Positions 1 to 64,000 of a stretch of DNA of 64,000 nt are shown here, in pieces (the stretch's first letter is position 1; each line of letters starts with the position of its first letter). The notes beneath the pieces were generated by a model, which did no database searches, was not told the origin of the DNA, and worked only from the letters and a program-made list of their open reading frames with translations. Both the position numbers and the translations under genes were made by a program. The DNA is from Terasakiella brassicae. Its GTDB lineage: Bacteria; Pseudomonadota; Alphaproteobacteria; Rhodospirillales; Terasakiellaceae. The stretch covers positions 1 through 64,000 of the forward strand of contig NZ_BMHV01000011.1 in the NCBI RefSeq assembly GCF_014641495.1. The letters are read 5' to 3'.

Positions 1-111
1 CTGATAGCCAAAGGGAAAAGGCCAATTGTGGCCTTAACAGCCGCCATGAGAAAACTGATCGTCATCATCAACGCAAAAATACGTGACGAAGTGTTTGCTC
101 AAGAGAGTTGA
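1..111 (+). CDS. IS110-family transposase, C-terminal end (partial)
   Basis: The first 36 codons form an open frame that runs in from outside the window and ends at TGA. The peptide has the pattern seen at the C-terminus of IS110/IS116/IS902 transposases: a basic GKR segment, a hydrophobic ALTAAMRKLIVIINA helix, then a short acidic tail. These enzymes are DEDD-type recombinases with a C-terminal serine domain, and they insert DNA with the help of an element-encoded bridge RNA (family knowledge). Only the tail is visible here, so neither catalytic residues nor the RNA can be checked. The stop codon lies almost on the element boundary, because repeat sequence shared with two other sites begins at about position 110. 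A very short right end of this kind suits the IS110 rather than the IS1111 subgroup. Confidence 0.72.
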   Translation: MIAKGKRPIVALTAAMRKLIVIINAKIRDEVFAQES

Positions 112-160
112 TGACGGATTTTGGTCAATTATTTACTAAAAACACTTTGTCAGCAGTCTG
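110..160 (+). repeat. Right half of the terminator-associated repeat, interrupted by IS110
   Basis: These 51 bases match the right end of the 166-bp repeat at 47689-47854. From the shared TTTTGGTCAATTATTTAC block to the terminal CAGCAGTCTG the two copies are identical. The first bases (GATGACGG) match the third copy at 10811-10950, read on the minus strand. The left half is missing and is replaced by the transposase end, so the IS seems to have inserted inside the repeat's palindrome. A strong terminator hairpin follows directly. Confidence 0.75.
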
Positions 161-187
161 GGAGGCGATTATGCCTCCCTTTTTTTA
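160..187 (+). terminator. Rho-independent terminator (plus strand)
   Basis: A perfect 7-bp stem (GGGAGGC / GCCTCCC) with a 6-base loop is followed by TTTTTTT. It points rightward, so it would end transcription from the IS or from the gene that lay upstream before the IS inserted. It starts right at the outer end of the repeat. Confidence 0.8.
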
Positions 188-189
188 TT

Positions 190-897
190 TTACAGATAAT
201 TCAGGAAACGTATGACGTTTTTGAGGTCGTTCAGAATGGTTTCGCGCCGGTCTTTGGCTTCCCAATCCTCGCCCCATAATTCGATTTGATAGGTCTCGTC
301 AATTTGTGAAACTTCAAAAGCCGCATCCGCATCCAGATGATTGTTCATCAAGGCCAACGCAATGATGATGGATCCTGTACAATGGGTGGCATTGGAAAGG
401 GCTGCCAGTTCCCAATCGTTATATTGATCAATCACTTTATGGAAGGCATCGAACGTGCCGTCCGGTTGTGCCAGATGCATAACACCTGTTTGTGTGTTCA
501 GTTCAATGCCATATGTTTTTTTGGTCCAGTCAATTAAAGGAACCCAGGCGTTGGCTTGGCGTGTTGCCAGTTCTTTCGGGTCATCGGTCCAGTAACAGAC
601 AAGGTCTGTTTCGCCGTACTTTGCAATTTGTTCAACGACACCGGTGCGTTGCTGGCCAATACGATCAACTGTTGTGGAGGCCAAGGCCATGACAGGCATG
701 GTCGCCGGTTTGATGATTTCGTCTTGCGCCTCCCATTCCAAGGCCAATGCCTCTGCAACATCTTGTGTCGGCAGGTGCAGAGGGCGTTTTGCCGGGGATT
801 TGAGATGGCGCCCGTCCAATGTCACAACGTATCCATTGTCATGTTCTTCAATCGCAACGGATCTGTAAAAACGTTTGAGTGCAGAAGAAGAGTCCAT
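190..897 (-). CDS. ATP12-family F1-ATPase assembly chaperone
   Basis: This 235-residue protein matches the ATP12 family. In mitochondria, ATP12 binds the F1 alpha subunit and prevents its aggregation; the alphaproteobacterial homologues are thought to assist F1 assembly in the cytoplasm. Visible family features are the N-terminal RFYR segment, LDGR at about residues 27-30, EWEAQ at 54-58, a YWTDDP segment in the middle and a C-terminal Asp/Glu-rich helical domain (ELWGEDWEA). I chose the ATG at 897, preceded by GGGAAAG; an upstream in-frame ATG at 963 lies inside the asmA terminator and would add residues foreign to the family. It is read from the strand of asmA and the HAD gene but is separated from them by that terminator. 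Confidence 0.88.
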   Translation of the reverse strand: MDSSSALKRFYRSVAIEEHDNGYVVTLDGRHLKSPAKRPLHLPTQDVAEALALEWEAQDEIIKPATMPVMALASTTVDRIGQQRTGVVEQIAKYGETDLVCYWTDDPKELATRQANAWVPLIDWTKKTYGIELNTQTGVMHLAQPDGTFDAFHKVIDQYNDWELAALSNATHCTGSIIIALALMNNHLDADAAFEVSQIDETYQIELWGEDWEAKDRRETILNDLKNVIRFLNYL

Positions 898-916
898 TAT
901 CTGTCTTTCCCGATAT

Positions 917-950
917 AAAAAAGGCCCCCGCATTTGGCAGGGGCCTTTTA
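917..950 (-). terminator. Terminator of the HAD-asmA transcript
   Basis: On the minus strand, just after the asmA stop, AAAAGGCCCC pairs with GGGGCCTTTT around a loop of about 10 bases and the run ends in TTTTTT. It lies between asmA and the ATP12 gene. Confidence 0.8.
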
Positions 951-970
951 AGAGTCTTGCCAATTGGCCC

Positions 971-3046
971 TTATTTAGACTTTCCGAACAGATTTAGCAA
1001 GCCACCAATCGGATTGTCCGATGCGGGTTGCTTTTCCTGTGTTGTATTTTCAGTTGCGGAAGGCGCTGCGGAGGTCGATTTTTTACCCAGTGCCGTTGCA
1101 CAAGGATCGCTATCGGCCAAGGCCTTGTCTGTCAGGCTGCTGAACAGAATGGACATGCCGCCTGTGGCAATTGCGGCACCCACACCCATTGCGGCTTTGG
1201 CTGTTTCAAAGGCATCAATGCCAATGCCGGGGTTGGATAACGGGCCGCTGACGCGAACCATACTGGCCAGTCCGCCAACGTTAATCCCAAGGTCTGCGGT
1301 ATCGCCACGCGGTTCCGGTTTGACACCCACATCCAGTGTTTCATTTGCCAAATCGATTTCACCGGAACTGGCAACGTTCATTACATTGGTTTGCAAGGCG
1401 ATTTTTTTGTCGAATTTGGAAACACCTTTGTTGAAATCGAGGTTAACAATCATGCAAGAAAACGGCGTGAATTCACCTTCTTTGGCGCTGGGCAGAATAT
1501 TTTCAAAGACACCCGTGATCAGGTCACCACCTAAGAAATTGACCTTACTGGATTTAATTTTGCCTTCCCCAACGTTGATCAGGGTTTTCCCTTGTAGGGA
1601 GGCCATCAAGCCTGCGACAGATGTGCCTGTTGCGTTCAAGTCAAAGCGAATTTGCGTTTTGCCTTCGTGGATCAGGTCGGTGACACCTGTTTCTTTCAGG
1701 CTGTTGCCGAGGCCGAGGTCTTTGCCCGTCAGGTCGATTTTCAACTTTGCAGGGGAATTACGACCATCCAGTGTGACTTGCCCGTCAAATACACCGCCCC
1801 CCATTGCAAATGCTGGCTGAACGTTGAGCAATCCATTTTTCAATGTAACTTTTTTTGAGAATTCAGTCAGTGTGAAATCATTGGCAATCAGTGTTTCAGC
1901 CTTATAGGCCACATTGGCATTTGCCGCTTTCAAACCGTCCAGAACAAGTGGGTCGGACGGAAAGAGTTTTTCAGCTTTGGCTGGTGTGCCTTCTGCCGGT
2001 TTTTGCGGTTCTGCACTCGCTTGTTCGCTGCTTTGCGGTGTGACGTCTTTGGTGTTCAGTAATTTTGAACTCAATGCGACATCGATTTGCGGGATTTTAC
2101 CACTCAGGTCCGCTGTAATATCGCCGGATAAATCGCTACCGCCAATTTTGATGTTCAAACCACCGGCTTTATATTTCATCTGGCCACCGGAAACTGTTGC
2201 AGCCATTTCAAATGGGCCAACTTTGCCAACGTGGCTGCCAGCTAATTCTGCGAGGCGGGCAATGTTGTCGCTTTTGGCACTGAGGGCCAGATTCAAGCCG
2301 TTGCCTTTTGTCGGTTCCTGAATGTTACCTGTGATTTTAACTTCGGCCCCTGCGGCTTTGAGTATCAGGTCAAGGTCAATCGGTGCGTTGTTCATCAGGC
2401 CTTCCGGTGTGCCGACTTGACCGGCCAATTCAACAACATGATCGTTGAAAGACCCTTTAAATAAAACGTTTAACGGATCGTCCAAATCATCGGCGGACGC
2501 TTCCATCATGTCGATTACGATAGATGTTGTTTCGCCCTTGACACCGTCTTTATAAATAAAACGTGCTTTTTCAATGCGCACTTTGTTGACTGCGGGCAGC
2601 TTGGCCGGGTCGGAACTGGATGCGCTCTGTTCTTCTGTTTTGGCTTCTTTGGGGCCCATTTCCCAGTTGCCTTTGCCGTCTTTGTTGGTTTCCAGCAGTA
2701 TCTCTGGCTCAATCAAGGCGACTTCAACAATATGGATATCCCCGAAAAGAAGGGGCATCAGCTTCATTTCAGCCGCAAAGCTTTTGATTTTTACCATATT
2801 GGGGGCTGAACCCCATTCTGCGTTGGAGAGCGAGACACCGCTGACGCGTACTTTCGGGGAAAGGGAAATATCCAGTTGTAAATCACCATTAATCACAAGG
2901 TCACGTCCGGTGGCCGCCTTGGCCTGTTCGGTGATTTCCCCTTTATACTGGTTGAAGTCGGTGGATTTGAGGATCGCAATACCGGCGACAATAACGCCGA
3001 CAACAAGGACGACAAGTCCCCCTAAAATTAGTTTTAAACGTCCCAT
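971..3046 (-). CDS. AsmA-family inner-membrane protein
   Basis: This 691-residue protein has an N-terminal membrane anchor (about residues 5-27, hydrophobic LILGGLVVLVVGVIVAGIAIL) followed by a long beta-rich periplasmic part. The DFNQYKGEITEQAKAATGR segment and the conserved DLQLDISLSP stretch are typical of the AsmA N-terminus. AsmA proteins are related to the TamB/YhdP bridge-like lipid carriers and affect outer-membrane assembly and lipid transport (family knowledge). A low-complexity linker rich in Ala, Pro, Glu and Lys lies near residues 340-365. The Shine-Dalgarno sequence AAGGATGA overlaps the stop codon of the HAD gene upstream, so the two genes are probably translated in tandem from one transcript. 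Confidence 0.87.
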   Translation of the reverse strand: MGRLKLILGGLVVLVVGVIVAGIAILKSTDFNQYKGEITEQAKAATGRDLVINGDLQLDISLSPKVRVSGVSLSNAEWGSAPNMVKIKSFAAEMKLMPLLFGDIHIVEVALIEPEILLETNKDGKGNWEMGPKEAKTEEQSASSSDPAKLPAVNKVRIEKARFIYKDGVKGETTSIVIDMMEASADDLDDPLNVLFKGSFNDHVVELAGQVGTPEGLMNNAPIDLDLILKAAGAEVKITGNIQEPTKGNGLNLALSAKSDNIARLAELAGSHVGKVGPFEMAATVSGGQMKYKAGGLNIKIGGSDLSGDITADLSGKIPQIDVALSSKLLNTKDVTPQSSEQASAEPQKPAEGTPAKAEKLFPSDPLVLDGLKAANANVAYKAETLIANDFTLTEFSKKVTLKNGLLNVQPAFAMGGGVFDGQVTLDGRNSPAKLKIDLTGKDLGLGNSLKETGVTDLIHEGKTQIRFDLNATGTSVAGLMASLQGKTLINVGEGKIKSSKVNFLGGDLITGVFENILPSAKEGEFTPFSCMIVNLDFNKGVSKFDKKIALQTNVMNVASSGEIDLANETLDVGVKPEPRGDTADLGINVGGLASMVRVSGPLSNPGIGIDAFETAKAAMGVGAAIATGGMSILFSSLTDKALADSDPCATALGKKSTSAAPSATENTTQEKQPASDNPIGGLLNLFGKSK

Positions 3047-3048
3047 AT

Positions 3049-3732
3049 CTATTCATCCTTCATTATTGTGTTTATCGCCTCGGTAAGTTCATCATACGTA
3101 TTTATGACCAATGCTGCACCTGCTTCTTTCAGTTCTTTGGGGGTATGATACCCCCATGCAACGCCAATGGATTTTACATTTGCGTTACATGCCATAAGTA
3201 TATCGTAGGTCGTATCCCCGATGACAACCGCATTTTTTGCGTCGACACCGGTTTCGTCCAAGGCGTTTTCCACCATTTCCGGGTCGGGTTTGCCCCGTGC
3301 CCGACACGCCGTTTGCAATGTTGTAAATTTGTTTTCCAGATTATGTGTTTGCAAGGTGGGTATCAGTCCGCGCATGGCTTTTCCTGTCGCAACACCCAAC
3401 AACCAGCCTTGGGATTCCAAGTCGTCCAGTGCCTCAAGTGTGCCGGGGAAAAGGGGTTCTTCTACAGCATCATTTTCCCGCATGGTCCGAAAATGGTGTC
3501 GATATGTCTCCGCCATTTCATAGTGGAATCGGCTGGGTTGGGTACTGAATAAATGTTCCATTGCGATTTCAAGGGGTAAGCCGACGATTCGACGGATGGA
3601 GTCGCGCGGGATTCGGTCCAGATTATAACTATCACAAGTCAAATTCATGGCTGTGATAATAGCGTTCTGGCTGTCAACTAATGTGCCATCGCAGTCAAAA
3701 ATTGCCAGTTGCAAAGGGTTCTTCGGGGTCAA
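3049..3732 (-). CDS. HAD-superfamily hydrolase (phosphoglycolate phosphatase-like)
   Basis: A haloacid-dehalogenase-type phosphatase of about 227 residues. The nucleophile motif DCDGTLVDS (Asp13 and Asp15 with the start used here), a helical cap, the K of motif III in RGKPDPEM and the acidic motif IV VVIGDTTYD are all present. This set defines HAD subfamily IA, which includes phosphoglycolate phosphatase and pyrophosphatase PpaX; the substrate cannot be told from sequence. No ATG precedes the motif. The TTG at 3732 has GGAG six bases upstream and is my choice; another TTG at 3753 would add seven residues. The stop is 2 bp from the start of asmA. Confidence 0.86.
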   Translation of the reverse strand: MTPKNPLQLAIFDCDGTLVDSQNAIITAMNLTCDSYNLDRIPRDSIRRIVGLPLEIAMEHLFSTQPSRFHYEMAETYRHHFRTMRENDAVEEPLFPGTLEALDDLESQGWLLGVATGKAMRGLIPTLQTHNLENKFTTLQTACRARGKPDPEMVENALDETGVDAKNAVVIGDTTYDILMACNANVKSIGVAWGYHTPKELKEAGAALVINTYDELTEAINTIMKDE

Positions 3733-3822
3733 AGGGGGCTCCTGTGATAACAATCACTTACAATCATAAATATTTAGCTTGCACTAGGCTAGCTCAGATA
3801 CAATCATTTTAATAATCCTAAA

Positions 3823-3859
3823 GTTTGTATTTCTTCTACAAATGTAGAATACTACAAAC
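3823..3859. promoter_or_regulatory. 37-nt imperfect inverted repeat upstream of the OmpA-type lipoprotein gene
   Basis: Arms GTTTGTA..TTCTAC and GTAGAA..TACAAAC pair around an AAAT loop with a small internal mismatch. No T-run follows, so it does not look like a terminator. It lies about 107 bp ahead of the lipoprotein start in the divergent region with the HAD gene. An operator or an mRNA leader hairpin are both possible. Confidence 0.5.
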
Positions 3860-3965
3860 ATATGAGGTTACAGTCTGATTGTGACAAGCGTCTACGCGGC
3901 TTGTGTGGGTGGCTTTCATTCGACGATGAGCGATGAAGATTTGGTTTAAGCTTAGGAGGCAATAC

Positions 3966-4790
3966 ATGAAATTTTTTAAAACAGCCGTAGCACTTGGGGC
4001 CCTTCCGCTTTTGGCAGCCTGTGCGTCTAACTGGGACGTTGAAGGTGCGAAAATGGCACAAAACAACGGTAGTGCTTTCCAAAAAGGGCTACAGAGCGAG
4101 TATGCGCGCTTGGCTGGTCTGGAACGTGATGAAGGCGACTGGGCTGATGCACGCCTTTTCGTCGGGAAAGCACTTGCCGCAACACAAGGCAATGTTGAAC
4201 CGCAGGTGATTGCAGACCGCAGCTTGCCGGAAGACAAGGTCGGTGAACTGAGTGCTGCGCGTGAAAAACTGATGGCAGCTTATGCCGCAGGCGGTAAAGA
4301 AGCATCGCCGGCAGCAGCGGCACGTGCACAAGCCGGTTTTGATTGCTGGATGCAGGAACAGGAAGAAAACTTCCAGCCGGATGATATTGAAGCCTGTAAG
4401 AAGTACTTCATGGCGGGCTTGAATGACATGACGGCGAAGCCGATGGCAAAACCGGCGATGGCACCGATGGAAGACATCATCGTTTATTTTGACTTCAATA
4501 GCACAGCGTTGAATGACGAAGCCAAAGCTTTGTTGGTGAAAGCATCCATGATGGGCCGTGGCGCTAAGGCTGTTATGGTTAACGGCCATACGGATACCAA
4601 AGGTTCAGCCGCTTATAACGAAGCCCTTGCTTTGTCTCGTGCACAGGCTGTTTCTGAATTTCTGCAAGGTCACGGCGTTGCAGGCAATGCAATCCGTGTC
4701 GGTGCAAACGGCGAAAGCATAAACGCTGTCACCACGGGTGACGAAGTTGAAGAATCACGCAACCGCCGTGTGGTTGTTTCCTTCAAATAA
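3966..4790 (+). CDS. OmpA-family outer-membrane lipoprotein
   Basis: A 274-residue protein with a lipoprotein signal peptide: basic MKFFK, a hydrophobic core and the lipobox LAAC with the acylated Cys at residue 19. A helical, Ala-rich middle part follows, then a C-terminal OmpA/Pal/MotB-type peptidoglycan-binding domain from about residue 160. That domain shows IIVYFDFNSTALNDEA, NGHTDTKGSAAYNEALALSRAQ and the final SRNRRVVV. Such proteins tie the outer membrane to peptidoglycan. The start is fixed by AGGAGG eight bases upstream of the ATG. It is longer than Pal and has an extra N-terminal region with no family I recognise. It appears to be a single-gene unit ended by the hairpin that follows. 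Confidence 0.85.
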   Translation: MKFFKTAVALGALPLLAACASNWDVEGAKMAQNNGSAFQKGLQSEYARLAGLERDEGDWADARLFVGKALAATQGNVEPQVIADRSLPEDKVGELSAAREKLMAAYAAGGKEASPAAAARAQAGFDCWMQEQEENFQPDDIEACKKYFMAGLNDMTAKPMAKPAMAPMEDIIVYFDFNSTALNDEAKALLVKASMMGRGAKAVMVNGHTDTKGSAAYNEALALSRAQAVSEFLQGHGVAGNAIRVGANGESINAVTTGDEVEESRNRRVVVSFK

Positions 4791-4809
4791 GGAAGATTCA
4801 ACTCAAATC

Positions 4810-4845
4810 AAAAAAGGCGATCTCAATATTGAGGTCGCCTTTTTT
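4810..4845. terminator. Bidirectional terminator between the OmpA-type gene and lipB
   Basis: AAAAAAGGCGA.CTCAA pairs with TTGAG.TCGCCTTTTTT, giving a long stem with an A-run on one side and a T-run on the other. It therefore works in both directions for the two convergent genes. Confidence 0.85.
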
Positions 4846-4868
4846 ATGTTTGAAGAAAAAACAGAAGG

Positions 4869-5543
4869 TTATTCTTGCGATTCGTCTTCAAAAACCGCAT
4901 CGAAACAGGTCATCAACAGGCTGTCAATTTCCGACATTGTGATCCAGATGCCCAAATCCTGTAAGGAGGTCACGCCATGTTCACTAATCCCACAGGGGAC
5001 GATTCCGTTAAAATGTGACAGGTCCGGTTCTACGTTCAATGAAATACCGTGAAACGTGACCCATTTGCGCACACGTACGCCAATGGCACCGATTTTATCT
5101 TCACGCCCCATACCACGATCTACCCAAATCCCCACGCGTCCATCGCGTCGTTCCCCGGTGATGTTAAAGGTCGCAAGGGTTTGAATGACCCATTCTTCCA
5201 GATTCTGTACGAATTTGCGAATATCACGCCCGCGCTTGGATAAATCCAGCATGACATAGGCAATGCGTTGACCGGGGCCGTGATAGGTATATTGACCGCC
5301 CCGTCCGGCGTCATAAACAGGGAACCGTTCCGGATCGATTAAATCTTCTTGTTTTGCGCTGGTTCCGGCGGTGTAAAGTGGGGGATGTTCCAATAACCAG
5401 ATACATTCTGGTGCATTTCCTTCGGCAATCTCTTTAACACGCTGTTCCATAAAGGAAAGTGCTGTTTCATAAGGAACTTCGTCGTCACTGAAACGCCACT
5501 CGATGCCATTTCTCATCAAAGTCGAAATTTTTTTATCATTCAT
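4869..5543 (-). CDS. lipB: Lipoyl(octanoyl) transferase LipB
   Basis: LipB moves octanoyl groups from acyl carrier protein to lipoyl domains of 2-oxoacid dehydrogenases and the glycine cleavage H protein. The 224-residue product carries the family signature [12 protein letters not shown] (residues 81-92), the catalytic lysine in DKIGAIGVR (Lys150) and the acyl-accepting cysteine in IVPCGI (Cys184). The start at 5543 (MNDKK) gives the normal family length; longer in-frame starts would run into the tRNA-Leu gene on the opposite strand. The ribosome-binding site is weak. No lipA is adjacent. Confidence 0.93.
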
Positions 5544-5641
5544 GTCTTGATCTATGTGAATCATTTGTATATACCACGCCACAAGATGAAACGCGGTTCG
5601 ACACTTCATACACCGTCCTTTCATCAAATGCCACATTTTAT

Positions 5642-5728
5642 GCGGTCGTGGCGGAATCGGTAGACGCGCAACGTTGAGGTCGTTGTTCCTTAACCGGAGT
5701 GGAAGTTCAAATCTTCTCGACCGCACCA
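5642..5728 (+). tRNA. tRNA-Leu (anticodon GAG)
   Basis: An 87-nt class II tRNA. The acceptor stem GCGGTCG pairs with CGACCGC, followed by discriminator A and an encoded CCA. The D-loop has GGCGGAATCGGTAGACGC, the anticodon loop is TTGAGGT giving GAG, the long variable arm is TCGTTGTTCCTTAACCGGAG-like as expected for leucine, and the T-loop reads TTCAAAT. It decodes CUC and CUU. A terminator follows after three bases. Confidence 0.95.
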
Positions 5729-5730
5729 AA

Positions 5731-5767
5731 ATCTCCCTGCTTTCCTGCGAAAGCGGGGATTTTTTTA
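5731..5767 (+). terminator. Terminator after tRNA-Leu
   Basis: ATCTCCCTGCTTTC pairs with GAAAGCGGGGAT (a few G-U or mismatch positions) around a CTGC loop and is followed by seven T residues. Confidence 0.85.
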
Positions 5768-5831
5768 TTTTGTCTTTCTTTGTTTTCATCCTTTAGACTG
5801 TTTCCAAATTTTATAAAACTGGAGATTGCTC

Positions 5832-6311
5832 ATGGATAAGTATGTTCTGAAGAAAGAAGAGATTGAAGCGTTTGCTGGTACGGATAAAACGCATTTTTTA
5901 AACCCGAATGCAAAACGGATTAACAAGTCGCTGGGGGATCTGACCGGGATTACCGGATTTGGCTTTCATTTGATCGAGGTTCCGCCGGGGGCGGACTCAA
6001 CGGAACTTCATGTCCATTTCCATGAAGATGAATGCGCTTATGTACTCAGTGGGCATGGTGTTGTGCGTATTGGAGAAGAACGGACTGATATCGGCCCGGG
6101 TGATTTTATCGGATATCGCAAAGGCGGCTTGGCCCACTGTATGACCAATACAGGCCAAGAGGTCTTAAAATGTATCGTGGTTGGTCAACGTCTGGCACAC
6201 GATGTGGGCGAATACCCAGATAAAAAGAAACGCCTGTTCCGCAATGAAGGGATGAAATGGGAAATGGTCGATCTTGATAAAATCGAACATCCGCAAGGAG
6301 GAAAGAAATAA
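5832..6311 (+). CDS. Cupin-domain protein, function unknown
   Basis: A 159-residue single-domain cupin. Motif 1 is visible as ELHVHFHEDECAYVLSG, with His60, His62 and Glu67 as probable metal ligands, and motif 2 as GDFIGYRKGGLAH with His102. The C-terminal tail (about residues 120-159) is charged and has LFRNEGMKWEMVD, which is common in cupins annotated as transcriptional-regulator-like or oxalate-decarboxylase-like. The substrate cannot be assigned. The ATG at 5832 has GGAG eight bases upstream; a TTG two codons earlier is less likely. It stands alone between the tRNA and the malic enzyme gene. Confidence 0.8.
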   Translation: MDKYVLKKEEIEAFAGTDKTHFLNPNAKRINKSLGDLTGITGFGFHLIEVPPGADSTELHVHFHEDECAYVLSGHGVVRIGEERTDIGPGDFIGYRKGGLAHCMTNTGQEVLKCIVVGQRLAHDVGEYPDKKKRLFRNEGMKWEMVDLDKIEHPQGGKK

Positions 6312-6587
6312 CCTTTGAAATTTTGATTTCATAGACGAAGGTGGACTAAAAGCGATTTTTGTCACAGCTTTTTCTGTTGTGATTTTTCCCAATACGGATA
6401 TTGTTGCAGGAGACCTGTCGAAAAGATGGGCATTCAAGAAAACGTCCTTCTTACCCAACGCATATAGCTGAATAAAAACAACATGATGCAGTAAGTAAGA
6501 TTTCTGGCACTTCAGGAGAGGGAAGAGTTGGAGACCCGATAAAATTCGAATCGCTGTCGAAATAGCCACACAAAAGGGGACGAGTGA

Positions 6588-8894
6588 ATGGCAGAAGAAG
6601 ATAAACGAAATACAGAAGCCAAATTTCGGGAAGGGGCGCTGGAATACCACCGCAATCCGGTCCCCGGTAAAATCAGTGTCACTGCGACCAAGCCGTTAGC
6701 GAACCAACGCGATCTTGCGCTGGCCTATTCACCGGGCGTTGCATTTGCCTGCGAAGAAATTGTCCGTGATGAAAAAGAAGCCGCAAATATGACGGCGCGC
6801 GGAAATTTGGTGGGCGTTGTCACAAATGGAACGGCCGTTTTAGGTCTTGGTGCAATCGGCCCGTTGGCGTCCAAGCCTGTGATGGAAGGTAAGGCCGTTC
6901 TATTTAAGAAGTTTGCTGGTATTGACGTTTTCGATATTGAAATCGAAGAACGTGATCCGCACAAACTGGTTGAAATTATCAAGTCACTGGAACCGACATT
7001 CGGCGGGATCAACCTTGAAGATATCAAGGCCCCGGAATGTTTTGTCGTGGAACGTGAACTGAAAGAACAATGTAATATTCCGGTCTTTCACGATGACCAG
7101 CATGGCACGGCGATTATTGTCGGTGCGGCGGTGAAAAACGCACTGCGCATTGTCGGTAAAGACATTCATAATGTGAAATTGGTGGCCTCCGGTGCGGGGG
7201 CTGCGGCGCTTTCTTGTTTGAATGTGTTGAAGCACATGGGCTTGAAGCCGGAAAACATCATTGTTACGGATATTGTCGGTGTTGTCTATAAAGGCCGAAC
7301 CGAAGAAATGGACGAATTCAAGGACGTTTTTGCACAGGAAACAGACCTGCGCACCCTTGATGAAGCCATTGAAGGGGCCGATATTTTCCTTGGCCTGTCA
7401 GCCCCGCGCGTTCTTAAACCGGAAATGGTTGCCAAGATGGGCAAGCAGCCGATTATTTTCGCGCTCGCCAACCCGGAACCTGAAATCCGTCCGGAACTGG
7501 CCAAAGAAGTGCGCCCGGATTGTATTATGGCAACAGGGCGTTCGGATTACCCGAACCAGGTCAACAACGTTTTATGTTTCCCTTATATTTTTCGTGGTGC
7601 GCTGGATGTCGGTGCGACGACGATTAATGCGGAAATGAAAATGGCCTGTGTGGAAGCCTTGGCAGACCTGACAATGGCCGAAGCAGACGAACGTGTGACC
7701 AAAGCTTACGGCGAAGAAGATTTACGTTTCGGGCCGGAATATTTGATCCCGAAACCGTTTGATCCTCGCCTGATTTTGAATGTGACTTTGGCCGTGGCAA
7801 AAGCGGCGATGGATAGTGGCGTGGCGACACGTCCGATCCATGATTTCCATGCGTATCGGGAAAAGCTGTCACAGTTTGTTTATCGTTCCGGCATGACGAT
7901 GAAGCCGGTGTTTGAACAAGCCAAACGTCTGCCCAAGAAAATTGTTTATGCGGAAGGCGAAGATGAACGCGTCTTGCGTGCGGTTCAGATCGTTGTGGAT
8001 GATGGGATTGCCGTGCCGATCCTGATCGGTCGTCGGGAAGCCATTGAAAACAAGATCAAAAGCTTGGGATTGCGTTTGGAACTCGACAAAGATGTCGAGG
8101 TTGTCGAGATCATGCGTGATCCGCGCTTCCATAATTATGCAGATTATTACCATCGCATTATGGGGCGCAATGGCGTTTCACCAAAGGCTGCGCTGGGGCT
8201 GGTACGTTCGCGTGCGACAATTGTGGCCGCAATTATGCTGCACCGGGGCGATGCCGATGCAATGGTGTGTGGCACAACGGGACGGTATTTCAAACATTTG
8301 GAAGAAGTTCAGAACATTATCGGCTTGCGTGAAGGCAAGTCCGTTATGGCGGCCATGAACCTGTTAATCACCGATAACGACACTTTGTTCTTGTGCGATA
8401 CCTATGTGAACTATGATCCGAGTGCCGAAGAGTTGACGGAAATCACCTTGATGGCGGCGGAAGAAGTCCGTCGTTTTGGTATGAAGCCCAAAGTCGCGCT
8501 GGTATCTCATTCCAACTTCGGGAACCGTGATTCTGTTTCATCCCTGAAAATGCGCCGTGTACGTGAAATGGTGTTGGAACGCGACCCCCGCCTTGAAATT
8601 GAAGGCGAGATGCATTCCGATTCCGCATTATCTGAACAGCTTCGTAACAATATTTTCCCCAATTCGCGCTTGCGTGGATCGGCGAACCTGTTGATTATGC
8701 CGAACCTTGATGCAGCTAACATTTCCTATAACCTGATGAAAATGACGGCTGACGGCTTGCCGGTCGGTCCGATTTTGTTGGGGGCTGCGAAACCGGCGCA
8801 CATCCTTTCACCTTCTGCCACGGTGCGTGCGGTGGTGAATGTCAGTGCTGTTGCCGTTGTGGATGCACAAATCCATGCGGGTGAAGCGGAGTAA
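6588..8894 (+). CDS. maeB: NADP-dependent malic enzyme with phosphotransacetylase-like domain
   Basis: A 768-residue fusion typical of MaeB, which decarboxylates malate to pyruvate with NADP. The N-terminal malic domain shows [16 protein letters not shown] and [23 protein letters not shown] near residues 45-105, and the metal-site stretch HDDQHGTA. The Rossmann segment is [15 protein letters not shown]. From about residue 440 the protein continues into a phosphate acetyl/butyryltransferase-like domain, which in this family is regulatory and responds to acetyl-CoA rather than catalytic. The start has GGGGACGAG upstream. The 276 bp ahead of it hold no gene. mgtE begins 6 bp after the stop, so the two may share a transcript. 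Confidence 0.93.
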
Positions 8895-8900
8895 GAATGC

Positions 8901-10319
8901 GTGACTGAATTGCCGGAACAGCAAATGGAAGAAGACAAAAGCGTCCAGCCTCAAGTCGAAATTGAGGAAGGCGATGCGTTTGGTCTTGGCGATGAACATG
9001 TTAACGATGTTCGCGAACATTTGCGTGATGGCAACGAAGAAGCCGTTCGAGACCTGTTTGAGGAGCTGCACTACGCGGACGCTGCCGATGTGGTGCAGCA
9101 GCTCAAACCGGAAGACCGGACCAAGGTTCTCCAAATCGTTGGGGATGACCTGGAGCCGGAAGTCTGGTCCGAACTGGATCAGGATATTCTGGAAGAAGTC
9201 GTCTACGAAATTGGCGCCGGTACAGTTGCCAGAGCCTTGGCCGAGATGGACAGTGACGATGCGCTGGCCGTTATCGAAGAACTGGACGAAGAAGACCAAA
9301 AAGAAGTTCTGGAAGCCATGCCGCATGGGGAACGCGCGGTTCTTATGGAAGGTTTGTCCTTTCCCGAAGATTCCGCCGGACGTCTCATGCAGCGCGATTT
9401 GGTGGCGGTCCCGGCTTTCTGGACGGTGGGGGAAACGCTGGATTATTTACGCAGCGATGTGGACCTGCCGGAAGATTTTTATGAAATTTTTGTTGTTGAC
9501 CCAAAACACAAACCCTTAGGGACGGTGCCGCTCAGTCAATTGATGCGTAATAAACGTCCGGTTCGGGTCGGCAATTTGATGGAAGAACAACTGACAACCA
9601 TTCCGGTTGGCACCGATCAGGAAGAAGTTGCCTTTATCTTCCGTGACCGTGATCTGGTTTCAGCCCCTGTTGTTGATGACAATGGGCGTCTGTTGGGTGT
9701 GATCACAATCGATGACGTTGTTGACGTTATTGATGAAGAACACGAAGAAGATATCATGCGTATGGGGGGGGTCACGCAGGATGAATTTTACAGTTCCGCG
9801 CTTGATGCCGCCAAATCCCGTGTCTGGTGGCTGGTTGTCAATCTGGGGACGGCGATTGTTGCCTCGATGGTGATCGGTCTCTTTAGTGCGACGATTGAAC
9901 AACTCGTGGCCTTGGCCGTTCTTATGCCGATTGTGGCCTCGATGGGGGGGAATGCGGGCACACAAACCCTGACAATTGCGGTACGTGCCATTGCCATGAA
10001 AGAATTGACCCCTGCAAACGCCATGCGCGTTGTCGGGAAAGAAATTGCGGTGGGGGCAATGAATGGTGTGATTTTTGCCATTCTTATTGGTCTGGCGACA
10101 TGGGCCTGGTTTCAAGATCCGGCCTTGGCATCCGTCATTGCGGTGGCGATGATCGTCAATATGGTTGTTGCCGGTCTTGCGGGCGCGTTAATTCCAGTCG
10201 CGCTTGACCGATATGGGGCAGACCCTGCAATCTCGTCCTCTGTTTTTTTGACAACAGTGACCGATGTTGTCGGCTTTTTTGCATTTCTTGGGCTTGCCGC
10301 CCTGTTTTTGCTTGGTTAA
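8901..10319 (+). CDS. mgtE: Magnesium transporter MgtE
   Basis: A 472-residue MgtE. It has a long acidic N-terminal MgtE_N superhelical domain (about residues 30-150, many Glu/Asp and Leu), a pair of CBS domains (about 155-280, with VVDDNGRLLGVITIDDVVDVI) that sense cytosolic magnesium, and a C-terminal membrane domain of five helices from about 300. The membrane part contains LMPIVASMGGNAGTQTL, the pore-lining signature of the family. The start is GTG at 8901; the ATG four bases earlier is out of frame and stops at once. GGAG lies 9 bases upstream. Confidence 0.93.
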   Translation: MTELPEQQMEEDKSVQPQVEIEEGDAFGLGDEHVNDVREHLRDGNEEAVRDLFEELHYADAADVVQQLKPEDRTKVLQIVGDDLEPEVWSELDQDILEEVVYEIGAGTVARALAEMDSDDALAVIEELDEEDQKEVLEAMPHGERAVLMEGLSFPEDSAGRLMQRDLVAVPAFWTVGETLDYLRSDVDLPEDFYEIFVVDPKHKPLGTVPLSQLMRNKRPVRVGNLMEEQLTTIPVGTDQEEVAFIFRDRDLVSAPVVDDNGRLLGVITIDDVVDVIDEEHEEDIMRMGGVTQDEFYSSALDAAKSRVWWLVVNLGTAIVASMVIGLFSATIEQLVALAVLMPIVASMGGNAGTQTLTIAVRAIAMKELTPANAMRVVGKEIAVGAMNGVIFAILIGLATWAWFQDPALASVIAVAMIVNMVVAGLAGALIPVALDRYGADPAISSSVFLTTVTDVVGFFAFLGLAALFLLG

Positions 10320-10353
10320 TCTGTCTGAAGCGTTCTGAATTGAAAGAAAACTA

Positions 10354-10375
10354 TTTACGTTTACGTAAAGGTTAA
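10354..10375 (+). promoter_or_regulatory. LiuR-type operator / promoter of the MerR-family regulator gene
   Basis: The 22-bp site contains TTTACGTTTACGTAAAG, matching the two stronger copies at 10985 and 13048. It spans a possible promoter with -35 TTTACG, a 17-bp spacer and -10 TAATGT at 10377-10382. Transcription would then start only a few bases before the ATG at 10392. Its position suggests autoregulation. Confidence 0.7.
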
Positions 10376-10391
10376 GTAATGTTTTGGCGTT

Positions 10392-10784
10392 ATGACAGAA
10401 AAAAGACAGAAAACATATAGCATCACAGATTTGTCCAAAGAGTTTGACATCACGACTCGGACAATCCGCTTTTATGAAGATAAAGGCCTGATCTCTCCGG
10501 CCCGCGAAGGGCAGAGACGGATTTATTCATCGCGTGACCGTGTTCGCCTGCGTTTGATTATGCGGGGGAAACGGCTGGGTTTTGCTTTATCCGAAATTCA
10601 GGAATTGATTGATCTTTATGATACGGATCGTTCTGAAGTGATGCAGTTGCAGGTTTTCTTAAAACGCATTCAAAGTCGCCGCGATGCTTTGTCCCAGCAA
10701 CAACAGGATATTACGGCAATGCTGTCTGAGCTGGAGACACTGGAAGAACAGTGTTCTGGATTGTTGAAGCAAAAACAACGTTAA
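10392..10784 (+). CDS. liuR: MerR-family transcriptional regulator, LiuR-like
   Basis: A 130-residue MerR-family protein. The winged helix-turn-helix is at the N-terminus (YSITDLSKEFDITTRTIRFYEDKGLI, about residues 9-35), with the wing at RRIYSSRDRVRLRLI, followed by a C-terminal dimerisation coiled coil rich in Gln, Leu and Glu. It lacks the Cys residues of metal-sensing MerR proteins. In proteobacteria LiuR controls leucine and isovalerate catabolism genes. Here the assignment rests on neighbourhood: its own promoter, the thioesterase pair and the liu operon 2.4 kb downstream share one palindrome. The ligand is not evident. The ribosome-binding site is poor and the predicted leader is extremely short. 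Confidence 0.82.
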   Translation: MTEKRQKTYSITDLSKEFDITTRTIRFYEDKGLISPAREGQRRIYSSRDRVRLRLIMRGKRLGFALSEIQELIDLYDTDRSEVMQLQVFLKRIQSRRDALSQQQQDITAMLSELETLEEQCSGLLKQKQR

Positions 10785-10810
10785 TCATAATCTTATCCCG
10801 AATCCGCGTT

Positions 10811-10950
10811 AAATAATTGACCCAAGGCCGTCATCCCGCGCTTGATGCGGGATCCATTTAAAATCAATGGATTAGATGTTACTCATTGGACAAAGATGGA
10901 TCCCCGATCAGGGTCGGGGATGACAGTTTAAGGGCTTTGTCAATAATCTG
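10811..10950 (-). repeat. 140-bp palindromic repeat (minus orientation relative to the 47.7 kb copy)
   Basis: Read on the minus strand this sequence matches 47689-47829 with only a few differences. It includes outer CAG(A/G)TTATTGACAAAG, an inner palindrome built on CCCCGACCCTGATCGGGGAT and a second palindrome GATCCCGCATCAAGCGCGGGAT. It lacks the last 25 bases of the other copy. Immediately beyond the CAG end, on the plus strand, lie GGCAAG / CTTGC and seven T residues (10951-10974), a weak terminator-like hairpin. It carries no reading frame and looks like a non-autonomous REP/MITE-type element. Confidence 0.8.
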
Positions 10951-10984
10951 GGCAAGTGTTCTTGCTCTTTTTTTGTGCATATTA

Positions 10985-11006
10985 TTGACGTTTACGTAAA
11001 CGTAAA
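10985..11006 (+). promoter_or_regulatory. LiuR-type operator over the thioesterase promoter
   Basis: The palindromic core GACGTTTACGTAAACG is identical to that ahead of the liu operon. The first six bases serve as -35 (TTGACG); 17 bp later comes -10 TAACAT (11008-11013). The operator therefore fills the spacer, the usual binding position of MerR-family proteins, but with a standard 17-bp spacing that suits repression rather than spacer-untwisting activation. Confidence 0.82.
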
Positions 11007-11030
11007 CTAACATGGTGAGGTTAACAAAAA

Positions 11031-11498
11031 ATGGACCGTGAGAGAATGAGCGTTATTAACAGCAGCAATCCCCCCTTGACACATCGCAGTACCGTTCAGC
11101 AATGGGAATGTGACCATATGGGGCATTTGAATGTCCGTCACTATATGGCGAAATTTGATGATGCCGCTTGGACTTTTTTGTCCATGCTGGGATTGACCAA
11201 TCATTATTTTCAGGAATGTCAGGCCGGTGTGGCTGCCGTTGATCATCATGTGACCTATAAACGGGAATTGATGCCCGGTGATTGCGTTGAAATTCACACC
11301 AAGCTTGCGTTGTTGGACGGACGAAAATTCAAGCTGATTCATGAGATGACCCATAGTGTGAGTGGTGAGGTTGCGGCAAGCTGCGAATTGTTCGGTGTTC
11401 ATATGGACCGTCAGGAAAGGCGTGCTGTTCCTTTCCCCGATCATATCCTTGCAGCAGGTCAAAAATATTTAACTGTGCAGGAAGAAGCCGCGCAATAA
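11031..11498 (+). CDS. Hotdog-fold acyl-CoA thioesterase (4HBT type)
   Basis: A 155-residue single hotdog domain. The N-terminal part reads WECDHMGHLNVRHYMAKFDDA (Asp28 to about residue 45), the D-x-x-x-H-x-N pattern of 4-hydroxybenzoyl-CoA-type thioesterases, followed by a GDCVEIHTKLALLDGRKFKLIHEM beta-sheet section. Such enzymes hydrolyse acyl-CoA esters and often relieve CoA trapping. The promoter has a LiuR-type operator, so its substrate is probably a branched-chain or pathway acyl-CoA (inference). GGTGAGG lies 10 bases before the ATG; an alternative ATG is five codons inside. The next thioesterase follows after 22 bp. Confidence 0.82.
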   Translation: MDRERMSVINSSNPPLTHRSTVQQWECDHMGHLNVRHYMAKFDDAAWTFLSMLGLTNHYFQECQAGVAAVDHHVTYKRELMPGDCVEIHTKLALLDGRKFKLIHEMTHSVSGEVAASCELFGVHMDRQERRAVPFPDHILAAGQKYLTVQEEAAQ

Positions 11499-11520
11499 AC
11501 CAGAAAGGGAGGTTCGCATT

Positions 11521-11955
11521 ATGGACTTAACACCCAAAAGCGAGAATTATGTAGAGCTTGTTCAAAAGGCATTCGATACGCAGGGCTTTATGAAATATCT
11601 TGGTGTTGAAATTGCGGAATTGCGCCCCGGTTATTGCGAACTTCATCTGCCCTTTAAGCCAGAACTGGACCAGCATCATGGTTATTTTCATGGGGGGGTG
11701 ATTGGCTCGCTCGCGGATGTGTCCGGTGGCTTTGCCGGGTTTAGCTTGCTGCCAGAAGGTCAGGCCATGTTGACTGTCGAATATAAATTAAACATTATCG
11801 CCCCCGGTGCCGGGGATTTTCTAAAAGGGACCGGGCGCGTTGTTAAAGCCGGGCGCACACTGACCGTGACGGAAATCGACGTGTTTGGTGTCAGGGACGG
11901 GGTCGAAACACAATGTGCAACGGCTATTCAAACCCTGATGGCTGTATCGGCTTAG
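11521..11955 (+). CDS. PaaI-family acyl-CoA thioesterase
   Basis: A 144-residue hotdog protein of the PaaI/YigI type. The signature YFHGGVIGSLADVSGGFA (residues 55-72) includes the HGG loop and the catalytic Asp66, and the second half has the standard VEYKLNIIAPGAGD strand pairing. PaaI enzymes remove acyl groups from CoA to recover free CoA in degradation pathways. It is the second gene of a two-gene unit behind the LiuR-type operator, with GGGAGG upstream of its ATG. The stop overlaps by 4 bp the end of the convergent solute-binding-protein gene. Confidence 0.85.
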   Translation: MDLTPKSENYVELVQKAFDTQGFMKYLGVEIAELRPGYCELHLPFKPELDQHHGYFHGGVIGSLADVSGGFAGFSLLPEGQAMLTVEYKLNIIAPGAGDFLKGTGRVVKAGRTLTVTEIDVFGVRDGVETQCATAIQTLMAVSA

Positions 11956-12677
11956 TTGGTGATCAGGCGCGACTTTTCAGCAGGCACTTGCATCTTTTCA
12001 CTTATTTCTGCAAAGGGCTTGTGTTTCTCAATGTGCTGATCAAACAGCATGATAAACTTGCGATATCCCTCCTGCGTATAATGATATAAGGGGGCGCTGT
12101 GTACTTGTTGAAAAGCGATGGGCGGCGGTGACAGTACATTCTTTTCGGTTTTCAGGCGGATGGCCGTTCCGCTTGCCAGAAAACCGGCAATTTTCCCGCT
12201 GTTGTAGGCCTTGAGAAGATTGGTTGTGTTGTGAAATGCAGAAAATCTTTTCCCTTTTGCATAGCCTTCCTGCCACAGGATTCCTTTCACATACCCAAAG
12301 GGCCGCTGATCTGTTTCTTTATAATCAGGTGCGACCCAGAGGTAACTGTAGAGTTGAAGAACCGGATGGTGCGAACGCAAAAACGGCCGCTGGTATTTTT
12401 CTTCAACAAGGGTAAGGCGAAAGGCTTCCGCATCAATTTGTCCTTGATTAAAGGATGACAAGGCGCGACGTCCCGGCAAGGCAATAAATTTTGATGAACA
12501 ACCGAGGTCTTGATAAATTTGGCGCATGGTTGGCAGCGTTAATTTGCTTAGTGCATTTTCTTCAATGTAAGCAATGCGTTGCGGGCAAAAGCCTTGTGCA
12601 GGCGAAACGGTTGCCCAAATACCAATGTATAGTAGGGCAAATGCAAACCGTTTTATCCATGTAAGGTGCTTTGCCAT
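11952..12677 (-). CDS. Periplasmic solute-binding-like protein (SBP family 3 type)
   Basis: A 241-residue secreted protein. A Sec signal peptide covers about residues 1-29 (basic start, hydrophobic core FALLYIGIWATVSPAQG). The mature part resembles amino-acid-type extracellular solute-binding proteins with LTLPTMRQIYQDLGC, a lipid-poor first lobe and a return strand. It lacks an associated permease or ATPase here. Stand-alone proteins of this kind are common in Rhodospirillales and need not be transporters. It is transcribed convergently to the thioesterases and divergently from the liu operon; the ligand is unknown. Confidence 0.62.
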   Translation of the reverse strand: MAKHLTWIKRFAFALLYIGIWATVSPAQGFCPQRIAYIEENALSKLTLPTMRQIYQDLGCSSKFIALPGRRALSSFNQGQIDAEAFRLTLVEEKYQRPFLRSHHPVLQLYSYLWVAPDYKETDQRPFGYVKGILWQEGYAKGKRFSAFHNTTNLLKAYNSGKIAGFLASGTAIRLKTEKNVLSPPPIAFQQVHSAPLYHYTQEGYRKFIMLFDQHIEKHKPFAEISEKMQVPAEKSRLITN

Positions 12678-13169
12678 GTTGATTTAAATGGGGATGTTGC
12701 GGTTGTAATGCAACTAAAAACAAAAACGGGAATATCGCCAGCATAGCCAATTAACCATGTTTTATATATGGTTAATTAAGTGCTTTGACAAATAAGGCCT
12801 TGTTTCCCTTATGAAAAAAAACCACCCAAAGTGGCGTTTCTGTGCGTTTCTGTGCGTTTTTGATGTTGAAATTGAATCGAAGGCCTCTTGAAGAATCGAA
12901 ATTGATCTCAGGCTAATTTAATGTGAAGGACATATTCGTTGTCTTGAAGAAAAGCGATCATGGTTTCCTTGTTTATATAAACAAAAGGATTTCTAAGCCG
13001 TTAGCCAAGAGATTTTGCGCTGTAAAGCAAAAATTTCTAAATTTAAGTTGACGTTTACGTAAACGTTAATTACTTTTGAGGCAGATTTAAACAGGGAACA
13101 ACTGGCGCCAGAGCGTTGGAAAAATGCGCTGCCGGTTATTTTTAACTCTCAGGGAAATGGGAAAGAGCA
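12678..13169. other. 492-bp intergenic region upstream of the leucine operon
   Basis: No credible gene is present. The part near the solute-binding-protein gene is AT-rich. At 12833-12858 the unit TGTGCGTTTC occurs about two and a half times in tandem, just after a small CCAC/GTGG hairpin. The part near liuA holds the operator and promoter at 13048-13076 and an untranslated leader of about 85 bases with GGGAAA ahead of the liuA ATG. Confidence 0.6.
13048..13069 (+). promoter_or_regulatory. LiuR-type operator over the leucine operon promoter
   Basis: The site is a near-perfect 22-bp palindrome with core GACGTTTACGTAAACG and flanking TT/AA. It overlaps a promoter: -35 TTGACG (13048-13053), 17-bp spacer, -10 TACTTT (13071-13076). 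The arrangement matches that at 10985 and, less exactly, at 10354. Confidence 0.85.
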
Positions 13170-14342
13170 ATGAGCTTTGTAGAGTATCCGTCTTTAAACT
13201 TTAATCTTGGTGAAACGGCAGACATGATCCGCGATACGGTTCGTTCGTTTGCACAGGAAGAAATTGCACCAATCGCAGAAAAAACCGATTTGGAAAACTC
13301 TTTCCCTAATCATATGTGGCCGCGTTTTGGTGAGTTGGGCCTGCTGGGGATTACGGTTGATGAAGAATACGGCGGGGCAGGTCTGGGGTATCTGGAACAT
13401 ATCATTGCGATGGAAGAAATCAGCCGGGCTTCTGCCTCCATCGGTTTGTCATACGGCGCACATTCCAACTTGTGTGTGAACCAGATCAGTCGCAACGGAA
13501 ATGAAGAACAAAAAAAGAAATACTTGCCCAAACTGATCTCCGGTGAACATATCGGTGCCTTGGCAATGTCTGAGCCGGGCGCCGGATCCGACGTGGTCTC
13601 TATGCGCTTGAAGGCGGAAAAGAAAGGGGATCGTTTTATTCTGAACGGGAATAAAATGTGGATCACCAACGGCCCGGATGCCGATACATTGGTTGTTTAT
13701 GCCAAAACCGATATGGATGCTGGCCCCAAAGGCATTACGGCCTTTATCATTGAAAAAGGTTTCAAAGGTTTTTCAACGGCGCAAAAACTCGACAAACTCG
13801 GTATGCGCGGATCAAACACTTGCGAGCTGGTTTTTCAGGATTGCGAAGTGCCGGAAGAAAATATTCTGGGTGAATTGAACAAGGGCGTTCGCGTTTTGAT
13901 GTCCGGTCTGGATTATGAACGTGCGGTTCTGGCTGGTGGTCCGACAGGGATTATGATGGCGTGTATGGATGTGGTTGTGCCTTATATCCACGAGCGCAAG
14001 CAATTCAACCAGTCTATCGGTGAATTCCAGCTCATTCAGGGCAAGGTTGCCGATATGTATTCCACCATGAATGCGTGTCGTGCTTATGTCTATGCGGTTG
14101 GGGCGGCTTGTTCGCGCGGGGAAACCACCCGTAAAGATGCCGCCGGTGTTATTCTTTATTCTGCTGAAAAAGCCACGCAAATGGCCTTGGATGCTATTCA
14201 AATTCTGGGTGGCAATGGTTACATCAATGAATATCCGACAGGTCGCCTGTTGCGGGATGCCAAACTGTACGAAATTGGTGCAGGGACAAGTGAAATCCGC
14301 CGTATGCTGATCGGTCGTGAACTGTTTAACGAAACGAAATAA
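13170..14342 (+). CDS. liuA: Isovaleryl-CoA dehydrogenase
   Basis: The first step of leucine catabolism after the branched-chain oxoacid dehydrogenase: an FAD enzyme converting isovaleryl-CoA to 3-methylcrotonyl-CoA. The 390-residue protein has the acyl-CoA dehydrogenase signatures [16 protein letters not shown] and [14 protein letters not shown]. The base is at the isovaleryl-specific position, Glu250 in [13 protein letters not shown], and the C-terminal motif is GAGTSEIRR, where other acyl-CoA dehydrogenases carry the catalytic Glu. This position distinguishes it from short- and medium-chain enzymes. It is the first gene of the operon controlled by the palindrome about 100 bp upstream. Confidence 0.95.
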
Positions 14343-14359
14343 TCTGGAGAATACTCAAC

Positions 14360-15547
14360 ATGTCAAACGATCCTATTGTCATTGTCGGTTCTGCGCGTAC
14401 ACCTATGGGCGGGATGCAAGGCGATTTTTCCGAATTGGTGGCGTCTGAACTGGGTGCGCAGGCCATCAAGGCTGCTGTCGAGCGTTCCGGCGTGGATGCA
14501 AAAGACGTGGGCGAAGTGATCTTCGGGAACGTTCTGGGTGCAGGTCAGGGGCAAGCCCCTGCGCGTCAAGCTGCCCTAGGTGCTGGCCTGGAGTTGAAAA
14601 CAGGCTGCACCACGATCAACAAGATGTGTGGGTCCGGTATGAAAGCCGCCATGTTGGCCCATGACCTGTTGAAAGCGGGTGTCAATGACGTGATGGTTGC
14701 CGGTGGTATGGAAAGCATGACAAATGCGCCTTACCTGTTGCCCAAGGCACGCGGCGGGATGCGTCTGGGTCACGGCGAAGTGAAAGACCACATGTTCCTT
14801 GACGGTCTGGAAGATGCCTATGACAAAGGTCGTTTGATGGGGACGTTTGCTGAAGAATGTGCACAGTCTTATCAGTTTACCCGCGAAGAACAGGATGATT
14901 TTGCCATTCGTTCGTTAAGCCGGGCAAATGCGGCCATTCAAGATGGTTCCTTCAAAGGCGAGATTACCCCGGTTACAATTAAGTCCCGTAAAGGCGAAAA
15001 GGTTGTTGAAATTGACGAGCAACCGGGCAAAGCCATGCCGGAAAAAATCCCGACACTGCGTCCTGCTTTTGCCAAAGACGGCACAGTCACGGCGGCAAAT
15101 TCGTCTTCTATTTCAGATGGTGCGGCGGCATTGGTGATGATGCGCCAGTCTGAAGCAGAAAAACGGGGCCTGAAACCGTTGGCGCGTGTTGTGGGGCATT
15201 CAACCCATGCGCAGGAACCGAACCTGTTCACAACAGCACCTGTTTTCGCCATGAAAGATCTGTTGTCTAAAATCGGTTGGTCCAAGGATGATGTGGACCT
15301 GTGGGAAATCAACGAAGCCTTTGCGGTTGTAACTATGGCTGCGATCCGTGACCTTGAACTGGATGCGGACAAAGTCAACGTCCATGGTGGGGCCTGTGCC
15401 TTAGGTCACCCGATCGGCGCATCCGGTGCACGTGTGATTGTGACCTTGCTGGCAGCTCTTGAAAAATACGGCAAGACCAAAGGGGTAGCGTCCTTGTGCA
15501 TTGGCGGTGGTGAAGCAACCGCTATGGCCTTTGAACGCATCGCATAA
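14360..15547 (+). CDS. Acetyl-CoA C-acetyltransferase (thiolase)
   Basis: A 395-residue thiolase II. The nucleophile Cys90 is in INKMCGSGMKA, the conserved NEAF motif precedes the C-terminal third, and the catalytic pair is His350 (GHPIGASGAR) and Cys380 (LCIGGGEA). In the leucine route it would split acetoacetyl-CoA, formed from acetoacetate by a CoA-transferase or synthetase, into two acetyl-CoA; it may equally act in polyhydroxybutyrate metabolism as PhaA. Its place as second gene, 17 bp after liuA, is consistent with the former. The ATG is preceded by TGGAGA. Confidence 0.93.
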   Translation: MSNDPIVIVGSARTPMGGMQGDFSELVASELGAQAIKAAVERSGVDAKDVGEVIFGNVLGAGQGQAPARQAALGAGLELKTGCTTINKMCGSGMKAAMLAHDLLKAGVNDVMVAGGMESMTNAPYLLPKARGGMRLGHGEVKDHMFLDGLEDAYDKGRLMGTFAEECAQSYQFTREEQDDFAIRSLSRANAAIQDGSFKGEITPVTIKSRKGEKVVEIDEQPGKAMPEKIPTLRPAFAKDGTVTAANSSSISDGAAALVMMRQSEAEKRGLKPLARVVGHSTHAQEPNLFTTAPVFAMKDLLSKIGWSKDDVDLWEINEAFAVVTMAAIRDLELDADKVNVHGGACALGHPIGASGARVIVTLLAALEKYGKTKGVASLCIGGGEATAMAFERIA

Positions 15548-15583
15548 CATCAGTAATGAACCTGTGGGAATAGAGTCAATCAA

Positions 15584-16720
15584 ATGATTCTGAATGAAGA
15601 ACAAACATTGATCCGCGATATGGTGCGTAATTTCGCCCAAGATCGCATTGCCCCGAATGCCCGTGAGTGGGAGGCCAACGAGGCCTTCCCACCCGAGATT
15701 TTTGCAGAGATGGCAGAGCTTGGCCTGATGGGGATGGTTGCCCCGGCAGAGATTGGCGGATCGGAAATCGGCTATGTCGGACTTGCACTGGCACTTGAAG
15801 AAATAGCCGCCGGAGACGGTGCTTTAAGTACGGTTCTTTCTGTCCATAATTCAGTGGGTTATGGGCCGATTTTAAAGTTTGGCAATAACGAGCAAAAAGA
15901 AAAATTCCTTGCCCCGATGGTCGCGGGGGAGAAGCTTGGATGTTTTGCTTTAACTGAGCCTCATACGGGGTCTGACGCCTCTGCTTTGAAGTGTCGGGCA
16001 AAGCGTGATGGTGATCATTATGTACTTAACGGAACCAAGCAATTTATCACCTCTGGTAAAATTGGCGATACGCTCATTGCATTTGCCGTAACAGATCCGG
16101 ATAAAGGCGGGAAGGGAATTTCTGCCTTTATCGTGCCGACAGATACACCCGGTTATATCGTTTCCAGCCTTGAACACAAGATGGGACAGAAGGCATCGGA
16201 TACCGCACAAATCGTTTTTGAAGATATGCGTATTCCGGCTGAAAACCTGTTGGGTGAAGAAGGCATGGGCTATAAAATTGCCCTGTCCAATCTGGAAAGC
16301 GGTCGCATCGGGATTGCGTCACAATGTGTCGGTATGGCACGTGCCGCGTTGGATGCCGCTGTTGAATATGCCAAAGAACGCGTTGCCTTTGGTAAACCGA
16401 TCTGTGAACATCAGGCGATTGCGTTTAAACTGGCTGATATGGCAACGCAGGTACATGCGGCCCGTCAGATGGTTTTGCATGCCGCAAGCCTGAAGGATGC
16501 GGATCAGCCGTGTCTGAAAGAAGCCTCTATGGCGAAAGTCTTTGCTTCTGAAATGGCGGAACGTGTGTGTTCCGATGCCATTCAGGTCTTTGGCGGATAT
16601 GGCTATTCGTCCGAGTTTCCGGTGGAAAAATATTATCGTGATGTTCGGATTTGCCAAATCTACGAAGGTACCAGTGAAGTTCAAAAAATTGTCATCAGCC
16701 GCGCCGTGATTAACGGTTGA
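15584..16720 (+). CDS. Acyl-CoA dehydrogenase (short/branched-chain type)
   Basis: A second FAD acyl-CoA dehydrogenase of 378 residues. It has CFALTEPHTGSDASAL for FAD contact and the catalytic Glu361 in QIYEGTSEVQ, the position used by short-chain, medium-chain, isobutyryl- and 2-methylbutyryl-CoA dehydrogenases, in contrast to the liuA product. Likely substrates are butyryl-CoA or the valine/isoleucine acyl-CoAs, giving the operon a wider branched-chain range (inference). It is 36 bp after the thiolase gene and 16 bp before the next gene. The ribosome-binding site is weak (GGGAATAGAG). Confidence 0.92.
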   Translation: MILNEEQTLIRDMVRNFAQDRIAPNAREWEANEAFPPEIFAEMAELGLMGMVAPAEIGGSEIGYVGLALALEEIAAGDGALSTVLSVHNSVGYGPILKFGNNEQKEKFLAPMVAGEKLGCFALTEPHTGSDASALKCRAKRDGDHYVLNGTKQFITSGKIGDTLIAFAVTDPDKGGKGISAFIVPTDTPGYIVSSLEHKMGQKASDTAQIVFEDMRIPAENLLGEEGMGYKIALSNLESGRIGIASQCVGMARAALDAAVEYAKERVAFGKPICEHQAIAFKLADMATQVHAARQMVLHAASLKDADQPCLKEASMAKVFASEMAERVCSDAIQVFGGYGYSSEFPVEKYYRDVRICQIYEGTSEVQKIVISRAVING

Positions 16721-16736
16721 GGATGATGGAACGGAG

Positions 16737-17351
16737 ATGAAAACAGTGGACCCGCGCCCGATCGAGTTTTATTTCGATTTCTCTTCACCTTATGCCTATT
16801 TGACCAGCACATGGATGAATGAACTGGCTGAAAAATATGGTCGTCAGGTGATTTGGCGCCCGATTATGTTGGGCGTTGTGTTTCAAGAGACGGGTATGCG
16901 TCCGCTGTTTCATCAACCGCTTCGCGGCCCTTATGGGGAACGTGATTTTCTGCGAACGGCACGTCTACTAGGTCGTCAAGCTGTTGTTCCAAAAGAGTTT
17001 CCTTATGTCTCGTTAGCGGTGTCACGGGCTTTTTACTGGTTGGAAGATCATCATAATGAGGTGATCTTCGACTTTGCACACGCGGTATTTGCCCGTTATT
17101 TCGAAGATGGAATTGCCCCAACTACGCATGAGGATGTTGCCCGCTTGGCAATTCAGGTCGGTGTTGATCCGGATAAGCTGATTGAAGGGTGCCAAGACCC
17201 GCAAGTTAAGGCGCGCTTAAAAGACGAAACAGCACAAGCAATTGAAAAGGGCGTGTTCGGTGCTCCTTTTATCATTGTTGACGCAGAACCCTTCTGGGGT
17301 AATGATCGCAAAGACCAAATCGAAGAATGGTTGAAAACAGGGGGATGGTAA
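16737..17351 (+). CDS. 2-Hydroxychromene-2-carboxylate isomerase-like protein (DsbA/kappa-GST fold), copy 1
   Basis: A 204-residue thioredoxin-fold protein of the DsbA/2-hydroxychromene-2-carboxylate isomerase family. The N-terminal FYFDFSSPYAYL holds the Ser that activates glutathione in this family in place of the DsbA CxxC. The central helical insertion and C-terminal GVFGAPFIIVDAEPFWGNDR also fit. In naphthalene degraders these enzymes are GSH-dependent isomerases, but their role in leucine operons is unknown. The ATG at 16737 has GGAG directly against it; a GTG at 16746 has GGAG at a better distance and may be the true start. A paralogue follows at once. Confidence 0.85.
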   Translation: MKTVDPRPIEFYFDFSSPYAYLTSTWMNELAEKYGRQVIWRPIMLGVVFQETGMRPLFHQPLRGPYGERDFLRTARLLGRQAVVPKEFPYVSLAVSRAFYWLEDHHNEVIFDFAHAVFARYFEDGIAPTTHEDVARLAIQVGVDPDKLIEGCQDPQVKARLKDETAQAIEKGVFGAPFIIVDAEPFWGNDRKDQIEEWLKTGGW

Positions 17352-17353
17352 AT

Positions 17354-17965
17354 ATGACCAAAGGCCCGATTGAATTTTATTTTGAATTTGGCAGCCCGTA
17401 TGGCTATTTCGCCGCGCAGGAGATTGATGCACTTGGTGCAGAATTTGACCGCGAGGTTCTCTGGAAACCTTTTATGCTGGGTCCCGCTTTTAAAACCACA
17501 GGCTCTCGCCCCTTTATGGAAGTGCCGCTAAAAGGTCCCTATTGTGTCAAAGATTGGGAACGTATGAGCGCTTATACAGGCACCCCTTGGCAAATGCCGG
17601 AAAAATTCCCGGCTGCGATTTTGGCGGCACCGCGTGGATTTTACTGGTTGAAAGATCAAGGGAAGACCTTGAGCGCACACAAATTCGCAAAAGCGGCGTA
17701 CAAGGCTTATTTTGCAGATGCCCGCCCCATGTGGGAGGTGGAAGAAACCGCAGATGTTGCCGCCGAGTGCGGTATCGATCGTGAAGAATTTATCAAAGCT
17801 GTGACCTCATCTGAGGCCAAACAAAGATTAATCGAAGAAGGTCAGGCTGCTATTGACAGTGGCGTTTTCGGCTCTCCTTTCATCCGTGTGGATGGTGAGG
17901 ATTTTTGGGGTTGGGACCGTCTGCCAATGGTACGCGACTGGCTTAAAACAGGGAAATGGGGATAA
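17354..17965 (+). CDS. 2-Hydroxychromene-2-carboxylate isomerase-like protein, copy 2
   Basis: A 203-residue paralogue of the gene just before it. The N-terminal FYFEFGSPYGYF keeps the active-site Ser (Ser14), and VFGSPFIRVDGEDFWGWDRL matches the C-terminal motif of copy 1. The two differ enough in the centre to suggest an old duplication, perhaps acting as a heterodimer or on different substrates. The ATG lies 2 bp after the previous stop with GGGGGATGG upstream, and liuB starts 3 bp after its stop, so translation is probably coupled. No aromatic-degradation genes lie nearby, so the naphthalene-pathway role of named homologues should not be assumed. Confidence 0.86.
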   Translation: MTKGPIEFYFEFGSPYGYFAAQEIDALGAEFDREVLWKPFMLGPAFKTTGSRPFMEVPLKGPYCVKDWERMSAYTGTPWQMPEKFPAAILAAPRGFYWLKDQGKTLSAHKFAKAAYKAYFADARPMWEVEETADVAAECGIDREEFIKAVTSSEAKQRLIEEGQAAIDSGVFGSPFIRVDGEDFWGWDRLPMVRDWLKTGKWG

Positions 17966-17968
17966 TTT

Positions 17969-19582
17969 ATGAGCGTCCTGAAAAGTTCAATTAACACCCG
18001 TTCCGAAGATTTCAAGGCAAATGCCGAGGCCATGCAAAAGCAGGTTGATGATCTTCGTAACGTCATTAAGACCGTAAAACAAGGCGGTGGGGTAACGGCA
18101 AATGAACGTCACATTCGCCGTGGTAAATTGCTGGCGCGCGAACGTATTCGCCGTCTGCTGGATGTCGGTTCACCATTTCTGGAACTGTCCCAGCTTGCGG
18201 GTTGGGAAATGTATCCCGAAGATGGCACCATTGCCGCCGGTGGCGTGATTACCGGGATCGGTCGTATCGAAGGTCAGGAATGTATGATCGTCGCCAATGA
18301 CCCGACGGTAAAAGGCGGGTCTTATTATCCGATCACGGTGAAGAAGCACTTGCGCGCACAAGAAATTGCCATGCAGAACAATCTGCCTTGTGTCTATTTG
18401 GTGGAATCCGGTGGGGCCAACCTGCCGCGCCAGGACGAAGTTTTCCCCGATCGGGATCATTTTGGTCGTATTTTCTATAACCAAGCCAATATGTCCGGCC
18501 AGAACATTCCGCAAGTTGCGGTCGTTCATGGATCCTGTACGGCGGGTGGGGCATATGTGCCTGCCATGTCCGATGAAAGCATTATTGTTAAAGAACAAGG
18601 CACGATCTTTTTGGGCGGCCCACCGTTGGTGAAAGCCGCAACGGGCGAGGTTGTAAGTGCCGAAGATTTGGGTGGCGCGGACGTTCACTGTAAAACATCC
18701 GGTGTTGCCGATCATTACGCGCAAGATGACGGGCATGCCCTTGCCTTGGCGCGTCAGGTTGTGCGTAACCTGAACCGTGTAAAAAATCCAAACCTGGATA
18801 TTCGTGAACCGGAAGAACCGCTTTATGATGCCAAGGAACTGTACGGTATTATTCCGGCAGATACCAAAAAACCATTTGATATCCGTGAAGTCATTGCCCG
18901 TATTGTGGATGGATCGCGCTTTGATGAATTCAAGGCGCTGTACGGTACAACGCTTGTCTGTGGTTTTGCCCATTTGTACGGCTATCCGGTCGGGATTGTG
19001 GCGAACAACGGTATTTTGTTCTCCGAAAGTGCGCAAAAAGGCGCGCACTTTATTGAACTGTGTGCCCAACGTGGTATTCCGCTGTTGTACTTGCAAAATA
19101 TTACCGGCTTCATGGTTGGTCGTAAGTACGAGGCCGAAGGTATCGCCAAACATGGTGCCAAGATGGTGACGGCGACAGCTTGTGCGAATGTGCCAAAAAT
19201 TACTTGTGTGATTGGCGGGTCTTTCGGGGCGGGTAACTACGCCATGTGTGGCCGGGGGTATTCTCCGAACTTTATGTTTATGTGGCCCAATTCCCGTATT
19301 TCCGTAATGGGGGGCGAACAGGCCGCTGGCGTTCTGTCCACCATCAAGCGCGATGGGATGGAGCGTAAAGGCGAAGAATGGTCCGTTGAGGCCGAAGCGG
19401 AGTTCAAAAAACCGATTTTGGAAAAATACGAAAAAGAAGGTCACCCGTATTACGCCTCCGCACGTTTGTGGGATGATGGTATTTTTGATCCGGTCGATAC
19501 CCGTATGATGTTGGGCTTGTCCCTGTCTGCGGCCCTGAACAAACCGATTGAGCCGACGAAGTTCGGCGTGTTCCGGATGTAA
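17969..19582 (+). CDS. liuB: Methylcrotonyl-CoA carboxylase beta subunit
   Basis: The carboxyltransferase subunit that moves CO2 from biotin to 3-methylcrotonyl-CoA to make 3-methylglutaconyl-CoA. The 537-residue protein has the crotonase-like carboxyltransferase architecture with the acyl-CoA N-half ([23 protein letters not shown]) and biotin C-half ([37 protein letters not shown]). The residues RQDEVFPD are typical of methylcrotonyl- rather than propionyl- or acetyl-CoA carboxylases. Its partner alpha subunit is two genes downstream in the same operon. Confidence 0.95.
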
Positions 19583-19597
19583 GGGGGCGATGGATCA

Positions 19598-20386
19598 ATG
19601 AGTGAGACTTCGAAAATCGAAATCGATGCGCGTGGTGTGGCAACACTGACCATGACGCGCGGTGATCTGCATAACGCGTTTGATGATGCGATGATTGCAG
19701 ACCTGACGTTGAAACTGAAAGAACTGGATGCCAACGATGCGGTCCGTGTGGTCGTCTTGGCGGCAGAAGGGATAAGTTTCAGTGCCGGGGCGGACCTGAA
19801 CTGGATGAAACGCATGGCAGGGTATTCTTATGAAGAAAACTTCAGCGATGCAATGGGGCTGGGTGGTTTGCTGCAAACGCTGAATTTCCTATCCAAACCG
19901 ACGATTGCCCGTGTTCAAGGCGCGGCGTTTGGCGGTGGTGTCGGACTTGTTGCCGCGTGTGATATGGCTGTGGGAACAGAACGGGCAAGCTTCTGCCTGT
20001 CCGAGGTTAAGCTGGGACTGATCCCGGCGGTGATTTCCCCTTATGTGGTCAATGCGATGGGGCAGCGTGCGTCTCGTCGTTACATGCTGACGGCAGAACG
20101 GTTCAAGGCGGATGAAGCTTTGCGTTTTGGCTTGCTGCATCGTGTGGTGAATGAAGACGAGCTGGATAGTGCGGTTGAAGACCTGATTGCCAGCTTGATG
20201 ATTGCGGGGCCGAATTCTGTTGCGGCGTGCAAAGATCTAATTTTTGCCGTTTACAACCGTCCGGTCGATGAGGATGTGATTAAAGACACGGCTGAACGTA
20301 TCGCCAAACAACGCGCGTCTGATGAAGGAAAAGAAGGCTTGAGCGCTTTTCTGGAAAAACGAAAACCAGCTTGGGTCGAGGGGTAA
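19598..20386 (+). CDS. liuC: Methylglutaconyl-CoA hydratase (enoyl-CoA hydratase family)
   Basis: A 262-residue crotonase-family enzyme. It has the oxyanion-hole segments SFSAGADLNWMKRM (about residues 60-73) and VQGAAFGGGVGLVAACDMAV (about 105-124), and the SEVKLGLIPAVISPYVV stretch typical of this branch. In the leucine route it hydrates 3-methylglutaconyl-CoA to HMG-CoA. Assignment to this step rests on its place between the two carboxylase subunit genes; the fold alone only shows an enoyl-CoA hydratase. The next gene starts 6 bp after its stop. Confidence 0.92.
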   Translation: MSETSKIEIDARGVATLTMTRGDLHNAFDDAMIADLTLKLKELDANDAVRVVVLAAEGISFSAGADLNWMKRMAGYSYEENFSDAMGLGGLLQTLNFLSKPTIARVQGAAFGGGVGLVAACDMAVGTERASFCLSEVKLGLIPAVISPYVVNAMGQRASRRYMLTAERFKADEALRFGLLHRVVNEDELDSAVEDLIASLMIAGPNSVAACKDLIFAVYNRPVDEDVIKDTAERIAKQRASDEGKEGLSAFLEKRKPAWVEG

Positions 20387-20391
20387 GAACG

Positions 20392-22389
20392 ATGTTTCAT
20401 AAAATTCTGATTGCAAACCGTGGCGAGATTGCTTGCCGTGTCATTAAAACGGCGCGCCGGATGGGGATAAAGACGGTTGCGGTTTATTCCGATGCCGATG
20501 CCAGTGCCATGCATGTGGCAATGGCGGACGAAGCTTTTCATATCGGCGGGTCAGCCGCAGCGGAAAGTTATCTATGCTACGATAAAATTATTGATATCTG
20601 TAAAAAATCCGGGGCGCAAGCCGTGCATCCGGGTTATGGCTTCCTGTCGGAAAATGCGGCCTTTTGCCGGGCCTTGGCGGAAAACGATATTACTTTTATC
20701 GGCCCGCCTGTCGGCGCGATTGAGGCAATGGGGTCCAAATCCGAAGCCAAAAAGATTATGGAAAATGCCAACGTTCCGTTGGTACCCGGCTTCCACGGTG
20801 AAGAACAAAGCGTGGAATTGATGCTGAGCGAAGCCGAAAAAATCGGTTATCCGGTCATCTTAAAAGCCTCTGCCGGTGGGGGCGGAAAAGGGATGCGGGT
20901 TGTCTGGAATGCAGATGAAATGTCTGCGGCCTATGACGCAGCCAAACGCGAAGCTATGAAAGGCTTTGGCGACGATCATATGTTGATTGAAAAATACCTG
21001 ACCAAGCCACGCCATGTGGAAATTCAGGTCTTTGCCGATCAACATGACAATGTGGTCTATTTGTTTGAACGTGATTGTTCCGTTCAACGTCGTCACCAAA
21101 AAGTGTTTGAAGAAGCCCCCGCCCCGATGATGGCGCAAGACCTGCGTAGCAAAATGGGGGAAGCCGCCTGCAATGCGGCCCGTGCCATTGGATACGAAGG
21201 TGCCGGAACGGTCGAATTCTTGCTGGATGAAGACGGGTCTTTCTATTTCATGGAAATGAATACCCGCTTGCAGGTGGAACATCCGGTTACGGAAATGATC
21301 ACCGGCGAAGACCTTGTGGAATGGCAATTGCGGGTGGCAGCCGGCCAAAACCTGCCGCGCAAACAGGATGATTTGACGATCAACGGTCATGCGATTGAAG
21401 TGCGCGTTTATGCCGAAGACCCGGATAATGATTTTCTTCCGGCAACCGGGAAATTAAAACATCTGCGCCCGCCACAAGAAAGTGCGCATGTGCGCATTGA
21501 TACCGGTGTGCGTGAAGGGGATGAAGTGTCCATTCACTATGACCCGATGATTTCCAAGCTGATTGTTTGGGCCAATACACGCGAAGGGGCCTTGCGTCAT
21601 TTGCGTAAAGCCTTGAACGAATATCAGGTTGTCGGTGTCACAACGAATATTGAATTTTTGGCAACCGTTGCCGCACATCCTGCATTTGTTAATTTTGATG
21701 TGGATACGGGCTTTATTGCAAAACACGAAAGTGATTTGTTCCCGGATCGTGAAAATATCACGGATGATGCCTTGGCCTTGGCGTGTCTGGATGTCTTTAT
21801 CAGTCGTGATGAAGAAGCCCAGTCCCATGCGGATTGGTCGGGTGACCCGTTTAGCCCGTGGAACAGCACCAGCGGTTTCCGTATGAATGATGATAATCAT
21901 CACGAGCTTTATTTCATCAATGGCGAAGATATTATCACCGTAACTTGCCATTATCGCGACGAAGGCTATCTGATGGAATTGCCGGGTGCCGATGTCATGG
22001 TGCGTGGTGTGCGTGATGAAAACGGGGATTTATTGGCTGATCTGGGCGGACGCCGAATGAAGGCAACCGTGGTCCGTCATGGCGAAGGGCTGGAAATTCT
22101 GGTACATGGTCAAGCCCATGCGCTGAAACTGTTTGATCCGTTGGCTGCGGCTGAAGGCATGAACGAAGCAAGCGGTTCCCTGACCTCGCCCATGCCGGGG
22201 AAAGTGGTTGCTGTTTTGGTGGAAAAAGATCAGAACGTTAAAGAAGGCGATAGCCTGATGATCCTTGAAGCCATGAAGATGGAACATACCATTTCCGCCC
22301 CGATGGACGGTGTGGTTGTCGATATCTTCTTTAATGCCGGTGATCAGCTTGAAGAAGGTGTGGAGCTGTTGAAAATCGATAGCGAGTAG
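20392..22389 (+). CDS. liuD: Methylcrotonyl-CoA carboxylase biotin-carboxylase (alpha) subunit
   Basis: A 665-residue biotin enzyme. The N-terminal part is a biotin carboxylase with ATP-grasp fold ([16 protein letters not shown], about residue 160; [14 protein letters not shown] near 295). After a BT-like middle domain, the C-terminal biotinyl domain carries EAMKMEH with the biotinylated lysine at residue 629. It charges biotin with bicarbonate and ATP for the LiuB carboxyltransferase. The ATG at 20392 is preceded by GAGGGGTAAG; an upstream in-frame ATG would overlap the liuC end and add non-family residues. Confidence 0.95.
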
Positions 22390-22403
22390 ATTTTGTAAAG
22401 TGT

Positions 22404-22429
22404 CCCCCTGCATCTCACCAGGGGCCTTT
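22404..22429 (+). terminator. Weak hairpin between liuD and liuE
   Basis: CCCCTG pairs with CAGGGG around an 8-base loop and is followed by CCTTTATT, with few T residues. It could act as a partial terminator or protect the upstream mRNA from 3' decay; complete termination inside the operon seems unlikely. Confidence 0.4.
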
Positions 22430-22445
22430 ATTCAGGGAGAAAACA

Positions 22446-23348
22446 ATGGCTTTACCCAAGAAAGTCAAAATTGTAGATGTCGGCCCACGCGATGGTCTGC
22501 AAAATGAAAAAGAAATTGTACCGACGAAGGCCAAGGTCGAATTGATCCATCGTCTTGCGGATGCGGGGCTTCCTGTGGTTGAGGCGGGCAGCTTTGTCTC
22601 GCCCAAGTGGGTACCGCAGATGGGCGACAGTGCAGAAATTATGAAAACGATTACCCGCAAGGCGGGCGTATCCTATCCGGTTCTAACTCCCAATATGAAG
22701 GGGTTTGAAGCGGCAATGGCGGTGAACGCGCAAGAGGTTGCCATTTTTGGGGCGGCGTCTGAAAGTTTTTCACAAAAGAACATTAATTGTTCGATTGCAG
22801 AAAGCCTTGCCCGTTTTGAACCGATCATGGCTGCAGCAAAAGAAAAAAACATTGCGGTGCGGGGATATGTTTCCTGTGTGGTCGGTTGTCCGTATGAAGG
22901 CGATATTGCCCCGGAAAAAGTGGCGGAAGTTGCGGCCAAGCTCTATGAAATGGGCTGCTATGAAATTTCGCTTGGCGACACGGTCGGGGTGGGGACACCG
23001 GGCAAGGTTCAGGATATGTTAAAGGCCGTTAGTGCGGTTGTCCCGATGGAAAAACTGGCTGTTCACTTCCATGATACGTATGGGCAGGCGTTGGCAAATA
23101 TCTATGCAGCCCTTGAAATGGGTGTGTCGGTTGTGGACTCGTCTGTTGCCGGATTGGGCGGCTGCCCTTATGCCAAAGGGGCGTCTGGTAATGTGGCGAC
23201 GGAAGATGTTGTTTACATGTTAAACGGATTGGGTATTGAAACCGGCGTCGATTTGGATAAATTGTGCGAGGCAGGACGCTTCATCAGTCATGTAATCGGT
23301 CGCGCACCTGCATCCAAGGTATCATTGGCATTGGGCGCACGCTGTTAA
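22446..23348 (+). CDS. liuE: Hydroxymethylglutaryl-CoA lyase
   Basis: The last step of the pathway: cleavage of HMG-CoA to acetyl-CoA and acetoacetate. The 300-residue TIM-barrel protein begins with [16 protein letters not shown], the HMGL-like metal-binding start, and has [10 protein letters not shown], the metal-binding His pair in HFHDTYGQ, and the catalytic Cys in [16 protein letters not shown]. All are diagnostic of HMG-CoA lyases, as opposed to isopropylmalate synthases. GGGAGA precedes the ATG. With liuA, liuB, liuC and liuD it completes the route from isovaleryl-CoA. Confidence 0.96.
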
Positions 23349-23394
23349 TCGGATAAACAGTTCATGTGCGCCTGTTACAGCATATGGGGCGTAC

Positions 23395-24072
23395 ATGAAC
23401 AAATCCGCAATGACCAATCTGGTTGCATTGTTATTCTGTGTAATCGGCTATTTTCTACCCGTACATGGGGATCTGTTTTTCACGGTCGGTCTTTTTGCGC
23501 TATCCGGTGGGATTACGAACTGGCTTGCCGTTCATATGCTGTTTGAAAAAGTCCCGTTTTTGTATGGTTCAGGTGTGATCCCCAGTCGGTTTGAAGATTT
23601 CAAAGCCGGGATCAAAAAACTTATTGTTGAAGAATTCTTTTCCCACGAACATATCGAACGTTTTTTCCTGCAAAATAGCGAGTCTATGGGATCGTCTATT
23701 GTTGAAAAAATCGATTTTGACCGGGTGTTTAACGGCTTGACAGAGGCAATCGAAGGTTCATCGCTGGGCGGGATGTTGTCGATGGTTGGCGGGCGCAAAG
23801 CCTTGGAACCTTTACGCGAGCCTGTAACCCAGAAACTTCAAAATATTGTTGGTGAACTTGCGGAAAGCTCAACCAAAGGAACCAGTACACAAGATGTAAC
23901 GGCGGCGCTGGTGGCAAAGGTCGAAGTCATTATCGACAACCGTTTAAACGAACTGACACCGCAAAATGTGAAAGACATCGTACAGGATATGATCCGTAAA
24001 CACTTGGGCTGGCTGGTTGTCTGGGGTGGTGTATTTGGTGGCCTGATCGGTCTGGTTATTGGTTTGATTTAG
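23395..24072 (+). CDS. DUF445-family membrane protein
   Basis: A 225-residue protein of the DUF445 (YheB/YjiN-like) family. Two hydrophobic segments are at the N-terminus (ALLFCVIGYFLPV and LFFTVGLFALSGGITNWLAVHMLFEKVP, which holds the conserved ITNWLA motif), and another is at the C-terminus (LVVWGGVFGGLIGLVIGLI). The middle is amphipathic and helical. The function of the family is unknown. It starts 46 bp after liuE and is likely the last gene of the operon, with no terminator seen between. Its last 17 bp overlap the end of the convergent SulP gene. Confidence 0.8.
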   Translation: MNKSAMTNLVALLFCVIGYFLPVHGDLFFTVGLFALSGGITNWLAVHMLFEKVPFLYGSGVIPSRFEDFKAGIKKLIVEEFFSHEHIERFFLQNSESMGSSIVEKIDFDRVFNGLTEAIEGSSLGGMLSMVGGRKALEPLREPVTQKLQNIVGELAESSTKGTSTQDVTAALVAKVEVIIDNRLNELTPQNVKDIVQDMIRKHLGWLVVWGGVFGGLIGLVIGLI

Positions 24073-25702
24073 CTGCTGTATTTAAATCTCTTTGGGCAAG
24101 TTCCAGAAAGGCTGCTTTTCTGTCTTGAAAAATGTTTTGGCTTTTTACTGATTTAAGTACGTTTAATCCGTTAAGCGAGATTGCAATCTCAGGCAATAAA
24201 CCGCAAATGGTAACTTCGCTGTCGTCTTGAGAGAGAGTCTGTATGGCCTCTTTTAAGGTCAGGGCGGCGGTTGTATCGATATAGGTCGTACTGGAAAAAT
24301 CAAAGAGAACGATTTTTGATTTATGGTCGCCATCCAGTTTGGCAAAGGCATTCTTTGCCGCCGCGAAGCTGAGCGGGCCATCAAAATGATAAAATACCAA
24401 AAAATGCGATAGATTTTGCAAGGCTGTTTTTTCTTCCGTACTCAGGCGGATCATGGACAAGTCTTCGTCATTATTGCCCCCCTGAAACCGTTGCACCCCT
24501 TTGGCTTGAAGGTCAGCCATATGTTTGACGAATGTTAAGCTGGCCAAAACCAGCCCGGCGCCGACAGCAATAATCAGATCGACAAAAACGGTCAGGAACA
24601 AGACCAGCAACATATGGACAACCCCCTTGCGTGGTGCTGTTCTAATCAGTTGCAGGTAATTCCAGTCGATAATATCCCAACCAACTTTCATCAAAATTCC
24701 AGCAAGGACAGCATGCGGTATTTTTTCCGCCAGTGGACCAAGTCCCATAACCATTGCGAACAGGATAAGGGCGTGGATAATCCCGGATAATGGGGTCATA
24801 CCGCCAGCCCGAATATTGATGACCGTTCGCATGGTCGCCCCGGCACCGGGAATGGCACCGAACAATCCGGCGATTGCATTGCCAATGCCTTGGCCGATTA
24901 ATTCACGATTGGAATGATGTGGTTTTTTTGTCAGGCTATCGGCGATAAGTGATGTCAGCAAGCTGTCGATGGATCCAAGCAATGCCAGAATAAGGGCAGA
25001 GCCCAACATATCGCTTAAGGCGTTATATGTTAGGGTCGGGATATGAATTTCCGGAAATCCGGTGGGGATATCCCCAATGACGGGCGCATTGGGCAAGACT
25101 GTTAAAACACATAGGGTGCCAACAATAAGGGATAGCAAAGGGGCGGGTAAAAAGTAACTGAGACGTTTGGGCCAAATCACCATCAAGATCAAAGACAGTA
25201 AGCCGACGATCATGGCATCATTGTTTATATGCGAAAGCATGTCGGGCAAGGCTTTTAAGGCACCAACGGTACCGCCTTTTGGAATGTCCTGTCCGAGTAA
25301 AGGGGCTGTTTGCAAGATAATGATGATACAGCCAATACCGGACATAAAACCGGAGATAACCGTATAGGGGACGAGTGAAATAAGATTGCCTAAGCGGAAG
25401 AGACCAAATAAAATTTGTAAAACCCCGCCCATAATCACAACGCTAAAGGCCATAACCGGATCGTTTGCATATTGCATAATCACAGCGGCCATGACAACGG
25501 TCATGGGGCCTGTAGGACCGGAGACTTGAGACGGCGTTCCCCCAAAAGCAGAGGCAAAAAAACCAACGAGGATGGCGCCCCACAATCCTGCAAGCGGCCC
25601 AGCACCGGAAGCAACCCCAAAAGCGAGAGCCAGAGGCAGAGCAACAACGGCGGCGGTCACACCGCCATAAAAATCACCTTTGATATTTGAAAAAATATTC
25701 AT
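24056..25702 (-). CDS. SulP-family anion transporter with STAS domain
   Basis: A 548-residue SLC26/SulP transporter. The membrane domain begins with DFYGGVTAAVVALPLALAFGVASGAGP, contains SQVSGPTGPMTVV and the GAIPGAGATMRTVINIRAGG signature, and has about 12-14 hydrophobic segments. A cytoplasmic STAS domain follows from about residue 435, with FDFSSTTYIDTTAALTLKE. Substrates in the family include sulfate, bicarbonate and dicarboxylates, and cannot be told here. The ATG at 25702 with AGGG upstream is preferred; an upstream extension to 25840 would add 46 polar, low-similarity residues. Confidence 0.9.
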   Translation of the reverse strand: MNIFSNIKGDFYGGVTAAVVALPLALAFGVASGAGPLAGLWGAILVGFFASAFGGTPSQVSGPTGPMTVVMAAVIMQYANDPVMAFSVVIMGGVLQILFGLFRLGNLISLVPYTVISGFMSGIGCIIIILQTAPLLGQDIPKGGTVGALKALPDMLSHINNDAMIVGLLSLILMVIWPKRLSYFLPAPLLSLIVGTLCVLTVLPNAPVIGDIPTGFPEIHIPTLTYNALSDMLGSALILALLGSIDSLLTSLIADSLTKKPHHSNRELIGQGIGNAIAGLFGAIPGAGATMRTVINIRAGGMTPLSGIIHALILFAMVMGLGPLAEKIPHAVLAGILMKVGWDIIDWNYLQLIRTAPRKGVVHMLLVLFLTVFVDLIIAVGAGLVLASLTFVKHMADLQAKGVQRFQGGNNDEDLSMIRLSTEEKTALQNLSHFLVFYHFDGPLSFAAAKNAFAKLDGDHKSKIVLFDFSSTTYIDTTAALTLKEAIQTLSQDDSEVTICGLLPEIAISLNGLNVLKSVKSQNIFQDRKAAFLELAQRDLNTAAKSNQ

Positions 25703-25935
25703 GGGTTGCCCTGTATTCCTCTGTCGGGTCAACCTGAAAAGGTGCAAGGGGGCGCGGTTCATTTCAGATGGCGGCGACGGAGCTGATTTTATTGTTTTAA
25801 CGGTTCGTTCAGCATGCCATAGGAATAATTGACTAAGCAACTATTTTGTCAGGTGTTAATGGTCCCTGGGTTCTCGGGCTGGACCTTTTGGTTCAGACAT
25901 GCGACAAAGGGCTGACTTCAAACAAGAGACAAACG

Positions 25936-26355
25936 ATGACTATTCATATTCGAAAGCTTGCCGCCGGTGTGGAAGATATAGAGGAACTGGAAAGCATTCA
26001 GGCCCGTAAATTGCGAGATTACGCAATGGTTTTCACCGACACACGTAATACTCCCAAACGCAAAGAGGAACTTTTAGATGGGGGATCATTATATTGGGTG
26101 ATTAAAGGACAGTTCCGTGTGCGCCAAGAAATCACCGGGTTTGAAGAGAGGATGGACGATGAGGGGCGCAAGTATTGCCTGATCTTTTTAAAGCCCGGCT
26201 TGATCCGAACGCAGTTGAAGGCGCAAAAGCCTTTTCAGGGCTGGCGGTACTTTGAAGACAAAGATATCCCGCGCGATATTGATGAACGCAGTCCTGAGGG
26301 AGATCAATTACCCGAAGATATGCAGTCCGAATTACGCGAACTTGGCTTGCTTTAG
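25936..26355 (+). CDS. DUF1489-family protein
   Basis: A 139-residue protein matching DUF1489, a small family largely confined to alphaproteobacteria and without known function. The recognisable parts are the N-terminal IHIRKLAAGVEDIEEL, TRNTPKRKEELLDGGSLYWVIKGQF in the middle and the C-terminal LVXTXXXPXRPFQGWRYF-like block (LIRTQLKAQKPFQGWRYF). I chose the ATG at 25936 because that is where family similarity begins; the open frame extends 90 bp upstream without features. The stop lies 4 bp before the end of the convergent RNA methyltransferase gene. Confidence 0.8.
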   Translation: MTIHIRKLAAGVEDIEELESIQARKLRDYAMVFTDTRNTPKRKEELLDGGSLYWVIKGQFRVRQEITGFEERMDDEGRKYCLIFLKPGLIRTQLKAQKPFQGWRYFEDKDIPRDIDERSPEGDQLPEDMQSELRELGLL

Positions 26356-26359
26356 CGGA

Positions 26360-27487
26360 TTATGTCAAGGGATCGGTTTGAAAAAGGGTCACCCGAATGC
26401 CGCCATGTGAGAATGAGGTTTTACTCTTTTTAAACGGCAGGTCTGTTGCCTTCGCCAAGGCATCGTTATTGGTAATGATGGCGACACGCCAGCCTTTGAA
26501 TTTATCTGTTAAGGTCTTTCCCAAGGCACTATAAAGCGGGAACAGTTTTTTTGTTTCCCCAATGCGCCCACCGTAAGGCGGATTGACAATAAGCAGCCCG
26601 GTTGGTCCATCCGGGGCGGTTAAATGACTGATGGCCTGTTTTTCAAAATGACATAACGCGTCAATACCTGAGCGCTCCGCATTGGCACGACTGATTTTGA
26701 TCGCACCGCCATCCCGGTCGAACCCGTAAAAACGAATATCAGATTTGGGTTTTTGAGACGTTTGTGCGCGTGCTTCTTTTAACTTTTCCCAACGTGTTTC
26801 ATCAAAACTTGCAAGTTGTTCAAAGGCAAAACTGCGGCTGCGACCCGGTGCGAGGTTGGCGGCAATTTCACCTGCCTCTATCACAAATGTACCGGACCCG
26901 CACATGGGGTCGAGGACGGGTTCATCGGCGGTGAATTGGCATTGGCGCAATAAAAGGGCGGCGAGGGTTTCGCGCATGGGAGCTTTATTGACGGCTTCTT
27001 TGTGCCCGCGTTTATGCAGGCCGGTACCAGAGGTATCAAGGCTGATTGTGCATAAATCTTCGATGATACGGACTTTGATGCATAGATCTGCATCGTCTGA
27101 AATCGGGGCGCCGAGTTCTTCTGTGATTGCGGTTTCAATGCGTTGTTTGGCCGCGCCTTGATGATAAATTTTTGATTTTTTGCAGGTCACCTCGATGCGG
27201 ACCGGGATGTCGTTGCGCAAGGTCTCTTGCCAGGGAAAGCGCCGGGCGCGTTTGTCCAGTTGTGCCAAATGCATGGCGCGAAATGTACCAAGGCGTACTA
27301 AAACCTTGCTGGCACCGCGTAAATCCAGATTGGCGCGCCAAACGTCAAGCCAGCTTCCTTTGACAGTGACGCCGCCTTTGGCACTTACCGGTTTTTTGAA
27401 TCCCTTTTCCACGGCTTCTGATTTTAGCGCAGGTTCAAGGCCCGGAACCGTGACGAGGAAAATTTCGAGGTCTGTTTGTGTGTTCAT
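26360..27487 (-). CDS. THUMP-domain class I RNA methyltransferase (RlmL/Trm14 family)
   Basis: A 375-residue SAM-dependent methyltransferase related to the N-terminal half of E. coli RlmL, which methylates G2445 of 23S rRNA at N2. An N-terminal THUMP domain (about residues 50-160) is followed by a Rossmann domain with motif I DPMCGSGTFVIEAGEIA and the catalytic motif IV NPPYGGRIG, typical of N2-guanine and N6-adenine methyltransferases. Bacterial homologues of this length lack the second, RlmK-like half. The exact rRNA or tRNA target is not known. Its start codon faces the response regulator gene on the same strand, 60 bp away. Confidence 0.88.
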   Translation of the reverse strand: MNTQTDLEIFLVTVPGLEPALKSEAVEKGFKKPVSAKGGVTVKGSWLDVWRANLDLRGASKVLVRLGTFRAMHLAQLDKRARRFPWQETLRNDIPVRIEVTCKKSKIYHQGAAKQRIETAITEELGAPISDDADLCIKVRIIEDLCTISLDTSGTGLHKRGHKEAVNKAPMRETLAALLLRQCQFTADEPVLDPMCGSGTFVIEAGEIAANLAPGRSRSFAFEQLASFDETRWEKLKEARAQTSQKPKSDIRFYGFDRDGGAIKISRANAERSGIDALCHFEKQAISHLTAPDGPTGLLIVNPPYGGRIGETKKLFPLYSALGKTLTDKFKGWRVAIITNNDALAKATDLPFKKSKTSFSHGGIRVTLFQTDPLT

Positions 27488-27547
27488 GGCGCATACTTAT
27501 CCTGTAAAGAAGCAAGCGTCGATAGATTTATGGTCCATTGATATTGT

Positions 27548-28480
27548 TTATTTGTAATTCTTTTGTACAGAGGAGACGATTTGGCTGGCAAAATCCGTAC
27601 TGTTGTTCGTCGCATGAAATGTTGCTGAGATTGCGGCGGAAAGTTCGGGTAAAAGTTCCAGATCCTTGCGTTTGGGAAGGGTGCCGCTTTCCCACAACGA
27701 TTTGGCAACTTTTTGCAAGGTGGCGACCAAGTGGGACAGATGGTCGAAATCACTTTCTTCCAGTCTTTTGGCAATATCTTCGGCAACAACAACAAGGCGT
27801 TGGGCCATACCGAGGCTTTCTTTGTTGAATTGCCCGGCCTGATAGGCTGGGACAATATGATTGACCAGATAGCTGATTTGGAAAGCGTGCCGTTCGATTT
27901 TTTGCGCGTTGATATTCCAGAATGAACTTTCGACATCCTTTTGGAATTTGCGGGGATCAAACTTTCCTTCTGCTTTCAGGGCAATGCTGTTGGGCACATC
28001 CATTGTTGGAATTTCTTGTGTGCCGGGGCGTTTGCTGGAACGTCTGTCCGGGCCGATGTAGTCGGTGGTTACAACAAAGGGTTTGCGTTTGCCAACCAGA
28101 TAGTGAATGCGATCAAGGACTTTTTGCGCGACAACAGGTTTGATTTGCAGATCGTCCAGCCCTGCTTGCGAGGCTGCCCGAACGATGCTTTCGTTGGGTT
28201 CGTCAATAAACAGAATGATGGAGCAAAAAGGGTTGTTCCCACATTGGTTGTGGCGCAATTCCCGCACGGCTTCACAGACATCACCACCCGGCAGGCTGAT
28301 ATCGCACAGAAGCAAATCCGGGCATTTGACCACAATGTGTTCAATCATTTGGTCAAGGTCGCCCGCATTATGTATTTTGCGAAAACCGGATTGATTCAAA
28401 ATACCTTTTAATCCGCTGCGGACCAGTTGGTTCTGGTCCGCAATCAGAATATCGATATCCTGAAAATCGTACTTTTTCAC
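27548..28480 (-). CDS. Response regulator with N-terminal receiver domain, alphaproteobacterial type
   Basis: About 310 residues. A CheY-like receiver domain occupies about residues 8-130: acidic start IADQ, phospho-acceptor Asp60 in LLLCDISLPGG and the invariant Lys in LQIKPVV. It is followed by FVVTTDYIGPDRRSSKR, a linker often seen in alphaproteobacterial receiver proteins, and a helical C-terminal domain (about 180-310) without a DNA-binding motif that I can see. Output is probably by protein contact. The GTG at 28480 has AAAGGA at good distance; ATG alternatives at 28522 and 28540 extend the protein by residues not conserved in receivers. Confidence 0.8.
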   Translation of the reverse strand: MKKYDFQDIDILIADQNQLVRSGLKGILNQSGFRKIHNAGDLDQMIEHIVVKCPDLLLCDISLPGGDVCEAVRELRHNQCGNNPFCSIILFIDEPNESIVRAASQAGLDDLQIKPVVAQKVLDRIHYLVGKRKPFVVTTDYIGPDRRSSKRPGTQEIPTMDVPNSIALKAEGKFDPRKFQKDVESSFWNINAQKIERHAFQISYLVNHIVPAYQAGQFNKESLGMAQRLVVVAEDIAKRLEESDFDHLSHLVATLQKVAKSLWESGTLPKRKDLELLPELSAAISATFHATNNSTDFASQIVSSVQKNYK

Positions 28481-28543
28481 ACCCGATCCTTTATTCGTAT
28501 ATGCGCCTGACTTCAGGAACATAACACTGAACGGATGCATACC

Positions 28544-29506
28544 CTAGCTTTTTGAAAATAAAAATCTCTCAAATACAGGTTGGGGAAGGCTTTTGATTAA
28601 TTTGCTCAAAACAAGCAAAACGAGGAAGGCAAATAACAGGCGGGCAAAGAGAATACCGCTCAGGTCCGCGCCAAGGGCAAGAATGAGCAACGTATCTTCC
28701 AGCGCGCTGTGAAACAGGCACATGAAGCTGAGGGAGAGGAAAATATCCTGTGAAGACATTTTGCCTTCCTTGGCTTCACGCAGAATTAACGCCCCCCCAT
28801 ATCCAAGCCCCAGCATGACACCGATCATCGTTACGGGAATGGCATTGGCACTGATCCCCATTAGCCCGAGCAGAGGGGAAAGCGCCTTGGAAATCAGATC
28901 GGTGATTTTCAATAGGTCCAGTATTTTTAATAAGAGGACAAGGGCAAAGATGATCCAGAAGATGGAGAACAGGGAGATAACACTATCCATGACCCATTGT
29001 TGCCAACTGGCGTCAGCTTGAGTGCTCGGTAACCATGAAATCACGCCATTTTCCTGTAACATGTCAAAGGATGTATAGACCGCGTTCAGAATGGCCCCCA
29101 ATGTCATGGCGCCGACAATGCGCAGTGCTGTGGTGGCAATCAGGCTGGGCCCGGATTTCTGGACAATACGTTGTTCGATCGGCAGGCTGTGTGCAATCAG
29201 GATCATGGTTCCCAAGACCGTAATTTGGGCAACGCTCATGGGGGCTTCGGGCAGCAGGGCGACAAGAGTAACCATACCGGCATAAATATTGACCAGCATG
29301 GCTGTTGTCCAGACGATCCCCGCTTCCGGTGGCAAGCCGACAAGGTCCATAAACGGGGTGAAAACGATGCTCACATACTCAATCAGGCCGAATTCAACGG
29401 CAATGCGCACCAGTACCATAATAGGTACCATGACTTTTAGCAGTTCCCAATAAAGGGTGAGGCTGTCACAAAATGGTTTTTTGACCCAGTCCAACAGTGT
29501 TTTCAT
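28544..29506 (-). CDS. Nucleoside-recognition GATE-domain membrane protein
   Basis: A 320-residue polytopic membrane protein with two nucleoside-recognition (Gate) domains, the fold shared with concentrative nucleoside transporters and sporulation proteins SpmA/SpmB. There are about 8 hydrophobic segments. Gate motifs are visible as FMDLVGLPPEAGIVWTTAMLVN in the first half and GLGYGGALILREAKEGK in the second. Function is uncertain; related proteins are predicted transporters. It is divergent from the Lrp-type gene across a 93-bp region with an inverted repeat, so control by that regulator is likely (inference). AAGGAT precedes the ATG. Confidence 0.8.
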   Translation of the reverse strand: MKTLLDWVKKPFCDSLTLYWELLKVMVPIMVLVRIAVEFGLIEYVSIVFTPFMDLVGLPPEAGIVWTTAMLVNIYAGMVTLVALLPEAPMSVAQITVLGTMILIAHSLPIEQRIVQKSGPSLIATTALRIVGAMTLGAILNAVYTSFDMLQENGVISWLPSTQADASWQQWVMDSVISLFSIFWIIFALVLLLKILDLLKITDLISKALSPLLGLMGISANAIPVTMIGVMLGLGYGGALILREAKEGKMSSQDIFLSLSFMCLFHSALEDTLLILALGADLSGILFARLLFAFLVLLVLSKLIKSLPQPVFERFLFSKS

Positions 29507-29572
29507 AATTTTATCCTTAGATCAACAAGTGGGTCTGACCTTAGAATAAAATTGAATCAATATGTGGTCAAA

Positions 29573-29592
29573 TATTGCAGCTTTATGCAATA
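29573..29592. promoter_or_regulatory. Inverted repeat in the divergent GATE-protein / Lrp promoter region
   Basis: TATTGCA-N6-TGCAATA is a perfect inverted repeat, and a third TATTGCA follows at 29594-29600, overlapping the Lrp start codon. AT-rich spaced half-sites of this type are usual for Lrp/AsnC proteins. The position would allow autoregulation and control of the divergent gene. Confidence 0.65.
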
Positions 29593-29599
29593 ATATTGC

Positions 29600-30034
29600 A
29601 TGGACAAGATTGATCGAAATATCGTCACGATTTTGCAAAAGAATGCGGATGTGACAAATGCAGCACTGGCTGAACAAGTGAACCTGTCGCCCAGCAGTTG
29701 TTTGCGCCGGGTTCAAAGGCTTAAACGCACAGGCGTGATTAAGAAAACGGTGGCGATAATTGATGATAAAGTTTTAGGGCGTAATCTGATCGCGGTGGTT
29801 GAGGTTGATTTGGATCGACATGGCGCACAGGCACAGGCCGTTTTACACGAACGATTAAGGCAGGAAATTTCCGTGACGCAAGCTTACGGCATTACAGGGG
29901 AAAGCGATTGCCTTCTGATCCTGAAGCTTGCGGATATGGATGAATATCGTCAGGTTTGTGAACGATTATTCAATCACGATAAAAATGTAATTCGTTTTCG
30001 GACGTCTTTTGTAATGAATGTGATTCAGTCTTGA
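29600..30034 (+). CDS. Lrp/AsnC-family transcriptional regulator
   Basis: A 144-residue Lrp/AsnC protein. The N-terminal winged helix (DKIDRNIVTILQKNADVTNAALAEQVNLSPSSCLRRVQRLKRTGVI, about residues 2-45) is followed by a RAM ligand-binding domain. No Shine-Dalgarno sequence is visible ahead of the ATG: the upstream bases are an operator-like repeat instead. The mRNA may be leaderless, or the start may differ. Its ligand, probably an amino acid, is unknown. It overlaps by 65 bp the 3' end of the convergent PilZ gene. Confidence 0.88.
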   Translation: MDKIDRNIVTILQKNADVTNAALAEQVNLSPSSCLRRVQRLKRTGVIKKTVAIIDDKVLGRNLIAVVEVDLDRHGAQAQAVLHERLRQEISVTQAYGITGESDCLLILKLADMDEYRQVCERLFNHDKNVIRFRTSFVMNVIQS

Positions 30035-30350
30035 ACGTTTTTTCAATATGATCCCCAACGGGGAGGATGCTTTCAACAAATTGGCGCATAACAGGTGGGC
30101 AACTGGTGAAAATCAGACCATGCGTTTCTTCATCATGCCAGCTTACAATGGCCTCGACATCCGCGATAAAGGGGATGTGAATTGTAACTTTTTGACCAAT
30201 CGGCAAGTACAATCCCTTATATCGGGTTTGCAGCTTCATTCCTTTGACTGAAATGTCTTTGACCCGAATTTCATATTCGCGGTCCTGAATGCGCACGGAT
30301 GCCAAAAAATCTATCCGCTGCCTTCTGTTTTTTCTATTCTCAGTTACCAT
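29970..30350 (-). CDS. PilZ-domain protein (c-di-GMP effector candidate)
   Basis: A 126-residue protein consisting of one PilZ domain. The two ligand motifs are recognisable: an Arg-rich RRQR (residues 9-12), and D-x-S-x-x-G as DISVKG (Asp32, Ser34, Gly37). In PilZ proteins these residues hold cyclic di-GMP. The C-terminal 30 residues (EKTFKTESHSLQKTSENELHFYRD) lie outside the domain and overlap the Lrp gene on the other strand. The ATG at 30350 has AAGGGG upstream; a 14-residue longer form from 30392 is possible. With the PAS-GGDEF-EAL protein at 61.4 kb it shows that c-di-GMP signalling is used. Confidence 0.82.
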   Translation of the reverse strand: MVTENRKNRRQRIDFLASVRIQDREYEIRVKDISVKGMKLQTRYKGLYLPIGQKVTIHIPFIADVEAIVSWHDEETHGLIFTSCPPVMRQFVESILPVGDHIEKTFKTESHSLQKTSENELHFYRD

Positions 30351-30487
30351 TTCTATTGCGCCCCTTCTTATCCTTTTGAAGTACTTTGGCATAAAATTGT
30401 ATTAATTCAAAGTGATTTATTGTTTTCTTATGTTTCGTTAATAAACGCAGGGATTGTGGTGTATTGCAGGGTAAGTTGGAATGGAAA

Positions 30488-30526
30488 TAAAAAACACCCT
30501 CGAAACACAGGGTTAGGAGGGTGTTA
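30488..30526 (-). terminator. Terminator of the ferric-binding-protein gene
   Basis: On the minus strand AACACCCTC pairs with GAGGGTGTT around a loop, followed by TTTTTTATT. It lies about 30 bp after the stop at 30556. Confidence 0.82.
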
Positions 30527-30555
30527 ATATATAGGTATTAGGAGACGGATTGCGC

Positions 30556-31596
30556 TTAACGCCAACCGGCCTGATCAAACATTTTGACAGCTTCTTTCTG
30601 ATGGGCTGCAAATTTTGCCAGTTCAATATCGTCGGCCTTAAATTTACCCCAAGCCGCAACGGTTGGTGAAAGTTCGATTCCATCACGTAACGGATATTCG
30701 AAGACATCTTTTGCATAGATGGCCTGAGCTTCGTCAGACGCGAGGAACTCGATCAATTTAACCGCATTTTCTTTGTTTTTTGCAGATTTTGTCACACCGG
30801 CACCAGAGATGTTTACATGAGCGCCCCGTCCCTCTTGGTTTGGCCAGACAAGTTCTACTTTGTCTGCTGCGGCTTTTTCACCTGCATCTTTGCCGGCTTG
30901 CATGCGGCCAAAATAGTAGGTGTTCCCAACGGCGACATCGCATTCGCCCGCCGCAACAGCCTTGATTTGGTCACGATCCCCGCCTTGAGGTTTGCGGGCC
31001 AGATTATCGACAACAGCCTTGGTCCATGTCGCGGCGTTTTCTTTGCCGTTATGTTCGATCAATGAACCGAGCAAGGATTGATTATAGATATTGCCGGAGG
31101 AACGAATGCAGATACGGTTGGCCCATTTGGGGTCGGCTAAATCTTCGTATGTGCTGATTTCGCCCGGCTTGACACGGTCTTTTGCGGTGAAGATAACACG
31201 TGAGCGCAAAGAAAGACCAAACCATTGACCTTTCGGGTCACGATATTGTGCCGGGATCAATTTGGACAAGGTATCAGATTCAACGGATTGAAGAACACCT
31301 GCATCTTCTGCACGGATCAAACGACCAACATCGGCAGTAATCAGAATATCGGCAGGGCTGTTCATGCCTTCGCTTTTCAGGCGCTCCAGAAGAACGTCTG
31401 CTTTACCGTTGACCAAGTTAACTTTGATCCCTGTGTTTTCAGTAAAGCGATCCAGCAAAGGACGGATCAAAACCTCTTTGCGGTAAGAATAGATATTTAC
31501 TTCTTCGGCCGCATTTGCGTTCATGTTGAAAGAGGTCAAGCCAACGATACCAGCCACAAGTGAAAGTGCGGTTTTGCTCAGTGATATTTTCTTCAT
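30556..31596 (-). CDS. Fe(3+) ABC-transporter periplasmic binding protein (FbpA/FutA/IdiA type)
   Basis: A 346-residue periplasmic protein with a Sec signal peptide (MKKISLSKTALSLVAGIVG... cleaved near ANA-AEE, residue 29-30). The mature part begins with EVNIYSYR, the usual start of the ferric-binding class of solute-binding proteins. The Tyr pair that holds iron is visible in VGNTYYFGRM. No permease or ATPase gene is adjacent; it may pair with a distant FbpBC. The ATG at 31596 is chosen because the signal peptide starts there; a 28-residue extension upstream has no such feature. A Fur-type box lies just upstream. Confidence 0.9.
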   Translation of the reverse strand: MKKISLSKTALSLVAGIVGLTSFNMNANAAEEVNIYSYRKEVLIRPLLDRFTENTGIKVNLVNGKADVLLERLKSEGMNSPADILITADVGRLIRAEDAGVLQSVESDTLSKLIPAQYRDPKGQWFGLSLRSRVIFTAKDRVKPGEISTYEDLADPKWANRICIRSSGNIYNQSLLGSLIEHNGKENAATWTKAVVDNLARKPQGGDRDQIKAVAAGECDVAVGNTYYFGRMQAGKDAGEKAAADKVELVWPNQEGRGAHVNISGAGVTKSAKNKENAVKLIEFLASDEAQAIYAKDVFEYPLRDGIELSPTVAAWGKFKADDIELAKFAAHQKEAVKMFDQAGWR

Positions 31597-31625
31597 TTTC
31601 AGTCCATAAGTCAGAAGGTTGAATA

Positions 31626-31644
31626 TGCGAATGATTTTCATTTC
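31626..31644 (-). promoter_or_regulatory. Putative Fur box upstream of the ferric-binding-protein gene
   Basis: The minus strand reads GAAATGAAAATCATTCGCA, close to the classic Fur consensus of repeated NATNATN units. It is 30-48 bp ahead of the ATG of the iron-binding protein, where repression by iron-loaded Fur would be expected. Alphaproteobacteria also use Irr and RirA, so the regulator itself is not certain. Confidence 0.5.
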
Positions 31645-31682
31645 TGAACGGTTGATATCGCAAGTGAGAACGACTTGCAAGT

Positions 31683-31717
31683 AAAAAAGCAGCTCTCAAT
31701 ATGTAGAAAGCTGCTTA
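31683..31717 (-). terminator. Terminator of the leucine dehydrogenase gene
   Basis: AAGCAGCT pairs with AGCTGCTT on the minus strand around a 12-base loop and is followed by TTTTTTAC, about 35 bp after the stop. Confidence 0.82.
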
Positions 31718-31752
31718 AATTTTATATATCTTATTGTTTTATATGTGTAATT

Positions 31753-32802
31753 CTATTCTGCGGCGGCGCTGACATGGCCTTTAAATATTTCTTCTGCCAT
31801 ATGATCGGCAATGACCGAGGTCGGCAGATTGCGTGCTTCAGAACGTTGGAAGATTTCTAAAAGCGTGTCGTAGATCTTGTGTGTCTTTGCTTTTACGACT
31901 TCCAAATCATAATCGTCGGTTTCATGGGCAACGTTGATGAGACCGCCTGCGTTGATGACGTAATCGGGGGCGTAGAGAATCCCTTTTTCCATCAGGATTT
32001 CGCCATGACGGGCTTCTGCCAATTGATTGTTGGCTGCCCCTGCGACAATTTTGGTCTTCAGTTGTGCAATGGTGGTGTCGTTAATGGTGGAACCCAAGGC
32101 ACATGGTGCATAAACATCCACGTCTTGCCCATAGATATCATCCAGCGCGACAACCTCTGCGCCAAATTCTGCAACAACACGGTTGAGGCTATCCTGATTG
32201 ATATCGCAAGCGACTAGTTTAGCGCCCGCTTCGTGCAGGTATTTGCACAGATAGTATCCGACATTGCCAACGCCTTGTACGGCAACGCGCATGTCTTTGA
32301 GGTCATCTGTTTTGTGCGTATGTTGCACGGCGGCCTTGACACCTAAAAAAGTCCCCAGCGCAGTCAAGGGGGAGGGATTGCCGCTGCCGCTGGATTTACC
32401 ACGGACATGGGCTGTGCTTTCGCGAATATAATCCATGTCCTGTACGGTGGTGCCGACATCTTCGGCGGTGATGTATTTACCGTTCAGGCTTTCAATAACA
32501 CGGCCAAACGCACGCATCAAATCCGGCGTTTTGATTTTTTTAGCATCGCCAATAATCACAGATTTACCGCCGCCCAGTTCCAGACCGGCAACGGCGGCTT
32601 TGTAGGTCATTCCCTTGGAGAGACGTAACACGTCTGTCAGGGCGGCTTGTTCGTTTTCATAATTCCAGAATCGGGAGCCGCCAAGTGCAGGACCCAGATT
32701 GGTGTTGTGGATTGCAATAATGCATTTCAAGCCGGTTAATTCATCGCAACCAAACACAACATTTTCGTGCCCATCGAAATCGGGGGCCGTAAAGACAGAC
32801 AT
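31753..32802 (-). CDS. Leucine (branched-chain amino acid) dehydrogenase
   Basis: A 349-residue member of the Glu/Leu/Phe/Val dehydrogenase family. The catalytic stretch LELGGGKSVIIGD contains the key lysine, NTNLGPALGG lies in the substrate domain, and GVGNVGYYLCKYL marks the NAD-binding Rossmann fold. The family length and the GGS/GGGK motifs fit leucine dehydrogenase. It would oxidatively deaminate leucine, valine and isoleucine to oxoacids, feeding the degradation route of the liu operon after an oxoacid dehydrogenase that is not in this window. Some homologues prefer phenylalanine or valine. The upstream region has no LiuR-type palindrome. Confidence 0.92.
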   Translation of the reverse strand: MSVFTAPDFDGHENVVFGCDELTGLKCIIAIHNTNLGPALGGSRFWNYENEQAALTDVLRLSKGMTYKAAVAGLELGGGKSVIIGDAKKIKTPDLMRAFGRVIESLNGKYITAEDVGTTVQDMDYIRESTAHVRGKSSGSGNPSPLTALGTFLGVKAAVQHTHKTDDLKDMRVAVQGVGNVGYYLCKYLHEAGAKLVACDINQDSLNRVVAEFGAEVVALDDIYGQDVDVYAPCALGSTINDTTIAQLKTKIVAGAANNQLAEARHGEILMEKGILYAPDYVINAGGLINVAHETDDYDLEVVKAKTHKIYDTLLEIFQRSEARNLPTSVIADHMAEEIFKGHVSAAAE

Positions 32803-33103
32803 GATTTTCTCCTGTTAAAAAATTCTTTTCATCTCGTTTCCTTTTATGTGTGTAATCCGGTTGTGAATTCAAGAGTAAATGTGGCTTAAATCATTGTTTT
32901 TATAGGTAATTTTTGGCAATGCAGCAATCGTTTCGAATCTTTCTGCTTTACGCTAAAACAAGGTAGCTTTCTTACGTTAAAAAATTACACTTGAAACTTT
33001 ATTGCTTTTTCTCGAATCGACGTGCTTGAGTGCAAGACGACAGCGTGCTAACCATTGCGTCGAAACGGTTTTATAAATAATAAAATTACCAAGGAGTAGG
33101 CGC
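32803..33103. other. 301-bp divergent intergenic region between leucine dehydrogenase and CobC-like genes
   Basis: No gene is present. A direct repeat (CTTTACGCTAAAA at 32946-32958 and TCTTACGTTAAAA at 32970-32982, 24 bp apart from start to start) may be an operator. The region is AT-rich, and the CobC-like start has AAGGAG at 33091-33096. Confidence 0.5.
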
Positions 33104-34105
33104 GTGGCAGTCTTTCATGGGGGCAATTTAGCAGGTGCAGCACAGGCTTTTGGGGTGCCGTCACAGGGATGGCTGGATTTATCGACCGGAATTAACCCTA
33201 TGCCCTATCCGATTCCCGATATTGAAAAAGGGTTGTGGACACGTTTGCCGGATCAGGAAGTGTTGGATGATTTAAAGGTCGCAGCGGCGCAATATTACGG
33301 GGTGGATGATCCTGCAAAAGTTATTCCTGTTTCCGGTACGCAGACCTTATTGCAAATTTTCCCGCATTTATTTGAAAAGCCCAAAGCTGTTCGCATTGTC
33401 GGGCCGACATATAAAGAACATGAATTCTGCTGGCGCTTGGCCGGACATGATGTTCGTGAAGTTGAAGATGTGTTTGAAGCCATGAACGATGGAGAAATCG
33501 TGATTGTGGTAAACCCTAACAATCCAACAGGGGATGTACATGCCCCCGACACATTGTTGGAGATGGCGCAAGCCTTGCATCAAAAGGGGGGCCTGTTAAT
33601 TGTGGATGCGGCCTTTAGTGATTGCACACCGACACTGGATTTATCTGGTCATGTTGGACAACCGGGGTTGGTTGTTTTGCGTTCGTTCGGTAAATTTTTT
33701 GGTCTGGCGGGTATTCGGTTGGGTTTTGTATTAGCCAGTGGTGCGTTGGCAGAACGTCTGAAAGAAGGAATTGGCCCTTGGGCGGTGAATGGCCCGGCGA
33801 TGGAAATTGCCAGACATGCTTTTCGCGATATTCACTGGATTAAACATACACGCGAGACATTGGCCCGCTGTGCATTTCGCTTGGACGATATTTTAAGCAA
33901 AGGTGGTTTGCAGGTTGTCGGGGGAACATCTCTTTTCAGATATTGTTTTCACGAAAATGCAACAGAGGTTTATGAGGTTTTGGCCAAAAATGGTGTTCTC
34001 GTGCGCCCCTTTCCTGAACGCCCACAGTATTTGCGCATCGGTCTTCCCGGTGAGGAAAACGAATGGCAAAGGTTGAGCGAGCTTATGGAAATTATTAACT
34101 TGTGA
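33104..34105 (+). CDS. CobC-like threonine-phosphate decarboxylase / aminotransferase class I
   Basis: A 333-residue fold-type I PLP enzyme. The N-terminal FHGGNLAGAAQAFG and LDLSTGINPMPYP are typical of CobC, which makes (R)-1-amino-2-propanol phosphate for the cobalamin lower linker. NPNNPTG and the PLP-lysine motif LRSFGKFFGLAGIRLGF also appear. Histidinol-phosphate aminotransferase is the close relative and an alternative. GTG at 33104 is the start, with AAGGAG eight bases upstream. No other cobalamin gene is adjacent, although nrdJ at 57-60.7 kb is a user of B12. The stop overlaps the CRP-type palindrome. Confidence 0.8.
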   Translation: MAVFHGGNLAGAAQAFGVPSQGWLDLSTGINPMPYPIPDIEKGLWTRLPDQEVLDDLKVAAAQYYGVDDPAKVIPVSGTQTLLQIFPHLFEKPKAVRIVGPTYKEHEFCWRLAGHDVREVEDVFEAMNDGEIVIVVNPNNPTGDVHAPDTLLEMAQALHQKGGLLIVDAAFSDCTPTLDLSGHVGQPGLVVLRSFGKFFGLAGIRLGFVLASGALAERLKEGIGPWAVNGPAMEIARHAFRDIHWIKHTRETLARCAFRLDDILSKGGLQVVGGTSLFRYCFHENATEVYEVLAKNGVLVRPFPERPQYLRIGLPGEENEWQRLSELMEIINL

Positions 34106-34116
34106 TATTAATCACA
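34101..34116. promoter_or_regulatory. Perfect CRP/FNR-family palindrome (TGTGATATTAATCACA)
   Basis: The sequence matches the E. coli CRP core TGTGA-N6-TCACA in full. A -10 hexamer TATAGA is at 34139-34144, so transcription would start near 34150 and the palindrome would be centred at about -42, the class II activator position. The target would be the small-protein gene at 34181. The last bases of the CobC-like gene overlap it. Confidence 0.7.
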
Positions 34117-34180
34117 GTAAGGAACGCAAAAAAAATAGTATAGATTCTCGTGAATAAAAAACATCTTGAGGAAGGTAATT

Positions 34181-34384
34181 ATGGCGCTCTACGAAGTCGC
34201 AATTTATAACGAGCTGGTGAAACGTGCGGTCGAAAATGGCGAACGGGCCAGTTACAGTGATGAATGGGCAGATGTTCATTATATTGAGATCAGCGCACGC
34301 GATGAAGCCGATGCACGTCGTAAGATTTTGACGAAATATCCCAAAGACCGTGGCTTTATCATAAAAGGAATTAGTCCGGCTTGA
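34181..34384 (+). CDS. Small protein of unknown function, DEWADVHY family, paralogue 1
   Basis: A 67-residue acidic/basic protein without signal peptide or membrane segment. It shares with the next gene the pattern EVxIYN...SDEWADVHYxxxxAxxxxEAxxxIxxxYPxxxGFxI, with identical DEWADVHY in the middle. I know no function for it. The alternating pattern suggests a beta-beta-alpha-beta fold. The ATG has GAGGAAGG seven bases upstream. It is preceded by the CRP-type site and followed after 68 bp by its paralogue. Confidence 0.75.
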   Translation: MALYEVAIYNELVKRAVENGERASYSDEWADVHYIEISARDEADARRKILTKYPKDRGFIIKGISPA

Positions 34385-34452
34385 TAAAGTAAATCTTAAC
34401 AAACTGGTCCTACCATTATTCTCGTTATGAACATGAATAGGGAGGCAGCATC

Positions 34453-34695
34453 ATGTTTGCCGTTGCGACCGGAAATCAAAAAACGTTTGAAGTTGGTATT
34501 TACAACAAAGAAGTTCGTGCATGCGTTAAAGAAAACAACACGCATCTGGACTATGGCGATGAATGGGCCGATGTTCACTATCAGAACGTTGTGGCTCAAA
34601 ACAAAGCCGAAGCACTGACAATGATCAATGACCGTTATCCACCCGAACAGGGCTTTGTGATCGAGTCGTGTGAAATCGGTACACGCAGATATTAA
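34453..34695 (+). CDS. Small protein of unknown function, DEWADVHY family, paralogue 2
   Basis: An 80-residue protein. From residue 12 it aligns with paralogue 1 over its full length (EVGIYNKEVRACV against EVAIYNELVKRAV, then the shared DEWADVHY, and RYPPEQGFVIES against KYPKDRGFIIKG). It has a longer N-terminus (MFAVATGNQKTF) and a C-terminal GTRRY tail. GGGAGG is at 8 bases before the ATG. The two-copy arrangement in tandem, each with its own good ribosome-binding site, supports real genes. Function is unknown. Confidence 0.75.
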   Translation: MFAVATGNQKTFEVGIYNKEVRACVKENNTHLDYGDEWADVHYQNVVAQNKAEALTMINDRYPPEQGFVIESCEIGTRRY

Positions 34696-34713
34696 GATGC
34701 ACCAAGCAACAAG

Positions 34714-36345
34714 TTAGCGTTGCTTGGCGATTTCTGCGTCTCGTAAATCTTTACGACGAATTTTCCCTGTTGCTGTTAGGGGAAGCTGGTCGCAAAATTC
34801 AATATGGCGGGGGTATTCGTGCGGGGACAGTTTGTCCTTCACAAATACCCTTAATTCTTCTTCCAGTGTATCTGTGGCTTGAAAACCGTCTTTCAGGACG
34901 ATGAAGGCTTTGACAGCTTCGGTGCGGATTGGGTCGGGGACACCGATAACAGCCGCCAAGGCAACACTTTGATGTTTTGTCAGGCAGTCTTCAATTTCAG
35001 AGGGGCCGATCCGATAGCCTGCCGATGTAATGAGATCATCATCTCGTCCGACAAAGAAGATATAGCCATCTTCATCCATATAACCGAGATCCCCCATAAT
35101 CAGCCAACCGTTACGGTATTTTTTCTCGGTGGCTTGCGGGTTGTCCCAATAGTGCAGCATCATGACCGGATCACCTGCGCGCACAGCGATATCACCGATC
35201 TGACCGCGTTCAACCTCGTTCCCGTCAGCATCAATAATACGTACATCATGGCCGGGGACCGGGCGGCCCATTGAACCGGGTTTTGTTTGCATAAGGGCAG
35301 AACAATTGGCAACAACGAGATTGCATTCAGTTTGTCCGTAATATTCGTTTAATGTCAGACCAAACGCCCGCTGCCCCCATGCCAGAAGTTCTTCGCCCAT
35401 CGGTTCACCGGCAACGGTTACGGTGCGTAAATGTAAATCGAAATTTTCTGCGATGTTATCGACCTGCCGCATAAGCTTAAGCGCTGTTGGCGGCATAAAG
35501 ATATTACGGACTTTATGTTTCTCCATCAATTTCAAGGCATCGACCGGATCAAATTTCTTTGCACGATGGGCCAGAACGGGGATGCCCAAATACCATGCGC
35601 CCATAAGAATATTCATCAAGCCACCGATCCAGGCCCAGTCAGCCGGTGTCCAGAATAAATCACCGGATTGAGGGGGGAATTCCTGCGGCATGCCGACACC
35701 GGGAACGTGTCCTAACAGGGTGCGATGGGCATGAAGCGCGCCTTTGGGATTGCCGGTCGTCCCTGATGTATAGATGATGAGTGCCGGGTCTTCTGCTCGT
35801 GTATTCAACGCACTGAATTGATCGCTGCACTGTTGGACTTGATGTTGAAAATCTTCACAACCTTCCACTGATCCATCGACAATAAAGATAAATTCCAGCG
35901 CCGGAATCTTGTCACGTAAAGGTGCAATTTTTTTATAATTTTCACGATCTGTGACAAGGGCGCGTGTTTTGCTGTTGGCAAGGCGGAATTCAAGAGCTTC
36001 TTCGCGAAACAGGGTGAAGAGCGGAATGGAGATTAAACCGCTTTTCCATGCGGCAACGTGGGTTGAGGCCGTTTCAATAGACTGGGTCAGCAAAATAGCG
36101 ACACGATCACCGGCTTGCATGCCTTTGTCTTGAAACAGGTTGGCAATCCGGTTGGAAAAAGAACGAACGTCACCAAAGCTATATCGCGTCACGCCTTCCT
36201 CGCCCTGATCCACGATCAAGGCCGTTGCGCCAGAATCACGTTCCGCATGACGGTCACAAACGGCGACACCCATATTGAAATGAGACGGTATATCCCATTT
36301 AAAAACGGCGCAAACTTCGTTGTAGTTTGATTTTTTTTCCAGCAT
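34714..36345 (-). CDS. AMP-dependent acyl-CoA synthetase (medium-chain/ACSM-like)
   Basis: A 543-residue ANL-superfamily enzyme. The adenylate-forming core motif is ALIIYTSGTTGNPKGALH, the ATP/AMP site is YYGQTECN, the hinge-lysine region is VGRDDDLITSAGYRIGPSEIE, and the C-terminal catalytic lysine is in TATGKIRRKDLRD. It activates a carboxylic acid as CoA thioester via an acyl-adenylate. The sequence is nearer to medium-chain (ACSM) and propionyl/isobutyryl synthetases than to acetyl-CoA synthetase. A role in making branched or short acyl-CoA for the liu operon is conceivable. GGGAG precedes the ATG. Confidence 0.9.
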   Translation of the reverse strand: MLEKKSNYNEVCAVFKWDIPSHFNMGVAVCDRHAERDSGATALIVDQGEEGVTRYSFGDVRSFSNRIANLFQDKGMQAGDRVAILLTQSIETASTHVAAWKSGLISIPLFTLFREEALEFRLANSKTRALVTDRENYKKIAPLRDKIPALEFIFIVDGSVEGCEDFQHQVQQCSDQFSALNTRAEDPALIIYTSGTTGNPKGALHAHRTLLGHVPGVGMPQEFPPQSGDLFWTPADWAWIGGLMNILMGAWYLGIPVLAHRAKKFDPVDALKLMEKHKVRNIFMPPTALKLMRQVDNIAENFDLHLRTVTVAGEPMGEELLAWGQRAFGLTLNEYYGQTECNLVVANCSALMQTKPGSMGRPVPGHDVRIIDADGNEVERGQIGDIAVRAGDPVMMLHYWDNPQATEKKYRNGWLIMGDLGYMDEDGYIFFVGRDDDLITSAGYRIGPSEIEDCLTKHQSVALAAVIGVPDPIRTEAVKAFIVLKDGFQATDTLEEELRVFVKDKLSPHEYPRHIEFCDQLPLTATGKIRRKDLRDAEIAKQR

Positions 36346-36433
36346 TGCACTCTCCCATATTTTTTATGATTGTAGGGGGAGTAAACAGTTTGGCAATCCC
36401 CATAACTGCGTAGGGGAGGGGCGTTTATGTAAA

Positions 36434-37501
36434 TTATTCAGGGTTGGCGAACAGCTCATAGACATTGACACCATTAAGGACCACGCCATCATAGCCTTCT
36501 TTTATAATGCCATACATAAAGGACATGTTGTTGCCATAGATGATTTGTTGCCAGCTAGGGTGCCAGTATTTCACCAGATAACGGTCCGAACTGTTGGGGG
36601 CAAGATCCAGTAGCCAGGGCGGGTTGCCCATTTTCCAGTCCGGCTTCCAGTAATAGGCCCCGGCGTAAGCTGTTCCAATATCCATCTGGGCAAGGACAGG
36701 ACGGCGCGCCCCGAGTTTTTTATACTGCATCGTGCGTACGTTATGGGGACCAAAGACCTGTGCGCGATGATGAAAGACGTTAGTGACCACCATGTCGTAA
36801 TTGGTGTTATGAATTTTCATGGCGTATTCCTCTGCACTGCCAATGCGAGAGGAATCGTTTACAAGAAGATAGTTTTTCACCAGACCGGCATTGCTGATGG
36901 TATGGGCGTTTTCATGCAACGGACGTTTCGGCCAATTCGGTAGCTTGTTATTGTTAAACCCCATACCCGGTGCGACATAAGGCACAAAGTTATGTTTCAT
37001 AGAAAAACGTAAAGCTTTGTCGATATCCACGGGTTTGGAGGCATAATCAAGCGTGAAAATTCTAAGGCCTGCATCGCGGGCGACTTTGAGGTCCGCGAGC
37101 ATTTCTTCCTGTTCTTTTTTATCGGTCGGCACACCGAAACCTTCTTTACCATAGGACAGGGAAGGTTGGATAAGACCGTCCAGAGATTTCATAAAAACGG
37201 AACTGGGCGCGCTGATTTGCTGGTCTATATCAATGACTTGTGTCAAAAGCCCTGTGCCATCGTTCACAATAACAAGGAAGTCGCGTTTGAATTGGCGCCC
37301 ATATTTGGCGATACCCTGAACGAATTTGCGCATTTCTTCTGCATAATCGACCAAGGGATCAGCAAGAAATAAATCAGGTTCTTGCGTTGGTTGATCGGTC
37401 AGGACTTTCCCTTGGGAACGGAGCTGGGCGTTTGCTGGTGTTGCCAGAAGCGACAACCCGACAGCTAAGGAAAAGCAAAAACTTGTCAATGTTCGTTTCA
37501 T
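36434..37501 (-). CDS. Secreted GH114/TM1410-like protein
   Basis: A 355-residue exported protein with a Sec signal peptide (MKRTLTSFCFSLAVGLSLLATPANA). The mature part has the TIM-barrel pattern of the TM1410-type / glycoside-hydrolase 114 family (endo-alpha-1,4-polygalactosaminidase relatives): LVIVNDGTGLLTQVIDI, FTLDYA, MVVTNVFHH and the terminal YDGVVLNGVNVYELF. Acidic residues likely to be catalytic cannot be proved by eye. The ATG at 37501 follows the signal-peptide start; the preceding gene on the same strand ends 12 bp before it, so the two are probably co-transcribed. Confidence 0.78.
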   Translation of the reverse strand: MKRTLTSFCFSLAVGLSLLATPANAQLRSQGKVLTDQPTQEPDLFLADPLVDYAEEMRKFVQGIAKYGRQFKRDFLVIVNDGTGLLTQVIDIDQQISAPSSVFMKSLDGLIQPSLSYGKEGFGVPTDKKEQEEMLADLKVARDAGLRIFTLDYASKPVDIDKALRFSMKHNFVPYVAPGMGFNNNKLPNWPKRPLHENAHTISNAGLVKNYLLVNDSSRIGSAEEYAMKIHNTNYDMVVTNVFHHRAQVFGPHNVRTMQYKKLGARRPVLAQMDIGTAYAGAYYWKPDWKMGNPPWLLDLAPNSSDRYLVKYWHPSWQQIIYGNNMSFMYGIIKEGYDGVVLNGVNVYELFANPE

Positions 37502-37512
37502 AGGGTTCACGT

Positions 37513-38631
37513 TCAATTCAATTTCAACTGCTTGCGGACCTCTTTTGCAATGGCGAGACTTGAGGTCAATCCCGGTGATTCTATGCCGAATAAGTTTATA
37601 AAACCTAAAATACCATGATCTTGTGGCCCTTGAATAAGGAAATCGCGTGCTTCCTCACCGGGGTGTTGTATTTTGGGGCGCACGCCTGAATAATCGGCAT
37701 GCAGGTCGCCGTCTTTTAAATCGGGCCAATAGCGCCGGATCGCATCATAGAATTTTTCACCGCGTGTTGGATCGACATTATAGTCAATGTTATCACCGTT
37801 ATCCAACCATTGAACATCGGGGCCAAAACGGGCCTGCCCCCCCATATCCAATGTCAAATGAACGCCCAGACCCGCATTTTCAGGGACCGGATAAATCAGA
37901 TGGTTAAAGGGTGCCTTACATCCCAGTGAAAAATAATTCCCTTTGCAGTAATAATCGTTGGGGATCAGCTTTTTCTCTATGCCATTGATTTCGCGAGCCA
38001 ATGAAATGGCGTTGAGTCCGGCAGAGTTAACGACAATATCAGCACTGATTGTCATGGGCATATCACCGCCGACTTCAAGTGCCATGCCGTTTTGTGTGAC
38101 CTCACCTCGTATAACGGGACTGTTCAGGGCGAGCATGGCCCCATGATTTTCCGCATCGCCCTGTAAAGCCAGCATAAAGGCATGGGTATCCAAGATGCCG
38201 GTTGAAGGTGACAGCAAAGCCGCTTTCGCATTCAGGTTCGGTTCTTTTTCCAGAACGCTTTCCTGATCAAGCCAGACAAGATCGTCTACGCCATTATGAG
38301 CAGCTTTTTCACGAATGGAATGAAGGGCGTCGACTTGAGAATTTGACGTTGCCACAATCAATTTTCCAAGCCGTTTGTAAGGGACACCATGACTGTCGCA
38401 GAAATCATAAAGCAGATGTTTGCCTTCAACACATAAACGGGCTTTCAGGCTGCCTTTTGGATAATAAATCCCGGCATGGATCACTTCGCTGTTGCGCGAA
38501 CTGGTGCCCATACCGATGGCTTGGTTTGCTTCAAGAATAATGACTTCTTTTCCACATTGGGCCAATTCACGGGCAACGGCCAGTCCGACAACACCCGCGC
38601 CAATGACAATGGCATTTACATGTTCGCTCAT
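37513..38631 (-). CDS. FAD-dependent oxidoreductase, L-2-hydroxyglutarate dehydrogenase-like
   Basis: A 372-residue DAO-family flavoprotein. The dinucleotide-binding motif is at the N-terminus (AIVIGAGVVGLAVARELAQCGKEVIILEA, about residues 6-34), followed by SSRNSEVIHAGIYYPKGSLKARLCVEGK, a stretch highly typical of LhgO/L2HGDH. LhgO oxidises L-2-hydroxyglutarate to 2-oxoglutarate and feeds electrons to quinone; substrate identity here is a family inference. The ATG at 38631 has GAGG upstream. It lies between a small membrane-anchored protein and the GH114-like gene on the same strand. Confidence 0.87.
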   Translation of the reverse strand: MSEHVNAIVIGAGVVGLAVARELAQCGKEVIILEANQAIGMGTSSRNSEVIHAGIYYPKGSLKARLCVEGKHLLYDFCDSHGVPYKRLGKLIVATSNSQVDALHSIREKAAHNGVDDLVWLDQESVLEKEPNLNAKAALLSPSTGILDTHAFMLALQGDAENHGAMLALNSPVIRGEVTQNGMALEVGGDMPMTISADIVVNSAGLNAISLAREINGIEKKLIPNDYYCKGNYFSLGCKAPFNHLIYPVPENAGLGVHLTLDMGGQARFGPDVQWLDNGDNIDYNVDPTRGEKFYDAIRRYWPDLKDGDLHADYSGVRPKIQHPGEEARDFLIQGPQDHGILGFINLFGIESPGLTSSLAIAKEVRKQLKLN

Positions 38632-38652
38632 TGCAAGAGACCTCAATTAATA

Positions 38653-39063
38653 TTAGTGCTTTTTGCTTTCCAGTTCGTGCAGGTATGCAATAACGCTTTG
38701 GGTCACCTGATTATACTGAGCGGGTTGTTTTTCATTGAGTGCCATATTGTAGATGCCGCTGCAATTTTTGTTGGCAACGTTGTTTTCTTTTTCCCACTTT
38801 TTTTCAACCAGTTTGATAAAGCGTGAGATATAGCCCGGCTGAATTTCCGTGATGCCTTGTTTTTCACTGAAATTGTGAATCAGGTTTAACAGACGATCGA
38901 CCTTTTCAGGTTCTTCCAGCTTTTTATAAAGGCTTGTGCAGCCGATTGCACTGTAGAGAAAGCCTTCTTCCTGACTGACATCTCCGCTTTCATAGAGGAT
39001 AAAAACAGAAACGGAAATAAAGAGTGCCAAAAAACCAGCGACAATAATCAGTGCATTTTTCAT
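38653..39063 (-). CDS. Hypothetical membrane-anchored protein
   Basis: A 136-residue protein that I do not recognise. One hydrophobic segment is at the N-terminus (ALIIVAGFLALFISVSVFILY, about residues 4-24) and may be a signal anchor or uncleaved signal peptide. The rest is charged and contains two cysteines (in SAIGCTSLY and KNCSGIY) that could form a disulfide in the periplasm. The gene is 21 bp upstream of the FAD oxidoreductase on the same strand, and is probably the first gene of a three-gene unit. The 5' end is close to the divergent molybdopterin gene. Confidence 0.7.
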   Translation of the reverse strand: MKNALIIVAGFLALFISVSVFILYESGDVSQEEGFLYSAIGCTSLYKKLEEPEKVDRLLNLIHNFSEKQGITEIQPGYISRFIKLVEKKWEKENNVANKNCSGIYNMALNEKQPAQYNQVTQSVIAYLHELESKKH

Positions 39064-39167
39064 TTTATTCGTCCAAATATAAGATTGCGCCCACGCTACT
39101 GTGTTCCTTGCAAAAAGACAAGAGATCGAACTACATTAGGGCAACGAAAATAAATGAGATTGGTGCT

Positions 39168-41225
39168 ATGTGCTCTGAAATAGTGAAATCCGTCTGTCCT
39201 CACGATTGCCCCAGTGTTTGCCCGCTGGAAGTGGAAAAATTGGGGGCACAACGAATTGGAAAGGTCAAAGGCAGTTCTGAAAACCCGTTTACGGGCGGCC
39301 TTCTGTGTGGAAAAGTTTCCAGATATCAAGAACGTATTCATCATCCTGATCGTTTGCTTTACCCCTTAAAACGCACAGGGGCCAAGGGAAGCGGACAGTT
39401 TGAACGCATTTCATGGGATCAAGCCTATGATGAAATCTGTTCCAATTTAATCCGGGTTCGCGAAGAAGACGGTCCAGAAGCAATCTGGCCGTTTTACTAT
39501 GCAGGCACGATGGGATATTTGATGCGCAATGGCATCAACCGGTTATCCCATAAACTGGGGTTCAGTGCCATGCAGGGGACCTATTGTGTGGCCCTGAGCG
39601 GTCCAGGCTGGCAATCCGGTGTCGGGGCGCAATATGGCCCTGATGTACAGGAAATGAAAAAATCAGAACTGATTGTGATTTGGGGACTGAATGCGGTTTC
39701 CAGTCAAATCCATTTAATGACCCATGCCCTTGCCGGGGTGCGCAATGGGGCAAAACTGATTGTTGTCGATCCCTATAAAAACAAAACAGCCGACAAGGCC
39801 CATATGCATATTGCCTTGCGCCCCGGTACGGATGGGGCGCTCGCCTGTGCCGTGATGCATTTGCTGTTTAAAGAAGGATATGCTGATCGGGAATATCTGG
39901 CAAAATATACTGACGTACCGCAAGAACTGGAAGAACATTTAAAGGATAAGACACCGCAATGGGCCTCTGACATTACCGGATTACCTGTTCATACGATTGA
40001 AAGTTTTGCCCGTCTTTATGGCAGTACGAAAAAAAGCTTTCTGCGCGTTGGTCATGGCATGACCCGATCACGCAATGGGGCGCATAATATGCATGCCGTA
40101 TCCTGTTTGCCTGCCGTCACGGGGGCATGGCAGTATGAAGGCGGCGGCGCTTTATATGGTCAAGGCGGATTGGCAAAATTGGACTTAAACCTGATTGAAG
40201 CCAAAGACGGTGACAAATGTGGCGCCCGTGTGCTGGATCAATCACGTATTGGGGAAATTCTGAATGGCAGTCCTGAAGCCTTGAAAGGCGGATCGCCGGT
40301 TAAGGCCTTATTTATCCAAAATACCAATCCGCTTGCCGTTGCCCCGGATACTGAGGCCGTGTGCGCTGGGTTTATGCGGGATGATTTGTTTACCTGTGTA
40401 CATGAACAATTTATGAGCGAAACGGCAAAAATGGCCGACATTGTTTTACCGGCTACGATGTTTTTGGAACATGATGATCTATATACCGCCAGCGGTCATT
40501 GCACATTGCAGGTTGCCAAGGCTGTTTTGGATCCGGCCGGGGAATGTAAATCCAACCATGAAGTCGTGAGCACCCTTGCAAAACGCTTGGGCGCAACACA
40601 TCGAAGCTTTGATCTGAGTGACCGGGAAATCGTGGAAGAAACGTTACAGGCTTCAGGTTATCCACCGATGGATGAAATCATCGAAAAAACAGGGCATGAT
40701 TTAACCCCTTCATTTGAAGAAGCTCATTTCTTGAACGGTTTTGCGCATCCTGATGGCAAATTCCGTTTTAAACCGGACTGGCCTGCGCTGGGGCCATTAG
40801 GTGCTGAAATGCCGGAATTACCGGGTCATTGGAATGTGATTGATGAAAAATCAGAGGAACGCCCGTATCGTTTGATCACACCGCCGTCACAAAACTTTTT
40901 GAATAGTACCTTTAGTGAAACCAAAACGTCACGTATTAAAGAACGTTGTCCTGAGGTCAAGGTAAACGAACGTGTCATGCGCCGTCTTGGTATTGCAGAA
41001 GGGGAACTTGTACGGATCGGGAATGAACGCGGTAGTGTTCTGTTGAATGCAGTTGCGGTCAAAGGCCAGCATGAAGATACGCTTGTCGTCGAAGGGATCT
41101 GGCCGAACGAAAGCTTTATCGAAGGTAAGGGAATTAATACGCTGGTGTCATCACAACCGGGTTATCCCAACAATGGTGCTGTTTTTCACGATACATCTGT
41201 CTGGTTGGAGGTGCCAAACGCATGA
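39168..41225 (+). CDS. Molybdopterin-dependent oxidoreductase (DMSO reductase superfamily)
   Basis: A 685-residue Mo/W-bisPGD enzyme. The N-terminal iron-sulfur motif is C-x3-C-x3-C-x28-C (Cys10, Cys14, Cys18 and Cys47), which can bind a [4Fe-4S] cluster. The catalytic domain contains GTYCVALSGPGW, a candidate for the metal-ligand Cys, ELIVIWGLNA and a C-terminal molydopterin-dinucleotide domain with NERGSVLLNA. No signal peptide is present, so it acts in the cytoplasm. Electron-transfer partner genes are absent. The substrate is not known. The start at 39168 is favoured because the Fe-S motif begins soon after. Its ATGA stop overlaps the mipZ start by 4 bp. Confidence 0.87.
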   Translation: MCSEIVKSVCPHDCPSVCPLEVEKLGAQRIGKVKGSSENPFTGGLLCGKVSRYQERIHHPDRLLYPLKRTGAKGSGQFERISWDQAYDEICSNLIRVREEDGPEAIWPFYYAGTMGYLMRNGINRLSHKLGFSAMQGTYCVALSGPGWQSGVGAQYGPDVQEMKKSELIVIWGLNAVSSQIHLMTHALAGVRNGAKLIVVDPYKNKTADKAHMHIALRPGTDGALACAVMHLLFKEGYADREYLAKYTDVPQELEEHLKDKTPQWASDITGLPVHTIESFARLYGSTKKSFLRVGHGMTRSRNGAHNMHAVSCLPAVTGAWQYEGGGALYGQGGLAKLDLNLIEAKDGDKCGARVLDQSRIGEILNGSPEALKGGSPVKALFIQNTNPLAVAPDTEAVCAGFMRDDLFTCVHEQFMSETAKMADIVLPATMFLEHDDLYTASGHCTLQVAKAVLDPAGECKSNHEVVSTLAKRLGATHRSFDLSDREIVEETLQASGYPPMDEIIEKTGHDLTPSFEEAHFLNGFAHPDGKFRFKPDWPALGPLGAEMPELPGHWNVIDEKSEERPYRLITPPSQNFLNSTFSETKTSRIKERCPEVKVNERVMRRLGIAEGELVRIGNERGSVLLNAVAVKGQHEDTLVVEGIWPNESFIEGKGINTLVSSQPGYPNNGAVFHDTSVWLEVPNA

Positions 41226-41974
41226 CTGCGCATGTCATCGTTTTCGGGAATGAAAAAGGCGGCAGTGGGAAATCCACTGTTGCCATGCATGTTATTGCCG
41301 CGCTTTTGGATCACGGACTTCAGGTGGGGTCCATTGATCTGGATTTACGTCAGGGCACATTATCGCGATATGTGGAGAACCGAACCAAGGCACAACGTTT
41401 GTTAAAGGCACCGGACCATGTGCGAATTGTGGAAGACAACGGTCATTTTGAGGATGCGTTTCAACGACTAAGCGAGGCAGAAGATGTAATCGTGATTGAC
41501 ACCCCCGGACACGATAGCCCATTGGGGCGTCTGGCCCATAGTTTTGCCGATACGTTGGTGACCCCCTTAAATGACAGCTTTATCGATCTTGACGTCTTGG
41601 CACGTGTGAACGGGGAAAGCTTGCAAATCGAACGGCCCAGTCATTATGCGGAAACCGTCTGGAAGCAACGGCAACTGAAAATGCATAAAAATCCGGGGGC
41701 TGTGGTCGATTGGATTGTTCTTCGCAACCGTCTCAGCCATCTGGATGCACGCAATAAACGCGATATGGAAGGATTGCTGGATGCTTTGTCAAAACGGATT
41801 GGTTGTCGTGTCGTCAGCGGTTTCGGGGAACGGGTGATTTATCGCGAACTTTTTCTAAAAGGTCTGACCATGATGGATATGAAGGGGGATGAACTTTCCA
41901 TGTCACATGTCGCCGCCCGTCAGGAAGTACGAAACTTGGTTGAGGCAATGAACTTGCCCTGTTTAAAAGGATGA
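41222..41974 (+). CDS. mipZ: Division-plane positioning ATPase MipZ
   Basis: A 250-residue ParA/MinD-like ATPase. The deviant Walker A motif is GNEKGGSGKSTVAMH (Lys12 and Lys17) and Walker B is VIVIDTPGHDSPLGRLAH, the GHDSPL stretch being typical of MipZ. In alphaproteobacteria MipZ forms a bipolar gradient with ParB and blocks FtsZ assembly near the poles. The ATG overlaps the TGA of the molybdopterin oxidoreductase, so translation is coupled with that unrelated enzyme, which is unusual. The J-domain gene follows 7 bp later. Confidence 0.92.
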   Translation: MTAHVIVFGNEKGGSGKSTVAMHVIAALLDHGLQVGSIDLDLRQGTLSRYVENRTKAQRLLKAPDHVRIVEDNGHFEDAFQRLSEAEDVIVIDTPGHDSPLGRLAHSFADTLVTPLNDSFIDLDVLARVNGESLQIERPSHYAETVWKQRQLKMHKNPGAVVDWIVLRNRLSHLDARNKRDMEGLLDALSKRIGCRVVSGFGERVIYRELFLKGLTMMDMKGDELSMSHVAARQEVRNLVEAMNLPCLKG

Positions 41975-41981
41975 GGGGATT

Positions 41982-42455
41982 ATGATCGCCTATCTCGTAC
42001 TTGGATTTGCATTTTTATTGTGCCTGTACCTTCTGGGGCGCTGGTTTGTTGAGGCAAATCCAAAAGATGTGATCCGGGTATTGAAATGGTTGATCGGTCT
42101 TTCACTTCTGTTAATCATTTTATTTTTGCTTGTCAGTGGTCGGTTGGGATGGGCGCTGGCAGGGCTTCCGGCCTTATATGTCTGGTTTCGCCGTTTTCAT
42201 AGTTTGTTCAATATCGGAAAAACGGCTCGGTCCTGGTATCGTCAGGAACAAGGTGCGCCAAAAACGCCGCCAAGCCGTGACGGGATGACACGACAGGAAG
42301 CATTGGCCATTTTGGGCTTGGAAGAAGGCGCGAGTCCTGAGGAAATAAAAGCCGCTTACCATCGCTTGATTGCACAAGTACATCCTGATAAGGGAGGGTC
42401 AGATTATTTGGCGTCTCAAATCAATCAGGCAAAGGATATTTTGCTGAATGATTAA
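41982..42455 (+). CDS. J-domain membrane protein
   Basis: A 157-residue protein. Two hydrophobic segments at the N-terminus (about residues 2-20 and 32-68) are followed by a short basic stretch and a C-terminal J-domain: LGLEEGASPEEIKAAYHRLIAQVHPDKGGSDYLASQINQAKDILL, with the HPD that stimulates DnaK. The arrangement (TM then J-domain) resembles mitochondrial TIM14/Pam18 and related bacterial proteins. The gene ends with an 8-bp overlap with the next one. Family and clade knowledge place such proteins often near mipZ in Rhodospirillales. Confidence 0.85.
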   Translation: MIAYLVLGFAFLLCLYLLGRWFVEANPKDVIRVLKWLIGLSLLLIILFLLVSGRLGWALAGLPALYVWFRRFHSLFNIGKTARSWYRQEQGAPKTPPSRDGMTRQEALAILGLEEGASPEEIKAAYHRLIAQVHPDKGGSDYLASQINQAKDILLND

Positions 42456-43887
42456 ATGTTTTTGGTATGTGCTGCTCGGGGGTCTGATTGCGTTTTCCCC
42501 TTATCGTGCGTTGGCAGTTGAATTTTGCGATATGCAAAGCGTTGTTGCGACTTACAAAGCTGCCCTTCATCGAAAAAAATATGGGGATGTGGAAAGCGCA
42601 CAAAATACATTCCTGAAACTGGCCCATGCGGCAGTTGCCCCGGCGCAGCGGCATGTCGCGGAATATTTTCTAGAAGAAGCCCGTGGTGACATGGCACTGG
42701 AAAAAGCAATTATGTGGTCACAATTGGCGGCATGGGGCGGGGATAGCGCCGCACGAGACATTGTTAAACGCGCGGTTGATTCTGCAAGGCATCAGGTGGC
42801 AAATACAGGATTGGCGTGGGCGAAAGATTGGCGTCCGTCAAAAGTCGATTGTGGTTTGGGGGCAGGCGAACAACAAAAAGGGGATGATTTTCAGGTTGTC
42901 GGGCGTTTTCCCATTATCCGCCATGAAAAATTGGATGAAGATATTTTTGCTGCTTTTGCAACACGTTTGGGTGAAGCGTTAAATGAAGTAGAAGCCGTTG
43001 CCCCTTATTTTGCACCATTGGTGCAGCTTATCCCTGCCTTGGAAATTTTACCATCGGGTGAAGGAAGTGATCGTTTCATTCAATGGGGTGAAGAAAATGA
43101 ATGGGTGCAGGTTTCTGCCGGTTTCTTACATGATCAATCACCGCGACAATTGGCTTACAGTCTTGTGCTGGCCGCGCAACGTCATTTGTTTGCAAAACTG
43201 GATGATGCCGAATTTCAGGATCAGATAGCCACTCGATACGGAAATATAAAGATTTATGGGTCGCTTTATGGAGATGTCAAAACGAAAGAGTTTCTTTCGC
43301 AAATGAGTGAAGCGATTAAGCAAGCACGTGAACTCCCCGTCATCTTGCGTGATAAGGTGAACTTTCTGGATGAGATCCATTATATGCCACCATCGCGCTT
43401 CCACGACAGACGCTTTCCCGACAGCAAATTGTTTGCGACTTATGATTATCGACGCAGTCATCCAGAAAAACGTATGATGATCGTGACACATGAAATGGCG
43501 TTCCAAACGACTGAAGAACTCATTCTGGAATTGGTTAGAGTCGGTGAACTTGCCCAACAACATGTACGTATCGAAAGGATGAAAGGGCAGGTGAACAGCA
43601 AAAAACGTGAAGATGCCATCTTGCAGGCGTTGCAGGGAAACCTGAAAAAAATGGAAGAAGCCTTCACCGGACAAACCGCCAAAAAACAGGAAAGTGTAGC
43701 GACATGGGAAGCCAACGGCCCGGATTCCATTACCAAGGTTTATTGCGATTCTGTTTATGCGCAGGTAAAAGCGGCCATTGCCTTGAAGATGGATGCCATC
43801 CGTACGAACCAGACGATCAAATTCCGTAACTGTGTAAAGGCAAGAAAGCTATGGCGGGATTATCGCAGCGGTGAAACAAAAAAATAG
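42448..43887 (+). CDS. Hypothetical secreted protein with repeat-like N-terminal region
   Basis: A 479-residue protein that I do not recognise as a family. A Sec signal peptide (MIKCFWYVLLGGLIAFSPYRALA, cleaved after about residue 23) is followed by about 90 residues with TPR/Sel1-like helical periodicity (FLKLAHAAVAPAQRHVAEYFLE, MALEKAIMWSQLAAWGGDSAA). The rest is mainly helical and charged. A short motif MIVTHEMAFQTTEELI recalls, but does not prove, a metalloprotease-like site. It overlaps the J-domain gene by 8 bp and is the last gene of the molybdopterin-mipZ-J-domain unit. A periplasmic partner of the J-domain protein is a guess. Confidence 0.72.
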   Translation: MIKCFWYVLLGGLIAFSPYRALAVEFCDMQSVVATYKAALHRKKYGDVESAQNTFLKLAHAAVAPAQRHVAEYFLEEARGDMALEKAIMWSQLAAWGGDSAARDIVKRAVDSARHQVANTGLAWAKDWRPSKVDCGLGAGEQQKGDDFQVVGRFPIIRHEKLDEDIFAAFATRLGEALNEVEAVAPYFAPLVQLIPALEILPSGEGSDRFIQWGEENEWVQVSAGFLHDQSPRQLAYSLVLAAQRHLFAKLDDAEFQDQIATRYGNIKIYGSLYGDVKTKEFLSQMSEAIKQARELPVILRDKVNFLDEIHYMPPSRFHDRRFPDSKLFATYDYRRSHPEKRMMIVTHEMAFQTTEELILELVRVGELAQQHVRIERMKGQVNSKKREDAILQALQGNLKKMEEAFTGQTAKKQESVATWEANGPDSITKVYCDSVYAQVKAAIALKMDAIRTNQTIKFRNCVKARKLWRDYRSGETKK

Positions 43888-43896
43888 TGTAATTTG

Positions 43897-43931
43897 AGTG
43901 CGCGTTTGCTTGCGTTACACAGCATGCTGTG
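43897..43931. promoter_or_regulatory. Nested palindromes upstream of galU
   Basis: CACAGCATGCTGTG (43918-43931) is a perfect 14-bp palindrome. It partly overlaps the end of a wider inverted repeat (GTGTAA ... TTACAC). Both lie in the gap between the secreted-protein gene and galU. A regulatory role is inferred from symmetry and place only. Confidence 0.4.
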
Positions 43932-43974
43932 GCACAAAGCCGTGTCCAGAATTGATGTAATCTAGGGGATGAAT

Positions 43975-44850
43975 ATGACAAAACCAGTCAGGAAAGCTGT
44001 CTTCCCGGTTGGCGGGTTGGGGACTCGTTTCTTGCCGGCGACCAAAGCCTTGCCAAAGGAGATGCTGCCTGTTGTGGATAAGCCTCTCATTCAATATGCG
44101 GTTGAAGAAGCAATTGCCGCCGGTATTGAACAGTTCATCTTTGTAACAGGGCGTGGAAAAACGGCGCTGGAAGATCATTTTGACCATTCGTACGAACTAG
44201 AAGATACATTGGTCGAAAAGGGTAAAACAGACATTCACAAAGCGGTTTTGGACATTCTGCCCGAACCGGGTAAAGTGTTTTACACACGGCAAATGAAGCC
44301 GAAAGGTCTTGGTCATGCCGTTTGGTGCGCCAAAGAACTGATTGGTGATGAACCTTTTGCAGTTTTGTTGGCCGATGATTTGGTCTTGGCGCAGAATAAA
44401 TGCTGCCTTGCCCAGATGATGGATGTTTACAATCAAACTGGTGGAAACGTGGTTGCGATCGAAGAAGTACCACGCGAAGAGACTTATAAATACGGTGTGC
44501 TGAATGTGGTGGAGGATGATGGTCGTATTGCACAGGCAAATGGCCTTGTTGAAAAACCGGATCCGCAAGACGCACCGTCAAACCTATCCATTATCGGTCG
44601 TTATATCCTCCAGCCGGAAGTGTTTGCACAGTTGGATAAACAGGAAACGGGTGCCGGGAATGAAATTCAATTAACCGATGCGATGGCCAAAACAATCCCT
44701 GCTATTGAATTTAGAGGGTTGCGTTTTGAAGGTCGACGTTATGATTGTGGCTCGAAGTTGGGTTTTATCGAAGCCAACCTTGCCTTTGCCTTAGCTCGTG
44801 ATGATCTGCGCGATGGTGTGCAGCGTATTTTGAGCGAACTCACACAATAG
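43975..44850 (+). CDS. galU: UTP-glucose-1-phosphate uridylyltransferase
   Basis: A 291-residue nucleotidyltransferase that makes UDP-glucose. The N-terminal FPVGGLGTRFLPATKALPKEMLPVVDKP is diagnostic, and FAVLLADDLVL and KPDPQDAPSNL also match. Two in-frame ATGs are two codons apart; the second, at 43975, has AGGGG at a usual distance, while in the first the AGGGG is adjacent. It is the first gene of a nucleotide-sugar unit with ugd (21 bp later) and a phosphohexomutase, so that glucose-6-P can be carried to UDP-glucose and UDP-glucuronate for polysaccharide or lipopolysaccharide synthesis. Confidence 0.94.
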   Translation: MTKPVRKAVFPVGGLGTRFLPATKALPKEMLPVVDKPLIQYAVEEAIAAGIEQFIFVTGRGKTALEDHFDHSYELEDTLVEKGKTDIHKAVLDILPEPGKVFYTRQMKPKGLGHAVWCAKELIGDEPFAVLLADDLVLAQNKCCLAQMMDVYNQTGGNVVAIEEVPREETYKYGVLNVVEDDGRIAQANGLVEKPDPQDAPSNLSIIGRYILQPEVFAQLDKQETGAGNEIQLTDAMAKTIPAIEFRGLRFEGRRYDCGSKLGFIEANLAFALARDDLRDGVQRILSELTQ

Positions 44851-44871
44851 ATTTAAGTATTAGGAAATCCA

Positions 44872-46188
44872 ATGCGTATTGCAATGATTGGTACCGGGTA
44901 TGTTGGCCTTGTTTCCGGTGCATGTTTTTCGGAATTTGGGACCAACGTCACCTGCGTCGATAAAGACGAAACAAAGATTGCCAAGCTGCATGAAAATATT
45001 ATGCCGATTTTCGAGCCGGGGCTTGATAAGTTGGTGGAAAATAATGTCAGTGGCGGCCGTTTGGAATTTACAACGGATTTGACAGAGGCCGTGAAGGCCG
45101 CCGATGCAGTTTTTATCGCTGTTGGAACACCGACACGCCGTGGTGATGGGCATGCCGATTTATCTTATGTATATGCCGCTGCCAAAGAAATTGCAGAAGC
45201 GATGGATGGCTATACGGTTATTGTCAATAAATCCACGGTTCCGGTTGGAACTGGTGATGAAGTTGAAAAAATTATCCGTGAAACGCGCCCCGATGCCGAA
45301 TTTGATGTGGTTTCCAACCCTGAATTTTTGCGTGAAGGTTCGGCGATCGAAGACTTTATGCGCCCGGACCGGGTGGTGATCGGTACGGAAAGTGAGCGGG
45401 CACAGGAAGTCATGCGTCAGCTTTATCGTCCGTTGCATCTGATTGAAACGCCGATCCTGTTTACGCAACGCCGCACATCTGAATTGATTAAATATGCAGC
45501 GAATACGTTTTTGGCAGCAAAAATTACCTTTATCAATGAAATTGCCGATTTGTGCGAAAAGGTTGGCGCAGACGTTCAGGCGGTTTCCAAAGGGATCGGT
45601 CTGGATGGACGGATTGGTAAAAAATTCCTGCATGCCGGTCCCGGTTATGGCGGGTCCTGTTTCCCGAAAGATACATTGGCTTTGGTGCGTACAGCCCAAC
45701 AGTTTGACAGCCCTTTAAAGATTATCGAGACGGTTGTCGAAGTAAATGCCGAACGTAAAAAGAAAATGGCGCAGAAGGTGATTGAAGCCTGCGGCGGTTC
45801 TGTTGACGGGAAACGAATTGCTGTTCTGGGCGTTGCCTTTAAACCCAATACAGATGATATGCGTGACTCACCAAGCCTTGACATCATTCCGGCATTGCAG
45901 TCTGCCGGGGCGAATATTGTTGCCTTTGATCCCGAAGCCATGACGGAAGCCAAAGAGTTATTGCCAAACGTGGAATGGAAAGAAAACTCTTACGCCACGA
46001 TGGAAGGCGCAGACGCACTTGTCATTATTACGGAATGGAATGAATTCCGTCTGTTGGATTTAAAACGGGTGAAAGAGCTGTTGAAAGCCCCGGTGATGGT
46101 TGATTTGCGCAATATCTATAATCGTCAGGAAATGAAAGACGCCGGTTTTGAGTATAGCTGTATTGGCAGACCCAAGCTGGAAGTTTAA
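44872..46188 (+). CDS. ugd: UDP-glucose 6-dehydrogenase
   Basis: A 438-residue NAD enzyme oxidising UDP-glucose to UDP-glucuronate in two steps. MRIAMIGTGYVGLVSGACFSEFG is the NAD-binding start, and the active-site Cys is in GPGYGGSCFPKDTLAL. The C-terminal domain ends with the usual DLRNIYN. It directly follows galU with a short gap. A terminator hairpin lies between it and the mutase, so the third gene may be partly separate. Confidence 0.95.
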   Translation: MRIAMIGTGYVGLVSGACFSEFGTNVTCVDKDETKIAKLHENIMPIFEPGLDKLVENNVSGGRLEFTTDLTEAVKAADAVFIAVGTPTRRGDGHADLSYVYAAAKEIAEAMDGYTVIVNKSTVPVGTGDEVEKIIRETRPDAEFDVVSNPEFLREGSAIEDFMRPDRVVIGTESERAQEVMRQLYRPLHLIETPILFTQRRTSELIKYAANTFLAAKITFINEIADLCEKVGADVQAVSKGIGLDGRIGKKFLHAGPGYGGSCFPKDTLALVRTAQQFDSPLKIIETVVEVNAERKKKMAQKVIEACGGSVDGKRIAVLGVAFKPNTDDMRDSPSLDIIPALQSAGANIVAFDPEAMTEAKELLPNVEWKENSYATMEGADALVIITEWNEFRLLDLKRVKELLKAPVMVDLRNIYNRQEMKDAGFEYSCIGRPKLEV

Positions 46189-46200
46189 GTTTATCCATAA

Positions 46201-46228
46201 GATCCCCGCTTTTGGCGGGGATTTTTGT
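46201..46228 (+). terminator. Terminator between ugd and the phosphohexomutase gene
   Basis: ATCCCCGC pairs with GCGGGGAT around a TTTTG-like loop and is followed by five T residues. It starts only 12 bp after the ugd stop. Confidence 0.75.
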
Positions 46229-46254
46229 ACATAGATTATAAAGGGGAAACAGAT

Positions 46255-47634
46255 ATGACCATTTCCATCAATCCCAATATTTTGCGCGAATACGATATTC
46301 GCGGCATTGTTGGTGATACTTTTACCGAAGAAGCTGTTGAACAATTAGGCCGCGCTTTTGGGACACGCGTTGTTCGTGCGGGCGGCAAATCCGTTGCTGT
46401 CGGATATGACGGGCGACTCAGCTCGCCTGCACTGGCTGCTGCTGCTGTGAAGGGCTTGACAGCCTGTGGGCTTCAGGTTTTCGAGGTAGGCCGTGGTCCT
46501 ACGCCGATGCTTTATTATGCGACCTATGCGTTGAATAGTGATGCGGGGCTGATGATTACAGGCTCGCATAATCCGCCGGATTATAACGGTATGAAACTCA
46601 TGCTGTCCGGCTTGTCCTTCTTCGGTGCCGATATCCAAGACCTTGGGCGTCTGATTGAAGCTCAGGATTTTGAGAACGGGGAAGGGGAGAGTACACAGCG
46701 CCCTCTGCTGAATGGGTATGTAGAACGCATTCTATCCGATTTTAAACCCGGACGAGACTTGAAAATTGCATGGGATGCCGGAAATGGTGTGGCAGGGGAA
46801 GCCATGCGCATGATCTGTGACAAACTCCCCGGTCAGCATTCTTTATTGTTTGAAGATATTGACGGGACATTCCCGAACCATCACCCCGATCCAACCGTTG
46901 AAAAAAACCTCGTGGATTTAAAAAAGTGTGTTGCCGATCAAGCTTGTGATCTGGGAATTGCTTTTGATGGGGATGGGGATCGCATCGGTGTGGTTGACAG
47001 TCAGGGCCGTGTGCTTTGGGGGGATCAGCTTATGGTCATTTGGGCAAAAGAGATTTTGTCGCGTAAACCCGGCTCAACCATTATCGCAGATGTGAAGGCG
47101 TCTCAGGTCTTGTTTGATGAAATTGCACGCATGGGCGGTCAGCCGATGATGTGGAAAACCGGGCATTCCCTGATTAAATCCAAGATGAAAGAACTTGAAT
47201 CTCCGTTTGCCGGTGAGATGAGCGGCCATATCTTCTTTAAGGATGGTTATTACGGTTTTGATGATGCGCTTTATGCGGCAATCCGTTTGATCTCCATTCT
47301 GACGCAAACGGATGAAACGTTGGACAGCATGCTGGATGGCATGCCGAAAATGATCAATACACCGGAATTACGTTTTGACTGCCCTGAAGATCGCAAATTT
47401 GCCGTTGCAGAAGAAGTCAAGGCACGCTTGGCCGGGGATACGACCCTTAAGGTGATTGATGTGGATGGGGTGCGTGTTGTCACTGAGGATGGCTGGTGGC
47501 TATTACGGGCCTCCAACACGCAACCGGTTCTTGTTGCCCGCTGTGAGGCGAAGGATGAAGCCGGGTTGGTGCGCCTGAAAGCAAACCTCGTGGAACAACT
47601 GGAAGCCAGCCAAATTGCAGCACCGGATTTCTAA
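46255..47634 (+). CDS. Phosphomannomutase/phosphoglucomutase (AlgC/ManB type)
   Basis: A 459-residue alpha-D-phosphohexomutase. The start domain reads LREYDIRGIVGD, the phosphoserine loop is MITGSHNPPDYNGMK, the metal-binding loop is FDGDGDRIGVVD, and the C-terminal phosphate-binding motif is RASNTQPVL. Such AlgC-type enzymes interconvert mannose- or glucose-6-P and 1-P, supplying galU. The ATG at 46255 is preceded by AAGGGGAAAC; an upstream in-frame start at 46225 lies in the terminator. The stop is followed by the duplicated terminator region. Confidence 0.92.
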   Translation: MTISINPNILREYDIRGIVGDTFTEEAVEQLGRAFGTRVVRAGGKSVAVGYDGRLSSPALAAAAVKGLTACGLQVFEVGRGPTPMLYYATYALNSDAGLMITGSHNPPDYNGMKLMLSGLSFFGADIQDLGRLIEAQDFENGEGESTQRPLLNGYVERILSDFKPGRDLKIAWDAGNGVAGEAMRMICDKLPGQHSLLFEDIDGTFPNHHPDPTVEKNLVDLKKCVADQACDLGIAFDGDGDRIGVVDSQGRVLWGDQLMVIWAKEILSRKPGSTIIADVKASQVLFDEIARMGGQPMMWKTGHSLIKSKMKELESPFAGEMSGHIFFKDGYYGFDDALYAAIRLISILTQTDETLDSMLDGMPKMINTPELRFDCPEDRKFAVAEEVKARLAGDTTLKVIDVDGVRVVTEDGWWLLRASNTQPVLVARCEAKDEAGLVRLKANLVEQLEASQIAAPDF

Positions 47635-47662
47635 AGGTTTGTCTCTAACAATAAACATAAAA

Positions 47663-47688
47663 AAACGCCCTCATTTTTTAGGGCGTTT
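47663..47688. terminator. Terminator hairpin, left copy (bidirectional)
   Basis: AAACGCCCT / AGGGCGTTT with a CATTTTTT loop, preceded on the plus strand by an A-run that gives T7 on the minus strand. It serves the phosphohexomutase gene on its left and, read leftward, transcription coming from dacA. A one-mismatch copy lies on the far side of the 166-bp repeat. Confidence 0.8.
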
Positions 47689-47854
47689 CAGGTTATTGAC
47701 AAAGCCGCTCAACTGTCATCCCCGACCCTGATCGGGGATCCATCTTTGTCCAATGAGTAACATCTAATCCATTGATTTTAAATGGATCCCGCATCAAGTG
47801 CGGGACAACGGCTTTTGGTCAATTATTTACTAAAAACACTTTGTCAGCAGTCTG
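47689..47854 (+). repeat. 166-bp MITE-like repeat inside a duplicated terminator
   Basis: The element starts with CAGGTTATTGACAAAG and ends with CTTTGTCAGCAGTCTG, imperfect terminal inverted repeats. Inside are two palindromes built on CCCCGACCCTGATCGGGGAT and GATCCCGCATCAAGTGCGGG. No reading frame is seen. Related copies are at 10811-10950 (opposite orientation, shorter) and 110-160 (right end only). It is flanked by 26-bp direct copies of a terminator hairpin (47663-47688 and 47855-47880) with one mismatch. Confidence 0.85.
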
Positions 47855-47882
47855 AAACGCCCTCATTTTTTAGGGTGTTTTT
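47855..47882. terminator. Terminator hairpin, right copy (bidirectional)
   Basis: AAACGCCCT / AGGGTGTTT with CATTTTTT loop and a following T-run on the plus strand. It differs from the left copy by one base (C to T in the right arm). It ends about 15 bp from the dacA stop. Confidence 0.8.
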
Positions 47883-47896
47883 TGTTTTGTATCGTT

Positions 47897-49087
47897 TTAT
47901 TTATTCAAGGCCACTTGTGTCGATTTTGCGCGAAAGACCATGCAAGGTTGACGCATTTTTTTCAAGGCACGACAGGCGCGGTAGGCTTCGCGTTTTTCCA
48001 CGCCGACAACACGGGCACGATACACTGATTTCTGACCGTTTTTCAAAGGCACGACCATAGTCTGAGCACCGCTTAAATAGCTCGGGGCGCGTTTAACTGC
48101 TGCGATGGCCTGACGTTCAGCCTTGGAATATGTGCCATAGGCCCCAACCTGAACGCCCCAGCCTGTAGAGCGGCGCTTGGAGGCCACTTCCTGCACGCGT
48201 TGTTCTTTTTTGGCTTTCGTTTTTTTCTGGTAGGCGGCCATCATTTGCGGATCAACTTTTGTGAAGGATTGATCAAGAATGCGCGCCATGATGTTGTTGC
48301 GTTGTGTGGCTGTCTTGCCGCCAAAGACAACACCGACCAGACGGTGTCCCTCCCGGTTAACCGAAGACACAAGGTTAAAGCCGGAAGCACGGATATAGCC
48401 GGTTTTAATGCCGTCCATACCATCGTATTTTTTCATCAGCTTATTGTGGTTGCCGTAGGTACGTCCTTTGTATGTCCAGCTTTCTGTTTTGAAATAGCTG
48501 TAATATTGCGGGAAACGTTTCCATAACGTATTGCCCAGTTTTGCCATATCGCGCGCTGTACTGAGTTGGCGACGATGAGGCAGGCCGGAGGCATTGCGAA
48601 ATGTTGTACGCGTCATGCCGATCTCTTTGGCCTTCTTGGTCATTTCTTTGGCAAATTCCCATTCCGTACCGCCTAAATGTTCGGCAACGACCGTGGCGAC
48701 ATCATTGGCAGATTTGGTGACAAGTGCATAAATCGCATCTTCCACCCGGATGTGGCTACCGCGTTTCAAACCCAACCGAGAAGGGGGTTGCCATGTGGCG
48801 CGGCGTGACACACGCATTTTTGTATCCAGCGTGACCTTTTTGCTTTCAAGGGCTTCGAACAGCATGAAAAGGGTCATCATTTTCGTCAGGGAGGCCGGGT
48901 AATTGCGCGTATCAGCATTGGTGTTCTGTAGAACTTTACCTGTCTCGGCATCCATCACAAAGGTGGCATATTTTGCCTGAGCAGGTACGATCAGGAAGGT
49001 CAAGCAGGCAAAAAGTGCAACCAGTCCCCATTTAACCGCTGTTCGTTTTGTTGTTTGAAATGTTCGATAGTGTGTTCTAGCGTTCAT
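47897..49087 (-). CDS. D-alanyl-D-alanine carboxypeptidase (S11, DacA/PBP5 type) with SPOR-like C-terminus
   Basis: A 396-residue penicillin-binding protein. The signal peptide or anchor lies in residues 16-38 (TAVKWGLVALFACLTFLIVPAQA). The three active-site motifs are all present: SxxK as ASLTKMM, SxN as KSANDV, and KTG as GIKTGYI. They trim the peptidoglycan stem D-Ala. The C-terminal 90 residues (about 305-396; GWGVQVGAYGTYSKAERQAIAA and VGVEKREAYRACRALKK) look like a SPOR domain, which binds denuded glycan strands at septa; this fusion suggests work at the division site. The ATG at 49087 follows the family start. Confidence 0.92.
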   Translation of the reverse strand: MNARTHYRTFQTTKRTAVKWGLVALFACLTFLIVPAQAKYATFVMDAETGKVLQNTNADTRNYPASLTKMMTLFMLFEALESKKVTLDTKMRVSRRATWQPPSRLGLKRGSHIRVEDAIYALVTKSANDVATVVAEHLGGTEWEFAKEMTKKAKEIGMTRTTFRNASGLPHRRQLSTARDMAKLGNTLWKRFPQYYSYFKTESWTYKGRTYGNHNKLMKKYDGMDGIKTGYIRASGFNLVSSVNREGHRLVGVVFGGKTATQRNNIMARILDQSFTKVDPQMMAAYQKKTKAKKEQRVQEVASKRRSTGWGVQVGAYGTYSKAERQAIAAVKRAPSYLSGAQTMVVPLKNGQKSVYRARVVGVEKREAYRACRALKKMRQPCMVFRAKSTQVALNK

Positions 49088-49207
49088 TTTTTCGCAACCT
49101 GTCCCGTTCCGTGTGCCCAATAAATTCCATCATGTGAAATGCTTCATGGTCAGTGTGCCTGCAGTTTGATAAGAAAGAGTTAAACAACATGAAGGATTCT
49201 TAAAGAA

Positions 49208-49876
49208 ATGTCTATTCTTCGCGCCTTTTTTGCATTGATGCTGGTCATTGTCGTTGCCTCCTGTACCTATCAAGGGGGATTGGAAAATCCGGTGACGAGA
49301 AAGTTCACCTGGTTTAGTTATGTAAACGGGGATGATATACGCAAAGTTTGTGCCGGTTTAGGTGCTGACCGCTACCGCTTTGTCTATAACGGGATTTATC
49401 AACGCCAAACGCGCACCTATGATGTTTTTTTTCATGCGGGTAAAATAAAGACTTTAGTCACGGGTGAAGCAAATTTGCGCCAAACGTCTGTGCAGGATCT
49501 TTTAGGCCCTTGGAGAGGTGTTTCCTCTGAAATTCTTGTAACCGATAAGGTGCTGAAAGATATCAAAAATTCCCTTATTTCGAGTGCTGCGCTGCAACCG
49601 GCTCCGCATGGCTTACGCCTCTATTCCGATAAGTTTTACTGGACGGTAGCCGCATGTGTGGATGGTGCATTTTACTTTAACGCGTACCTTTGGCCTTCAA
49701 AAAGGTGGGACGCCATGACGTTTGATGATTTGCTTCTATCCCTTGATAACACAGGCGTTCAGGTGGAGGAGCCTAAGCGTTTGTCACCATTGGATATTTG
49801 GGGGAGTATGAGTGATGTCAACCCGTTTTTGTTGCAGGTAGGGGAAAATGGATTGATCGGATTTGAAGGTGGGTAA
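49208..49876 (+). CDS. Hypothetical lipoprotein
   Basis: A 222-residue protein unknown to me. The N-terminus is a lipoprotein signal peptide (MSILRAFFALMLVIVVASC with lipobox VASC, Cys19). The mature part has no repeats; it includes YRFVYNGIYQRQTRTYDVFF, a likely beta-hairpin, and YWTVAACVDGAFYFNAYLWP. A periplasmic or outer-membrane location is inferred from the lipobox. The ATG follows AAAGAA, a weak ribosome-binding site. The phasin gene lies 141 bp downstream with its own promoter. Confidence 0.75.
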   Translation: MSILRAFFALMLVIVVASCTYQGGLENPVTRKFTWFSYVNGDDIRKVCAGLGADRYRFVYNGIYQRQTRTYDVFFHAGKIKTLVTGEANLRQTSVQDLLGPWRGVSSEILVTDKVLKDIKNSLISSAALQPAPHGLRLYSDKFYWTVAACVDGAFYFNAYLWPSKRWDAMTFDDLLLSLDNTGVQVEEPKRLSPLDIWGSMSDVNPFLLQVGENGLIGFEGG

Positions 49877-49895
49877 GACAATTTAAACTTTTGTT

Positions 49896-49976
49896 GCGGT
49901 GCAAAAAAATAGTTGACCAAACTCAATTTTATGGTATCTTGTGTTAAATGCTGCAGTGCAAGGTTTAAGCGGTGCA
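49896..49976 (+). promoter_or_regulatory. Phasin gene promoter with flanking GCGGTGCA repeats
   Basis: A promoter is visible with -35 TTGACC (49913-49918), 16-bp spacer and -10 TATCTT (49935-49940). GCGGTGCA occurs directly upstream (49896-49903) and again downstream (49969-49976), and ATGCTGCAGTGCA lies at 49948-49960. TGC/GCA-rich sites in phasin promoters are known targets of PhaR in some alphaproteobacteria, so a PhaR operator is plausible. Confidence 0.6.
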
Positions 49977-50017
49977 GACGTTGATAAAATCCCAAGTTTT
50001 CGCTGATGAGGTTGAAG

Positions 50018-50743
50018 ATGACTAGCACTGACAAGAAAGCTCCGGCTCCTGCCACGAAGTCCACAGCAACAACGCGCAAAGCGCCAGCCAGAAAAGTTGC
50101 TGCTGCAAAAAAAGCAGACGCACCTGTGAAGGCTGAACCTGTTGCAGAAACAACTCCGAAAACAGCACCTGCTGTGGAAGCGAAAACCGATGTAAAAACT
50201 GAAACGGTTACAACTGCGCCTGCGAAGGCTGCAAGTACTGTTAAGGAAACTTCCGCAACAGATGAAAAACCTGTTTTAGAAGCTAAACTTGAACTCCTCT
50301 CTACCCAAATTCAGGAAGGTTACAACGAAATGTTCGAATTTTCTAAAGAGCAAATGGAAAAATTCTTTAAAGTAGACGGTGTTGATACATTCAAGGCTGT
50401 TGAAGATGCGATGGCTTTCTCCAAAGGCAATGTTGACGCATTTGTCAAATCTTCCTCAATCGCTGCGAAAGGCGTTCAGGATGTTGCTTCTTTGTTTGCT
50501 GAAATCGCACGCACGTCTATTGAAGAAAACATGGCTGCTTCGAAAAAAGTATTTGAATGCAAAACGCCGCAGGAAATCGCTGAACTTCAAGCCGAGTTGT
50601 TGAAATCCGGTTACGATAAAATGATGGCAAATGCGACACGCATTTCAGAAGCCTCTACCAAAATCGCTGAAGAAGCTTCAAAGCCGCTGCAAGAGCGCGT
50701 TGAAGCTGGCGTTGAAAAACTCAACGTGACAACAGCTGCCTAA
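50018..50743 (+). CDS. Phasin-family protein (PHA-granule-associated)
   Basis: A 241-residue phasin. After about 85 residues rich in Ala, Pro, Lys and Thr (APAPATKSTATTRKAPARK), typical of phasins and reminiscent of histone-like tails, comes the helical phasin_2 domain (about residues 90-235) with EMFEFSKEQMEKFF and SSIAAKGVQDVASLFAEIARTSIEENM. Phasins coat polyhydroxyalkanoate granules. The ATG at 50018 has GAGG six bases upstream; a second in-frame ATG at 50006 is too close to that site. No phaC, phaR or phaZ gene is in the window. Confidence 0.88.
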   Translation: MTSTDKKAPAPATKSTATTRKAPARKVAAAKKADAPVKAEPVAETTPKTAPAVEAKTDVKTETVTTAPAKAASTVKETSATDEKPVLEAKLELLSTQIQEGYNEMFEFSKEQMEKFFKVDGVDTFKAVEDAMAFSKGNVDAFVKSSSIAAKGVQDVASLFAEIARTSIEENMAASKKVFECKTPQEIAELQAELLKSGYDKMMANATRISEASTKIAEEASKPLQERVEAGVEKLNVTTAA

Positions 50744-50774
50744 AACACTTTTGTTTTAGAAGCCTCGCTTCGAA

Positions 50775-50809
50775 AAAAACACCCGGTTTTGATGATCGGG
50801 TGTTTTTTT
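50775..50809 (+). terminator. Terminator after the phasin gene
   Basis: AAAACACCCG pairs with CGGGTGTTTT around a loop of about 11 bases and is followed by TTTTTTT. Confidence 0.85.
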
Positions 50810-50917
50810 ATGCGCTATTTTCACCTAGGGGGTTTCATCGTGCATAAAACGGACTAATATTAAAGGAACCGGATACGGACCGGACCAATGGATTGTATAA
50901 ACGATTGATGAACGAAA

Positions 50918-51247
50918 ATGAGTAACGAAGATCATAGAGACAATGACGACGATGGTGATGTTGGGATTGCGGTAAAAACGCGATCAAAAACCAAGCGCCC
51001 GTCTATGTATAAGGTGTTGTTGTTGAATGACGATTACACACCGATGGAATTTGTTGTCCATATTCTGGAACGTTTTTTTGGTAAAAATCAGGAAGAGGCC
51101 ACACAGATTATGTTGCATGTCCATACCAAAGGCGTGGGTTTGTGCGGGGTGTTTACCTATGAAGTTGCTGAAACCAAAGCCGCACAGGTGATGGACCTGG
51201 CCCGACAACATCAGCATCCATTGCAGTGTTCGATCGAAAAAGATTAA
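50918..51247 (+). CDS. clpS: ATP-dependent Clp protease adaptor ClpS
   Basis: A 109-residue N-degron adaptor for ClpAP. The family core is [24 protein letters not shown] and [31 protein letters not shown], including the Asp and His residues that bind the N-terminal residue of substrates. An acidic N-terminal extension of about 25 residues ([12 protein letters not shown]) is the flexible tail that modulates ClpA. It lies 29 bp upstream of clpA, the usual operon. Confidence 0.95.
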
Positions 51248-51276
51248 TAACGTAACGGCAAGGAAGGGATATAAAA

Positions 51277-53601
51277 ATGCTATCGAGAAATTTGGAACAA
51301 ACCCTTCATCGCGCTTTGGCCCTCGCGACGGAACATAGACATGAAATGGCCACACTGGAACATTTGCTCTTGTCCTTGATTGAGGATCCGGATGCGGTTG
51401 CCGTGATGCGTGCGTGTGATGTATCAATTGATCAACTGCGCGAAGACTTGGTCGTTTTTCTGGAAGAAGAACTTAACAACCTTCGCCACGACAGCCCAAT
51501 CGAGCCGTCCCCGACAAGTGGTTTTCAACGCGTTGTGCAACGTGCGGCCATTCATGTTCAATCTTCGGGGCGCGAAGAGGTCACAGGCGCGAATGTTTTG
51601 GTCGCCCTGTTTTCCGAACGGGAATCGCATGCCGTCTATTTCCTGCAAATTCAGGATATGAGCCGCCTTGACGCCGTCAATTATATCTCTCATGGAATTG
51701 CCAAAGTACCGGGGCTTTCTGAAGATCGTCCTGTTCATGGGGCTGACAGTGACGGGGAACAGGATGATGAAGGTGCAGAAGACCGCGCCAAGGCTTTAGA
51801 TACCTATTGCGTCAATCTGAATGAAAAGGCAAAAGAAGGAAAAATTGACCCGTTAATCGGTCGTCAGGCCGAATTGGACCGTACCATTCAGGTTTTGTGC
51901 CGCCGCAGTAAAAATAATCCCCTGTATGTTGGTGATCCCGGTGTGGGGAAAACAGCAATTGCAGAAGGCTTGGCCCTGCGCATTGTTGAAAAACAGGTGC
52001 CGGAAGTTCTGAATGAAGCGATCATTTATGCCCTTGATATGGGGGCACTTCTGGCAGGAACCCGCTATCGGGGTGACTTTGAAGAACGTTTGAAAGCCGT
52101 TGTTAAAGAATTGGAAGCCCGCCCGCATGCGGTTCTGTTCATTGATGAAATCCACACGGTCATTGGGGCCGGGGCCACCAGTGGCGGCGCGATGGATGCC
52201 TCGAACCTGCTGAAACCTTCTTTGGCGAGCGGGTCTTTGCGGTGTATCGGTTCGACAACCTATAAGGAATATCGGGGCCATTTTGAAAAAGATCGTGCCC
52301 TTGTGCGCCGTTTCCAGAAAATTGATGTTGCAGAACCTTCTATCGAAGATACCATCAAGATTTTGCGCGGCTTGAAACCCTATTACGAAGCACATCACAA
52401 GGTCCGCTATACCAATGATGCGCTGAGTGCGGCGGTTGAACTCTCTGCCCGATATATCGGGGATCGCAAGTTACCCGATAAGGCAATTGACGTGATTGAC
52501 GAAGTCGGTGCATCGCGTATGTTGCTGCCGGAAAGTAAACGTCGCAAAACGGTAACGGTGAAAGATGTGGAAGATACGGTTGCAAAAATTGCCCGGATCC
52601 CACCAAAATCCGTTTCAACGGATGATAAAGAAACGTTGAAAAGTCTGGATAATGACCTCAAACGCATGGTGTTCGGGCAAGATTTGGCCATCGATAAGTT
52701 ATCGACAGCGATTAAACTGTCACGGGCCGGGCTGCGTGAACCGGATAAACCGATCGGTAGCTATCTATTCTCCGGTCCCACCGGGGTCGGTAAAACCGAA
52801 GTGGCCCGCCAATTATCCCGCACATTAGGGGTGGAGCTGTTACGCTTTGATATGTCTGAATATATGGAACGACACAGCGTATCCCGATTAATCGGTGCAC
52901 CACCGGGCTATGTTGGATTTGACCAAGGCGGGCTGTTAACCGATGGCGTAGACCAACATCCGCATTGTGTTGTCTTGTTGGATGAAATTGAAAAAGCACA
53001 TCCCGACCTGTTTAATATTTTGTTGCAGGTGATGGATCATGGCAAGTTGACGGATAATAATGGCAAGACCATTGATTTTCGTAATGTCATTTTGATTATG
53101 ACCACCAATGCCGGGGCAGCCGATTTAGCGAAAAATGCCATTGGCTTTGGTCGCGAAAGCCGCGAAGGCGAGGATCAGGAAGCGATTGAAAAACTGTTCA
53201 CACCGGAATTTCGCAACCGTTTGGACGCGATTGTTCCGTTTGCCAATCTGTCCGAAGATGTGGTTGGTAAGGTCGTTGACAAGTTTATTATGGAACTGGA
53301 AGGCCAGCTGGCCGATCGCGGCGTTGAATTCCAACTGACACCGGCAGCGCGCAAATGGTTGGGCAAAAAAGGTTATGACAAACATTACGGTGCCCGTCCA
53401 TTAAGCCGCGTTATTCAAGAACATATCAAGAAGCCGTTGGCTGAAGAATTGCTGTTTGGAAAACTGGTCACAGGCGGATTGGTTAAGGTCAAGATCGACA
53501 ATAACAAAGTGGTGTTTGAATTCCCGCAAGAGGAATTAGCCGCCAAACCGAAACGCAACACGGATAAAAAAGCAAGCAAGGTACCGGCAACGGTTAAATA
53601 A
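51277..53601 (+). CDS. clpA: ATP-dependent Clp protease ATP-binding subunit ClpA
   Basis: A 774-residue AAA+ unfoldase. The Clp_N repeat domain is at the N-terminus ([31 protein letters not shown]). Two ATPase domains follow: the first Walker A is GDPGVGKTA (about residue 222) and the second GPTGVGKTE (about 502), each with its Walker B (VLFIDEIHT and [11 protein letters not shown]). The D2 small domain is followed by an unusually Lys-rich tail. The ClpP-binding IGF/IGL loop is present as [13 protein letters not shown]. It forms ClpAP with ClpP, which is not in this window. Confidence 0.96.
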
Positions 53602-53644
53602 ATGTTTGCCTTCCAAACAATGTTGTGCCTAGATTAAGAAAACG

Positions 53645-53675
53645 GGTCATTCTTCCCTTGTCGGGAGGGATGACC
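53645..53675. terminator. Hairpin between clpA and the CoA-transferase gene
   Basis: GGTCAT.TTCCC pairs with GGGA.GGGATGACC around a short loop. Only a short T-rich stretch follows (CTTATCTT), so its efficiency is doubtful. Confidence 0.45.
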
Positions 53676-53699
53676 TTATCTTGATGAGAAGAGGCACCT

Positions 53700-54788
53700 A
53701 TGTTCGACAATTGTTTAGAAAATATTCTAGTTCTGGATCTCTCCCAATATATTCCCGGTCCTTTTGCGACGATGACTTTGCGTGACTTAGGTGCCGATGT
53801 CATTAAGGTGGAACCGCCTGTGGGCGATCCGATGCGTTTTGCCTTTATGGAAGGTGAAGACGGGATATCTCCTCTTTATAAGCAATTGAATGCAGGGAAA
53901 TCCGTTGTCAAAATTGATTTAAAATCGACAGAGGGCAAGGCCGCTTTTACTAAGTTGGTAAAGAAAGCCGATGTCCTTTTGGAATCCTTTCGCCCCGGTG
54001 TCATGGGTCGTTTAGGGTTTGACCATGACACCTTGAAACAAATGAACCCGAAACTGGTGCATTGTGCGTTGTCCGGTTATGGACAAAACGGACCTTATGC
54101 GCAGGTTGCAGGCCATGATATGACATATGTGGCCTTGACCGGGGCCTTGTCACAGACCGGGCACAAAGACTGTGGGCCGGTACCGATTTTCCCCCCACTG
54201 GCGGATCATAGCGGGGCGATGCAGGCGGTCAGTTCCATTCTGGCGGCATTGTTTCGTCGCGAACGTACAGGGCAGGGGGCTTTTATTGACGTAAGCCTGT
54301 TTGAGGCGGCCTTGAGCTGGAATTATCTCAGTTTAACACCAGCAGCGAAAGGCAAAGTCGATGCCTGTGGGCAGGGGGAACTGACCGGCGGTGCCGCTGC
54401 GTGGTATGGGATTTATGAAACAAAAGACAATCGCCATTTTGCCTTTGCACCGATTGAACCCAAATTTTGGCAAAATTTCTGCAAAGCCGTTGGGCGGGAG
54501 GATCTGATCGCTCGCCAAAACGAACCGCAACCCCAAGACGATCTGATTGCGACTTTACGTGATTTGTTTAAGATGCGTACATTGGATGAATGGGCCGCCC
54601 TGTTATTGCCTGCTGATTGTTGTATGGAACCAATCCATAGCCCGGATGCGGTTTTGACACATCCACATGTTCAGGCGCGCCAAATTGCATTTGGGGATGA
54701 AATCCGTTTTCCGGCATGGGTTGATAATCAACCACCCAAAGCGCGCCCGGCTATGAAAGAAGTTACAATTGAAAGCCTGCTGGAATAG
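53700..54788 (+). CDS. CaiB/BaiF family III CoA-transferase (alpha-methylacyl-CoA racemase-like)
   Basis: A 362-residue family III CoA-transferase / racemase. Motifs include LVLDLSQYIPGPFATMTLRDLGADVIKVEPPVGD at the N-terminus and the catalytic Asp in GAFIDVSLFEAALSW (about residue 200), with YGQNGPYAQVAGHDMTYVALTGAL in between. The family moves CoA between acids, or racemises 2-methylacyl-CoA. Racemases are usual for branched-chain acyl-CoA, and this fits the leucine-rich context of the window (inference). A ribosome-binding site GAAGAGG is 6 bases before the ATG. Confidence 0.87.
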   Translation: MFDNCLENILVLDLSQYIPGPFATMTLRDLGADVIKVEPPVGDPMRFAFMEGEDGISPLYKQLNAGKSVVKIDLKSTEGKAAFTKLVKKADVLLESFRPGVMGRLGFDHDTLKQMNPKLVHCALSGYGQNGPYAQVAGHDMTYVALTGALSQTGHKDCGPVPIFPPLADHSGAMQAVSSILAALFRRERTGQGAFIDVSLFEAALSWNYLSLTPAAKGKVDACGQGELTGGAAAWYGIYETKDNRHFAFAPIEPKFWQNFCKAVGREDLIARQNEPQPQDDLIATLRDLFKMRTLDEWAALLLPADCCMEPIHSPDAVLTHPHVQARQIAFGDEIRFPAWVDNQPPKARPAMKEVTIESLLE

Positions 54789-54791
54789 GGA

Positions 54792-55175
54792 TTAGTGTCT
54801 TTCCATACAACTGAAACAAGGTTGATCTACATTAAAAACGGCTTGTTTGGCCCAGAAACGAATGCGTTCAATGGCGTCTTCTTGTGATATTGCCTCTATC
54901 TTAGAAAAAGAGAGATAAATGTCATCCAACTGGTCGCGTGCCGAAAGGGAATGGGCATAAGACGGGCAACCGCATTTGTCCTGACAGGCCTTTTTGCTGA
55001 TCAGGTATGTTTCCATTTGGTTTTGTAGGTTTTTGATTAAGCTCAGGATATGACGCGGGGACTTGCCTCGTGATAACTCGTCGCAAATGGCGTTGACATA
55101 TGCGGCGATGATTGGATGGCTGTTATCAATGAACGGGTATCCGGTACGCTGTGTTGTATTGCTGTGGAGTAACAT
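54792..55175 (-). CDS. Hemerythrin-like protein with cysteine motif, function unknown
   Basis: A 127-residue protein. GYPFIDNSHPIIAAYVNAI resembles the first helix of bacteriohemerythrins (I-D-x-x-H), and YAHSLSARDQLDDIY resembles part of the Y-x-x-H-x-x-x-H helix. The other expected metal-binding His residues are missing, so the di-iron site looks lost. Instead it has Cys in ACQDKCGCPS and a C-terminal CFSCMERH. A zinc- or redox-type site is possible. I am not sure that the relation is real. It is convergent with the CoA-transferase gene, 3 bp away. Confidence 0.65.
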   Translation of the reverse strand: MLLHSNTTQRTGYPFIDNSHPIIAAYVNAICDELSRGKSPRHILSLIKNLQNQMETYLISKKACQDKCGCPSYAHSLSARDQLDDIYLSFSKIEAISQEDAIERIRFWAKQAVFNVDQPCFSCMERH

Positions 55176-55258
55176 TTTATATTTTTATTCCTGCTTCCAT
55201 ATCTGTTTGTATTATGGGGCAGGCTTAAAAAGATAACCTCACTCATTTGAGTGATTTT

Positions 55259-56416
55259 TTATTGAGAATCCGTCTTATAGGGGGACAGTTTCATCAGCTC
55301 TTGCATTTCCATGCGGTTGACTGTTTTGTCGTGTTCCAGAAAATCATCAACGGCATTACGAAATGAAGGATTTGCAATCCAGTGTGCGCTGTAGGTTTCA
55401 ACAGGCAGATATCCGCGTTGAATTTTATGTTGCCCCTGGGCACCAGCCTCTACGCGCTTTAATCTGTTGGCAATGGCATAGTCAATCGCTTGATAATAGC
55501 AGGCTTCGAAATGTAAAAAACGATAGTCTTCCAGACAGCCCCAATATCGTCCGAACAAGGTGTCATTGCCTTTTAAATTTAAGGCACCTGCGACAATGCG
55601 TTGATCTTGCAAGGCAAGGACTAAGACGGTTTGATCCCCAAGGCGCTGCCCCAAAAGGGAAAAGAAATCCCGATTGAGATAAGGGTGCCCCCATTTGCGC
55701 CCCGATGTGTCGAGGTAAAAATCGTAAAAAGCATCCCAATGATGTTCCTGAATTTCAGGCCCACTGAGTGTTGTAAGCTTGATACCGCTTTCAATAACGG
55801 CTTTTCGTTCCTTGCGGATTGCTTTTCGTTTGCGTGACGATAAGGCATTTAGAAAGTCATCAAAATTCTCATAATGATGATTGGTCCAATGATATTGATG
55901 CCCTATGCGGCCCAGCATCCCCAAATCCTGCATCATTTCCCATTCCTTTTTCTGGGCAAAATTGATGTGAAGGGAGGAGACACCGATTTTATCGGCATGG
56001 GCAAGCAGGTGGGTCAGAAGTTGTTTCTTATCTTCGGTGCTGCAATCGGCATGTGTTAACAGGCGTTGCCCGCTGACTGGTGTGAACGGAATAGCGCAAA
56101 GAAGTTTTGGGTAATAACGTCCACCGGCACGTTCGTAAGCTTCAGCCCATGACCAGTCGAACACATATTCGCCATAGGAGTGACTTTTTAAATAAAGGGG
56201 AGTACAGGCGTTAATTTGTCCGCTATCGTCTGTTAAAACAAGATGTTGTGGCAACCATCCATGATCGGGATGGACGCAACGACTATCTTCTAATGCGCAT
56301 AGAAATGCATGTGTGGCGAAGGGATTATCTTCGCCCACACATGCGTCCCACATTTGTGGATCGATTTGATTGATCCGTTCGAATTGCGCGATTTTAGGCA
56401 AATTCGAAGACACCAT
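55259..56416 (-). CDS. GNAT-like acyltransferase (COG3146/DUF482 family)
   Basis: A 385-residue protein of the DUF482/COG3146 family, which are FemAB/GNAT-fold proteins. Motifs include NPFATHAFLCALEDSRCVHPDHGWLPQHLVL and YPKLLCAIPFTPVSGQRLL near the N-terminus, and ALQDQRIVAGALNLKGNDTLFGRYWGCLEDYRFLHFEACYYQ with the GNAT-type core in the second half. Substrate unknown. The ATG at 56416 lies inside the end of the RidA gene on the same strand (23-bp overlap), so translation is likely coupled; a longer open frame extends further but carries no family residues. Confidence 0.83.
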   Translation of the reverse strand: MVSSNLPKIAQFERINQIDPQMWDACVGEDNPFATHAFLCALEDSRCVHPDHGWLPQHLVLTDDSGQINACTPLYLKSHSYGEYVFDWSWAEAYERAGGRYYPKLLCAIPFTPVSGQRLLTHADCSTEDKKQLLTHLLAHADKIGVSSLHINFAQKKEWEMMQDLGMLGRIGHQYHWTNHHYENFDDFLNALSSRKRKAIRKERKAVIESGIKLTTLSGPEIQEHHWDAFYDFYLDTSGRKWGHPYLNRDFFSLLGQRLGDQTVLVLALQDQRIVAGALNLKGNDTLFGRYWGCLEDYRFLHFEACYYQAIDYAIANRLKRVEAGAQGQHKIQRGYLPVETYSAHWIANPSFRNAVDDFLEHDKTVNRMEMQELMKLSPYKTDSQ

Positions 56417-56864
56417 CAATTTCAACAGAAACGCCAAGGGGCAGGGCGGCAACACCCACGGCAGCACGGGCATGTTGTCCGACAGGTTCGCCGAAAACTT
56501 CGACCATCAGGTCTGAGGCACCATTAACGATTTTTGGCTGGTCGGTAAATTCCGGCATACTGGCGACAAAGCCACCCAGTTTGACAACCCGTGTAATACG
56601 ATCCAGGTCGCCGCCAACGGCTTCTTTTACCTGAGAGATTAAATGGAGGCCGCATAAACGGGCAGCGGCCATACCGTCTTCCACGCCTAAATTTTCGCCA
56701 TAACGACCAATATATTTTAATTCACCATCCAGCATGGTGATCTGGCCGGAAACGAAAATAAGGTTGCCGGTTATGACGTAGGGTACATAGTTGGCAACTG
56801 CTTTATTGGCTTTGGGTAAGGTGATCCCTAACTCTTGCAGGCGTGCTTCGATTTTACCAGCCAT
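56394..56864 (-). CDS. RidA/YjgF-family protein
   Basis: A 156-residue RidA-like protein of the longer subfamily. It has the family pattern VISGNLIFVSGQITMLDG-like (NLIFVSGQITMLDGELKY), VKLGGFVASMPEFTDQPKIVNGASDLMVEVFGE and the C-terminal ARAAVGVAALPLGVSVEIDGVFEFA. The Arg in RAAVGVA at the family's active site is present. RidA proteins hydrolyse reactive enamine/imine intermediates. Their usual partners are PLP enzymes. The ATG at 56864 has AAGGA 6 bases upstream. It overlaps the next gene, the GNAT protein, by 23 bp. Confidence 0.87.
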   Translation of the reverse strand: MAGKIEARLQELGITLPKANKAVANYVPYVITGNLIFVSGQITMLDGELKYIGRYGENLGVEDGMAAARLCGLHLISQVKEAVGGDLDRITRVVKLGGFVASMPEFTDQPKIVNGASDLMVEVFGEPVGQHARAAVGVAALPLGVSVEIDGVFEFA

Positions 56865-57015
56865 TTTTAGTCCTTTTATTTGGAATATCAATAATTTGAA
56901 TTTAGGTGAAGAGGGGGAAAGAACAAGTGCTATTTTATGAAAATAAAGGGGAAAGTTGCCGAAATGGCCCGCTTTCCCCTTTATTCAGTCTTCGCTTCGT
57001 CTTATTTGGTGGTGA

Positions 57016-60000
57016 TTAGGAACAACCAGATGTTGAACCGCAAGTCACGCACTTCAGGCAGGTGCCGTTACGCACCAAGGTGAAGTTGCCACATTCGGGG
57101 CACGCATCGCCTTCATAACCTTTCATACGGGCTTCGCGGATTTGTTCCAGCTTTTGGTCGGTTTCTTCAAAAATATCGGGTTCGCCGTCGATGGTTGCTG
57201 CGGCTGCCAGATCGGCTGTACCGCTTGCGGCAGAACCGCTGACGGAACCGCCACTGGGCGAGCCTTCAGAACCTTCGCCCGGCTTACCCTTAAAAACCAG
57301 GAAGCGACCACGCATGTAACCTTGGGAGGCCACGCGTTCAATCATCTGGTTTGCCTTATCCTTATCTTCTTGCGGAAGTTCGGATTGGGCTTCACCCCCA
57401 CCAACAGTATCATGGTGTAAATCGTCCGGTTTAATGTGGGCAAGGTCGGAACGATCCATATAAGATACCGCAAGCTCGCGGAAGATATAGTCAAGAACGG
57501 AAGAGGCCATTTTGATGGTGTCGTTACCTTCCACCATACCGCTTGGCTCAAAGCGGGTGAATGTGAAGGCTTCCACAAATTCATCCAGTGGCACGCCATA
57601 TTGCAGACCCAAGGAAATGGCAATGGCGAAGTTGTTCATCAAAGAGCGGAAGGCCGCGCCTTCTTTGTGCATATCGATGAAAAGTTCACCCAATTGACCG
57701 TCTTCATATTCCCCGGTACGCAGGTAAACTTTGTGACCGCCGACAGATGCTTTTTGTGTGTAGCCTTTACGGCGATTCGGCAGTTTGCGCCGTTGGGCAA
57801 CAACGCGCTCAACGATGCGTTCCGCCACCAGTTCCGCTCGTTTTGCAGACGGTTGGTCTGCAACAGTTTCTGCGAATGTTTCGTCCGCATCCTCATCTTC
57901 CAGAACCTGTGCCTGCAACGGTTGTGACAGTTTGGAACCATCACGATAAAGCGCATTGGCTTTCAAGCCCAGACGCCATGACAGCAGGTAGGCTTCTTTG
58001 CAATCCTTAACCGTGGCGTTATGTGCCATATTGATGGTTTTGGAAATGGCCCCGGAAATAAAGGACTGGGACGCCGCCATCATGCGAATGTGGCTTTCAA
58101 CAGACAGGAAGCGTGTCCCTTTGCGTCCACAAGGTGTGGCACAATCAAAGACGGGTAAATGTTCGTCTTTCAGGTGCGGGGCACCTTCCAATGTCATGGA
58201 GCCGCAAACATATGTATTGGCATTGTCGATTTCTTTTTTGTCGAAACCAAGTTCCACCAGCATATCAAAGGTTGGGTCGTTTAGCTTCTCCGCGCTGATC
58301 CCCAGTTTATCGACACAGAACTTTTCACCAAGCGACCATTTGTTGAAGGCAAATTTGATATCGAACGCATCGGCAAGTGCTTTTTCCAAAGCTGCTAAAG
58401 CTTCGTCATCAAAACCTTTTTCACGCAACTGTTCGTGGGTCAGGAAGGTGGACCCTTTCAACGTGCCATGCCCAACAGCATAGCGGATCATATCGTTGGT
58501 TTGTTGTTCTGTGTAGCCCAGTTTGATCAGGGCTTGTGGGACAATGCGGTTGATAATTTTGAAATAACCACCGCCAGCAAGTTTTTTGAACTTCACAAGG
58601 GCGAAGTCCGGTTCAATCCCTGTGGTGTCGCAATCCATAACCAGACCGATTGTTCCTGTCGGTGCAATCACAGACACTTGTGCGTTGCGGAAACCATGTT
58701 CGTTGCCAAGTTCCAAAGCGCGATCCCATGATTTGCGGGCGGCTTCCACAAGGCTGCTTTCCGGGCAGTTGGAGGCATCCAGCGGAACCGGCAGAACAGC
58801 AAGGTTTTCGTAATCGTCTTTCAGGCCCTGTGCGGCACGGCGGTGATTGCGAATAACGCGCAACATATGGTCTGCGTTGTTGGCATATCCCGGGAAAGCC
58901 CCCAAGCTTTGTGCCATTTCTGCAGATGTTGCGTACGCTTCACCTGTCATTAGGGCGGTGATCGCCCCACATAAAGCGCGGCCTTCTGCACTGTCATACG
59001 GCAGGCCAGAGGCCATCAGCAGGCCGCCGATATTGGCAAAACCAAGTCCCAATGTCCGATAATCGTAAGAACGTTGTGCAATCTCCTTGGATGGGAATTG
59101 CGCCATCATAACCGCGATTTCCAATGTCACCGTCCAGATGCGAACTGCATGGGAGAAAGAGGCAACGTCAAACGTGCCGTCTTCTTTGGTGAATTGCAGC
59201 AGGTTCAAGGAGGCAAGGTTACAGGCGGTATCATCAAGGAACATATATTCCGAACAAGGGTTGGACGCATTGATGCGACCATCGCTTGGGCAGGTGTGCC
59301 ATTCGTTGATGGTGCTGTCAAACTGGATACCCGGATCGGCACAGGCCCATGCGGCATAACCGATATTTTCCCAAAGCTCTTTGGCCTTGATCCGTTTGGC
59401 AACGCTGCCGTCTCTGCGGTTGATGAGTTCCCATTCGCCGTCATCCAATACCTTTTGCAGAAATTCGTTGGAAACACGGACTGTGTTGTTGGAATTTTGG
59501 CCCGCAACCGTTGTGTAGGCTTCGGAATCCCAATCCGTATTGTAGGCCGGGAATTCGATATCGGTGTAGCCTTGTTTGGCAAATTCAATAACACGCTGGA
59601 TATAATTTTCAGGGATCATGGATTTGCGCGCGGCAATGATGGCTTTTTTCAGCGGCTTGTTCTGCTTGGGATCAAACGCATCTTCGCTGTCGCCTGCCGT
59701 GCAGCAGGCTTCCATAATGGCACCCATATGTTTTTGGGCAAGTTTGGAACCCGCAACAAGGGCAGCAACTTTTTGTTCTTCTTTTACTTTCCAGGAGATG
59801 AATTCTTCAACATCGGGGTGATCGACATCGACAACGACCATTTTGGCCGCACGACGGGTGGTGCCACCGGATTTAATCGCACCTGCGGCGCGGTCCCCGA
59901 TTTTCAGGAAGCTCATCAAGCCGGAGGATTTACCGCCACCGGACAGGGGTTCGCCTTCCCCGCGTACGTTGGAGAAGTTGGAACCGGTCCCTGAACCATA

Positions 60001-60678
60001 TTTAAAGAGACGGGCTTCACGAACCCACAGATCCATGATGCCGCCTTCATTGACCAGATCATCCTGAATGGACTGGATGAAACAGGCGTGAGGCTGGGGA
60101 TGCTCATAAGAGGATTTGGAGCGCACCAGTTTACCAGTCTTGAAATCGACGTAATGGTGGCCTTGGGCCGGACCGTCAATACCATAGGCCCAGTGCAGGC
60201 CTGTGTTAAACCACTGCGGGGAGTTTGGTGCACCCATTTGCGCGCACAACTGATAACGCATTTCGTCAAAATAGGCACGCGCATCGGCTTCGCTATCAAA
60301 ATAGCCGCCTTTCCAACCCCAATACGTCCAAGTTCCCGCCAAACGGTCAAAAACCTGTTTGGCAGAATGTTCGCCGCCAAACTGGTCTTCGGCAGGAATG
60401 GATTTCATCGCATCTTGATCAGGAACGCTTGCCCATAACCACTGAGGGACGTCCTTTTCTTTTACAGCTTTTAAAACGGCGGGAATGCCGGCTTTACGGA
60501 AATATTTTTGAGCCAGTACATCGCATGCAACCTGGGACCAGCTTTCCGGGACTTCCAGATCACTGGCCTGAAAGACGATGGAACCGTCCGGGTTACGGAT
60601 TTCGCTACTTGCTTTACGAAAGACAATACCGTCGTAAGGTGATTTATCTTCGTGCGTGAAATGACGTTGAATACGCAT
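57016..60678 (-). CDS. nrdJ: Vitamin B12-dependent ribonucleoside-diphosphate reductase (class II)
   Basis: A 1220-residue class II ribonucleotide reductase. It needs adenosylcobalamin for the thiyl radical, works with or without oxygen, and supplies dNTPs. Family features are visible: the substrate-specificity loop region with ATGDSEDAF-like [14 protein letters not shown], the [13 protein letters not shown] and [21 protein letters not shown] active-site strand with redox cysteines, and a C-terminal zinc-ribbon [28 protein letters not shown]-like domain (CxxC and CxxC). The start has AGGGG upstream. Two palindromic boxes lie 50-105 bp upstream. Confidence 0.95.
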
Positions 60679-60727
60679 TGATGCCCCTGATGCCTCTTAC
60701 TTTTAAAAGAATGGCTTAAAATCGTTA

Positions 60728-60742
60728 AACAAAATTTTGTGG
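60728..60742. promoter_or_regulatory. Putative NrdR box 1 upstream of nrdJ
   Basis: ACAAAATTTTGT is a perfect 12-bp palindrome. It is near the NrdR consensus ACACWATATATWGTGT in size and AT core. Its centre is about 40 bp from box 2, close to four helical turns. Confidence 0.4.
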
Positions 60743-60766
60743 TTATCCCGTCCCAGCAACGTTGTG

Positions 60767-60781
60767 CACACCTATATTGTG
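60767..60781. promoter_or_regulatory. Putative NrdR box 2 upstream of nrdJ
   Basis: CACACCTATATTGTG has CACA / TGTG arms around a TATA-rich core and resembles the NrdR consensus more than box 1. NrdR represses ribonucleotide reductase genes when dATP is high. Confidence 0.45.
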
Positions 60782-61372
60782 GGTGCCTTCTTCCGTCATG
60801 GGCACAAGATGTAGAACATTTTATGAAATGGATTTCAAGGTACTACCAAAGTATAGTTATTCACCGTTACTAACCCGAAATAATCAGAACGTTAGCTACA
60901 CTGCCGATTCCGCATACCTTTTGCCTGTGGAAAAAAAATCAAAAAAAAAATCACAAAAAAACCTCTTGAACTGTTTCATTTTTAGGCAAAATCTCGCAAC
61001 CCCTTGTGTTTACTTGCTGTCAAAGGCACTAGGTATGGTGTGGTGAGTGGGGGAGGTCGAAAAGCTAGGGAAACTCTAATGAGAATCGAATTTTGCTTGC
61101 TTGATTGATGGTAAATATGCCAGTTTTTTACTGCAAACGGATAAAAGAATCGCAATCCTTTGTGAAAACACACCTCAAAAGGTAGAATTGTTCCAGAATG
61201 CTTTTTGCGCTATATGTTGCACAAAGATGAAACAAATCTTGCAGCAATATTTCAGAAACGATCAGAAGTCAGGTAAAGATCGGGAAATTTGTGCTATGAT
61301 CCCCAGCGAGAATTTGGGGTGGGACCAATTAAATTGACTAAAGAACATAAAAAAACGGCGCTTGAACAAAAA

Positions 61373-63145
61373 ATGAAACCCCTCGACGATGAGACACCGC
61401 AAGAATTGAAAGCGGAAATTTGCAAACTCAGGAATGCGTTGCGCGAATCAGAAAATCGTCTGGGGAAAATGATCGGTAACTTGCCGGTGACTTTGTTTCG
61501 ACTGGAAATGGACGCACGCGGAAAAATTTCCTTTCCTTATATCAGCTCTACGATCAGTTCTTTGGTGGGGGCTGATGAAGACGCAATCACGCAGGATGCC
61601 GATAATTTTCTAAATTTGCTGGATCAAAGGTTGCGCGACAGGTTGTTTCGTCGTTTGCGTCGTTCTGCACGCAGCAATACGCCTTTTGATCAAGAGGTCT
61701 GTTTGCTGGACGACAAGCTTGGCAAATTATGTATCCGTGTTTTTGCCAATGTGGCTGTCCATAATAAAGAGGGAACGATCTGGGACGGGGCGGCGATGGA
61801 TATCACCGGACAGCACTTGCTGGATGAACGCCTGCGATATCTTGCTTACCATGATGAGATGACCCAATTGCCCAACAGAATGGCTCTGGAAGAACATCTC
61901 AATATTTTGTTTGAGGAAAAAGACGAGAGTTTTGCCGTTTTGGCTTTGGCGATTGATCGGTTGGATCTGGTCAATGATACATTGGGGCAGGAAACAGCAA
62001 ATCGATTGGTGACAACCGTGGCAAGCCAATTGGCCGACTTTCTGCCCAAAGGGACCTTTTTAGCCCATCCACGGGCGGAAAGCTTTTCGATTGTCTTGCG
62101 CCATATTGATGGTGATATGAGTGTTGCCGAGATTGCCGAACGTATTTTGGAACGCATGAAAATTCCGTTTGATATTGGTACGCGTCGCCTTGATGTCAGT
62201 GTCAGTATGGGAATCAGTCTGGCCCATCGTGATGGTGAAAATGCCGAAAGCCTGATGATGAATGCGGATACGGCCTTACGTCGTGCTCATTTGACCTCGC
62301 CGGGCGGTTATCGTTTTTATGTCGAGGAAATGAATACCCGGGCCTTGCGGGTCTTGGCCTATGAAAACCGATTGCGCAAGGCGATTCTGCGCAAAGAATT
62401 TATCCCTTTTTTCCAGCCGCTTATCGATGTGAAAACCGGCGAAATTGCAGCGATGGAGGCCTTGGTACGTTGGCGTCACCCGCGTCTGGGGTTGGTTTGG
62501 CCGGGTGAATTTATTCCGGTTGCCGAAGAGGCAGGGTTAATCGGTGATATTTGTCATCAGGTTCTTTATGAAACCTGTATGACCGCAAAACGATGGATGG
62601 AGGCCGGTTACGGGGCCATTCCAATGGCGGTGAATATATCGTGGCGACAATTTGCCCAACCGGAACGTCTTTTGCAGTTGATGAGTGATGTTTTAAAAGA
62701 AACCGGAACACCACCGGAATTGATTGAGCTTGAACTGACGGAAAGTTCGGTAATGGAAGAACCCGATTCTGCCATTCGCACCTTGAATGATCTGCGAGAA
62801 TTTGGGGTCATGGCATCCATTGATGACTTCGGGACCGGATATTCTTCCTTGTCCTATTTGAAACGTCTGCCCATTTCCAAATTGAAAATCGACCGTGCTT
62901 TTATTAATGAAGTGACGCATAACGAACGTGATGCCGCGATTGTGGATGCGATTATCAGGTTGGCGCAAGCCTTGGGGTTGAAGACGGTGGCAGAAGGGAT
63001 TGAAACGCAAGAACAGTTTGAATTTTTGAAAGAAAAAGGCTGTGATTTGGGGCAGGGGTTTTTGTTCAGCCGTCCGGTTCCTGCTGAGGATATGGAAAAA
63101 ATACTGCAAGAGGGTGGATTTTCTGATTTCAGAGTCTTGCAGTAA
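61373..63145 (+). CDS. PAS-GGDEF(degenerate)-EAL cyclic-di-GMP phosphodiesterase candidate
   Basis: About 590 residues. An N-terminal coiled-coil piece and PAS domain (about 30-150) precede a GGDEF-type domain starting at LAYHDEMTQLPNRMALEEHL. The signature GGDEF is replaced by HPRAESFSIV, so cyclase activity is unlikely. The EAL domain is complete: EALVRW, NISWRQF, ELTESSVME, IDDFGTGYSSLSYLKRLP, KIDRAFI and AEGIETQEQ with the Glu residues for metal binding. It should hydrolyse c-di-GMP. The start is uncertain: ATG at 61373 lacks a good ribosome-binding site, and TTG at 61334 or 61289 could extend it. Confidence 0.85.
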   Translation: MKPLDDETPQELKAEICKLRNALRESENRLGKMIGNLPVTLFRLEMDARGKISFPYISSTISSLVGADEDAITQDADNFLNLLDQRLRDRLFRRLRRSARSNTPFDQEVCLLDDKLGKLCIRVFANVAVHNKEGTIWDGAAMDITGQHLLDERLRYLAYHDEMTQLPNRMALEEHLNILFEEKDESFAVLALAIDRLDLVNDTLGQETANRLVTTVASQLADFLPKGTFLAHPRAESFSIVLRHIDGDMSVAEIAERILERMKIPFDIGTRRLDVSVSMGISLAHRDGENAESLMMNADTALRRAHLTSPGGYRFYVEEMNTRALRVLAYENRLRKAILRKEFIPFFQPLIDVKTGEIAAMEALVRWRHPRLGLVWPGEFIPVAEEAGLIGDICHQVLYETCMTAKRWMEAGYGAIPMAVNISWRQFAQPERLLQLMSDVLKETGTPPELIELELTESSVMEEPDSAIRTLNDLREFGVMASIDDFGTGYSSLSYLKRLPISKLKIDRAFINEVTHNERDAAIVDAIIRLAQALGLKTVAEGIETQEQFEFLKEKGCDLGQGFLFSRPVPAEDMEKILQEGGFSDFRVLQ

Positions 63146-63241
63146 ACCGCTTAATCGACTAAACATGGCCTAGGAATTTTATGTGCGTAGATCGCACGAT
63201 TGACAATGCTACCCTGCTCGGGGCTTCGGAGTTGAATTGAT

Positions 63242-63595
63242 ATGACAATCGGAACACGTGTGTACACTTGGCTTAACGGCACGTTGGTTGGTACCGACGA
63301 ATTCGGTAACAAATACTATCGCAACAAAAAGAAGCTTCAGGGCCGTGAGCGTCGCTGGGTCGTTTACCGTGGGGTGAGCGAGGCCTCTAAAGTACCGGCA
63401 GAATGGCATGCATGGTTGCATCACACTGTTTCTGAACCGCTGACAGAAGAAGCAACGCAGGCAAAACAGTGGCAAAAAGAACACCTGCCCAACCTGACAG
63501 GGACGACAAACGCTTACTTCCCGCAAGGGGACGCACGTCATGGCGGGCAGCGCGCTCGTGCGACAGGCGACTATGAAGCATGGCAACCCGAATAA
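63242..63595 (+). CDS. NADH-ubiquinone oxidoreductase accessory subunit, NDUFA12 family
   Basis: A 117-residue protein of the NDUFA12 (B17.2) family, an accessory subunit of complex I shared by alphaproteobacteria and mitochondria. Typical are GTLVGTDEFGNKYYRNKKK, RRWVVYRGVSEASKVPAEWHAWLHHTVSEPL and the C-terminal Pro/Gly-rich part. It is not with the nuo operon; in alphaproteobacteria it commonly precedes an mlaD-like gene, as here. Its ATG follows GAATTGAT without a strong ribosome-binding site. Confidence 0.92.
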   Translation: MTIGTRVYTWLNGTLVGTDEFGNKYYRNKKKLQGRERRWVVYRGVSEASKVPAEWHAWLHHTVSEPLTEEATQAKQWQKEHLPNLTGTTNAYFPQGDARHGGQRARATGDYEAWQPE

Positions 63596-63630
63596 GTCAT
63601 TGAATTTATGGCTGTAGACCTCTAAGATTT

Positions 63631-63656
63631 GCGGGCGCTTTTGAGCGCCCGTTTTC
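63631..63656 (+). terminator. Terminator after the NDUFA12-type gene
   Basis: GGGCGC pairs with GCGCCC around TTTTGA and is followed by GTTTTC. The next gene starts 39 bp later, so this may only partly separate them. Confidence 0.65.
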
Positions 63657-63694
63657 GTGCCGGACTGGGACGGAAGGGTTAGGGAGAGATTGAC

Positions 63695-64000
63695 GTGAAA
63701 TATTCTGAGCGCAGAGAAAAAACCGTTGGCGGGCTGACTTTTCTAGGTTTGGTTCTGGCTATTCTCGTTTCTTATGGCAAATCGGATGAAGCCGGCAATG
63801 ATCAGATATATAAAGTATCTGCAACGTTCAGCCGGATTGATGGTCTGATGGAAGAGTCGGACGTACGCATGGGCGGTGTTCGTATCGGTCAGGTTATCAG
63901 TGCTGATCTCAATGCAAATTATCGTGCTGTTGTAACGATGGCGGTGGATAAAAATGTACGCTTGCCGTTTGATACCTCGGCTGCCATTCATACGGATGGT
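63695..64000 (+). CDS. Outer-membrane lipid asymmetry protein MlaD (partial, N-terminal)
   Basis: A GTG-started frame of 102 codons runs off the right end of the window, preceded by AGGGAGAG 5 bases upstream. The peptide has an N-terminal membrane helix (TVGGLTFLGLVLAILVSYG) and an MCE domain start: YKVSATFSRIDGLMEESDVRMGGVRIGQV, closely matching MlaD/MCE, which binds phospholipids for retrograde transport between outer and inner membranes. The domain is cut by the window edge. The preceding gene, NDUFA12-type, is its usual neighbour. Confidence 0.85.
   Translation, partial: MKYSERREKTVGGLTFLGLVLAILVSYGKSDEAGNDQIYKVSATFSRIDGLMEESDVRMGGVRIGQVISADLNANYRAVVTMAVDKNVRLPFDTSAAIHTDG

What the first reader, a model, noticed from the sequence alone, without database searches (positions are those of the whole stretch)
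47663..47882. A 166-bp MITE-like repeat flanked by a 26-bp duplicated terminator
The two 26-bp hairpins on either side of the repeat differ at one base, so the terminator has been duplicated with the element in between. That gives each convergent gene its own terminator. A 26-bp duplication is too long for a usual target-site duplication. The terminator itself may be the target, or a rearrangement between repeats may be the source.
Basis: partly seen in the sequence, partly recalled or inferred. Interest (0 to 1): 0.62.

Follow-up and report, generated by a model that had tools for sequence, protein, structure and literature searches.

The report
Jumping DNA that duplicates terminator hairpins
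A small parasitic DNA element in a marine bacterium (and its full-size IS1182-type relatives across several phyla) lands in the stem-loop "stop signs" at gene ends and copies the whole stem-loop to both sides, so the length of the duplicated target is set by the hairpin rather than by a fixed stagger.

Summary
Window 47689-47854 is a 166-bp MITE flanked by two 26-bp copies (25/26 identical) of one bidirectional terminator hairpin. The genome (Terasakiella sp.) holds about 30 related copies; 13 of 16 with both ends are flanked by their own locus-specific hairpin, duplicated, and 15 of 16 lie between convergent genes. The element shares its 16-bp ends with an IS1182-family insertion sequence in Terasakiella pusilla, where all 13 insertions whose two sides could be paired have a perfect 21-31-bp target duplication equal to the hairpin. 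The same clade of IS1182 transposases does this in Burkholderia, Rhizobium, Marinobacter, Lentisphaera, Staphylococcus, Enterococcus and others (20 further sites). Duplications are centred on the hairpin dyad in 24 of 26 tested IS sites. Empty sites carry one hairpin. So the terminator is the target, and the 26-bp duplication is a structure-defined target-site duplication. [quoted passage not shown] The relative IS1272 instead deletes its hairpin; whole-hairpin duplication was only a hypothetical pathway in the paper read. New variant of a known kind; curated IS databases, not readable here, may note part of it.

The parts
47663..47688 (.). Left copy of the target hairpin (target-site duplication, 26 bp). 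Preceded by A7, so it keeps the T-tract for - strand transcripts.
47689..47854 (+). 166-bp MITE, non-autonomous relative of an IS1182-family element
   Evidence: ends shared with the T. pusilla IS
47689..47704 (+). Left terminal inverted repeat CAGGTTATTGACAAAG
47839..47854 (-). Right terminal inverted repeat (reverse complement CAGACTGCTGACAAAG)
47721..47804 (.). Internal pair of REP-like palindromes (CCCGACCCTGATCGGGGATCCAT / ATGGATCCCGCATCAAGTGCGGG)
   Evidence: I2; the first is also listed by the terminator scan
47855..47880 (.). Right copy of the target hairpin (one mismatch). Followed by a T-run, so it keeps the T-tract for + strand transcripts.
46255..47634 (+). Phosphomannomutase/phosphoglucomutase-like gene, left convergent neighbour (annotation from its sequence; no family search was run on it)
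   Evidence: relatives at 82-86% identity
47897..49120 (-). D-alanyl-D-alanine carboxypeptidase-like gene, right convergent neighbour (annotation from its sequence; no family search was run on it)

Best explanation
The feature is one insertion of a MITE mobilised (now or formerly) by an IS1182-family transposase of a clade that uses DNA hairpins, mostly bidirectional intrinsic terminators between convergent genes, as its target. Proposed steps: (1) the inverted repeat at the gene end is extruded as a cruciform; [quoted passage not shown] (3) repair of the two single-stranded arms copies the whole hairpin to each side. Shown: the target is a hairpin, the duplication is the whole hairpin centred on its dyad, its length varies with the hairpin, and empty sites have one copy. 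Inferred: the cruciform state, the joining chemistry, and mobilisation of the MITE in trans by the IS1182 transposase (shared 16-bp ends, same target behaviour, IS1182 left-end remnant in the genome). Consequence, inferred: host genes keep a hairpin plus T-tract in each direction, but the transcripts of both now run through the element first.
For: MITE: 13 of 16 two-ended copies have a duplicated hairpin that differs from locus to locus; ungapped estimates are 20-29 bp, and three of the 13 (L008, L009, L010) need an indel or many mismatches. 15 of 16 lie between convergent genes against 19% of neighbouring ORF pairs in the window, binomial p about 1e-10. Autonomous IS: T. pusilla element of 1560 bp, 464-aa transposase, NF033551 IS1182 481 bits against a cut-off of 270; 13/13 paired insertions have exact hairpin duplications of 21-31 bp, 11/13 between convergent genes. 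Breadth: 20 further sites in Pseudomonadota, Desulfuromonadales, Lentisphaera and Bacillota. Symmetry: dyad offset 0 in 24 of 26 IS duplications; one of the two exceptions is explained by one base of chance extension. Empty sites: the terminator AACGCCACCCGAAGGTGGCGTT, duplicated in B. dolosa, is present once (same or nearly same sequence) in 14 of the 19 related genomes read; the window locus has a single, different hairpin in G001, G003 and G004. Clade: every clean case falls in one transposase clade with CAGA-type ends; IS1182 members with TGTTGAARAA-type ends outside it show no hairpin repeat. IS1182 left-end remnant in the same genome (L221).
Against: No intact IS1182 transposase is in the assembled genome (best E 1e-5, and those hits look like IS982-type ORFs), so current mobility of the MITE is not shown. 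MITE and T. pusilla IS share only their ends. 3 of 16 MITE copies, and about eight of the IS copies read, lack the duplication (mostly two different hairpins). In several sites complementary base pairs extend beyond the duplicated segment, so the cut is symmetrical but not always at the outermost base of the arm. No experiment shows extrusion or cleavage. The prevalence of terminators among insertion sites could partly reflect selection against harmful insertions.
Confidence: 0.83

Rival explanations
1. Ordinary DDE transposition with a long, loosely fixed stagger (about 24 bp) that merely prefers gene ends; hairpins are duplicated because they happen to lie there.
For: Duplications of 14-31 bp have a mean of 24 and sd of 4; insertions are intergenic.
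Against: The duplicated block is centred on the hairpin dyad in 24 of 26 cases and starts and ends at opposed positions of the stem; a sequence-blind stagger would fall off-centre. Length varies within one IS in one genome, 21-31 bp.
Confidence: 0.06
2. Recombination or gene conversion between repeats, or capture of a hairpin by the element, produced the flanking hairpins.
For: A few copies have two different hairpins (L003, L005, L128, L191, L194, L230, L235, L237), and in one Staphylococcus simulans plasmid the same hairpin is on the left of one copy and on the right of an inverted neighbour copy, so inter-copy recombination does occur.
Against: The hairpins are locus-specific and native to the site: an orthologous single copy is present in empty Burkholderia sites. 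Recombination separates matched pairs; it does not create them.
Confidence: 0.03
3. The element recognises active transcription termination (paused RNA polymerase or R-loop) rather than DNA secondary structure.
For: Most targets have terminator A/T tracts, and 26 of 29 Terasakiella sites lie between convergent genes.
Against: Some sites are palindromes without a usual T-tract (L126, L138, L132), and IS1272 of the same family also uses a hairpin inside a coding region (PMC4923244). Termination alone would not explain duplications matched to both arms.
Confidence: 0.12
4. Stem-loop replacement as in IS1272, with the second hairpin coming from elsewhere.
For: Same transposase family; IS1272 targets terminator hairpins (PMC5678879, PMC4923244).
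Against: IS1272 deletes the stem-loop and makes no target duplication; here both copies are present at full length.
Confidence: 0.02

Closest known systems
IS1272 / TnSha1 (IS1182 family), staphylococci
   Same: Same transposase family; 16-bp terminal inverted repeats; targets stem-loops, several shown to be terminators, without sequence consensus (PMC5678879, PMC4923244).
   Different: IS1272 removes or replaces the stem-loop with no target duplication; here the whole stem-loop is duplicated. Pathway 'b' of Fig 13 in PMC5678879 (joining at the 5' feet duplicates the stem-loop) is drawn there as a possibility and is what these sequences show.
ISEfa7 (IS1182 family), Enterococcus faecium
   Same: Falls in the same transposase clade, has the same type of ends, and two plasmid copies carry hairpin duplications of 20-21 bp.
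   Different: About 43% identical transposase; a full IS, not a MITE. No description of its target duplications was found in the papers searched.
ISCfr1 and other IS1182 members with TGTTGAARAA-type ends
   Same: Same NCBI family label.
   Different: Outside the hairpin-duplicating clade; the four copies read (L195-L198) have no hairpin repeat. ISPse1 of Paracoccus is listed with a 4-bp duplication (PMC3281130).
IS1111/IS110-type and other REP-targeting IS
   Same: Also insert at palindromes (IS1111 in the GTAG palindrome of QMITE2, PMC10969869).
   Different: As I recall (not tested), those insert without copying the whole hairpin and use a different transposase chemistry.

Membership tests
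MITE (non-autonomous IS derivative) | Short, non-coding, multicopy, terminal inverted repeats, target duplication | tested here: met
   166 bp, 16-bp TIRs, about 30 relatives, 13/16 two-ended copies with duplicated target
MITE mobilised by an IS1182-family element | Shares ends with an autonomous IS | tested here: met
   CAGRYTRYTGACAAAG fits the MITE ends and the T. pusilla IS left end; the right end of that IS (CAGATCTCTGACAAA) is more divergent
MITE mobilised by an IS1182-family element | Intact transposase in the same genome | tested here: not met
   NF033551 finds nothing better than E 1e-5 in G000; only a left-end remnant at G000:C50:7209. The draft assembly may lack one.
MITE mobilised by an IS1182-family element | Demonstrated trans-mobilisation | not testable with these tools
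   Needs a transposition assay
IS1182 family (for the autonomous partner) | Transposase scores above the curated family cut-off; DUF772 + DDE_Tnp_1_6 | tested here: met
   NF033551 480.6 bits against 270; PF05598, PF13751
IS1272-type stem-loop replacement | Target stem-loop deleted, no target duplication | tested here: not met
   Whole hairpin present on both sides
Intrinsic terminator (the target) | GC-rich stem followed by a T-tract, at a gene 3' end | tested here: met
Known structured RNA family | Rfam match | tested here: not met
   no family at gathering threshold in 47500-48000

The most novel reading that the evidence does not exclude
A cross-phylum clade of IS1182 transposases is a structure-guided integration system: it reads the geometry of a cruciform rather than sequence, so the size of the target duplication is set by the target's own hairpin, and it spares genes by duplicating rather than destroying their terminators.
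Probability: 0.6. Interest if true: 0.75.

Novelty: new variant of a known kind. Interest (0 to 1): 0.62.

Why it matters
Target-duplication length is normally a fixed property of a DDE transposase. Here it is set by the target hairpin, which makes cruciform recognition by a transposase directly testable. It supplies sequence evidence, over many sites and several phyla, for the whole-stem-loop duplication pathway that was only a drawn alternative in the IS1272 paper. It also explains a class of terminator pairs flanking repeats between convergent genes, and points to a gene-sparing landing site of possible use for tools.

Tried and rejected
(1) IS110-like partner, my first guess from an ORF end beside a shared right end (L026/L028): these are foreign IS fragments inside copies of the element; the family scan of the 36-aa fragment gave nothing. 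(2) IS982 and IS3 ORFs next to shared ends (C19, C38, C14 contig ends): passengers, not the source of the ends. (3) Direct MITE homologues in other species: only short internal palindromes match. (4) A first direct-repeat script failed on loci where the two search intervals overlapped (L100, L101, L110, L112, L118); redone with borders placed by the terminal repeats. (5) More distant IS1182 copies L094-L099: no matching terminal and hairpin repeats found within the searched flanks; L094 belongs to the clade but its ends were not found; not pursued. (6) Rfam: nothing. (7) The FEMS review of IS families is not held, so the curated family table could not be read. (9) ORF-based gene orientation for high-GC loci (such as L125) is unreliable and was not used as evidence.

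Full report
WHAT IS THERE. The window is contig C11 of a Terasakiella genome; the genus follows because genome G002, listed as the same genus, gives the same contigs as Terasakiella pusilla DSM 6293. Between a phosphomannomutase-like gene (+, ends 47634) and a D-alanyl-D-alanine carboxypeptidase-like gene (-, ends 47897) lie two 26-bp hairpins, 47663-47688 and 47855-47880, 25/26 identical, with exactly 166 bp between them. No other repeat of that quality and spacing exists in the window. The hairpins fold well beyond shuffles. The 166-bp insert has imperfect 16-bp terminal inverted repeats and an internal pair of palindromes.

POLARITY. The original site was, by inference, a bidirectional terminator: A7, stem-loop, T-run. 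After insertion the A-tract stays with the left copy and the T-tract with the right copy. The scan therefore finds an intact terminator on the - strand only at the left copy and on the + strand only at the right copy. For each gene the hairpin next to it has lost its T-tract and the working terminator is the distal one, so both transcripts should include the element (inferred).

OTHER COPIES. The genome has about 30 related places. Read with flanks, 16 copies keep both ends. Thirteen are flanked by the same hairpin on both sides, and the hairpin differs from site to site; three of the thirteen (L008, L009, L010) show it only by eye or with an indel. The other three do not: L003 has two different hairpins, L005 looks nested (a second right-end remnant and the two halves of another hairpin further out), and L023 has none. 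Fifteen of the 16 lie between convergent genes, mostly 26-60 bp from the gene ends; convergent pairs make up 10 of 54 neighbouring ORF pairs in the window (binomial p about 1e-10, a rough background from ORFs only).

THE AUTONOMOUS RELATIVE. A pattern for the ends found contig ends in T. pusilla where hairpins abut CAGATTGCTGACAAAGGTCTC. Overlapping two such contig ends gives a 1560-bp element with a 464-aa transposase that scores 480.6 bits on the IS1182 family model (cut-off 270) and has DUF772 and DDE_Tnp_1_6. The element is multicopy and breaks the assembly, so the left-end and right-end contig pieces were paired by hairpin: 13 pairs, all with a perfect duplication of 21-31 bp that is the whole hairpin. 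Because pairing was done by the hairpin itself, the pairing is not independent of the result; but 13 of 15 left ends and 13 of 15 right ends found a unique exact partner, every unpaired end also abuts a hairpin, and in the other organisms both sides lie on one contig. Eleven of the 13 lie between convergent genes. The window genome has no intact IS1182 transposase, but an IS1182 left end, cut after about 90 bp and abutting a hairpin, remains at G000:C50:7209.

BREADTH. Relatives of the transposase were collected from genomes and plasmids. Perfect or one-mismatch hairpin duplications flank copies in Burkholderia (2), Marinobacter, Lentisphaera marina (5, two of them weak palindromes), Desulfuromonadales, Candidimonas, Variovorax, Paludifilum, Rhizobium leguminosarum, ISEfa7 of Enterococcus faecium (2), Staphylococcus simulans, S. 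arlettae, Macrococcoides, Peribacillus and Sutcliffiella: 20 sites, 14-30 bp, each with both sides on one contig. Seven further copies have a hairpin at each end but two different ones. In S. simulans two inverted neighbour copies share one hairpin between them, as expected after recombination between copies. One copy has no hairpin. In a tree of the transposases all clean cases fall in one clade; IS1182 members outside it, with different ends, show no hairpin repeats in the four copies where borders could be placed.

SYMMETRY. For 26 IS insertions the empty site was rebuilt from the flanks and the best hairpin located independently of the repeat; its dyad coincides with the centre of the duplication in 24. 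L127 is half a base off because one extra T matches by chance; L132 has a weak palindrome. First and last bases are most often A and T. In several sites pairing could continue outside the duplicated block, so the joined positions are opposed to each other but not always at the outermost pair.

EMPTY SITES. Query: joined flanks of the B. dolosa insertion. Fourteen of the 19 related genomes read carry the same or nearly the same AACGCCACC..GGTGGCGTT hairpin once; the others have lost or changed it. At the window locus, three congeners have one hairpin of different sequence, T. pusilla has none, and one has another gene. These are not orthologous hairpins, so the window locus alone would be weak evidence; the Burkholderia case is the strong one.

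MECHANISM. A sequence-blind stagger would not stay centred on dyads of changing length. [quoted passage not shown] joining the transposon ends there and filling in the arms copies the hairpin. This is pathway b of Fig 13 in PMC5678879, drawn there beside the replacement pathway proposed for IS1272. IS1272 and TnSha1 target hairpins and terminators but delete them, without duplication (PMC5678879, PMC4923244). Shown here: target, duplication, centring, empty sites. Inferred: cruciform, chemistry, trans-mobilisation of the MITE.

NOVELTY. Hairpin targeting in the IS1182 family is known, and PMC5678879 says that Siguier et al. noted palindromic targets without detail. I recall that the curated family table gives a wide range of direct-repeat lengths, but could not read it. 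What I did not find in the papers searched is whole-hairpin duplication as the rule in a defined clade, its dyad symmetry, the convergent-gene bias, or a MITE that does it. Hence a new variant of a known kind.

Noticed in passing
window 1-178: The contig begins with the end of a foreign ORF (..RPIVALTAAMRKLIVIINAKIRDEVFAQES*, IS110-like by eye, no family hit) joined to the element's right end (113-160) and a hairpin GGAGGCGATTATGCCTCC; the same joint recurs at the end of contig C1 (L028).
   Followed up: partly
window 10810-10950: Second, truncated copy of the element (- strand); its intact end abuts a hairpin GGGCAAGTGTTCTTGCTC.
   Followed up: partly
L033 and L034 (G000:C19, C38 starts), L037 (G000:C14 end): Units with the same ends carry IS982 and IS3-type transposase sequence as passengers; the C14 and C19 hairpins look like the two sides of one insertion, so composite units may move together.
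   Followed up: partly
L221 (G000:C50:7209): Remnant left end of an IS1182 element in the window's genome, abutting a hairpin; possible former source of transposase.
   Followed up: partly
L134 2396-2428 and 3969-4001: Ignavibacteriae copy in which the two flanking hairpins have the same stem but reverse-complemented loops, as if one hairpin had flipped.
   Followed up: no
L230 (S. simulans plasmid) 22010-23576 and 29254-30821: Two inverted IS copies share one hairpin between them, evidence of inversion by recombination between copies.
   Followed up: partly
L005 1400-1800: Apparent nested insertion: outer hairpin halves, a second right-end remnant (GTCAGCCGTCTG) and an inner different hairpin.
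   Followed up: no
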